From Candidatus Omnitrophota bacterium (GTDB lineage Bacteria; Omnitrophota; Gorgyraeia; 1-14-0-20-64-10): a stretch of 36,218 nt of DNA. Under the pieces are notes generated by a model. That model was not told where the DNA came from, did no database searches, and saw only the letters and a program-made list of their open reading frames with translations. A program made the position numbers and the translations under genes. Shown here one piece after another: positions 1-36,218 of the stretch (within the stretch, counting starts at the first letter, position 1; the number at the start of each line of letters is the position of its first letter). Where the stretch lies: contig JAHFFE010000001.1 of NCBI GenBank assembly GCA_023248155.1, forward strand, positions 276,873-313,090, given 5' to 3'.

Positions 1-1
1 C

Positions 2-793
2 GCGCAGAAAGCCGAAGCGGCGAAAAAAGCGGGCGTGCGCGAGTTTCATATCACGGGCGGTTTAAATCCGAAGCTGCCGTTTTCCTATTACGAGGATATG
101 TTCCGCACGCTGAAGCGAGTTGTTCCTGAAGCGACCGTGAAAGCGTTTACCTCCGTCGAGATTGATTTCTTTTCCAAATTGTACCGGATGACGGTCGACG
201 ATGTGTTCCAGAAATTGAAGGCGGCCGGCATGGATTGTATGCCCGGCGGCGGCGCTGAAATTCTGGCCAAGCGCGTGCGGCAGATTATCTGCCCCGAAAA
301 AATTTCAGGCGAGCGCTGGCTGGAAGTGCAGGGCCAGGCTCACCGCAACGGCATTCCGACCAACGCGACGATGCTGTACGGCCATGTCGAAACATTGGCC
401 GAGCGCGTTGATCATATGATTTCAATCCGCACGCTGCAGGATGAAACGGGCGGCGTGCAGGCATTTGTGCCGCTGTCGTTCCACGCCGAGGGCACCGAAT
501 TCGCCGATATGCCGCAAACCACCGGTTTTGAGGATTTGAAAGTGTACGCGGTTTCCCGGTTGATGCTCGACAATGTTCCGCACATCAAACTGCTCTGGAC
601 CTATGTCGGCACGAAGATGATCCAGGTCGCGCTGCATTTCGGCGTCGATGATGTCGGCTCCACTAATATGGAAGAGCGGATCGTCAAGGCGGCGGGCGCC
701 AACCATTACGACGCGCCGTCCGTCGACGAACTAACCGCGATGATCACGGCAGCCGGACGGACTCCTAAAATGATCGACAGTCTTTACGCATGA
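2..793 (+). CDS. mqnE: Aminofutalosine synthase MqnE (partial, 5' end outside window)
   Basis: MqnE is a radical SAM enzyme that joins 3-enolpyruvylbenzoate to the adenosyl group of SAM, giving aminofutalosine in the futalosine menaquinone pathway. The reading frame is already open at base 2, so the N-terminus, including the CX3CX2C cluster motif, is missing. The visible part has family landmarks: HITGGLNP, the SYYEDMFR segment, EIDFFSKL, and the glycine-rich MPGGGAEIL stretch shared by MqnE and MqnC. It is clearly paralogous to the MqnC two genes downstream, and with mqnA between them the assignment to MqnE is the natural one. Its TGA stop overlaps the ATG of mqnA (ATGA), which implies translational coupling. 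CofG/CofH-type radical SAM proteins are related, but the context argues against them. Confidence 0.9.
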   Translation, partial: AQKAEAAKKAGVREFHITGGLNPKLPFSYYEDMFRTLKRVVPEATVKAFTSVEIDFFSKLYRMTVDDVFQKLKAAGMDCMPGGGAEILAKRVRQIICPEKISGERWLEVQGQAHRNGIPTNATMLYGHVETLAERVDHMISIRTLQDETGGVQAFVPLSFHAEGTEFADMPQTTGFEDLKVYAVSRLMLDNVPHIKLLWTYVGTKMIQVALHFGVDDVGSTNMEERIVKAAGANHYDAPSVDELTAMITAAGRTPKMIDSLYA

Positions 794-1659
794 AAAACTC
801 CGGCGAACTGCCCGCATTGCGGATCGGCGACATTCAGTACCTGAACTCCTGGCCGGTGACTTATGCGCTGCGCAAAGGGATCGTCCCTTCAACTTTACAG
901 TTTGTGCCGGGTGTTCCGTCCGATTTGAACCGCCGGTTGCTGGTGGGCGAACTCGACGCCAGCGCCGTTTCGTCGATGATGTATCTCCGCCACATGGACG
1001 AATTGACGCCGGTGCCGGGGCTTTGCATCCGTTCCGACCGCGGTGTTCACAGCGTGCTGGTCGTCAGCCGCGAACCGTTGGCGACGCTGAAGGGGCGGAC
1101 CATCGGCCTGAGTAATCAGGGCGCGACCACGCCGGTATTGCTGAAAATTTTGTCGCAGGCACGGCAGTTAAAAATCAATTTGGAACCAACGCCGCTGCGG
1201 TTCCCGGAAATTTTGCAGGAATATCCGGCCGCGCTGTTGATCGGCGACGAAGCGCTGGAAGCCAGCCAGTCATCCGATCATTTTCAGTGGTGGGATCTGG
1301 GCGAAGCCTGGAACCAGTGGACCGGCCATCCGTTTGTTTACGCCGTCTGGGTGGTACGCCGTTCACTCGTTGAGCGCAATCCGGAATTACTGGAACAGCT
1401 CAAGGAAAATCTGGAAGCATCGTATCAGTGGGGCCGCGCGCACCAGAAAGAATTAATCGGCGCGATGCGCAAGATATTTCCGTTTGAATCGAATTTTTTG
1501 AAGTTATACCTGGACGCGCTTTCCTACCGGCTGGACTCCAAGGCCTGGGTGGGATTGGTCCGGTTCGCGAAGGAAGCGGAACTTTTGGAGGAACTCCCGA
1601 TCGGCACGGCCAAAAAACTGGCGCGGATCGGAAAAGACGAATTGGTGGAAGTGGCATGA
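790..1659 (+). CDS. mqnA: Chorismate dehydratase MqnA
   Basis: MqnA removes water from chorismate to give 3-enolpyruvylbenzoate, the first committed step of the futalosine pathway. The 289-residue protein has the periplasmic-binding-protein-like fold of the MqnA/MqnD family. The N-terminal motif IGDIQYLNSWPV (residues 12-23) is characteristic of MqnA, as is the later segment GRTIGLSNQGATT, which matches the family's switch region. Length is normal. The start ATG overlaps the stop of mqnE and the stop overlaps the start of mqnC, so the three genes are a tightly coupled operon. MqnD is the closest alternative, but the YLNSWP motif and the position between mqnE and mqnC favour MqnA. No mqnB or mqnD lies in the window. 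Confidence 0.93.
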   Translation: MKNSGELPALRIGDIQYLNSWPVTYALRKGIVPSTLQFVPGVPSDLNRRLLVGELDASAVSSMMYLRHMDELTPVPGLCIRSDRGVHSVLVVSREPLATLKGRTIGLSNQGATTPVLLKILSQARQLKINLEPTPLRFPEILQEYPAALLIGDEALEASQSSDHFQWWDLGEAWNQWTGHPFVYAVWVVRRSLVERNPELLEQLKENLEASYQWGRAHQKELIGAMRKIFPFESNFLKLYLDALSYRLDSKAWVGLVRFAKEAELLEELPIGTAKKLARIGKDELVEVA

Positions 1660-2792
1660 ACATACCCTCGGTACAGGAAATTTTAAAGAAGGCCGAAGCC
1701 GGCACTCGCATTGCCGCCGACGAGGCGCTGCGTTTATGGAATGAAGCGGAACTGGTCGCGCTGGGCAAGACCGCCGATGTGATCCGCCGCCGCATCAACC
1801 CCGACGGGCTGGGCACGTTCGTCGTCGATCGCAACATCAACTACACCAATGCCTGCGTGGCTGACTGTTCGTTCTGCGCGTTTTACCGCAAGCCGGGGCA
1901 CCCGGAAACATATCTGCTGCCGACCGATGAAATTTTGCGCCGCATTCAGGAATTGATCGATATCGGCGGAACCCAGGTGCTGCTGCAGGGCGGGTTGGAC
2001 CCGTCGATCCCATTTTCTTATTACGAAGATCTTTGCCGCGCCGTCAAGGCGGCGTTTCCGAAAATTCATCTGCATTCGTTCTCGGCGCCCGAGATCGACA
2101 TGATGTCGAAGGTCTCGGGGAAAACGTACCATGAAATTTTCGCGGCGCTCAAAGCGGCCGGGCTCGACTCGATGCCGGGCGGCGGCGCCGAAATTTTATC
2201 GGACCGCGTGCGCAACCTGATCAGCCCCAAGAAATTATCGGCGGCCGGATGGTTTGCCGTGCACAAAGCGGCGCATGAGTCGGGTTTTAAAACCACCTGC
2301 ACGATGACCTACGGCATGGGCGAAACGCCGGCCGAACGGATCGCGCAGCTGGTGCAGTTCCGCGAACTGCAGGATCAGACCAATGGTTTTCGCGCGTTTA
2401 TTCCGTGGAGTTTTCAGCGCGGACATACCGTGCTCGACATTCCGCCGACCGGCGGCATGGAATATTTGAAAGTGGTCGCTATCGCGAGAATCATTCTCGA
2501 CAACATTCCGAGCCTGCAGGCCGGTTGGGTGACCGAAGGCCCCAAGCTGTGCCAGCTGGCGATGAGTTTTGGCGCCAATGATTTCGGCGGCATTCTCGTC
2601 GACGAAGTAGTTGTCGGCGCTACCGGCATGATCTATCGTGTCAACCAGGACGAAGCGGTCCGTTTGATCCGCGGCACCGGACGTGTTCCGGCGCAGCGCA
2701 ATACCAAATACGAAATTCTCCGCATTTTCGACGGGCCTAATGGAACTTTCCGCGATATATCAGCCGATCCGATCGCAGCTGCTCGCGTTTGA
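1656..2792 (+). CDS. mqnC: Cyclic dehypoxanthine futalosine synthase MqnC
   Basis: MqnC is the radical SAM cyclase that turns dehypoxanthine futalosine into its cyclic form, later converted to 1,4-dihydroxy-6-naphthoate. The 378-residue protein has the [4Fe-4S] motif CVADCSFC (Cys67, Cys71, Cys74), followed by the beta-barrel segments LLQGGLDP, SYYEDLCR, EIDMMSKV and MPGGGAEIL. The central part is strongly similar to the MqnE encoded upstream, as expected for these paralogues. The ATG overlaps the mqnA stop. The 3' end overlaps the next gene by 53 bases if that gene starts at 2740. Confidence 0.93.
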   Translation: MNIPSVQEILKKAEAGTRIAADEALRLWNEAELVALGKTADVIRRRINPDGLGTFVVDRNINYTNACVADCSFCAFYRKPGHPETYLLPTDEILRRIQELIDIGGTQVLLQGGLDPSIPFSYYEDLCRAVKAAFPKIHLHSFSAPEIDMMSKVSGKTYHEIFAALKAAGLDSMPGGGAEILSDRVRNLISPKKLSAAGWFAVHKAAHESGFKTTCTMTYGMGETPAERIAQLVQFRELQDQTNGFRAFIPWSFQRGHTVLDIPPTGGMEYLKVVAIARIILDNIPSLQAGWVTEGPKLCQLAMSFGANDFGGILVDEVVVGATGMIYRVNQDEAVRLIRGTGRVPAQRNTKYEILRIFDGPNGTFRDISADPIAAARV

Positions 2793-3768
2793 GCGGCAGC
2801 TGGTTTCGGAGCTCGCCGGCAAGGATATTGTCCGCGCCAGCCTGATGGGCGAAATGACGCGCCATGTGGCGCGCATGACCGGCAAACGGGTCCGTCCGGC
2901 GCTGGCGTTTTTGGGCGCCGACATCGTTGCCGATGCCAACCGCAAAGCGGGCAAGAAAATTCCAATCGGGTGGCAGGATGATGTCGTTAAATTAGCCACG
3001 TCCGTTGAAATGATCCATACGGCCACGTTGCTGCATGACGATGTCATCGATGGCGCAACGCTGCGCCGTAACCTGACCACGCTTAACGCCAAATGGGGCG
3101 ATACGCTTTCGGTTCTTTCCGGCGATTACCTTTACTCCAAAGCATTCTGTCTTTTAAGCGAACTGCCCAGCCCCTCGGTTTTGCACCGGATGTCCGACAC
3201 CGCGCGCCTGGTTTGTGAAGGGGAAGTGTCGCAGATCCAGCATCAGTACGATTTCAATCTCAATCGCGAAAGCTATTTGAAGATCATCGAGTGGAAAACC
3301 GCGTCGCTGATGGGCGCGGCCGCCGAGTCCGGCGCCTGGCTGGCCGGTGCGTCTGCATCTGATGCAAAACGGCTCGGTGTTTATGGCACCAGCTTCGGTC
3401 TTGCGTTCCAAATTCTCGATGATTTGCAGGATTTAGTCGGCGATCAGGAAATTCAGGGGAAGTCGCTCGGCACCGATTTAGCGCTCGGGCAGATGACGCT
3501 GCCGCTTTTATACCTGCGCGATTCAGCGCCTGCCGCCGTGAAACTGCAGTTGACCGACTGGTTCAACGGCAACGGTTCCCGCACTTATTCGGAAGCGCTT
3601 GATCAGCAGAAATACCTTAAAAAAGAAGCACTGCGCGCGAAAGTTCCGGCCTACTGCAAAAAAACAGCCAACCAGTATCTGGCGCAGGCCCGCAAAGCGC
3701 TGTCGCCGTTTCCGCCCTCTTCCTACAAGAAGAGTTTGCTGGCGTTGACTGATTTTCTTTTGCAGTAA
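2740..3768 (+). CDS. Long-chain all-trans polyprenyl diphosphate synthase
   Basis: This is a trans-prenyltransferase of the IspA/IspB/HepT family. It extends allylic diphosphates with isopentenyl diphosphate, very probably to build the menaquinone side chain. Both aspartate-rich motifs are intact: HDDVIDGATLRR (Asp100, Asp101, Asp104) and ILDDLQDLVGD (Asp227, Asp228, Asp231). GKRVRPAL near residue 48 is the usual diphosphate-binding segment. I place the start at the ATG at 2740, giving 342 residues. The frame is open further upstream inside mqnC, but the sequence before MELSAIYQPI has no family character. A long insertion (about residues 66-78) precedes helix D. Chain length cannot be read from sequence alone. 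The 53-base overlap with mqnC links it to quinone synthesis. Confidence 0.9.
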   Translation: MELSAIYQPIRSQLLAFERQLVSELAGKDIVRASLMGEMTRHVARMTGKRVRPALAFLGADIVADANRKAGKKIPIGWQDDVVKLATSVEMIHTATLLHDDVIDGATLRRNLTTLNAKWGDTLSVLSGDYLYSKAFCLLSELPSPSVLHRMSDTARLVCEGEVSQIQHQYDFNLNRESYLKIIEWKTASLMGAAAESGAWLAGASASDAKRLGVYGTSFGLAFQILDDLQDLVGDQEIQGKSLGTDLALGQMTLPLLYLRDSAPAAVKLQLTDWFNGNGSRTYSEALDQQKYLKKEALRAKVPAYCKKTANQYLAQARKALSPFPPSSYKKSLLALTDFLLQ

Positions 3769-3771
3769 AAT
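3745..3771 (+). promoter_or_regulatory. Possible promoter with TAAAAT six bases before an ATG
   Basis: TTGACT (3745-3750), a 15-base spacer and TAAAAT (3766-3771) lie at the very end of the prenyl synthase gene. Only six bases separate the -10-like box from the ATG at 3778, so a transcript starting at the usual distance would begin at or next to the start codon. The spacer is shorter than ideal. The same TAAAAT-N6-ATG arrangement occurs before pabB. Confidence 0.35.
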
Positions 3772-3777
3772 AAGAGG

Positions 3778-4365
3778 ATGGCGTATTATCCGATTTTTCT
3801 GGAATTGAAAAACCGGCGCTGCCTGGTAATTGGCGGCGGGGAAATCGCGCTTTGGAAAACAAAATCACTTTTGGAATGCGGCGCACGCGTGCAGGTGGTC
3901 GCTCCGCGCATCAACGCCGGTTTAAAAATGCTGATTCGCCGTAAAAAAATCAGCTGGATTTCTGAAACATTCCGGCCGGAACATCTGAATGGCATGGAGT
4001 TGGTGATTGCGGCGACCGACCATAAAAAAACAAACGCGCTGGCGGCCCGCGAAGCAAAAAAACGAAATGTGTGGATCAATGTGGCCGATCAGCCGGCGCT
4101 CTGCGGATTTATTCTGCCGTCGGTGGTCCGGCGCGGAAAATTGACGATCGCCGTTTCTACGGGCGGGATCAGCCCGGCGCTTTCAAAATGGATCCGGCAG
4201 GATTTGCAGCAGCGGTACGGCGACGACTGGGAACAATTATTAAAAACGATGCATCCGGCCCGCGCGCGGGTTCAAAAAGCAGTATCGTCGGTTGGCCGCC
4301 GCAAGAAACTGTTGGAAAACGCATTGAGCGCGTATATCGCCGCGATTAACGAAGGAACAAAATGA
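3778..4365 (+). CDS. Siroheme synthase N-terminal-type protein (precorrin-2 dehydrogenase / sirohydrochlorin ferrochelatase)
   Basis: This 195-residue protein matches the stand-alone CysG N-terminal domain (Met8/SirC/YlnF type). That domain oxidises precorrin-2 with NAD to sirohydrochlorin and may insert iron. The Rossmann motif is plain: YYPIFLELKNRRCLVIGGGEIALWK, split here as YYPIFLELK near residues 3-11 and VIGGGEIA near 18-25. Later segments DLQQRYGDDW and the central IAATDHKKTNALAA are also typical. There is no methyltransferase half. It leads the hemX-hemA pair, a common gene order in which branch-point tetrapyrrole enzymes are grouped. It starts nine bases after the prenyl synthase stop and its stop overlaps the next ATG. 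Confidence 0.85.
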   Translation: MAYYPIFLELKNRRCLVIGGGEIALWKTKSLLECGARVQVVAPRINAGLKMLIRRKKISWISETFRPEHLNGMELVIAATDHKKTNALAAREAKKRNVWINVADQPALCGFILPSVVRRGKLTIAVSTGGISPALSKWIRQDLQQRYGDDWEQLLKTMHPARARVQKAVSSVGRRKKLLENALSAYIAAINEGTK

Positions 4366-4805
4366 TTACGATTCATGCCGCGCTTCTGTTTTTAAGCTAC
4401 GCCGCTTTTTTTGTGGCGTTGATCAGCGGCGTTGCGTTTTTAAAACAGGAACAGCGGCTCAAGCATAAAGACCCTAAGTTGGTCGGCGCGCGCATTCTGC
4501 CGCTGGAGGCGTGGGACAAAATCAACTGGACTTCGGTGGTGGCCGGCTTCATTTTATACAGCGCCGGCATGATCCTCAGCCTGGGCCTGGCGCATAAAGA
4601 ATGGGGCGCCTTCTTTAATGCCGATCCGGTTGAACTGTGCGCGCTGGGAACCTGGATATCGTACGCGGTGGTGCTGATTCTGCGTTTGAAAGTCGGCTTA
4701 AAAGGCCGGCGCGTTATTTTTCTTTCAGTGATGTCGTTTGGACTGGTTCTTTTCACATTGCTCGCGTTGAACTACATGAGCGGTACGCGGCATACCCTTT
4801 TCTAA
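4362..4805 (+). CDS. hemX: HemX-like / CcsA-domain integral membrane protein (short)
   Basis: This is a 147-residue protein with about four membrane helices (near residues 3-25, 51-73, 87-107 and 116-137). It resembles the C-terminal half of the CcsA/HemX family: a start like HAALLFLSYAAFF, then FLKQEQRLKHK, the LPLEAWDKIN segment, and GLKGRRVIFLS before the last helix. The tryptophan-rich heme-handling motif of true CcsA (WGxxWxWDPKE) is degenerate here, reading WGAFFNADPVE. A heme lyase role is therefore unlikely, and HemX fits better because the gene sits directly before hemA. HemX of Bacillus influences HemA levels. At 147 residues it is about half the length usual for HemX. Its start overlaps the previous stop (ATGA). 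Confidence 0.65.
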   Translation: MITIHAALLFLSYAAFFVALISGVAFLKQEQRLKHKDPKLVGARILPLEAWDKINWTSVVAGFILYSAGMILSLGLAHKEWGAFFNADPVELCALGTWISYAVVLILRLKVGLKGRRVIFLSVMSFGLVLFTLLALNYMSGTRHTLF

Positions 4806-4810
4806 AAACT

Positions 4811-5893
4811 ATGGAAATCGTCGTCCTCGGATTGAATCATCATTCGGCGCCGGTGGAACTGCGTGAGCGGGTCGCGTTCCAGAAGGAGCAGCTGCCGGTC
4901 GCGCTCTCGGCCTTAAAAAAAGAGCTATTCGTCTCCGAATGCGTGATTTTGTCCACCTGCAACCGCGTTGAATTATACGCGCACGCCGAATCGATCCCCG
5001 AGCTGGAACAGCGGATGCGCGAATTTTTGGCCGGGTTTCATGGGTTGAATCCGCGCGCGATTCAGAACGGGTTATACTGGCACCGCCAACCGGATTCAGT
5101 GCGCCATCTGTTCCGCGTGGCGGCCGGGCTCGATTCGATGGTGATCGGTGAATCGGAAATTTTGGGGCAGGTCCGCGAAATGTACCAGCAGGCCGTTGCC
5201 GCTAAATCGGTTGGCTCTATTTTTAACCGCCTGTTCCAGACCGCGCTGAAGACCGGCAAGGAAGTCCGTTCCAGCACCCGGATCGGGCAGGGAGCCATCT
5301 CGATCAGCTCCGTCGCCGTTGAGCTGGCGCGCCGTATTTTTCAGGATATCTCCTCGAAAACCATTTTATTAATTGGCGCCGGACAGATGGGCGAAGCGAC
5401 ATTAAATTGCTTGAAAGGACAGGGAATTCGTTCTATTCTAGTAGCTAATCGCACCCTGGAAACGGCTGTTCCTTTGGCCGAATCGGTCGGCGGGCAGGTG
5501 GTGCCGTTCGCTCAGCTGGAATTGGCGGCGGCTCAAGCAGATATCATTATTTGTTCCACCGCAGCCGACCGCTTTTTATTAACACGCACCCAGGTGCGGC
5601 GGATGATGGGCGTGCGAAAGCAGCGCCCGCTCTTTTTAATCGATATTTCGGTGCCGCGTAATCTGGATCCGCAGATTGCCCGTCTGGAAAACGTTTATTT
5701 GTACGATATCGATGATCTGGAAGGAATTGCCGCTTCCAATTTGCGCATGCGTTTAAATGAAACGAAAGTCTGCGCTGAGATTATCGAGCAGGAACTCAAG
5801 GAATTCTTGGATCGTACCGTGGCTGGCCTGGCGCATCAGAAGCCGGTGCCGGAACCCATGGATAAGCCATTGGAAGAGTTGATCGGAGAATAA
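4811..5893 (+). CDS. hemA: Glutamyl-tRNA reductase HemA, lacking the C-terminal dimerisation domain
   Basis: HemA reduces glutamyl-tRNA(Glu) to glutamate-1-semialdehyde with NADPH, the first step of C5-pathway heme synthesis. The catalytic domain is intact: GLNHHSAPVELRER near residues 7-20, the nucleophile Cys50 in STCNRVE, and SMVIGESEILGQVREMY. A Rossmann domain follows with LLIGAGQMGE, then SVPRNLDP and the long spinal helix. The protein then stops at residue 360, roughly where the four-helix dimerisation domain should begin; family members are usually above 410 residues. No continuation is visible in other frames before the Rieske gene. I chose the ATG at 4811 because the family N-terminus begins there. 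It starts five bases after the hemX-like stop. Confidence 0.92.
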   Translation: MEIVVLGLNHHSAPVELRERVAFQKEQLPVALSALKKELFVSECVILSTCNRVELYAHAESIPELEQRMREFLAGFHGLNPRAIQNGLYWHRQPDSVRHLFRVAAGLDSMVIGESEILGQVREMYQQAVAAKSVGSIFNRLFQTALKTGKEVRSSTRIGQGAISISSVAVELARRIFQDISSKTILLIGAGQMGEATLNCLKGQGIRSILVANRTLETAVPLAESVGGQVVPFAQLELAAAQADIIICSTAADRFLLTRTQVRRMMGVRKQRPLFLIDISVPRNLDPQIARLENVYLYDIDDLEGIAASNLRMRLNETKVCAEIIEQELKEFLDRTVAGLAHQKPVPEPMDKPLEELIGE

Positions 5894-5899
5894 GTTTTA

Positions 5900-6508
5900 A
5901 TGACGCAACCAGGAGATGTAACACCGGCCGCTCCGGCGGCTGCCGCCAAGCCTGCTCCAAAACCGCTGCCGAAATCGGTGCATCAGGAAGAGGTCGACGG
6001 CAGCAAGGTCTGGAATTTATGGTTTACCCGCCGCGAGTTTTTAACGCTGGCCGCCTGGGGAACGTTTCTGGCCACCGTCGGCGGAGCGCTCGCTTCGATT
6101 CTGCGTTATTTCATCCCCAATGTCAGCTACGATCCTCCCACTGTTTTCAAGATCGGCAAGCCGATTGATTACGCCTCCGGCGTGGTCGACGAACGCTGGA
6201 AGAAAAAGCACCGCATCTGGGTTGTCCGCGACGCGCCTGCGCTGGGCGGCGGTTTGTATGTGATCTTCGGACGCTGCACCCATTTGGGCTGTACGCCAAA
6301 CTGGCTGGAAGGCCAGAATAAATTCAAATGTCCGTGCCATGGTTCCGGTTTCCGCCGGACTGGTATGAACTTTGAAGGGCCCGCACCCCGTCCTCTGGAA
6401 CGGTGCAAGGTAGCGCTGGCCGATGACGGCCAGATTCAAGTCGATGTCAACAGCCGGTTCCGTTCTCCGAAAGACTGGAAGCGGCCCGATACGTACCTGA
6501 AAGTATAA
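5900..6508 (+). CDS. Rieske iron-sulfur protein of a cytochrome bc complex
   Basis: This 202-residue protein carries the Rieske [2Fe-2S] motifs CTHLGC (Cys126, His128, Cys131) and CPCHGSGF (Cys144, Cys146, His147). Cys126/His128 and Cys144/His147 bind the cluster, and Cys131 and Cys146 form the conserved disulfide. A proline/alanine-rich cytoplasmic N-terminus leads to [12 protein letters not shown] and one membrane helix (about 43-70). This is a Tat-like anchor with only one RR pair and no perfect twin-arginine consensus. It accepts electrons from quinol at the Qo site and passes them to cytochrome c. It is followed after one base by cytochrome b, and tatA and tatC lie 6 kb downstream in the same direction. 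Confidence 0.95.
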
Positions 6509-6509
6509 G

Positions 6510-8048
6510 ATGAAAGAACCGTCCAAATTCGAGGCCAAGGTTCTCGAGATCGCCAAGGCAATCCGCACCTCGCAGATCTGGAAATCGATTTTCCGGCACG
6601 GCTATCAGGACACGCCGCGCAACCGGTCGCTGATGATTCTCTCCAACGTTTTCTTCCATATTCATTCGGTCAAGGTGCGCCCCGCCGCGATTCGGTTCCG
6701 GTATACCTGGCGCCTGGGCGAAATGAGCTTCTTCCTCTTTTTGCTGTTGACCTTCACCGGCATCCTGCTGATGTTCTACTACCGCCCGACGATCGAGCAT
6801 GCCTATTGGGACATGAAAGATCTGCGGTTCGTCGTGCCGTTCGGCAATATTCTGCGCAACATGCACCGGTGGGCCGCCCATGTGATGGTGCTGGCCGTGA
6901 TGCTGCATATGGTTTCGGTTTTTTACCGCTCGGCCTATAAAGCGCCGCGCGAATACAACTGGGTGGTCGGCGTGATTTTGCTGCTGATCACATTTTTGCT
7001 GTCGTTCACCGGTTATCTGCTGCCGTGGGATCAGTTGGCGATCTGGGCCGTCACCGTCGGTACCAACATGGCCGCGGCCACGCCGTTTTTGGGCGCCGAA
7101 GGGCCATTCTCAATTGTCACGGCCGATTACGACGCGCGGTTCATTCTGCTCGGTTCCAAGCTGGTGGGGCAGACAGGCCTTCTGCGGTTTTATGTGCTGC
7201 ACTGCGTGCTGCTGCCGATGGTCTTTTTGATTTTTGTGGGAATCCATTTCTGGCGTATCCGAAAAGATGATTTCTCGGCTATTCCGCTGCCGCCCGAGGA
7301 AGAGCGCAAGAAAGGGGTGCGCCCCGAAGAGTGGATCAAGGCTCATCCGGAAGTGATGAACGAAAAAGTCTTTACCTGGCCGAACCTGGTTTCCCGCGAA
7401 TTTATTGCGTCACTGGTACTCACGCTGGGATTATTTATCTGGTCACTGGTCGGCTACGCGCCGCTGGAAGAGCTGGCCAATCCGAATAAAACACCGAACC
7501 CGTCGAAGGCGCCTTGGTATTTCGTCGGACTGCAGGAACTGCTGGTTTACTTTGATCCCTGGATGGCCGGCGTCGTTTTGCCGACGCTGATTTTGGTTGG
7601 GTTAATGGCGATCCCGTACCTGGATGATAATCCGCGCGGCATCGGTTATTACAATTTTAAAGACCGGAAATTTATCACCACGATGTTCACGTTCGGCATC
7701 GTATTCTGGTTCGCATTGATTTTCGTCGGCTATTACATGCGCGGCCCCGGATGGGAAATGTACATGCCGTGGGAAACGTGGGACCATTTCAAGACGCCCG
7801 CGTCGACGGCGGGTCTGCACAGCTGGCCTAATTTGCTTGGGTTCGGGTTTCTGTCGCTCTATTTCGGCATCGGATCGATTGTTCCGCGGCTGGTTTCGCC
7901 CCGGTTTAAGCAGATGGGTGCCGTGCAATATGGCATTGTGATCTTCCTGGTTTTAATGATGTTCTTCGTGCCGATCAAGATCTGTCTGCGGAACGTTTTT
8001 TCGGTCAAATATATCGTGTCGATTCCGGAATTCAATTTCAATATCTAA
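6510..8048 (+). CDS. Cytochrome b (fused b6 / subunit IV type) of a menaquinol:cytochrome c oxidoreductase
   Basis: This is a 512-residue polytopic protein. The N-terminal half has the bis-histidine heme ligands His119 and His133 in one helix and His231 and His246 in another. The 15-residue spacing of the second pair and the following FWRIRKDD resemble b6-type proteins, not mitochondrial ones. The C-terminal half resembles subunit IV, so this is a b6-IV fusion. The usual Qo-site PEWY motif is replaced by APWY within [14 protein letters not shown], so the catalytic glutamate position is changed. I recall this variant from cytochrome b proteins of anaerobic bacteria. A cytoplasmic charged stretch of about 40 residues precedes the [12 protein letters not shown] segment. 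The gene lies between the Rieske and multiheme cytochrome c genes with almost no spacing. Confidence 0.94.
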
Positions 8049-9269
8049 ATGAAAACACCGCGCAGTCTCTGGCACAAACTGTTCCTGATCTCTTCCTTCG
8101 GCATCGGGCTGGGGGTAGGTGTTCTTTTGTATCAGGAAGTTTGTCCGGAATGGATTTGGACCCAGATTTCCTACAACCGGCGGCTGGCCGAGGTTACCGG
8201 CGATAAGTCCAAAGCCTTTATGATGCCGCAGGTCAAGCAGATCTATCTGCCGCAGATGATGAAAACCGACCGCTGCATTACCTGCCATGCCGGCATCGAC
8301 AACGCGAAAATGGCCGGACAGCCGCAGCCGTTTGGGAGCCATCCTGATCTGGGGATTCCCGGTTTTCTCGAGAAACATCCGTTCACTGAAATGGGCTGCA
8401 CGATTTGCCATTACGGGCAGGGATCGGCTACCACGAAGAAACACGCGCACGGCCCCGTTCATCATTGGGAGCAGCCGCTGCTGCCGAGCACTATGATCGC
8501 CGGCACCTGCGCCACCTGCCATCAAAATACCAACGGATTGAAGGGCGCCGAAAAAATCGCCGAAGCGCGCAAGCTGTTCGAAGAAAAGGGCTGCATCGGC
8601 TGCCATAATGTGCACGGCAAAGGAATGCTGGTCGGTCCGGAGTTGGCCGAAACATTCGGCAAGTCGACGGCGCAGTTCGATTTCAGGTTTATCCACGGCG
8701 GGTTGGGCGAGCGTGAAGATGAAACGGTTCATCAGTGGGTGGAAGAACATTTCCGAGATCCGCAGAAAGTGGTGCCCGGCTATAAAGCGCTTGGAATTCC
8801 TGAAACGCCGATGCCCAATTACGGCCTTAGTGAAGAGCAGATTCAGATGCTGACGGCGCTGGTCCTCAATTTCTATTCCGAAGAAGAAAAAGACGAACAG
8901 CCGATCCCTGCCAAATTTAAAGTAGGAACTCCTCCGGCGGAAGAGCATCCGGTCTACGCTTCCACGGTAGAAGAGGGCGCGGCGCTGTTCCAAAAATTCG
9001 GCTGTGTGGCCTGCCATGGTCCGCAAGGGCGCGGCGGTGTGCGCAACAAGAATATGGATGCCGGCGAAGAAGTTCCGACGCTGGTCTATGTCGGCAGCGG
9101 CTATACCAAGGAACAGATCAAGGATATTATCCGCAACGGCCGCTACCCGGGCCGCTCCGACAAACATGAATTATCGCCGGCAATCTGGATGCCGTCCTGG
9201 AAAGAAAAACTGACCGACGAACAGATCGACGCGCTGGCCGATTATCTGATCAGTCTTCAGCCCTCCTAG
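8049..9269 (+). CDS. Membrane-anchored pentaheme cytochrome c of the bc complex
   Basis: This 406-residue protein has five CXXCH heme c sites: CITCH (76-80), CTICH (117-121), CATCH (154-158), CIGCH (182-186) and CVACH (319-323). A hydrophobic N-terminal helix (about 10-29), without a clear cleavage site, should anchor it so the heme domains face the periplasm. The first three hemes form a compact multiheme module. The last two sit in mono-heme cytochrome c folds, ending with DEQIDALADYLISLQ as in class I cytochromes. It directly follows cytochrome b and precedes the resB/ccsA maturation genes, so it probably replaces cytochrome c1 as electron acceptor. The ATG is placed right after the cytochrome b stop. 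Confidence 0.93.
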   Translation: MKTPRSLWHKLFLISSFGIGLGVGVLLYQEVCPEWIWTQISYNRRLAEVTGDKSKAFMMPQVKQIYLPQMMKTDRCITCHAGIDNAKMAGQPQPFGSHPDLGIPGFLEKHPFTEMGCTICHYGQGSATTKKHAHGPVHHWEQPLLPSTMIAGTCATCHQNTNGLKGAEKIAEARKLFEEKGCIGCHNVHGKGMLVGPELAETFGKSTAQFDFRFIHGGLGEREDETVHQWVEEHFRDPQKVVPGYKALGIPETPMPNYGLSEEQIQMLTALVLNFYSEEEKDEQPIPAKFKVGTPPAEEHPVYASTVEEGAALFQKFGCVACHGPQGRGGVRNKNMDAGEEVPTLVYVGSGYTKEQIKDIIRNGRYPGRSDKHELSPAIWMPSWKEKLTDEQIDALADYLISLQPS

Positions 9270-9273
9270 TTTT

Positions 9274-11001
9274 TTGAATAAAGCATTTCGTTTTTTAGGG
9301 TCCCTCCAAATCGCCGTCCCGGTATTGATCGGCATTGCGACCGTGCTAGCCTTCGGCACTTTTTATGAAGCCAACCATGGAACGGCCGCCGCGCAGCAGG
9401 TGGTTTATCACTCCATCGGTTTCCAGCTTCTGCTGGCTTTTTTGGCCGTCAATCTGGCCGTTGCCGCGTTCACGCGCCGTCCCTGGAAGCGCAGGCATCT
9501 GCCGTTTTTGCTGGCACACCTGGGTATCATCACGCTGTTGACGGGCGCCGTGATCGGCGCGAATTTTGGCATTGAAGGACAGATGGTGATCCCGGAGGGG
9601 CAATCGGTCGACCAGATCCGCACACCGCAGAGTCAGCTGCTGGTGACGGTACCGTCGAAAAATTACCAGCAATCGCTGAACACGCAGTTTCACACGCGCT
9701 CCTCTCCGAAAAAATGGGTTTTGTCCGGTTCCGGCATTGAGGCTGAACTGACGGCCGACCGGTACGCGGCCGATGCCGTCGCGAAAACCGAAGTGACCGA
9801 CAATTCCTCGGCGGTCAACCCGGCCATTCACCTAAAAATCCGCAACGAGATGGCCGAGGACGAAACCTGGCTTTTTTCGCGGCAATGGAACCGCTCCGAG
9901 GCGCGCTGGGGAAAGGCCCGCATACTTTTTCTGGAACCGGTCAGCGATCAGCAGATTGCACCGCTGCTCAATGCCGCTGAGCCCAAGAGTTCAGGTCGCG
10001 GAACGCTCTGGATTGATTTTCCGCAAACCAACATCCAGCGCCAAATCGAAATCCCGGCGAATTTTTCAAAATCAGTTGCCGTCCCCGGAACGCCTTACAC
10101 AATTTTATTTAAAGATTATTTTCCTGATTTTGTTTTAACGAAGAAGGGGCCGTCAACGCGGTCGAATCGTCCCGAAAATCCGGCTGTCGCGCTGACCGTG
10201 AGCGGTCCGGAAGGAACCGATCCGTACCTGTTGTTTGCAAACCATCCGCAGTTTTCCGCATTGCACGACATTCGTCACAAAATTCCGCTCCGCATTTTTT
10301 ATTTGCGCGATGCCGCTGTTTTTTTCCCGCCCGATTCCATCACGCTGATTGCCTATCCGGGTTACCGGCACTGGGCCGTAGTAATGACGGATGAACAGGG
10401 CAAGCGATCGCTGATCGACCCGATGCCGATGAATCGCTGGATCGCGCATCCGTCGCTTGGTTATGAAATTCAGGTGGACCGGTTTTTCGCGCGTGCGCTG
10501 GCCGAAGAAATTTTTGTCAGCAAAAACAACGAACCTCGCAACGAGCGCGTGCGCGTTACGCTGCGATCCGACGGACAGCAGGCCGTCGGGTGGGTTGGTT
10601 CCGGTGCTCCGGCCCAACTGATGCTGAACGGAGAGCCGTGGCAGATCCATTACGGAACCGCCGCGCGCGCGATGCCGTTTTCGGTGAAACTGCTCGATTT
10701 TAGGAAGATCGATTACCCGGGTACTGAGATGGCCGCCGCGTTTGAAAGCGATGTTGAGGTGACCGATGCGCAGACCGGCCGGGTTTTTCCGGTTGCGATT
10801 AGGATGAATATGCCGTTGAAATACCGCGGCTACAGTTTGTTTCAGTCCAGTTTTATTCCGGGAGAACCGGAAACTACGGTGTTGTCGGTTCGTAACGACC
10901 CGGGAACGCCGCTGGTGTATACTGGATTTCTGATCATTTTAAGCGGGGTAATTCTTCTGTTCATGCGGGGAACGGCGATCGGTCGGAGGCTAATGCCATG
11001 A
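9274..11001 (+). CDS. resB: ResB-like cytochrome c biogenesis protein
   Basis: ResB/Ccs1 works with CcsA in system II to deliver heme across the membrane and attach it to CXXCH motifs. The 575-residue product begins with FRFLGSLQIAVPVL and has three N-terminal helices (about 9-27, 46-64, 72-92), including HLGIITLLTGAVIG. A large periplasmic domain follows, then a final helix near the C-terminus (about 548-568), after PLKYRGYSLFQSSF, a segment typical of ResB. The start appears to be TTG at 9274, four bases after the upstream stop; no ATG fits the conserved N-terminus. The stop overlaps the ccsA start. Confidence 0.88.
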   Translation: MNKAFRFLGSLQIAVPVLIGIATVLAFGTFYEANHGTAAAQQVVYHSIGFQLLLAFLAVNLAVAAFTRRPWKRRHLPFLLAHLGIITLLTGAVIGANFGIEGQMVIPEGQSVDQIRTPQSQLLVTVPSKNYQQSLNTQFHTRSSPKKWVLSGSGIEAELTADRYAADAVAKTEVTDNSSAVNPAIHLKIRNEMAEDETWLFSRQWNRSEARWGKARILFLEPVSDQQIAPLLNAAEPKSSGRGTLWIDFPQTNIQRQIEIPANFSKSVAVPGTPYTILFKDYFPDFVLTKKGPSTRSNRPENPAVALTVSGPEGTDPYLLFANHPQFSALHDIRHKIPLRIFYLRDAAVFFPPDSITLIAYPGYRHWAVVMTDEQGKRSLIDPMPMNRWIAHPSLGYEIQVDRFFARALAEEIFVSKNNEPRNERVRVTLRSDGQQAVGWVGSGAPAQLMLNGEPWQIHYGTAARAMPFSVKLLDFRKIDYPGTEMAAAFESDVEVTDAQTGRVFPVAIRMNMPLKYRGYSLFQSSFIPGEPETTVLSVRNDPGTPLVYTGFLIILSGVILLFMRGTAIGRRLMP

Positions 11002-12497
11002 GATTGTGGATTTTATCGGCGGCGGTTCTTGCGGTTGTTTTTACCGTCAGTCCGGCCTGGGCCAAAACGAATTTGGAAGCCGGCGCAGCTGTTGAGACGA
11101 CGCCGGAATCCTTGAATGAACTCCGGCAGATCCCGGTTCAGCAGGGCGGCCGCGTTAAACCGTTCGACAGTTTCGCGCGCGAATCGGTTCAGCGGCTGAC
11201 CGGCGTTGAGCGCGTTGGAAATCAGCCGGCTGTGGTGACGGTTCTCTCGATCATGGCCCATCCCGATTCCTGGCAGGAAAAACCGGTTCTCTCCGTTCCG
11301 TTTGTTCCTCTGCGCGAGATTCTCGGAATGAACCCCAAAGAGACGCATGTTTCATATGCGAACCTGATCGAAACACGCAAATTGATGCGCCAGCTTCCAG
11401 TCATTGTTCAGAAACAACAGCAGGGCGAGAAACTGACGATGCTTGAGAACGAAACGATGGAGTTGTATGACCGTTTTGTTTTGTTTACGGCGCTGACGCA
11501 GGGCAAGCTGTCCGCATCCGATACGGACTCCTGGGATAAACCGTCCGCTAAAATCCAGACGGCTCATTGGCGAATCCGCTGGGAACTTTTGTACAACGAC
11601 TGCGCGCCGTTTAAGATCGCGCGGATTTTTTATCTGCTAACGGCGCTAACATTGCTGGGAGTTGTGTTGGGTGCCAGGTTTAAACCTGGCACTCTTGCGA
11701 AAGCGTTGCTGGCCGGAGCGGTTTTCTTTCACGCTGCCGGGATTGTTTCGCGCGTCGTGCTGGGCGGCCGGCCGCCGGTTTCTAATTTTTACGAAACGAT
11801 GCTCTGGCTGCCGTTCGTGGCCGTTTTCGTCGCTTTGATTTTTGAGCGGATCTATCGCTCGGGACTATTTGCTTTTTCCAGCAGCATTTTGGCCGCGGCG
11901 TTTCTGGTGCTGGCCGATTATATGCCGCTGGACTCGAGCATTTCGCCGGTCGTGGCGGTTCTGCGCAGCAATCTCTGGCTGACGATCCATGTGCTGACCG
12001 TCGTCGGAAGTTACGCGCCGATCGGACTGGCCGCCGTGATGGCGCATCTGTACGGCATCTTGTATTTGCGGTACGGCCCGACGCATCCGCGGTTGGCGGT
12101 TTTAGACCGGTTTATCTACCGTGCGACGCAGGTTGGCGTGGTGATGCTGGCCGCCGGCATTATGCTGGGCGCGGTCTGGGCCAACGCCTCCTGGGGCCGC
12201 TACTGGGGCTGGGATCCGAAAGAGACCTGGGCGTTGATTACGCTGTTGTGGTTCCTGGGTGTTTTTCACGGCAAGTTTGCCGGCTGGCTGAAAGGGGCAT
12301 GGACCGCTGTGGCGACGATCGCCGGTTTTTTTCTGGTGCTGATGACCTATTATGGCGTCAGTTTTTATTTAGTCGGGCTGCACAGCTATGCCGGCGGCAA
12401 CGCCAAGCCGTTTCCTCCGGCGCTGATTGTTTATCTGGCGGCCGAGCTGGCATTCATGGCCGCCGTCGCGTTGCGCGCGACTCGCTTGTCGCGGTGA
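10998..12497 (+). CDS. ccsA: Cytochrome c heme lyase CcsA/ResC with N-terminal periplasmic extension
   Basis: This is the partner of ResB in system II cytochrome c maturation. The 499-residue protein starts with a signal-like helix (about 4-22, ending in SPAWA). A periplasmic region of about 180 residues contains GGRVKPFDSFARE, a segment I associate with fused ResBC-type proteins. The polytopic CcsA domain carries the heme-handling motif WGRYWGWDPKETW from about residue 399, with flanking histidines in TIHVLTVVG, VFHGKFAGW and GLHSYAGG. The start overlaps the resB stop. A perfect 22-bp palindrome (11671-11692) lies in frame in a loop between membrane helices and adds ARFKPGTL. Confidence 0.9.
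   Translation: MRLWILSAAVLAVVFTVSPAWAKTNLEAGAAVETTPESLNELRQIPVQQGGRVKPFDSFARESVQRLTGVERVGNQPAVVTVLSIMAHPDSWQEKPVLSVPFVPLREILGMNPKETHVSYANLIETRKLMRQLPVIVQKQQQGEKLTMLENETMELYDRFVLFTALTQGKLSASDTDSWDKPSAKIQTAHWRIRWELLYNDCAPFKIARIFYLLTALTLLGVVLGARFKPGTLAKALLAGAVFFHAAGIVSRVVLGGRPPVSNFYETMLWLPFVAVFVALIFERIYRSGLFAFSSSILAAAFLVLADYMPLDSSISPVVAVLRSNLWLTIHVLTVVGSYAPIGLAAVMAHLYGILYLRYGPTHPRLAVLDRFIYRATQVGVVMLAAGIMLGAVWANASWGRYWGWDPKETWALITLLWFLGVFHGKFAGWLKGAWTAVATIAGFFLVLMTYYGVSFYLVGLHSYAGGNAKPFPPALIVYLAAELAFMAAVALRATRLSR
11671..11692. repeat. Perfect 22-bp palindrome inside ccsA
   Basis: The arms GTGCCAGGTTT and AAACCTGGCAC meet with no spacer. The sequence is read in frame and encodes part of a short loop between two predicted membrane helices. 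It looks like a small mobile or repetitive palindrome tolerated in a coding region. No second copy is in this window. Confidence 0.7.
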
Positions 12498-12503
12498 TAT
12501 AAT
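12498..12503 (+). promoter_or_regulatory. Possible -10 box before tatA
   Basis: A perfect TATAAT starts on the base after the ccsA stop and lies 30 bases before the tatA ATG. I find no convincing -35 box at 16-18 bases upstream, so this is weak evidence for a separate tat promoter. Confidence 0.3.
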
Positions 12504-12533
12504 GAGTTTCTGTAAAGCGAAGGAGTTCTCTCA

Positions 12534-12695
12534 ATGAATATTGGATGGCCTGAGTTAATCCTGATTTTGTTTATCTGCCTGCTGTTGTTCGGCGCCGGCC
12601 GTTTGCCGGAAATCGCGCGCCAGCTGGGCAAGGCGATCAATGAATTCAAGAAGAGCATTAAAGACAGCGGCGAAGATCCTCCGAAACAATCCTGA
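12534..12695 (+). CDS. tatA: Twin-arginine translocase subunit TatA/E
   Basis: This 53-residue protein is the pore-forming small Tat subunit. It has a short periplasmic N-terminus (MNIGWPEL), one membrane helix (about 6-20), then the hinge FGAGRLPEIARQLGKA, in which FG and the LPE motif are family signatures. An amphipathic helix and a short charged tail (DSGEDPPKQS) follow. A clear ribosome binding site, AAGGAG at 12520-12525, precedes the ATG by eight bases. tatC follows immediately. The nearby Rieske protein is the obvious local Tat client. Confidence 0.93.
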   Translation: MNIGWPELILILFICLLLFGAGRLPEIARQLGKAINEFKKSIKDSGEDPPKQS

Positions 12696-12712
12696 TTTTT
12701 GCTGAACAGCCG

Positions 12713-13441
12713 TTGATTCCCGCCTCTGTTTCCGACCAAAGACGTCCGCTGCTGGAGCATCTTGAAGAAATCCGCCGGCGTTTTCTCCGGATTTTTCTTT
12801 GGGTGGCGCTGGGTACGGTAATCGTTTGGCAGTATGCCCATTCATTACTGGCCTACCTGGTTCGTCCCGTCGGGCAGGTTGTTTTTACCAGTTTAACCGA
12901 ACCGTTTCTGGTTCATTTGGAAGTGGCTTTTTTGGGTGGGATCCTGCTGTCCTCTCCGCTGGTTGCCGGCGAGATCTGGGGGTTTATCCGTCCGGCTGTT
13001 AAAAATCCGCGGGGATCACTCCCGCTGATTATTCTGGTTTTGATGAGCGTGGGCCTGTTTTTGGCGGGGGCCGTTTTCGGCTGGAAAATTCTGGTTCCAT
13101 CGGCACTGCGGATCTTGCTGGCGTTCGGCAGTGATTTTATGACGCCGATGCTGGGCGTGGGGGATTACCTCACCTTTGTCAGCTGGATCGTGATCGGCTG
13201 CGGCGCGATTTTTCAGACCCCGATTCTGATTCTTTTTCTGTCGGGGGCCGGCGTGGTTCGTCCGCAAACGTTGCTGCGCCATTGGCGCGTCGCCGTGGTG
13301 ATCATTTTAATTATTGCCGCGGTGATTACGCCCACGCCGGATATCTTTACGCAGCTGCTTCTGGCCGCTCCACTTTTCGTGTTATACTTTTTTTCTGTGG
13401 GATTATCCCTGATTTTCCAAAAATCCAGAGCCGGTTCTTAA
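12713..13441 (+). CDS. tatC: Sec-independent translocase TatC
   Basis: TatC is the six-helix membrane receptor for twin-arginine signal peptides. The 242-residue protein has the conserved cytoplasmic N-terminus LLEHLEEIRRRFLR. Later come SLTEPFLVHLEVAFLGG, in which the LTEPF segment is conserved, then EIWGFIRPA and GDYLTFVSW. The final helices contain RHWRVAVVIILIIAAVITPTPD (broken here as RHWRVAVVI then ITPTPD), another landmark. The start I accept is TTG at 12713, 17 bases after the tatA stop; no ATG or GTG is placed before the conserved EHLEEIR. Confidence 0.93.
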   Translation: MIPASVSDQRRPLLEHLEEIRRRFLRIFLWVALGTVIVWQYAHSLLAYLVRPVGQVVFTSLTEPFLVHLEVAFLGGILLSSPLVAGEIWGFIRPAVKNPRGSLPLIILVLMSVGLFLAGAVFGWKILVPSALRILLAFGSDFMTPMLGVGDYLTFVSWIVIGCGAIFQTPILILFLSGAGVVRPQTLLRHWRVAVVIILIIAAVITPTPDIFTQLLLAAPLFVLYFFSVGLSLIFQKSRAGS

Positions 13442-13453
13442 TAGGAGTTCCCG

Positions 13454-13903
13454 ATGGCATTTGTCGACCAGATTTCCAAGCAGCTGATGGAAGCGATGAA
13501 AGCGCGCGATGAGTTGAAAGTTTCAACGCTGCGCATGATCAAAGCGGCGCTGGGCGCGCAGGCGATTCAAAAGGGGAAAGATTCTTTGGATGACGCTGAA
13601 TCGGTCGAAGTGCTGGGCAAGATGCTCAAGCAGCGCGAAGAATCGATTGCCGCGTTTGAAAAAGGGAACCGTCCCGACCTGGCCGACAAGGAACGCAAAG
13701 AAGCCGAGATCCTGAAAACCTATTTGCCGGAGCCGCTGTCGGAAGCCGAACTTAAAACAATCGTCGACTCTGCCGTCAAAGAACTGGGTCTCAGCGGCCC
13801 GCAGGCGCTGGGCGCCGTCATGAAAGTGGTGATGCCCAAGGTAGCCGGCCGCGCCGACGGAAAAATGCTGAACCAGCTGGTTCGGCAGGCGCTGGGCGCA
13901 TAA
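13454..13903 (+). CDS. GatB/Yqey domain protein
   Basis: This 149-residue protein matches the stand-alone YqeY family, related to the tail domain of the GatB subunit of tRNA amidotransferase. Conserved points are the start (FVDQISKQLMEAMKARDELK), STLRMIKAAL, the KQREESIAAFEKGNRPDLA region, EAEILKTYLPEPLSEAEL, and the final GALGAVMKVVMPKVAGRADG-like segment. Its exact function is unknown; it may bind tRNA. AGGAG at 13443-13447 gives a good ribosome binding site. It often neighbours translation and nucleotide genes, and here it precedes dcd. Confidence 0.85.
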   Translation: MAFVDQISKQLMEAMKARDELKVSTLRMIKAALGAQAIQKGKDSLDDAESVEVLGKMLKQREESIAAFEKGNRPDLADKERKEAEILKTYLPEPLSEAELKTIVDSAVKELGLSGPQALGAVMKVVMPKVAGRADGKMLNQLVRQALGA

Positions 13904-14089
13904 TTGCCGGCTCCGATGCGCTGCGATACTTGCCAGAAAGAATGTCCGGCAGTTAGCCGCGTGGTGGTCCACCGCGATTACAACCGGCTCTTTTCAAAAC
14001 CGGTGTACAACTGCGCCGAATGTTTTCAAAAAAAAGAACAGACAAAACGGTATAATCAATCAAAAATCCAAACCAACGAGGAGAAGTGA
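13904..14089 (+). CDS. Small zinc-ribbon protein, unknown function
   Basis: This is a 61-residue frame from TTG at 13904, or 57 residues from ATG at 13916. Its five cysteines fall in CDTCQKEC near the N-terminus and CAEC about 26 residues later, a CXXC...CXXC pattern that would bind one zinc. The rest is basic and glutamine/lysine-rich. It begins directly after the YqeY stop and ends five bases before dcd, overlapping the dcd ribosome binding site, which suggests coupling. Neither start has a clear ribosome binding site. I do not recognise the family; the paired CXXC spacing is the reason to accept it as real. Confidence 0.55.
14051..14056 (+). promoter_or_regulatory. Possible -10 box before dcd
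   Basis: A perfect TATAAT lies 38 bases before the dcd ATG, inside the end of the small zinc-ribbon gene. The position 17 bases upstream is an A run, not a -35 box. A weak internal promoter for dcd is possible. Confidence 0.3.
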
Positions 14090-14094
14090 GTTCA

Positions 14095-14703
14095 ATGTCC
14101 GTAAAAAGCGCGAAATCATTCAAGGCCATCCCAAGCGTCGGCGGCCGGCTGTTGATCGACCGTGAAATCAAGCAGTACGCGAAAAAATACGGCATGATCG
14201 AGCCGTTTTCGGACAAACTCAATTCCAAGGGAGTGATTTCGTGGGGCCTTTCGTCGATGGGCTATGACATCCGCGTGACCGACGAATTCAAGATCTTCAC
14301 GAATGTGCGCAACAGCTTAGTCGATCCGAAAAAATTCGACCCGGAAGCGTTCGTTGATTTCAGGGGCCACGAATGCATCATCCCGCCGAATTCGTTCGTA
14401 TTGACGCGCACCGTTGAATATTTCCGGATTCCGCGCAATGTGCTGACCGTCACGATGGGCAAATCGACCTACGCGCGCTGCGGGCTGATCGTGAACGTGA
14501 CGCCGTTCGAGCCGGAATGGGAAGGCTACGCGGTCTTGGAAATCTCCAACACCACGCCGCTGCCGGCCAAGGTCTATTCGAACGAAGGGATCGCGCAGGT
14601 GCTCTTTTTCGCCGCCGATGAAGCCTGCTCCGTTTCGTACGGTGACCGCAAAGGAAAATACCAGAAGCAAAAGTCGATCGTTCTTCCGAAAATCCTCAAA
14701 TAA
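14095..14703 (+). CDS. dcd: dCTP deaminase
   Basis: Dcd deaminates dCTP to dUTP for thymidylate synthesis; some relatives also split dUTP. The 202-residue protein has SSMGYDIRV, the nucleotide-binding segment [20 protein letters not shown], and [18 protein letters not shown], where the glutamate of LEIS fits the catalytic residue. [10 protein letters not shown] closes the beta fold. The ATG at 14095 is preferred over the GTG at 14086 because the GAGGAG site at 14078-14083 is 11 bases before the ATG and almost touching the GTG. Whether it is mono- or bifunctional cannot be settled by eye. Confidence 0.92.
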
Positions 14704-14729
14704 CCGGTTTTCGCTGTTGATCCGTTGGG

Positions 14730-15710
14730 ATGGACGACTTAACCCTTAAAAAAATCACGCCGCCACCCCGACGTTCCGTCGGTGTTGTCTGGCTGGCTCT
14801 GCTGATACTGGCTTCGTTCTGCGCGGGCGGTTTTGTGGCGCACTGGAACCAGGAAGATACGCTGCGCGTCCGCCAGAAACAGGAAGCGTCCAGATCGTCG
14901 CGCAGCCAGAGCGAAAAACGGTGGAACGCGCTTCGCCAATCACTTTCCGCGCGCATCCGCAGCTTTGGCGGCGATGCCGGCGTGGTCATTGAAGACCTGC
15001 AGACCGGTTCGCAGATGCTCTATCACGAAAACCGGTCCTATCCGGCTGCCAGCATCGTCAAAATCCCGATCATGATCGCCTGCTACCAGGCCGCGCAGGA
15101 AGGCCGTCTTAATTTCGATGATCAGATTACGCTGCGTGCATCCGATAAAACACCCGGTTCCGGCCAGCTTGATCAATTGCCGGCTGGCACGGCGGTCTCG
15201 GTGCGGCAATTGATTGATTTGATGATCACGCAGAGCGACAACACCGCCACGAATGTTTTAATCAACCGGCTTGGCATGGAATGGCTGCAGAATTCGTTCC
15301 GGCGGCAGGGGCTGGCCCATACGACGCTGGTCCGGCGGATGATGGATTTTTCAGGCCGAAAGAAGGGGATCGATAACTACACGACGCCTTCCGATATGGC
15401 GCGCGTGCTGCGGCGGATCTATCGTTCCGAAAAAATGTCGAGCCGTGTTTCAGAGGAATGCCTTCAAATGCTGCGCCGGCAGAAAATGCATGACCGGATT
15501 CCGAAAAAATTGCCGGAGGGTGTGGTGGTGGCGCATAAAACCGGGCTCGAGCGCGGTGTTTGCCACGATGCCGGCATTGTTTCCACGCCGAACGGCGATT
15601 ACCTGATCGTGGTGCTTACGAAACATAAAGCCAAGTGGGGCGCCAAACCTTCTAAACGGCTGATTGCCGACCTGGCCCGGCAGGTTTACGATTACGAAAT
15701 GGCCGGCTGA
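14730..15710 (+). CDS. Class A beta-lactamase-fold serine hydrolase, membrane-anchored
   Basis: This 326-residue protein has a cytoplasmic start, one membrane helix (about 17-37), a charged linker and a periplasmic penicillin-binding fold. The three active-site elements are present: SIVK (Ser108, Lys111), SDN (169-171) and KTG (270-272). The omega-loop region before [12 protein letters not shown] lacks the ExxLN motif whose glutamate deacylates beta-lactams in class A enzymes. A peptidoglycan peptidase or penicillin-binding role is therefore more likely than resistance. It starts 26 bases after dcd. Its 3' end overlaps the convergent gpmA gene by 19 bases. Confidence 0.8.
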
Positions 15711-16318
15711 AGGACTTCTTTAGACTTGACGGTTCCGTCGGCGTTGATTTCATACCGCAGAGGAACTCCGGTCGCCAGCTCGAGCGCAACCACCTGGTCT
15801 TTCGTCAACTTGTCCAACTGCATCACGATCGATCGCAGCGAATTTCCATGCGCGGCCACGATCACATTCTTTCCGGATTTCAGATCCGGCATAATTTTGG
15901 AGTCAAAATAGGGAAGCGTACGCGCGGCCGTGTCCTTCAGCGATTCACCGCCGGGCGGGGCGACATCGTAGCTGCGCCGCCATAATTTCACCTGTTCTTC
16001 GCCGAACTTCTTTTTCGTCTCATCCTTGTTAAGTCCCTGAAGCTCGCCGTAGTGCCGTTCGTTCAGCGCTTGGTCGCGGGTGATTGGAATTTCGGTTTGC
16101 CCAAGCACCGTTAAAATCTCAGCCAGCGTTTGGTTCGCGCGCTCAAGCACCGAGGTATAAGCCAGATCAAACCGGAGTCCAGCCGTTTTCAGCAGTTGTC
16201 CCGCTTTATGCGCCTCAGCGCGGCCCTGTTCCGTCAGCGGAACATCGACCCAACCGGTAAATCGATTCTCCAGATTCCACTGCGATTGTCCGTGACGAAC
16301 CAACACTAAGGTAGCCAT
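15692..16318 (-). CDS. gpmA: 2,3-bisphosphoglycerate-dependent phosphoglycerate mutase
   Basis: GpmA interconverts 3- and 2-phosphoglycerate in glycolysis and gluconeogenesis. The 208-residue protein has the phosphohistidine motif [10 protein letters not shown] (His9), [28 protein letters not shown], and the second histidine in AAHGNSLR. It is shorter than the 250-residue E. coli enzyme, like the compact forms in many bacteria. The ribosome binding site AAGGAG, seen on + as CTCCTT at 16325-16330, lies six bases from the ATG. It is transcribed away from the MscS-like gene from a promoter sharing its -35 region, and is tail-to-tail with the serine hydrolase. Confidence 0.93.
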
Positions 16319-16345
16319 GAAAAACTCCTTTTATTCTATTTTTAC

Positions 16346-16374
16346 ATTGTATGTGAGGCGCCTTACCTTGACAA
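16346..16374 (-). promoter_or_regulatory. Sigma-70-type promoter of gpmA
   Basis: On the minus strand TTGTCA (complement of 16369-16374) is followed by exactly 17 bases and TACAAT (complement of 16346-16351). Transcription would start about 20 bases before the gpmA ATG and include its ribosome binding site. The -35 box overlaps that of the opposite promoter. Confidence 0.65.
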
Positions 16375-16396
16375 TCGAAAATAGACATGCTATCTT
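16368..16396 (+). promoter_or_regulatory. Sigma-70-type promoter of the MscS-like gene
   Basis: A perfect TTGACA (16368-16373), a 17-base spacer and TATCTT (16391-16396) form the best promoter in the window. It gives a leader of about 60 bases. The box overlaps the -35 of the divergent gpmA promoter by five bases. Confidence 0.7.
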
Positions 16397-16411
16397 TTGT
16401 AACTTTGGGGG

Positions 16412-16427
16412 CCACAATAGGTTGTGG
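16412..16427 (+). other. Hairpin in the leader of the MscS-like gene
   Basis: CCACAA and TTGTGG enclose the four-base loop TAGG, so the leader RNA can form a six-pair stem about 25 bases before the ribosome binding site. There is no U run, so it is not a terminator. A regulatory role is possible but unproven. Confidence 0.35.
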
Positions 16428-16464
16428 TGGTCTTATAGTTGTCCACAAAAAGGAGGCAACGCCG

Positions 16465-17139
16465 ATGAACTGGATGCTGCAATCTGCCGCAGAATCAATG
16501 AAAGCGATGTTGGTCCGGTTAGGAGAAACGGTTCCGACATTGCTGGGAGCATTGGTCATTTTTCTGGTGGGCTGGCTTTTGGCACGGCTCGTTCGATGGA
16601 TTTTGATCCGCGCCATGAAGGTGGTTCCTGTTGATCAATTCGCGCAAAAACTGCACATCGCTTCGTTTTTACAAAAAGGCGATGTCAACTGGCATCTGTC
16701 GGATTTAATCGGTGAGATTGCTTACTGGGTAGTCATGCTGTGCGTGCTGGTGGCGACGCTCGACACGCTCGGAATGACCATGGCCGCTCAGCTGTTCGAG
16801 AAAGTGCTCGAGTATGTTCCGCAGGTGATGGCGGGCATCATCGTGCTGGTTCTGGGGTTATTTTTCAGCACGGTGGTCGGTGGTATTGTTCAGACCGCCG
16901 CGGCCAATGCGGGCATTACGCAGGCCAAAGGATTGGGACAGATTACGCGCGTGGCGGTCATCATCTTCGCCAGCGCCGTGGCGCTTGAGAAATTTTTCAG
17001 CTCGATGATCATTCAGACGACCTTCACGATTGTCGTGGCGGCTGTTTGTTTTGGAACTGCTTTGGCGTTTGGGCTTGGCTGCAAGGATTTAGCCGGCCGC
17101 ACGCTGGAAGAGTTCATCGAGAAAGTACGCGGAGAATAA
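16465..17139 (+). CDS. MscS-related transmembrane protein (conserved TM-helix repeat family)
   Basis: This 224-residue membrane protein has helices near residues 22-43, 78-100, 113-137, 154-170 and 177-200. It resembles the N-terminal transmembrane-repeat region of small mechanosensitive-channel-like proteins. The repeated motif LGALVIFLVGWLLARLV near the start and VMAGIIVLVLGLFFSTVVGG later mark two copies of the conserved helix. It lacks the soluble MscS beta domain, so channel gating cannot be assumed. I start it at the ATG at 16465 after AGGAGG (16451-16456). An earlier in-frame ATG at 16387 overlaps the promoter -10 box and is rejected. A terminator follows. Confidence 0.75.
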   Translation: MNWMLQSAAESMKAMLVRLGETVPTLLGALVIFLVGWLLARLVRWILIRAMKVVPVDQFAQKLHIASFLQKGDVNWHLSDLIGEIAYWVVMLCVLVATLDTLGMTMAAQLFEKVLEYVPQVMAGIIVLVLGLFFSTVVGGIVQTAAANAGITQAKGLGQITRVAVIIFASAVALEKFFSSMIIQTTFTIVVAAVCFGTALAFGLGCKDLAGRTLEEFIEKVRGE

Positions 17140-17152
17140 ATTTAACACAACG

Positions 17153-17199
17153 AACGGGAGAGGCGGCCGGCCCAAAGCTGGTTTCCTCTCCCGTTTTAT
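17153..17199 (+). terminator. Rho-independent terminator after the MscS-like gene
   Basis: An 11-bp perfect stem pairs AACGGGAGAGG (17153-17163) with CCTCTCCCGTT (17185-17195) across a 21-base loop that can itself partly pair. A short T run follows. The next gene starts only 17 bases after the stem. Confidence 0.8.
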
Positions 17200-17211
17200 G
17201 TCGATAAACAG

Positions 17212-18207
17212 ATGCGCATCGGATTAACCTACGATTTAAGAACCGAATACACGCCCGAAGCCGGTGATCCGGCCGACGCGAATGCCGAATTTGATCATCC
17301 GGACACCGTCGAGGCGCTTGCCGAAGCGGTCCGCCAGCTTGGCCACGAACCGGTCCGGATTGGAAACGCGCACCAGCTGATCGAACAGTGGGACCGGTTG
17401 AATGTCGATTTCGTCTTTAACATCGCCGAAGGCAAATCGGGCCGCAACCGCGAAGCGCAAATCCCAATTCTTCTGGAACTCAAAAAAATCCCTTATGCCG
17501 GCTCTGACGGACTCACGCAGGCGCTGACGCTCGACAAATGGCTTACCAAAAAGCTGCTGGTCGCCGACGGCATTCCGACGCCGGCCGCGTTTCAGATCGA
17601 AGATCCTCAGGCACCGCTGCCGGCTAATCTGAAATTTCCGCTGATCGTAAAACCGCGGTACGAAGGATCCAGCAAGGGCCTCTCTGAAAAATCGAAGGTT
17701 TCCTCCGCCGAGGCGTTGAAAGAACAGGCCGCCTGGCTGATTGAAACCTACAAGCAGCCGGCGCTGGTCGAGCAGTTTATTCGCGGCAGTGAGTATACGG
17801 TCGCTGTCATCGGCAACAAAAATCCGGAAGTTTTCGCACCGGTTCAAATTCAGATCGACGGCAAGAAAAATCTGGGCGATCTGTTCTACACCTTTACGCG
17901 CATCCGGCAGGGCGCGCAGTACCTCTGTCCGGCCGATCTTTCTCCGGCGCTCGACCGCCAGCTGCGCGATTGGGCGCTGCGCACCTACCGCGCCGTTGAT
18001 TGTGTTGATTTCGGCCGTGTCGACTTCCGCGTCGATGAATCGGGACAGCCGTTTGTGCTGGAGATTAACCCGCTTCCGTCGCTTTCAACCGAAGATGTAT
18101 TCGCTATTTTGGCCCAACATTTATCCATTTCATTCTACGCAATGCTTGGTAAAATCATTACAACAGCGATGGAACGAAATGGATTAATGAAAGGAGTGCC
18201 GGCATGA
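17212..18207 (+). CDS. D-Ala-D-Ala ligase-like ATP-grasp enzyme 1
   Basis: This 331-residue ATP-grasp protein has the D-Ala-D-Ala ligase layout: N-terminal Rossmann-like domain, then ATP-grasp. FNIAEGKSGRNREAQIP (about 83-99) replaces the family's FNALHG segment. KPRYEGSSKGLSEKS is the ATP-binding loop, and RVDFRVDES with LEINPLPSLS carries the metal-binding acids and asparagine. The usual N-terminal GGxSxE motif of true Ddl, which holds the first D-Ala, is absent, and the NTxPGxT motif reads NPLPSLS. The substrate is probably not D-Ala-D-Ala. No ribosome binding site is evident. The stop overlaps the second ligase (ATGA). Confidence 0.82.
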   Translation: MRIGLTYDLRTEYTPEAGDPADANAEFDHPDTVEALAEAVRQLGHEPVRIGNAHQLIEQWDRLNVDFVFNIAEGKSGRNREAQIPILLELKKIPYAGSDGLTQALTLDKWLTKKLLVADGIPTPAAFQIEDPQAPLPANLKFPLIVKPRYEGSSKGLSEKSKVSSAEALKEQAAWLIETYKQPALVEQFIRGSEYTVAVIGNKNPEVFAPVQIQIDGKKNLGDLFYTFTRIRQGAQYLCPADLSPALDRQLRDWALRTYRAVDCVDFGRVDFRVDESGQPFVLEINPLPSLSTEDVFAILAQHLSISFYAMLGKIITTAMERNGLMKGVPA

Positions 18208-19238
18208 AAGCAGCACTCATTCACAACCTCAAGCCGCCGGTAAAAAATCCGGGCCTGCCTGCGGATTATTATTCCGAATGCGACAGTCCGAAGACCGTGG
18301 CCGCCATTGCCGCCGCGCTGAAAAAAGCCGGCTACGATGTGCTCCTCGTGGAAGGGGACAAGAATCTGCCGCGCTGGCTCTCTGAAAATCCGATCGATTT
18401 CGCGTTCAATATTACCGAGGGGTTTATCGGCGATTCGCGTGAGGCGCGCGTGCCGGCGCTGCTGGAATTGATGGAAATTCCGTGCACCGGTTCCGGCGTG
18501 ATGACGCTGGCGCTGGCGATGGATAAAACCCGCTCGAAACAGATTTTCCGTCAGACCGGCGTCCCGACGCCGAACTACCAGTTATTTACCCGCGCCGATG
18601 AAGCGGTCGACGCATCATTAAAATATCCGCTGATCGTCAAGCCGAATGCCGAAGGGTCGGCCAAAGGAATTTCAGCCAAGAGCGTTGTGCGCGATGAAGC
18701 GGCTTTGCGCGAACAGGTGCGCCAGATGCTGGAGACTTACAAGCAGGAAGCGCTGGTTGAAGAATACATCGAAGGCCTTGAATTGACCGTCGGGATTCTG
18801 GGTGATCAGCCGCTGCCGATTCTCGAAGTCGATTTCAGCGGATGCGGCGATTCCGGAGAATATTTTTATTCGTGGCGCATGAAAGAATTCCAGGGCAATC
18901 AGCAGATGCATCTGGATCCAAAATTTTTCTGTCCGGCGCGTTTGTCCGACCAGGCTACGCGCGCGGTTCAGGCTGTCGCCGTAAAAGCGGCCAATGCATT
19001 GGGCGCGCGCGATATTTCGCGCGTCGATATCCGGCTCAGCAGCGATGGGATTCCGTATGTGCTGGAGATTAATGCGCTGCCGGGTCTCGATCCGGAAGAG
19101 TCGAATTTTCCGATCATCGCGCGGGCTGCAGGAATTTCGTATGAAACGCTGATCCAGCGGCTGGCGCAGATGGCGCTGGCGCGGGCTGCAAATGAACTCT
19201 CGGAAATCACCCTTAAGGAGGAGAAGCTTGGACGATAG
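18204..19238 (+). CDS. D-Ala-D-Ala ligase-like ATP-grasp enzyme 2
   Basis: This 344-residue ATP-grasp ligase is a diverged paralogue of the gene before it: FNITEGFIGDSREARVPALLE matches the same segment of enzyme 1 (split: FNITEGFIGDSREARVP, then ALLE). It has GSGVMTLALAMDKTRSK, the ATP loop KPNAEGSAKGISAKS, and RVDIRLSSDG with LEINALPGLDPEESNFP. As in enzyme 1, the GGxSxE first-substrate motif is missing. The active-site end reads NALPGLDPEE, so the two enzymes probably differ in substrate. GGAGTG at 18194-18199 precedes the ATG. The 3' end overlaps the lysine aminomutase start by about 11 bases, so the three form one transcription unit. Confidence 0.82.
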   Translation: MKAALIHNLKPPVKNPGLPADYYSECDSPKTVAAIAAALKKAGYDVLLVEGDKNLPRWLSENPIDFAFNITEGFIGDSREARVPALLELMEIPCTGSGVMTLALAMDKTRSKQIFRQTGVPTPNYQLFTRADEAVDASLKYPLIVKPNAEGSAKGISAKSVVRDEAALREQVRQMLETYKQEALVEEYIEGLELTVGILGDQPLPILEVDFSGCGDSGEYFYSWRMKEFQGNQQMHLDPKFFCPARLSDQATRAVQAVAVKAANALGARDISRVDIRLSSDGIPYVLEINALPGLDPEESNFPIIARAAGISYETLIQRLAQMALARAANELSEITLKEEKLGR

Positions 19239-20412
19239 TTATCGTCATGTATCACTTTGGAAAGATGTTTCGTCGGAAGATTGGGAAGACTGGCATTGGC
19301 AGCTGCGTAACCGCATCTACACGCTCGATCAGCTGAAGCAGGTCATTGAGTTAACGCCCGAAGAAGAAGAAGGCGTGGCCAAGCGGGACGGCCGGCTGGT
19401 GATGGCCATTCCGCCGTACTGGGCCGCGTTGATGGATCCGAAAGATCCGAACTGCCCGATCCGCAAGCAGGCGGTTCCGGTTTCCGGAGAGTTTAATATC
19501 GCCGAGCATGACATGAAAGATCCGTGCGGCGAAGATTCCGACATGCCGGTTCCGGGGCTGGTGCACCGTTATCCGGACCGCGTGCTTTTCTTGGTGACCG
19601 AACAGTGCGCGATGTACTGCCGGCACTGCACGCGCCGCCGGCTCGTGGGCGTCAACCACGGGCTGATGAACAACCATGAGAAAACGTTCGCCTATCTGCG
19701 CGCGCATACGGAAGTCCGCGACGTGCTGATCTCGGGCGGAGATCCGCTGATGATGACCGACGCGAAACTCGCGCAGGTGCTTTCGAAACTGCGTGAAATT
19801 CCGCACATCGAGTTCATCCGCATCGGGTCGCGCACGCCGGTGACGATGCCGCAGCGCGTGACGCCTGAATTTTGCGAAGTGGTCAAACAGTACAAGCCGA
19901 TCTGGATGAGTCTGCATTTCTGCCACCCGAAAGAAGTCACGCCGCGCCTGAAAAAGGCGATGGATATGCTTTCGGAAAGCGGCGTCCCGCTGGGTTCCCA
20001 GACGGTGCTGCTGCGCGGCGTCAACGACGATCCGGCCACCATGAAGAAACTGATGCACGAACTGTTGAAGGTGCGCGTGCGCCCGTACTATATTTATCAG
20101 TGCGATATGGCGCAAGGCATCACGCATTTCCGCACCTCGGTCGAGACCGGCATCCGCATCATCGAATCGCTGCGCGGCCATACGACCGGCTACGCGGTGC
20201 CGACCTATGTGATCGACGGGCCGGGCGGCGGCGGCAAGATTCCGGTCAACCCGAATTATGTGGTCTCCGTCAAAGACGGCGAGGTCACGCTGCGTAACTT
20301 TGAGGGCAAGACCTACATTTACTACGAACCGGGAACGGAAAAAGCCGGCGCGGCAGTTGGCGCTTCGTCCAACGGCAACGGGTTTTCCTCGATTCCCGAT
20401 TATGTTCCATAA
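19228..20412 (+). CDS. kamA: Lysine 2,3-aminomutase (radical SAM, PLP)
   Basis: KamA converts L-lysine to L-beta-lysine using SAM, a [4Fe-4S] cluster and PLP. The 394-residue protein follows clostridial KamA closely: LWKDVSSEDWEDWHWQLRNR at the start, HRYPDRVLFLVTEQCAMYC next, and the cluster motif Cys127, Cys131, Cys134. The PLP lysine is in PGGGGK (Lys337). The aspartates that bind the lysine side chain are both present: Asp293 in YQCDMAQG and Asp330 in VIDGPGG. This points to lysine and not glutamate as substrate. The start is TTG at 19228 behind AAGGAGGAG (19215-19223); an ATG at 19192 is possible but adds unrelated residues. No beta-lysine acetyltransferase (ablB) lies nearby. Confidence 0.9.
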   Translation: MDDSYRHVSLWKDVSSEDWEDWHWQLRNRIYTLDQLKQVIELTPEEEEGVAKRDGRLVMAIPPYWAALMDPKDPNCPIRKQAVPVSGEFNIAEHDMKDPCGEDSDMPVPGLVHRYPDRVLFLVTEQCAMYCRHCTRRRLVGVNHGLMNNHEKTFAYLRAHTEVRDVLISGGDPLMMTDAKLAQVLSKLREIPHIEFIRIGSRTPVTMPQRVTPEFCEVVKQYKPIWMSLHFCHPKEVTPRLKKAMDMLSESGVPLGSQTVLLRGVNDDPATMKKLMHELLKVRVRPYYIYQCDMAQGITHFRTSVETGIRIIESLRGHTTGYAVPTYVIDGPGGGGKIPVNPNYVVSVKDGEVTLRNFEGKTYIYYEPGTEKAGAAVGASSNGNGFSSIPDYVP

Positions 20413-20485
20413 GTAGCAGGCAAGGCGTTTTTTCGAGGCGGCTCGGGCACTCCGGTTATTCGAGAGCCGCAACTAGTTGGCTGTC

Positions 20486-20511
20486 ATCCTGAGATAGTAG
20501 TTGCTCAGGAT
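20486..20511. repeat. Small palindromic hairpin of the CATCCTGAG type
   Basis: ATCCTGAG (20486-20493) and CTCAGGAT (20504-20511) form an eight-pair stem around a ten-base loop. It resembles dispersed intergenic palindromes with TGTCATCCTGAG ends that I recall from many bacteria. Confidence 0.5.
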
Positions 20512-20529
20512 CTTATGTGGCAAACTGTT

Positions 20530-20815
20530 TTTTCGAGTCAGTCCGGGAGCGGGTCCGTGAACGCGCTCGAAATCGACTACCGATTTCTCGCTCCGGTTTC
20601 GGCCTTACCTAAAACCCCGCTGAAACGGCCTCAACAGGGTTCACGCGACCCATCTCCCGAACTGCCTCTTACCACGCAGGCGCTTCGGGTGACGCGGGCG
20701 GGAGAGGCCTCTGCCGCCACGCGCGCAGCGAAGCGAGCACGGACGGCGGAGAGTGTCCCCGAGCGGCAGGACCCGAAGCGACGGAGAGTCGTGGATAGGC
20801 CCGAGCTGCCTCGAA
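20530..20815 (+). repeat. Long direct repeat, copy 1 (upstream of ychF)
   Basis: This copy matches 21970-22247 almost base for base at an offset of 1440, apart from scattered substitutions and one eight-base indel near 20674-20685. The core (20531-20787) is the best conserved part. The right end GCCCGAGCTGCCTCGAA (20799-20815) is an inverted copy, with one mismatch, of 20432-20448. The repeat contains small internal inverted repeats such as GAAATCG/CGATTTC. It could be a non-autonomous mobile element or a structured RNA. Confidence 0.85.
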
Positions 20816-20842
20816 TAGTCGTAAATTTTAAGGAGAATTCTA

Positions 20843-21949
20843 ATGGGATTCAGCTGCGGTATCGTCGGTCTGCCGAATGTGGGCAAGTCCACGATCTTTA
20901 ACGCCATCACAAAAGCCAATGTGCCGGCGTCTAATTATCCGTTCTGCACGATTGATCCGAATGTCGGTATCGTCTCGGTGCCCGATGCGCGCCTCGATAA
21001 ACTGTTCGAACTGGTTCCGGCGAAAAAACTGGTCGCGACCACGATGAAGTTCGTCGATATCGCCGGTTTGGTGAAGGGTGCCAGCGAAGGCCAGGGGTTG
21101 GGCAACCAGTTTTTGGGGCATATCGCTGAAGTGGAAGCGATCGCACATGTGGTCCGCTGTTTTGAAGAAGACGATGTGATCCATGTCTCCGGTTCCGTGG
21201 ATCCGGCGCGTGATATCGAGGTGATCAATACCGAACTGGCGCTGCGCGATGTCGGCATCGTGGCGGCGGCCATGCAGCGCCTCGACAAGAGCGCTAAATC
21301 GGGTGATAAGAAAGCCGCCGCGGCGCTGGAAATTTACCGCCAACTTCAGAAACCGCTCAACGAGGGAATCCCGGCTCGCACGATCATGGCCGGTCTTTCG
21401 GATGAAGCGCTTGAAATCGCGCGCGGATTGAATCTTCTGACCGCCAAGCCGGTGCTCTATGTCGCCAACATCGGCGAAAAAGAAATTAATCAGCCTGATT
21501 CGCCGCGCTTATTGCAGGTTCGTGAGATTGCCGCGAAAGAAGGAGCTCCCGTGGTTCTAATTTGCGGCGCAATTGAATCACAGATCGCCGCGCTGGAAAC
21601 CGACGACGAACGCAAAGAGTTTTTAGACGCCGTCGGATTAAAAGAACCTGGTTTACACGCGTTGATCCGCGCCGGGTATGACCGCCTGGGTCTGCAAACC
21701 TTTTTTACGGTTGGAGATACGGAAGACCGCGCCTGGACCGTCGAGAAGGGGGCCAAGGCGCCCGAGGCCGCCGGGAAAATCCACAGCGACATTCAGCGCG
21801 GGTTCATCCGCGCCGAGATCATCGGCTACGATGATTTCATCGCCTGCAAGAGTGAAGCAGCCGCCCGCGACCAGGGCAAGCTTCGCGTCGAAGGGAAAGA
21901 ATACCTGATGCGCGACGGCGACATCGTTCACTTCCGCTTCAGCGTCTAA
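20843..21949 (+). CDS. ychF: Ribosome-associated GTPase/ATPase YchF
   Basis: YchF/OLA1 is a universally conserved P-loop protein of the Obg group that binds ribosomes and hydrolyses ATP in preference to GTP. The 368-residue protein has the P-loop GLPNVGKST (residues 9-17), the FVDIAGLVKGASEGQGLGNQ switch region, and a coiled-coil insertion (about 125-200). The C-terminal TGS domain (from FFTVGDTEDRAWTV) ends in LMRDGDIVHFRFSV, a family hallmark. AAGGAG seven bases before the ATG sets the start. It is a single-gene unit flanked on both sides by direct copies of the same non-coding repeat. Confidence 0.95.
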   Translation: MGFSCGIVGLPNVGKSTIFNAITKANVPASNYPFCTIDPNVGIVSVPDARLDKLFELVPAKKLVATTMKFVDIAGLVKGASEGQGLGNQFLGHIAEVEAIAHVVRCFEEDDVIHVSGSVDPARDIEVINTELALRDVGIVAAAMQRLDKSAKSGDKKAAAALEIYRQLQKPLNEGIPARTIMAGLSDEALEIARGLNLLTAKPVLYVANIGEKEINQPDSPRLLQVREIAAKEGAPVVLICGAIESQIAALETDDERKEFLDAVGLKEPGLHALIRAGYDRLGLQTFFTVGDTEDRAWTVEKGAKAPEAAGKIHSDIQRGFIRAEIIGYDDFIACKSEAAARDQGKLRVEGKEYLMRDGDIVHFRFSV

Positions 21950-21969
21950 CTCCCTCCCCACTAAACCGT

Positions 21970-22247
21970 GTTTCGAGGCAGTCCGGGAGCGGGTCTGTGA
22001 ACGCGCTCGAAATCGAGTACCGATTTCTCGCTCCGGTTTCGGCCTTACCGAAAACCCCGCTGAAACGGCCTCAACAGGGTTCACGCGACCCATCTCCCGA
22101 ACTGCCTCTTACCCCGTCGGGTGACGCGGGCGGGAGAGGCCTTCGCCGCCACGCGCGCAGCGAAGCGAGCACGGACGGCGGAGAGTGTCCCCGAGCGGCA
22201 GGACCCGAAGCGACGGAGATGTATGGTGGCCCGGACTGACTCGAAAC
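21970..22247 (+). repeat. Long direct repeat, copy 2 (downstream of ychF)
   Basis: This is a 278-base copy of the repeat upstream of ychF, in the same orientation. Its ends form an 18-bp terminal inverted repeat with one mismatch: GTTTCGAGGCAGTCCGGG (21970-21987) against CCCGGACTGACTCGAAAC (22230-22247). The frames that run through it differ between copies because of the indel, which argues against protein coding. Confidence 0.85.
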
Positions 22248-22342
22248 TCGATGGAAGCGTGAACGCAGAGATGCAAGACCCCTTTGCGGTTCTCAAGCAA
22301 GTTGGTCCACGGCTCCCATGCCCGAGCCGACTCTAAACACTA

Positions 22343-22351
22343 TGTTAAAAT
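22343..22351 (+). promoter_or_regulatory. Extended -10 promoter of pabB
   Basis: TGTTAAAAT fits the extended -10 pattern TGnTAnnnT. It ends six bases before the pabB ATG, so the transcript would be leaderless or nearly so. There is no strong ribosome binding site, only GGAAG at 22352-22356. Confidence 0.5.
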
Positions 22352-22357
22352 GGAAGC

Positions 22358-23857
22358 ATGCGAATCGTTCCATCCTATCCGGCTTTCCTCCGCGCCTATC
22401 GTTCCGGAAAACAGGTTCCGGTCGCCGTTGTTCTCCCATTAAAGCAATCTGCGCAGGAACTTTTCGGAAAACTTCGCTCAGGCACTGAGTCGGTTCTGTT
22501 GGAGTCGGCGCGGCAGCATCCGGCCACCGCTCGTTACAGCATCTTAGCCGTCGATCCGGTCCAGTCATTCTTTTCCACCGGCCGGAAAATTTCAATTCGC
22601 CGCGGCCGGCGCGTTTCGACAAAGACCGGCGATCCATTGGACGCGCTCGAGCGGCTTTTAGCCGAGCATCCAGCCATGGCAACGCTGCCGATTCCATTTT
22701 CCGGCGGGGCAGTTGGCTGCATCGGGTTTGAAACGGCCCGGATGCTTGAAAATCTCCCATCCGGAACGCGCGATGATCTGCGTTTGCCGGAGATCGCATT
22801 TCTTTTTTTTGACGGAGCCGTTGTGGTGGATCATCTGCGCAAAAAACTCTGGGTCACCCATTGTTCCGTTCACCGAGGACCTGCCAAAGCTGCTTATCAG
22901 GCGGCGCTTCGAAAAATTACGCAAACCGTCCGCAAGATCGAAAAAGGTAATGCTTCGTCGTCATTTCGAGGTAGAACCGAGAAATCTTCTTTTGAAACCG
23001 AGATTTCTCCTCGCCTTGCTCGTCGAAATGACACATTTTCTCCGTTTTCATCCACGCATCGCCGTGATCAGTTTGAGCGGATGGTTCTCAAGGCCAAGAA
23101 ATTGATTGGGCAGGGTGATATTTATCAGGCGAACCTTTCTCAGCGCTTTTCCGGTCCGTTTCACGGCGATCCCTGGGGTTATTACCGCCGGTTGACCGAT
23201 CTGAATCCGTCGCCGTTTTCGTCGTATGCCGATTTCGGGTCGTTTCAGCTGGTATCGGCATCGCCGGAACGGCTGTTCCGCGTGCAGGGAGAGCGCATTG
23301 AAACGCGGCCGATCGCCGGAACCCGTCCGCGCGGAAAAACCGCGCGCGAAACAACGCGCCGCCGCAAAGAACTGCTGCTTTCCGAAAAAGAGCGGGCCGA
23401 ACATCTGATGCTGGTTGATCTTGAACGGAACGATTTGGGCCGCGTCTGCCGCTATGGGTCGGTGCGCGTTGATGATCTGATGACGCTGGAGCAATATTCG
23501 CATGTGATCCATATCGTTTCCAATGTAACGGGAACGCTCAAGGAATCGGTCCGTTTCCGAGATCTGCTCAAGGCATTATTTCCGGGCGGGACGATCAGCG
23601 GCTGTCCGAAGATCCGCTGTTTGGAAATCATCGACGCGTTGGAACCGGTCCGCCGCCATTTTTATACCGGCGCGTTGGGTTATGTCAGCCGTGACGGGAA
23701 AATGGATTTTAATTTATTGATCCGGACGGCGCTGGTGAAGAACAAGCGCGTTTATATCCAGGCGGGAGCCGGCATTGTGGCCGATTCCGACCCGTCGCGC
23801 GAATACGAAGAAACCATTCATAAAGCACAGGCGCTCCTTGAAACATTCTCTTTCTGA
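22358..23857 (+). CDS. pabB: Aminodeoxychorismate synthase component I (PabB/TrpE family)
   Basis: This is a chorismate-binding enzyme that aminates chorismate. The 499-residue protein has the N-terminal domain (about 1-190) and the catalytic domain from about 238. Landmarks are GDIYQANLSQRF, SPERLFRV, RPIAGTRPRGKT (318-322 is PIAGT), HLMLVDLERNDLGRVC and GTISGCPKIRCLEIID. The position that is lysine in classical PabB (PIKGT) is alanine here, as in anthranilate synthase TrpE. The overlap with pabC and the folate neighbours favour PabB. No pabA or trpG glutaminase gene lies in the window. Residues about 201-225 are encoded by a palindromic repeat inserted in frame between the two domains. Confidence 0.82.
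   Translation: MRIVPSYPAFLRAYRSGKQVPVAVVLPLKQSAQELFGKLRSGTESVLLESARQHPATARYSILAVDPVQSFFSTGRKISIRRGRRVSTKTGDPLDALERLLAEHPAMATLPIPFSGGAVGCIGFETARMLENLPSGTRDDLRLPEIAFLFFDGAVVVDHLRKKLWVTHCSVHRGPAKAAYQAALRKITQTVRKIEKGNASSSFRGRTEKSSFETEISPRLARRNDTFSPFSSTHRRDQFERMVLKAKKLIGQGDIYQANLSQRFSGPFHGDPWGYYRRLTDLNPSPFSSYADFGSFQLVSASPERLFRVQGERIETRPIAGTRPRGKTARETTRRRKELLLSEKERAEHLMLVDLERNDLGRVCRYGSVRVDDLMTLEQYSHVIHIVSNVTGTLKESVRFRDLLKALFPGGTISGCPKIRCLEIIDALEPVRRHFYTGALGYVSRDGKMDFNLLIRTALVKNKRVYIQAGAGIVADSDPSREYEETIHKAQALLETFSF
22960..23032. repeat. Imperfect palindromic repeat inserted in frame in pabB
   Basis: The left end GTCATTTCGA (22960-22969) pairs with TCGAAATGAC (23023-23032), and inside these GAGAAATCT (22979-22987) pairs with AGATTTCTC (23001-23009). 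The whole 73-base unit resembles dispersed TGTCATTTCGAG...GAAATGACA intergenic repeats. Here it is translated, giving a hydrophilic linker rich in Ser, Arg and Glu. Confidence 0.75.
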
Positions 23858-24602
23858 TATTCCCGATTCCTTCGACGCATCCGGCTGTTTTGAAACCTGC
23901 CGCGTGCGGCGCGGCGTTATTTTGTACGCGGCCGAGCACCGCCGCCGGCTGGCCGCCTCGTTAAAAACGGTCGGCATTTCTGCCGATTCATTGGCGGGCG
24001 CGTGGACCGAGGCGAGTGTTACCGCCAAGACTATCCGTGACGGGGTGATTCGCGTCGCGATCCGGCGCGCGAAAAATCCGGCATGGCTGATCCACGCGCA
24101 CGAAGGGGTTTCGTATTCACCTGAACAATTGAAGACCGGCGTTTCTATCCGGACAGTTTCTTCCCGTTGGCCGATGGGGGAGACGGCCGTTGCGCAGGCA
24201 AAAATTTCCGAGCGGTTAAGCTCAATTTTTGCCAAAATGGAAGAGCCGGAAGCGGTCGAACAGATCCGGATCGGACCGCACGGCTATGTGACGGAAGGGA
24301 CTGTCAGCAACCTGTTTCTGGTTGTGGGTGACCGATTGGTCACACCGCCGCCCTGGCTGGGTGTTTTATCGGGTGTGACGCGCGCGCGCGTAATTCGCGC
24401 CGCGAAAAAGTTGAAGATTCCGGTTGATGAAATTCCGGTCACGCGGCACGAGCTGTATAATGCGCGCGAAGTTTTTTTGACGAACGCGCTGATGGGAGCG
24501 CTTCCGGTGCGCGAAGCCGACGGCCGGTTGATCGGGAAGGGCGTTCCCGGGCCGGTGACGCGCCGGCTGATGAAAGCAATGAACAACGGAGGTTCACGGT
24601 GA
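23838..24602 (+). CDS. pabC: Aminodeoxychorismate lyase / class IV aminotransferase
   Basis: This is a fold-type IV PLP protein of 254 residues. With PabB it would release pyruvate from aminodeoxychorismate to give 4-aminobenzoate for folate. SFDASGCFETCRV near the start fits the family. Lys in AQAKISERL is the likely PLP lysine, GYVTEGTVSNLFLV is the conserved glutamate/asparagine strand, and GVLSGVTRARVI is the phosphate loop. Branched-chain or D-amino acid aminotransferases share these motifs, but the context favours PabC. I start it at TTG 23838, overlapping pabB by 20 bases; longer starts read only pabB sequence out of frame. It ends on the purH start. Confidence 0.8.
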   Translation: MKHSLSDIPDSFDASGCFETCRVRRGVILYAAEHRRRLAASLKTVGISADSLAGAWTEASVTAKTIRDGVIRVAIRRAKNPAWLIHAHEGVSYSPEQLKTGVSIRTVSSRWPMGETAVAQAKISERLSSIFAKMEEPEAVEQIRIGPHGYVTEGTVSNLFLVVGDRLVTPPPWLGVLSGVTRARVIRAAKKLKIPVDEIPVTRHELYNAREVFLTNALMGALPVREADGRLIGKGVPGPVTRRLMKAMNNGGSR

Positions 24603-26167
24603 ATCGAGTGGGACGCGTTTTGATCAGCGTTTCGGATAAGACGGGCCTGGTTCCGTTTGCGCGAGGTCTTGCGCAGATGGGTGCGGAGATTGTCTCGACG
24701 GGCGGAACCTCCCGCCTTTTGCGGGAGCAGGGAATCCGCGTCCGGGAGATCGCCGATTTTACCGGGTTTCCGGAAATTCTCGATGGCCGCGTCAAAACAT
24801 TGCATCCGAAAGTGCACGGCGCGATCCTGGCCGACCGCTCGAACCGGCGCCATCTGCAGCAGGCAAAAGAGCTCAAGATCGGGCTGATTGATCTGGTGGT
24901 GGTCAATCTATACCCGTTTGAATCGGTGGTATCCCGCAAGATTACCCCATTGAACAAATTAATCGAAGAGATTGATATCGGCGGCGTCACGCTGCTGCGT
25001 GCTTCGGCGAAGAATTACCGGTCGGTCGGCATTGTTTCAAGCCCCTGCCAATACGAGGCGGTATTAAAGGAACTTCAGAATAACCGCGGTGTTTTATCGG
25101 ATGCGACGTGCGCGCGGCTGGCCGTTAAAGCGTTTGAACAGACGGCTGCCTATGATGCCGTGATCGGGCAGGCCCTTGCGCAAAAATTGCTGAAAGAGCC
25201 GCGCCGCACTCCGCGCCGGCTGACGCTCTCGGCCGTTAAAAAACAGACATTGCGCTACGGCGAGAATCCGCATCAGGCCGGTGTCTGGTATGAAACGCCC
25301 GCGCTGTTTGGAAATTCGCGCGGGCTTGCTTCGGCACGGCAGTTGAACGGCAAGGAACTCTCTTTTAATAATCTGCTCGATCTGGACGCGGCCGTTGATA
25401 TGGCCTCTGCATTTTCAAAGCCGACCGCCGTAGTGATCAAGCACAATAATCCGTGCGGGCTTGCTTCAGCCGTTAATCTTAAAATTGCTTATCAAAAAGC
25501 ATTTGCCGGAGACCCGCTCTCTGCATTCGGAGGAATTGTGGGACTTAACCGCCGCGTTGACCGGGCGGCGGCCCGCGCCATTTTCGACAGCGGATTTCTC
25601 GAATGCGTGATTGCTCCCGGTTATGATCCGGCGGCGTTAAAAATCCTGAGTGAAAAGAAAAACCTGCGGATCATGGAACTGCCGTCGATTGGATCATCGA
25701 GAAACAAAAGCCGCATTCAAATTAAACAGATACAGGGCGGGTTTCTGGTTCAGGATGCCGACGCGCTTCATAAACGGCCGGCGCAGTGGAAATGTGTGAC
25801 GCCTAAAAAACCGACATTTGCCCAGAAACGGGACCTCATCTTTGCATGGACCGTTACGCCGTTTGTCCGTTCCAATTCGATCGTGATTGTCAAAGATGAG
25901 CAGGTGGTCGGTGTGGGCGCCGGCATGACCAGCCGCGTCGACAGCGTTGAGTTTGCTGCCAAAAAAGCGGGCAAGCGAACGAAGGGCGCCGTGCTGGCCA
26001 GCGACGGATTCTTTCCGAAGCCGGATGGACCGATGGCTGCCGTGAAAGCCGGTATTCGCGCGATTATTCAGCCGGGCGGGTCGATTCAGGATGAAGAAGT
26101 GATCCGTGTGGCGCGCAAGGCCGGGATTGCGATGATCTTGACCGGAGAGCGCCACTTTAAACACTAA
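24599..26167 (+). CDS. purH: Bifunctional AICAR transformylase / IMP cyclohydrolase PurH
   Basis: PurH performs the last two steps of IMP synthesis, using 10-formyl-tetrahydrofolate. The 522-residue protein has the MGS-like cyclohydrolase domain with VSDKTG, STGGTSRLL, FPEILDGRVKTLHPKVHG, and the transformylase domain with YGENPHQAG, the catalytic Lys281-His282 in IKHNNPCG, AFGGIVGLN and SDGFFPKPDGP. The GTG start at 24599 has GGAGG six bases upstream. It overlaps the pabC stop. Its folate requirement explains the company of pabB, pabC and folC. Confidence 0.96.
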   Translation: MNRVGRVLISVSDKTGLVPFARGLAQMGAEIVSTGGTSRLLREQGIRVREIADFTGFPEILDGRVKTLHPKVHGAILADRSNRRHLQQAKELKIGLIDLVVVNLYPFESVVSRKITPLNKLIEEIDIGGVTLLRASAKNYRSVGIVSSPCQYEAVLKELQNNRGVLSDATCARLAVKAFEQTAAYDAVIGQALAQKLLKEPRRTPRRLTLSAVKKQTLRYGENPHQAGVWYETPALFGNSRGLASARQLNGKELSFNNLLDLDAAVDMASAFSKPTAVVIKHNNPCGLASAVNLKIAYQKAFAGDPLSAFGGIVGLNRRVDRAAARAIFDSGFLECVIAPGYDPAALKILSEKKNLRIMELPSIGSSRNKSRIQIKQIQGGFLVQDADALHKRPAQWKCVTPKKPTFAQKRDLIFAWTVTPFVRSNSIVIVKDEQVVGVGAGMTSRVDSVEFAAKKAGKRTKGAVLASDGFFPKPDGPMAAVKAGIRAIIQPGGSIQDEEVIRVARKAGIAMILTGERHFKH

Positions 26168-26174
26168 AACGCGA

Positions 26175-27473
26175 ATGACCTACGCGGAAGCGCTGGCCTG
26201 GCTCGATTCCTTCCAGAATTACGAGAAATTCGTCGACTATTCCTACCCGGAGCAGTTTTCTCTCGACCGCATTCTGCATCTATTAGAACGACTTGATAAT
26301 CCGCACCTGGCTTATCCTGTTCTGCATGTTGCCGGCACGAAAGGGAAAGGCTCCACCTGCGTATTTGCCGAATCGATCTTGCGCGCGCTTAAGCTAAAGA
26401 CCGGCTTGTATACCTCGCCGCACCTGTTTTCATTTTGCGAACGGGTCCGCATCAATGGCGAGCCGGTTTCTGAGAATGATTTTGCCGGACTGGTTGAACA
26501 GGTAAAACCTCTGACCGGAAAAAATCTGACCTATTTTGAAATCACCACGGCGCTGGCGTTTCTGCATTTCGCGCGGCAAAAAGTAGATGCGGCGGTTATT
26601 GAGGTCGGATTGGGAGGCCGGCTGGACGCGACGAATGTCGTGGCGCCGGCAGTGACGGCGATTACGCCGGTCAGCCTGGATCATTGCGCGCAGCTTGGAA
26701 AAACAATCTCTGAAATTGCCGTGGAAAAAGCAGGCATCATTAAACTGGGCGTGCCGGTAGTGGTTGCCTCTCAGGCGGAGCTGGCAATGCAGGTGATTCA
26801 GGCAACCGCCGCGTTGCGGCAAGCGCCGCTGCATCCGGTTGAAACAGAAATGCATTGGAGCAATATCCGGGACGATATTTCCGGAACGGTTGCTGATCTG
26901 GAATCTCCGATTCAGCGCTACGAAGGGCTGCACATTCCTTTATTGGGCCGTCACCAACTTGATAATGCCGCGACAGCCGTGCGGATGGTGGAGCTGTTTT
27001 TAAACCGGAAAAAAATTGATCCGGCCGCAGTTTCGCAGGGGATTGCCTCAGCGCGCTGGCTCTGCCGTTTTCAACTGGAAAAATACGAAGGCCGGATCGT
27101 AATTCTGGATGGTGCTCAAAACGAAAATTCCGCGCGTACGTTGATAGAAACTACTCAGAAATTATTTCCAGGGAAGCCGGTTCATTTAATCATCGGCTGT
27201 TCGACCGGAAAAGAAATTGCGGCGATGGCCCGTGCCTGGAAAGGGTGGCCGGCCAGCGTGGTTTTAACGCGCTCCAGCACCGGCCGTCCGGAACCAGTTG
27301 AGAATCTAGCCCAACAGTTTTTAGAAATCGGCTGCGCGGTTACTGCTGCGCCAACGGTGCCGCAGTCGCTGCGTCAGGCAGTTGCCGGCTCGAAACCGGA
27401 AGATTTGATTGTGGTAAGCGGCTCGCTGTTTGTGGCGGCCGACGCGCTTCAGAATTTAAGAACTAAGCAGTAG
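26175..27473 (+). CDS. folC: Folylpolyglutamate synthase / dihydrofolate synthase
   Basis: FolC adds glutamate to dihydropteroate and/or folates. The 432-residue Mur-ligase-fold protein has LAYPVLHVAGTKGKGST with the P-loop at residues 54-61, LYTSPHLFSFCERVRING, FEITTALAFLHFA, VEVGLGGRLDATNVV (read here as IEVGLGGRLDATN), TPVSLDHCAQLG, and the C-terminal domain beginning near LDGAQNENSA. It starts seven bases after purH without a strong ribosome binding site. The 3' end overlaps the convergent membrane protein gene by 11 bases. Confidence 0.94.
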   Translation: MTYAEALAWLDSFQNYEKFVDYSYPEQFSLDRILHLLERLDNPHLAYPVLHVAGTKGKGSTCVFAESILRALKLKTGLYTSPHLFSFCERVRINGEPVSENDFAGLVEQVKPLTGKNLTYFEITTALAFLHFARQKVDAAVIEVGLGGRLDATNVVAPAVTAITPVSLDHCAQLGKTISEIAVEKAGIIKLGVPVVVASQAELAMQVIQATAALRQAPLHPVETEMHWSNIRDDISGTVADLESPIQRYEGLHIPLLGRHQLDNAATAVRMVELFLNRKKIDPAAVSQGIASARWLCRFQLEKYEGRIVILDGAQNENSARTLIETTQKLFPGKPVHLIIGCSTGKEIAAMARAWKGWPASVVLTRSSTGRPEPVENLAQQFLEIGCAVTAAPTVPQSLRQAVAGSKPEDLIVVSGSLFVAADALQNLRTKQ

Positions 27474-28437
27474 GCCGCTTCTTTTTCTTCTTCAACAAAA
27501 ACAAAATTGCGCCGACGAATCCGCCCAATAAGGGAATCAATCCGCAGATCAGCGATACCGACAACGCTTCATGCGGATCAACGCCGGCCCTGGAAAGAAA
27601 CAGCACCGTGGTCGCTTCGCGGACGCCCCATCCGTTGATGGAGACTGGTATCTGTGCCGACGCGATAATGACCGGCACCGTCACAAATAAAAACACCAGC
27701 GGCACTTCCAGACGGAACGCGTTACAGACGCTCCAATAGATCAATACCGCACCGATCTGAACAAATGTCGTTGCGGTCAGTGCCTGCGCCAGGATTTTTG
27801 GCTGTTTCCGGTACGAAAAAATCGTTTCCTGGAATTGTTTGCTGTGCGCTTCAATCTGTCCGAGGCCGATTTTGTCGAATGGTTTCAGTAGAAGATTCAA
27901 TGCCCGGCGGGAATTCAGCACGGCCAATGCCGAGACCAGCAAAATTGCGAGAACCAGCAGACCGGTCTGGATCAGCGCGTCGGCGCGGGCTGCCGGAAAT
28001 AAGAGCCAGGCTCCTCCGGCAAAAAGCAAAAACCCGGCCAGCCCGAACAACCGGTCAATCAAAATGGAAGCCAATGAATGCCTCCAGTCGCCGGTTTCTT
28101 TGACCGTGTCGTAGACGCGGACGAAATCTCCGCCGATGGTGGTTGGCAGGAAAAGATTGAAAAATGACGCCACAAAAAAAGCGCGCGCGGCAAACGCCCA
28201 TGAAACCGGCTTTCCGGAATTCAGTAATATTTTCCAGCGGATGATGCAGGCGGCCTGCGCCGCGAAAAAAGCAGCCACGGCCGCGGCCAACCAGGCCGGA
28301 TTGACCGCGCGGAGCGTGCGCAAAAGTTCGGATAAATCGACCATCCGCAGCACCAGCCAAAACGCCGTTGCTGTAACGGCGCTTTTGATGAGCAGGGGAA
28401 GAACCGGTTTAATTTTTTTGATTAATGTAGTCATCAA
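27463..28437 (-). CDS. Lysylphosphatidylglycerol synthase TM-region family protein (flippase-like)
   Basis: This is a 324-residue integral membrane protein of the UPF0104/AglD family with about eight helices. Family marks are FFNLFLPTTIGGDFVRVYD in the first half, ILIDRLFGLAGFL, and PVSINGWGVREATTVLFL in the second half. Stand-alone members are thought to move lipid-linked substrates, or accompany glycosyltransferases; the substrate is unknown. A lysine-rich tail (KKKKKR) closes the protein. Its start overlaps the end of the M48 protease gene by 29 bases, and its end overlaps folC. Confidence 0.85.
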   Translation of the reverse strand: MMTTLIKKIKPVLPLLIKSAVTATAFWLVLRMVDLSELLRTLRAVNPAWLAAAVAAFFAAQAACIIRWKILLNSGKPVSWAFAARAFFVASFFNLFLPTTIGGDFVRVYDTVKETGDWRHSLASILIDRLFGLAGFLLFAGGAWLLFPAARADALIQTGLLVLAILLVSALAVLNSRRALNLLLKPFDKIGLGQIEAHSKQFQETIFSYRKQPKILAQALTATTFVQIGAVLIYWSVCNAFRLEVPLVFLFVTVPVIIASAQIPVSINGWGVREATTVLFLSRAGVDPHEALSVSLICGLIPLLGGFVGAILFLLKKKKKRPTA

Positions 28438-29185
28438 ACGAAATTTTTCCTTCGGCCTGCTGGCGGATTAAACGGATACGGTCGGCGAAATAGGGGTGAG
28501 TCCGGAAATAGGAGTATTGCCGCATCGGCTGTTTGCGCGTATAGTCGCGCAGCCGTTCCATAAAACGGATTCCTGCGGTCGGGTCGTAACCGGCCGCCTT
28601 CATATATTTCACGCCGAGCCGGTCGGCTTCCAGTTCATCGGCCTGCGAATATTCCAGAAACAGTGAGGTGAACGCTAGATTCATGCCGCGAATTGTTTGG
28701 CTATCGGTTTTGGTGCCGATCGCGGCGGCCTGAAGCGCCTGCATCCCAATGGAAGCCTGCAGTTGCTTCATGGCATGCTTGGCCACCACATGTCCCATTT
28801 CGTGGCCCAGCACCGAAGCCAGTTCATCGTCCGATTTCACCAGATCCATCAGCGCTTTCGTCACAAAGATCGGGCCGCCCGGCAGCGCGAAGGCATTAGG
28901 CTGGTCTTCCTCGGGCATTTCGACAATTGTGAACCTGTAGGAAAGGTCTTTGCGGTCGGCCACCGGAACCAGCCGCGCGCTGATGCGGTCAATCTGTTCC
29001 AGCAGTTTGGGATCCTTAATGACGGTAAGGTCTTTCTCGACTTTTTTCGCCACGCCTTCGCCCAGGGCGATTTCAGTGGGGGTGCTGAAAAGCAGCGCCT
29101 CCTGCTGCTCGGTTCCGGGGTTATAGGTGGATGTGACGCACCCGCCGAGCAATCCCGCGCAGAGAAAAAGCAGAAAGTAATTCAT
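28409..29185 (-). CDS. M48-family zinc metalloprotease lipoprotein
   Basis: This 258-residue protein resembles periplasmic M48 proteases such as BepA and LoiP, which act in outer-membrane protein quality control. A lipoprotein signal peptide ends in LLGGC (Cys16). The zinc motif is HEMGH (His128, Glu129, His132), and ELEAD (184-188) supplies the third ligand. NAFALPGGPIFVTKAL is the conserved strand before the active site. RTHPYFADRIRLI near the end is also typical. I start it at 29185 so that the signal peptide is compact; a start at 29221 would add 12 residues. It is the first gene of a two-gene minus-strand unit. Confidence 0.88.
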   Translation of the reverse strand: MNYFLLFLCAGLLGGCVTSTYNPGTEQQEALLFSTPTEIALGEGVAKKVEKDLTVIKDPKLLEQIDRISARLVPVADRKDLSYRFTIVEMPEEDQPNAFALPGGPIFVTKALMDLVKSDDELASVLGHEMGHVVAKHAMKQLQASIGMQALQAAAIGTKTDSQTIRGMNLAFTSLFLEYSQADELEADRLGVKYMKAAGYDPTAGIRFMERLRDYTRKQPMRQYSYFRTHPYFADRIRLIRQQAEGKISFDDYINQKN

Positions 29186-29300
29186 CGTGAAAAATAGTTT
29201 CCCATATTCGAGGGGGTTCATTCAAGGGGCTCAGGGCATATTTGTGAAATAAGCAAAATAATTATTGAATCTGGATTATGCGATATGGTACCGTGCAAAG

Positions 29301-29703
29301 ATGAAATCAAAAACAAATAGGGTGAAAAAATTGGATTATGTTAAACAACGTGTCTTGTTAATCCGCGGCCACCGCGTAATGCTGGATTCCGATTTGGCGG
29401 AACTCTATGGAGTTTCAACTAAACGATTGAACGAGCAAGTCAAAAGAAACAAGAATCGATTTCCAAAAGATTTCATGTTCCAGTTAACGCCAGCTGAAAG
29501 AAAAGAGGTGGTCGCAATTTGCGACCACCTTCAGAAGCTCAAATATTCATCATGGAGAATTGTCTAAAAAACTTAAAGAATTAGAACGAAAGGTTGATGG
29601 GCATGACGAACAAATTCAGACGCTTCTTAATGCCATCCGCACATTAATCTATTCTTCCGATGAACAAAAGCCGGACCGCAAAATAGGATTTCATTCGGAA
29701 TAA
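29301..29703 (+). pseudogene. ORF6N-domain gene broken by an internal deletion and frameshift
   Basis: The N-terminal part encodes an ORF6N DNA-binding domain, with VLLIRGHRVMLDSDLAELYG, then STKRLNEQVKRNKNRFP and FMFQLTPAERKEVVA. The frame stops at 29565-29567. From about 29548 a second frame continues to TAA at 29701-29703 with ELSKKLKELERKVDGHDEQI and a tail like those of full-length family members. The middle part (the usual PYAFTEHG region) is missing, so this looks like a deletion that also shifted the frame. ORF6N proteins are common in phages and mobile DNA. A 25-base palindrome lies in it. Confidence 0.75.
29506..29530. repeat. 25-base palindrome in the ORF6N remnant
   Basis: AGGTGGTCGCAA and TTGCGACCACCT pair perfectly around one central T. 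It encodes EVVAICDHL, a segment I recall in intact family members, so it may be native coding sequence. Confidence 0.5.
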
Positions 29704-29725
29704 AATTTCAGGAAAAGGACTCAAC

Positions 29726-31258
29726 ATGCTGGCGAAAATTCATACGGCAACGGTGTTGGGGTTAACGGCAGTAGGTGTGACCGTGGAAGTCGATGTCTCG
29801 GAGGGGCTTCCGGGCGTTACGATTGTCGGGTTGCCCGACGCGGCCGTCAAAGAATCCAAAGAACGAATCCGCGCCGCGATTAAAAATACACAGCTGGGCT
29901 GGCCGCAGAGCCGCGTCACCGTCAATTTGGCGCCGGCCGATGTGCGCAAGGAAGGGTCGGCATTCGACCTGCCGATTGCGCTGGCATTGCTGGCTGCCTC
30001 CAAGCAACTGGATCCTGATTGTTTTTCCAATACCGTGGCGCTCGGAGAATTGGCACTGGATGGAACGCTGCGGCCGGTGCCGGGCGTGTTGGCCGTCGCG
30101 ATGGGCAGCAATGGAAAGCGGCTGCTGGTTCCGGCGGCCAACGCCGCCGAAGCGGCGATCGTTGCGGGTGTCTCGGTTTATCCGATGGAACATCTGCACC
30201 AGGTTGTCCAATTTCTAAAAGGGGAGGAGCCGGTAGCTCCGTTGCGTTCCGATCCGGCAGATTGGTTTTTAACACGCGGCGCCACGGCCGAGGGTGATTT
30301 TTCAGAAGTTAAAGGACAGACGATTGCCAAGCGCGCCATTGAAGTAGCCGCGGCCGGCGGACATAACCTGTTGTTCATCGGGCCGCCCGGATCCGGCAAA
30401 ACGATGCTGGCACAGCGGATCCCGACGATCATTCCGCCTCTGACGCTGGCAGAAGCGCTGGAAACGACTCTGGTGTACAGCGTGCTGGGGCAGGTCCCTT
30501 CTGAAAAACCGCTGCTGACGGTTAGACCGTTTCGCGCGCCGCATCATACGATTTCCGATGTCGGGCTGGTCGGCGGCGGAGCGGTCCCGCGGCCCGGCGA
30601 AGTCTCAATGGCGCATCACGGTGTTTTATTTCTCGATGAGATGCCCGAGTTTCATCGCGGTGTTTTGGAAACGCTGCGCCAGCCGCTCGAAGAAGGCCGT
30701 CTTACGGTTTCGCGCGCGCAGGGGGCTGTTACTTTTCCGGCGCGCGTGATGTTGATCGCGTCGATGAATCCGTGCCCGTGCGGATTTGCCGGTGATCGTT
30801 CAAAAAACTGTTATTGCACGCCGATGCAAATCCAGAAATACCGCGCGAAAGTGTCCGGCCCTTTGCTGGACCGGATCGATCTGCAGCTGGAAGTGCCGGC
30901 GCTTTCCGTCGGGGAGTTAACGTCCGATCAGCGTGCGGAGTCGTCGGCGGAGATCCGCGCGCGGATTGCGCGGGCCCGTGCCATTCAGAGTGAGCGGTTT
31001 TCCGGCACTGAGGGTCTTTTTTGCAACGCGCAGATGAAACACCGCGATCTGAAGAAACATTGCCGGCTCGACGCGAAGGGACTTCAACTGCTGAAGCGGG
31101 CTGTGGAGAAACTTGGTTTTTCGGCGCGTGCTTATGATCGTGTGTTGAAGGTGGCCAGAACCATCGCCGATCTGGCCGGCTCGGAAACTATTTTATCGGC
31201 GCATCTGGCCGAGGCGATCCAGTACCGCGCGCTCGATCGGCAGATTGACGGGATTTGA
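29726..31258 (+). CDS. comM: ComM/YifB-family AAA+ ATPase (Mg-chelatase-like)
   Basis: ComM is a hexameric helicase that extends branch migration during natural transformation; many bacteria carry it without known competence. The 510-residue protein has the N-terminal Lon-like domain (VEVDVSEGLPGVTIVGLPD), Walker A GPPGSGKT (219-226), RPFRAPHHTISDVGLVGG, Walker B VLFLDEMPEF, MNPCPCGFAGD with cysteines typical of the family, and the C-terminal helical domain with FSARAYDRVLKVARTIADL. It starts 22 bases after the ORF6N remnant with AAAGGA upstream. It converges with the TPR protein gene, four bases apart. Confidence 0.94.
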   Translation: MLAKIHTATVLGLTAVGVTVEVDVSEGLPGVTIVGLPDAAVKESKERIRAAIKNTQLGWPQSRVTVNLAPADVRKEGSAFDLPIALALLAASKQLDPDCFSNTVALGELALDGTLRPVPGVLAVAMGSNGKRLLVPAANAAEAAIVAGVSVYPMEHLHQVVQFLKGEEPVAPLRSDPADWFLTRGATAEGDFSEVKGQTIAKRAIEVAAAGGHNLLFIGPPGSGKTMLAQRIPTIIPPLTLAEALETTLVYSVLGQVPSEKPLLTVRPFRAPHHTISDVGLVGGGAVPRPGEVSMAHHGVLFLDEMPEFHRGVLETLRQPLEEGRLTVSRAQGAVTFPARVMLIASMNPCPCGFAGDRSKNCYCTPMQIQKYRAKVSGPLLDRIDLQLEVPALSVGELTSDQRAESSAEIRARIARARAIQSERFSGTEGLFCNAQMKHRDLKKHCRLDAKGLQLLKRAVEKLGFSARAYDRVLKVARTIADLAGSETILSAHLAEAIQYRALDRQIDGI

Positions 31259-31262
31259 AATA

Positions 31263-33077
31263 CTACTTTGGCTGAAGTTGTTCAGAAACAGCTTTTGCGT
31301 TGTTGCGGGCTTCGGTGTAATTCGGATCATTGCTTGCTGCTTTCTGAAACCAGCGCAGCGCTTCCTGAGGCTCGTTCTTTCCGTAATAAAGCGTTCCTAT
31401 GTTGTTGCAGGCCTCCGCGCTCCTCGGATTAATCTGCAGCGCCTTCTGATAGAGCGCCATGGCCTCAGCTTCTTTTTGCTGACGCTGCAGAATAAATCCA
31501 AGCCGGACATAGGCGGTATCCATGCGCGGATCCAGCGACAGGCAGGTCCGGTAATGGGCGACTGCTTCCGAAAAACGCCCCTGTCCGATGAGCGTATCTC
31601 CCAGATTCAAATGGCCGCGCGCAAAATCAGGTTCGACTTGCAGCAATTGTTGATACGTTTGCTCGGCTTCTTTAAATTCCTGTTTTTGGAGCAACGCGTA
31701 GCCTATATTCATCAGCGCGGTTTCCTGCTGTTGAGGATCCAGTTCCAGCGATTTCTTCTCGGCAGCAATTCCTTCATCATACCGTTTCAGGCGCAGCAGG
31801 CCCGAGGAGAGGTTCGAATAGGCCCGCGCCGTCGGCGGCCGTTTAGCCAGAACATCCTGCCAGAGTAAAACCTCGTTTTGGTAAAGCTGGTTTCTGGAAA
31901 TCGTCATGATTGAAAACCCGGTCACGACGCTCAACAAAATAATCCAACCAACAATTCGGCGGTGCGGCACCAGCGAAGTTGGAGTTTTTTGCAGCACAGC
32001 GGCTGCTGTCAGAACCAGCAACAGTACCATCGCCGCCATCGGCAGATAGAGACGATGGTCGAACGCCAGATCGGCGATCGGGATAATGCTGGAAGTCGGT
32101 GCCAGAATTAGAAAAAACCATAGCCCCAGAAACCCCAGCACCGGTTTCTTTTGAAGCCACCGCAGCGTAACGGCCAACAATCCACCGACGGCGAGCGTTG
32201 CCAAGAGGATCTGTTTCCAGTCATGCGCGACCGGCCATCCGTAATCAAGAACAAGACCCCTTGGCCAAACGATAATTTTCAAATAATGGAGTAAAACTTC
32301 CGGCTGAGTGCGCGCGTATTCCAGCCACGTCAGTTTGTCATAACTGTAGCCGGCGTTGGCCAGAAATTCATTTCGTCCAAAAAATAAAAGCAAACCCAGA
32401 AAGAACCAGCTGCCGGCCAACAAACCATAATAGCTCCGCCGTTTTTCCCAGACGGTTTTCCAGGAGCCGGCCAGGAAAATTTTATCGTACACCAGCGTTA
32501 AAAGCGGAGCCGTTACCATGACCGGTTTCGTTGCCATGCCCAGAAAACAGGCAATGACCGAAAGCAGTTTCCATCGTCCCGAATGGGCCGCTGTCGTCGA
32601 ACGAAGCAGTCCGTAGAGTGTCAGCAAGTAAAAGAATCCCATCATCGATTCAGCCCGCTGAATGATGTAAGTGACGCTTTGCGCCTGAATGGGGTGAACC
32701 GTCCAGATCAATGCGGCGGCGAACGCCAGTTCCGTTGCATGCGGCTTCCAGCGCGGCCCTGATACCGGCAGCAGCAATGATCGTCGGATCAAATCAAACA
32801 AGAGGGATGCCGCGCCAAGATGAACCAGCAGGTTCAGCAGGTGATAGCTCCAGGCATTAAAGCCGCTGACGGCGTAATTGAGCGACAGACTGAATAAAAC
32901 CAGCGGCCGGCAGGACTGCAGCAGGTAAGCCGATGGATTTTGAAGGTTCCAGACATTTGGATTTAGCGTGATATGCAGGAAATCATCCATTTGAAATACG
33001 CCCCAAAAACTGTTGGCGTAAACGGCAATTCCCGCCAGCAAAATCAAGCAGACTGCTTGTCGAGCCGAAAGCTTCAT
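31263..33077 (-). CDS. TMTC-like membrane glycosyltransferase with C-terminal TPR repeats
   Basis: This 604-residue protein has about ten membrane helices in the first 380 residues, then a soluble TPR region (about 400-600). Its N-terminus, FWGVFQMDDFLHI with Asp31-Asp32 after the first helix, fits GT-C enzymes. VHPIQAQSVTYIIQRAESM is a landmark of the TMTC/PMT-like group that transfers mannose from a lipid carrier. At least five TPR units are recognisable, for example AVAHYRTCLSLDPRMDTAYV and ALRWFQKAASNDPNYTEARN. The substrate is unknown; protein O-glycosylation is an inference. It stands alone and converges with comM. Confidence 0.85.
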   Translation of the reverse strand: MKLSARQAVCLILLAGIAVYANSFWGVFQMDDFLHITLNPNVWNLQNPSAYLLQSCRPLVLFSLSLNYAVSGFNAWSYHLLNLLVHLGAASLLFDLIRRSLLLPVSGPRWKPHATELAFAAALIWTVHPIQAQSVTYIIQRAESMMGFFYLLTLYGLLRSTTAAHSGRWKLLSVIACFLGMATKPVMVTAPLLTLVYDKIFLAGSWKTVWEKRRSYYGLLAGSWFFLGLLLFFGRNEFLANAGYSYDKLTWLEYARTQPEVLLHYLKIIVWPRGLVLDYGWPVAHDWKQILLATLAVGGLLAVTLRWLQKKPVLGFLGLWFFLILAPTSSIIPIADLAFDHRLYLPMAAMVLLLVLTAAAVLQKTPTSLVPHRRIVGWIILLSVVTGFSIMTISRNQLYQNEVLLWQDVLAKRPPTARAYSNLSSGLLRLKRYDEGIAAEKKSLELDPQQQETALMNIGYALLQKQEFKEAEQTYQQLLQVEPDFARGHLNLGDTLIGQGRFSEAVAHYRTCLSLDPRMDTAYVRLGFILQRQQKEAEAMALYQKALQINPRSAEACNNIGTLYYGKNEPQEALRWFQKAASNDPNYTEARNNAKAVSEQLQPK

Positions 33078-33524
33078 GAAGTTACCTTAGCACACTGAAC
33101 CGGTCCCGCCAATCCGCGTGAGCCGCGTTTCGAGCGCCAGGCCTGCCGTATCCAAGAAGCGATGACGACGGCGTATTCACAGTAATCCGCCGAGGAAGAG
33201 CGCCGCAGGAGACGGCGGCCTGCCGCCGAAACCCTTTGGGCTTAGCATCCTGACATCACCATACTGCGTTGCTCGTCGTTGACGGTGCGCTCCTCCGGCA
33301 CCGCCGGCCTCCTCGCGCCTTGTCTGGCTCGTCATTCTGGTTAAGCGCGGCCACGCGGATTGGCGGGACCGGTTCATAAAACGGTTCAAATACCGATGAA
33401 AAATATTAGTAAGTGGTACAAAGTTTTATATTTTAAAACATGGGAAAACAATGGTTTTTATGGTATCTTCCTTAATATATGCGTTGTTTGAACGGCTAAC
33501 TCTGGAAAGGAAACAATCCCCACG
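33078..33524. other. Non-coding interval between divergent genes
   Basis: This interval of 447 bases separates the TMTC-like gene and the secreted GH77 gene. The left two thirds are a GC-rich element with terminal inverted repeats. From 33376 the DNA is AT-rich and should hold the promoter of the GH77 gene; TGGTATCTT at 33461-33469 fits an extended -10 box, but no -35 is clear. Confidence 0.65.
33097..33375. repeat. 279-base non-coding element with perfect 24-bp terminal inverted repeats
   Basis: The left end (33097-33120, beginning GAACCGGTCCCGCC) is the exact reverse complement of the right end (33352-33375). Pairing extends seven more bases inward (GCCGCG/CGCGGC) with a one-base gap. No credible gene lies inside. 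The form fits a MITE-like non-autonomous element or a very stable folded RNA. No target duplication is obvious. Confidence 0.8.
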
Positions 33525-36218
33525 ATGGTGAAAAGGGATTTTTATTTTTGGCGCTTTTTAAGCGGTTTTCTGGTTTTGACAATATGTCTTAACCTGGCAA
33601 CCCCCGCTTTTGCGCTGCGCCCCCAGGCAGTTCCCGAGACTCTGCGCGGCGCGTCCAGCCTGCAGGAAGCCGTTCAGGCGGCTGGAGCGCCTGCCGGAAT
33701 GGAAGAGCGATGGGCTTCCATCGGACAATCGTTGAACTTGATTCAAGATGCGGGCCTTCATTCGGAGACAGAAACGGTGTTGCGCGCGGCATTGGCCGGG
33801 CAATCCCGGTTTGGCGTTTCTGGAACAGTTCCCGCCTCTGTTAAAACCGCGCTGACCCAATTTTCAAACGACCCCGCCCAACAGCGTTTGCAGGGAGTGC
33901 AGGCGATGATCGAGTGGCTGGCCTATCGTTGGGCACGCGAAAAAGAATCGTCCGACGGCGTCTATCAAGATACTTTTGCGCATTACCTGCAAACAGTCGT
34001 TGTCCCTGAGCAGGCCGATCGCCTGATTCACTATGCGCGCCAGATGGGAATTCCGGTTTATGCTTACCCCAGTAATTTCACGGCCCGCCGGGCCGGCATC
34101 ATTTTGCCGCCGTACGCGGCTCGTTCCGAACAAGATGAAGGAATTGGCGATTTGGCCGTTCTGGATCAGGTGGTTGAGTGGGCGCATCACCATGGACTCC
34201 AGCAAATCTATCTGATGCCGATCTATGAAATTGATTGGGTGGATCCCTCCCCTTATTTGACCGCGAGCCAATTTGGGGCCAATGTTATTTCTATCCGTCT
34301 TAAGAATGTTCCTGAAGCGCAACGATCCAAGCGGGTCCAGTTGGAACTGGGACGCTATGGTCCGACTATCGAGCGGCTGCGCAGGGAAGCCAAGGTTGAT
34401 TATCCGACCGTTTTGGATATGAAATTTTCCGTATTGCGCGCCGCCCACGGATTTTTTATCGATCAAGTGTATGTTACCGACGCCAACGGCAATTTGGACG
34501 AGGAGGCCATTCGACGGAAGTGGGCTGAGCGGGGTGAACCCCAGAGCGCCGATTGGGCCATTGCCCGGGCGCGGGCGTTCGAGCAGTTTCGCCGCGAGCA
34601 CGGTTATTGGCTGCAAATCTATGCGGACTTCCGGTCGGTTGCCAATACATTTCATGTGGGCTGGAAAGATTTTCCGGGAGAATTAAGAGGCCGCGAAGCG
34701 AACGCGATGAAAATCTGGAGAAAACATACGGCCCTCGATATTTCTTTTTTTGAGTATGTCCAGTTTTTGTTTGAAGAACAGTGGAAACCGATTCGCGATA
34801 AAGCGCACCGGTACGGCATTCGTTTGATGGGTGATATGCCGGGCGGCGTCGACGGCGACGCATTCTGGGCGTTTCAGAATGCGTTTGATACCAGCGGAAC
34901 GATGGGTGCGGCTGCCGACCGGTATTCGGTCGTTGGGCAGGACTGGGGCGGACCGACCTACGATTGGAACCGCCAGCGCGCGGCCGGATTTCCGCTGCAT
35001 ATGATGCGGATTTCCCGGTTGACCGAGTTGTTTGATGATGTCCGCGGTGATTACTGGGTTGGGTATGGCCGTTATTTCTGGATTCCCGTCGAATATGCTC
35101 CTGAGAATTTTAAAAATGAGCCAGGTGCTTTACGCGCGTGGGTCCAGCAAGTTTGGCGAAAGAATTTTGACGGGCAGCCATTCCCGCTGTCGAGCGAATC
35201 GTTGGCGGAATTGCATTCCGTTCTGGCGAAAATGTGGAATAAAAAATATGGCGGCGAGCAGTTCCCGCTGGTTGCCATTTCGTCGCGCACCGAATTTGAA
35301 AGACGAATCAACGAAACGGTTCAATCCATTGAGGAAGCGGCCCAACAATCCCAGGATGACCGGGAAATAAGAAAAGCGGCGGCCGCTCGTAAAAGCGCCG
35401 AAGAAGCAATCGCGCAGCAGCGGCATACCTGGGCGCCGGATGAGCCGCGCTATCAGACCCCCGCTTTTTTTCTCACCGATGGGACCTCTGCCAATTTGAC
35501 CGATAAAGATCGGCAAATCTGGATTTTAACGATCCTGAAATTTCTCGCGGCGGAATACCGCCCCGGACCCGGGCATGATCTGATGCAGGGTGTATTGCGC
35601 TGGGTAATGTATGAACGGCTGGGCCAGCTTTCTCCGGAAGATTTCGGGGACGGGTTTCCGGATGTGGACCGGCTTCGCCAGGAATTGGGTTTCCCGCGCG
35701 TACGGCCGCTTTTGTTTGGATTGAGCGGCTGGGGTCCTTATTGGGATACACGCAATACAGGGCGGCAAAGTTTTTTTAATGATGGCCGGCAATACCAATA
35801 TCATTCCAATACCGATACCTACTCGACCACGCATGACGGGCCCACCTTAAAGGGAGAAATCCTGGATTTAATTCAAGGTGATCCAAAAACACGTCGACAA
35901 CCCGACCCCGATCGCGTTCGGTGGTTAGTTGAGAAACTTCGTGCGGAAGGAATACCGGTTGATTGGAATCCCGGACTTTCTGCCGAGCGGCAGGCCGAGG
36001 CGATTTTCCAGGCGCTGATGACCAAATCGGCCCGCAGTAATGGAAAACGCGCGCTTTGGATGTACCAGGATCTTTGGGGAGGGTTGGGGAATGATTTCCG
36101 CAGTACTCCGCCCGGAGACGCGCTGGGAGAAAAATGGAGAGACCGGCCTCCTGCCGAATTAACGATGGAAGCGTTGGAGGCCAATCAGGCTCCCTTGGCC
36201 CAGCGTGCCAACGAATTG
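33525..36218 (+). CDS. Secreted, divergent GH77 (4-alpha-glucanotransferase-like) protein, partial at 3' end
   Basis: The frame stays open from ATG 33525 to the window end, 898 codons. A signal peptide (basic start, hydrophobic 11-29) ends at TPAFA before LRPQAV. After about 170 unfamiliar residues comes GIILPPYAARSEQDEGIGDL, then SPYLTASQFGANVISIRL and GIRLMGDMPGGVDGDAFWA, which follow amylomaltase MalQ. The three acidic catalytic positions seem kept: Asp509 (VRGDYW), Glu705 (SPEDFG) and Asp771 (TTHDGPT). However, RIDHFRG is altered to VRGDYWVG, and a charged insertion of about 150 residues lies between the first two. Export is unusual for GH77. The gene continues beyond the window, so the domains after residue 898 are unknown. 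Confidence 0.65.
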   Translation, partial: MVKRDFYFWRFLSGFLVLTICLNLATPAFALRPQAVPETLRGASSLQEAVQAAGAPAGMEERWASIGQSLNLIQDAGLHSETETVLRAALAGQSRFGVSGTVPASVKTALTQFSNDPAQQRLQGVQAMIEWLAYRWAREKESSDGVYQDTFAHYLQTVVVPEQADRLIHYARQMGIPVYAYPSNFTARRAGIILPPYAARSEQDEGIGDLAVLDQVVEWAHHHGLQQIYLMPIYEIDWVDPSPYLTASQFGANVISIRLKNVPEAQRSKRVQLELGRYGPTIERLRREAKVDYPTVLDMKFSVLRAAHGFFIDQVYVTDANGNLDEEAIRRKWAERGEPQSADWAIARARAFEQFRREHGYWLQIYADFRSVANTFHVGWKDFPGELRGREANAMKIWRKHTALDISFFEYVQFLFEEQWKPIRDKAHRYGIRLMGDMPGGVDGDAFWAFQNAFDTSGTMGAAADRYSVVGQDWGGPTYDWNRQRAAGFPLHMMRISRLTELFDDVRGDYWVGYGRYFWIPVEYAPENFKNEPGALRAWVQQVWRKNFDGQPFPLSSESLAELHSVLAKMWNKKYGGEQFPLVAISSRTEFERRINETVQSIEEAAQQSQDDREIRKAAAARKSAEEAIAQQRHTWAPDEPRYQTPAFFLTDGTSANLTDKDRQIWILTILKFLAAEYRPGPGHDLMQGVLRWVMYERLGQLSPEDFGDGFPDVDRLRQELGFPRVRPLLFGLSGWGPYWDTRNTGRQSFFNDGRQYQYHSNTDTYSTTHDGPTLKGEILDLIQGDPKTRRQPDPDRVRWLVEKLRAEGIPVDWNPGLSAERQAEAIFQALMTKSARSNGKRALWMYQDLWGGLGNDFRSTPPGDALGEKWRDRPPAELTMEALEANQAPLAQRANEL

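Follow-up and report, generated by a model that had tools for sequence, protein, structure and literature searches.

The two enzyme families closest to the protein described here, GH77 (MalQ/D-enzyme, 4-alpha-glucanotransferases) and GT5 (GlgA, glycogen/starch synthases), are cytosolic as a rule. GT5 enzymes moreover require a nucleotide sugar, which is not expected outside the cytoplasm. Secreted polyproteins, whose modules are separated by recurring short borders, are known from viruses and eukaryotes. For the phylum Omnitrophota, one study describes giant ORFs of more than 20 kb, some of which encode transmembrane or adhesion domains (PMC10066038).

We analyzed a window of 36,218 nucleotides from an Omnitrophota genome, which ends within an ORF that joins both enzyme types. 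Its first half shares with MalQ and D-enzyme (PF02446) the fold, the D/E/D catalytic residues, and the RxD and THD motifs, but differs in its predicted export, its lack of Cys, an insertion of 150 residues, the fusion to a GT5-like domain, and a score below the NCBIfam malQ cut-off. The second half resembles GlgA (PF08323 with PF00534) in its GT-B landmarks and in a PF08323 score above cut-off, but is likewise predicted to be exported, contains large insertions, and has other residues in place of the KxGGL lysine. As in viral and eukaryotic secreted polyproteins, modules are joined by recurring short and possibly cuttable borders, whereas here the proteins are those of a bacterial cell and carry other enzyme modules. 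Like the giant ORFs of Omnitrophota, the ORF encodes a very long, largely uncharacterized protein; a signal peptide, an LR leader, and a GxEE tag are not reported for those ORFs in the available part of the study (PMC10066038).

On balance, we lean towards the view that this ORF is the front of a Sec-exported, Cys-free modular protein belonging to a class of at least 39 members, termed LR/GxEE, in which the tags are recognized and which acts on glucan outside the cytoplasm. This view draws on features read from sequence: the fusion, the intact GH77 catalytic residues and fold, the absence of Cys, the common leader, and the tags at module borders. The features within the window are as follows.

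33525..36218, + strand: 5' part of the ORF, 898 of 2,436 aa, with an ATG start and open at the window end.
33525..33614, + strand: predicted Sec-type signal peptide, residues 1-30, cleavage predicted between AFA and LRPQA (from sequence, orthologues, and Cys count).
33615..33623, + strand: LR(P) motif at the predicted mature start, residues 31-33 (from the LR frequency in exported GxEE proteins).
33624..33884, + strand: low-complexity leader/linker, residues 34-120, mostly of low confidence in the AF2 model.
33696..33707, + strand: GMEE tag, residues 58-61, preceded by Ala (from orthologue alignment and motif survey).
33885..34082, + strand: helical segment before the barrel, residues ~121-186 (AF2 model; partly conserved in orthologues).
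34104..36152, + strand: GH77 (4-alpha-glucanotransferase/amylomaltase) domain, residues 194-876 (Pfam PF02446, E=8.1e-62; fold match 1fp8).
35049..35051, + strand: Asp509, predicted nucleophile, invariant in 17 GH77 proteins.
35088..35564, + strand: region of the insertion between nucleophile and acid/base, residues ~522-680 (from spacing comparison).
35637..35639, + strand: Glu705, predicted acid/base, PEDFG aligned with AEDLG, invariant in 17 GH77 proteins.
35835..35837, + strand: Asp771, predicted third catalytic acid, in STTHDG, invariant in 17 GH77 proteins.

Elsewhere in the window, two tandem ORFs resembling D-Ala-D-Ala ligases of the ATP-grasp type (331 and 344 aa) overlap an ORF resembling lysine 2,3-aminomutase (406 aa) at 17212-20412. 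These names come from reading the sequences, and the genes could form a beta-lysine ligation pathway. An Rfam search of the window gave no match.

The signal peptide has a positively charged start and a hydrophobic core ahead of the cleavage site, and both the core and the A-x-A-L-R pattern are common to the protein and its orthologues; here and throughout the class, signal peptides were judged by hydropathy and A-x-A. The only Cys of the protein is C21, inside the signal peptide, and the 2,415 residues that follow it contain none, compared with seven in the 497 aa of the cytosolic GH77 enzyme encoded by the same genome. This contrast provides independent evidence for export. The clear signal peptide before LRPQA, on which the original prediction of an exported GH77-like protein was built, is borne out. 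Export and modularity of the protein are well supported, and we regard its predicted export as very probable.

GH77 is the only confident Pfam domain of the ORF within the window (210 bits against a gathering score of 25). The malQ equivalog of NCBIfam (TIGR00217) misses its cut-off (143 against 205.65 bits), a threshold that the genome's ordinary, cytosolic GH77 also fails to reach (168). D509, E705, and D771 are kept in all 17 aligned GH77 proteins. An AF2 model built from 17 sequences (mean pLDDT 76) was matched by Foldseek to the Thermus amylomaltase 1fp8 with a TM of 0.83, which corresponds to the amylomaltase (beta/alpha)8 fold. A model that fails to unite the three residues, named beforehand as the result that would speak against the prediction, therefore did not arise; the residues lie at or just past three barrel strands, as placed by the DSSP string of the model and not by distances. 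The insertion of about 150 residues proposed between the first two catalytic positions was accepted because Asp509 and Glu705 are 196 residues apart, compared with 46-47 in ordinary GH77 proteins (n=13). It enlarges stepwise, from ordinary GH77 to the cytosolic enzyme of the same genome (spacing 91), the two exported orthologues (136 and 149), and finally the protein studied here. The altered nucleophile motif VRGDYWVG is real, but it is private to the species, and the orthologues have RxDHF. A new activity arising from this change, as had been suggested, was rejected as a weak claim, since the catalytic residues are intact and the orthologues lack the change.

In a tree, the exported GH77 proteins form a clade (support 0.93), and the genome's own cytosolic GH77 joins this clade with a support of 1.0, as its nearest relative among the sampled GH77s. 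This grouping points to a duplication followed by fusion, and the relationship would fit a course of duplication, export, and Cys loss. The branch of the protein is long and its VRGDYW motif unusual, and we count both against our preferred reading. Enzymatic activity of the GH77 module is nevertheless what we would expect, with reasonable though not high confidence.

The window ends at a scaffold gap of 10 N, beyond which the reading frame runs on to 2,436 aa. The original prediction had called for the 3' end of the ORF, which was obtained in this way and was found to contain a GT5 domain.

C20:313091-317704 of the same genome (L004:8092-12705), + strand: rest of the ORF, after the 10-N gap.
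Beyond the window, within this ORF: linker with GQEE tags at residues 1230 and 1374, GT5-like domain at ~1528-2153, GAEE at 2287, and a C-terminal part of ~150 aa.

AATTG stands on both flanks of the gap, and the residues flanking it correspond to the C-terminal helix found in the orthologues and in the cytosolic GH77. In another genus of Candidatus Omnitrophota, an orthologue (JACOVG010000012.1, L031:3204-8387) contains GH77 and GT5 in the same order in a gapless frame of 1,738 aa, and a fragment from a third genus covers the junction of GH77 and linker. A scan of the genome contigs based on an alignment recovered two Omnitrophota relatives and ordinary GH77 proteins, and a single-sequence scan of the contigs with the protein gave no match.

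The second half of the ORF matches PF08323 and PF00534, of the glycogen/starch synthase type, with 72.2 bits for PF08323 against a gathering score of 22.7, and it is the only PF08323 match in its genome. Its best NCBIfam family is glgA (TIGR02095), the cut-off of which is missed (89.9 against 328.45 bits). The substrate lysine of KxGGL is replaced by N or S (SSNTGGMG here and TSSTGGLG in the orthologue, compared with KSGGLG in starch synthase I). This replacement, together with the nucleotide-sugar requirement of GT5 enzymes, is counted against our preferred reading, and activity of the GT5 module appears possible rather than probable. The protein might instead be an ordinary secreted or periplasmic maltodextrin enzyme, whose GT5-like half is a degenerate, glucan-binding relic. 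The intact GH77 residues, the missing lysine, and the lack of any GlgC equivalog above cut-off in the genome (a phosphorylase match is present) would agree with this explanation. We consider it somewhat unlikely, as the other GT-B landmarks (TGG, HVIH, PNG, ARxxxxKG, and ExFGL..E) are retained in both orthologues and 38 sister proteins are left unexplained.

These sister proteins have in common with the protein a signal peptide and a mature start near LR[P/A/V]. The roughly 170 residues before the enzyme, described in the original prediction as unrecognized, fall into two parts: about 110 are leader and mostly low-confidence linker (pLDDT below 50 at residues 17-41 and 54-120), which includes the GMEE tag at 58-61, while ~121-186 are predicted to be helical and are partly conserved. 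Residues 34-120 are mostly missing in orthologues. A57, G58, E60, and E61 are invariant across three orthologues, within a stretch of pLDDT below 50. GxEE tags occur in the protein at 58, 1230, 1374, and 2287, and the tag at 1230 is preceded by Gly. Three tags of the orthologue from genome G001 align with those at 58, 1374, and 2287 (the last by its position near the C-terminus), and the orthologue lacks the module that ends at 1374. At residues ~1200-1374, two similar stretches of the form SWGPDxPPFxxxR ... GQEE follow each other, each closed by a tag, which would suggest the duplication of a tagged module.

A survey of secreted proteins beginning with LRPxA, proposed in the original prediction, exposed a class of exported modular proteins spread across the genome, namely more large ORFs that have this leader and carry GxEE as a repeated tetrapeptide. 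A short DNA pattern for LRPxxA remained at or below control and was uninformative. In stretches around pattern matches, the genome contains 41 GxEE ORFs of 523-4,740 aa, some of them cut by stretch ends. Those with a signal-like core number 39 and comprise 67,788 aa, or 10.7% of the 1.9-Mb genome; at least one of them (C36:38429) is truncated and lacks a real signal peptide, and the class count, being drawn from these stretches, is a lower bound (at least 39). Among 48 exported GxEE proteins from this genome and G001, LR follows the hydrophobic core within 35 aa in 44, against a background of 25%, and GxEE occurs within 110 residues in 45 of the 48 with a signal-like core. Cys makes up 0.027% of the 41 tagged ORFs (71,002 aa) and 0.948% of 282 other ORFs of the genome, 0.117 against 0.90% in G001, and 0.097 against 0.975% in three further genera pooled. 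Since the tagged proteins were picked by tag count, tag enrichment is circular in this set, which does not apply to the signal peptide, LR, or Cys depletion. The class features recur in the genera of G001, G003, G007, and G008. The protein itself shows the leader, the tags, and the Cys depletion, with LRP after AFA, [AST]G[LQMA]EE between modules, and C21 as its only Cys.

Several members lie close together in the genome. Consecutive runs of four to six giant LR/GxEE ORFs, possibly operons, are found at C20:337274-362276, C23:9573-40131, and C25:15002-58126. The cytosolic GH77 gene (L005:8364-9854) adjoins a gene for a GxEE protein of 2,171 aa with a signal peptide (L005:10515-17027), whose modules are ARMT1-like, NAGPA, and HATPase.

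The recurring tag of the exported class has the form [A/S/T]-G-[L/Q/M]-E-E. In 199 of 204 G[LQM]EE sites, A, S, T, or G precedes the G, a position that had been left free in the search. A DNA pattern for [SA]G[LQ]EE was found 82 times in the genome, compared with three times for the reversed control; most genera of the family are strongly enriched, with corresponding counts of 117/6, 73/12, 51/17, 51/17, and 45/13. One genome (G004) is the sole member of the family without enrichment (8 against 11 in the control), and its tag may be altered or the class lost. Enrichment is weak in the sister family f2, and the other Omnitrophota families searched show background counts. In other Omnitrophota families, GH77-like matches lie in open frames of 9,919 (L035, G017:C70) and 25,332 residues (L036, G047:C5), and no GLEE, GQEE, or GMEE tag is present in the 20-kb stretches analyzed. 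The codons of the tag vary, which indicates that constraint acts on the protein; a mobile repeat at the DNA level was rejected as its source on the same grounds.

Tags avoid Pfam domains (1 of 64 inside, 10.6 expected, p~1e-4) and mark the ends of homology. Of 93 internal ends of homology blocks, 28 fall no more than 10 aa from a tag when the tag is masked, compared with 4.7 expected, and a bias of BLAST ends was rejected as the cause, as the effect persists under masking. A block of 455 columns common to two giants spans from tag to tag. Such a short, repeated element with a conserved core and a free third position, located in linkers, might be a binding or anchoring motif of proteins that remain uncut and assemble on a scaffold at the surface or in the periplasm. 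We find this rather unlikely, because the tag behaves like a separator, standing after the leader, before the last domain, and at nearly every border. Still less probable is a tag without present function, a linker that hitch-hiked through module shuffling. Homology blocks do stop at tags, and the giants show duplication and shuffling of some modules. Against this, G-x-E-E and the small residue before it persist although x changes between L, Q, and M and codons vary, and orthologues of ~37% identity have aligned tags in spite of their diverged linkers.

We return to recognition of the tags in an exported modular protein. In its predicted order, the protein comprises the signal peptide, the LR leader, GH77, a linker with duplicated small modules, the GT5-like transferase, and a small C-terminal domain. 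It would be exported through Sec and its signal peptide cut between AFA and LRP, after which an extracytoplasmic protease or binding partner would recognize the GxEE tags. Our first choice is release of the modules by proteolysis at the tags, as in a polyprotein, and we put forward such cleavage as a tentative proposal; a binding motif, or a linker that favors recombination, would be alternatives for the tag. Outside the cytoplasm, the GH77 module would then shuffle segments of alpha-1,4-glucan, and this glucan would also be extended or modified by the GT5-like module, given a sugar donor there. Two exported GxEE proteins with signs of a metallopeptidase, L053:148-2553 and L105:7491-16628 (an HEHTH motif and a weak M48 match), are candidate processing proteases.

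The modules recognized in the class are sequence-level predictions, many from weak matches. They comprise GH77, GT5, alpha-amylase, ROK kinase, KDPG aldolase, transaldolase, NAGPA, a 2-hydroxyacid dehydrogenase NAD domain, and PP2C, HATPase, FHA, WD40, GNAT, methyltransferase, cupin, SIS, M48, and ARMT1-like modules. Eight members share a C-terminal alpha/beta domain, which mostly begins beside a tag. Its iterated profile remained limited to these eight, and no PDB entry matches its AF2 model (pLDDT 81) with confidence. The domain is not detectable in our protein, where hhalign against the C-terminus gave an E of 0.024 and a prob of 2, and we count this against our preferred reading.

The main puzzle is how the sugar donor of GT5, and the cofactors of the sister proteins, would be available outside the cytoplasm. 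The puzzle would be resolved if the proteins were delivered into another cell, but this idea is unsupported. In its full form, it holds that the giants are effectors of a host-associated or predatory cell and act in the cytoplasm of another cell, where ADP/UDP-glucose, NAD, and ATP are at hand. It would account for the cytosol-type domains of exported proteins (ROK, PP2C, FHA, HATPase, aldolases, NAD-binding, GNAT, and WD40), and one study regards Omnitrophota as probable symbionts or predators (PMC10066038). Sec signal peptides lead to the periplasm, however, and no injection apparatus is linked to the giants here, so that we give this explanation little credence. A cytosolic enzyme with a spurious signal peptide, as the usual location of GH77 and GT5 might suggest, is highly improbable given the absence of Cys outside the signal peptide and a leader common to dozens of proteins.

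No Pfam or NCBIfam family matches the LR/GxEE class as a whole, and no precedent was found in the open-access literature for an exported amylomaltase, for Omnitrophota secretion, or for bacterial polyproteins. The GH77 domain alone is a variant of a known enzyme. As far as the open-access literature goes, which is not proof, the exported LR/GxEE class is apparently undescribed.

Taken as a whole, this small genome devotes about 10% of its length to exported modular proteins with enzymes that normally need cytosolic cofactors. A far-reaching and speculative possibility, which we rate as rather unlikely, is that a large share of the exported proteome consists of true polyproteins. Dozens of Cys-free chains, exported through Sec and built of cytosol-type enzymes and signalling domains, would be cut at [AST]G[LQM]EE by a dedicated extracytoplasmic protease, to form an extracytoplasmic metabolic compartment that includes glucan synthesis and remodelling, or to supply enzymes for another cell. 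Through the common leader and the repeated border tag, the class can be searched for and put to a direct test by proteomics, and both offer a handle on poorly annotated proteins of a phylum for which genomes are almost the sole source of knowledge. Should the tag be a cleavage site, polyprotein processing would be a general strategy of a bacterial secretome.
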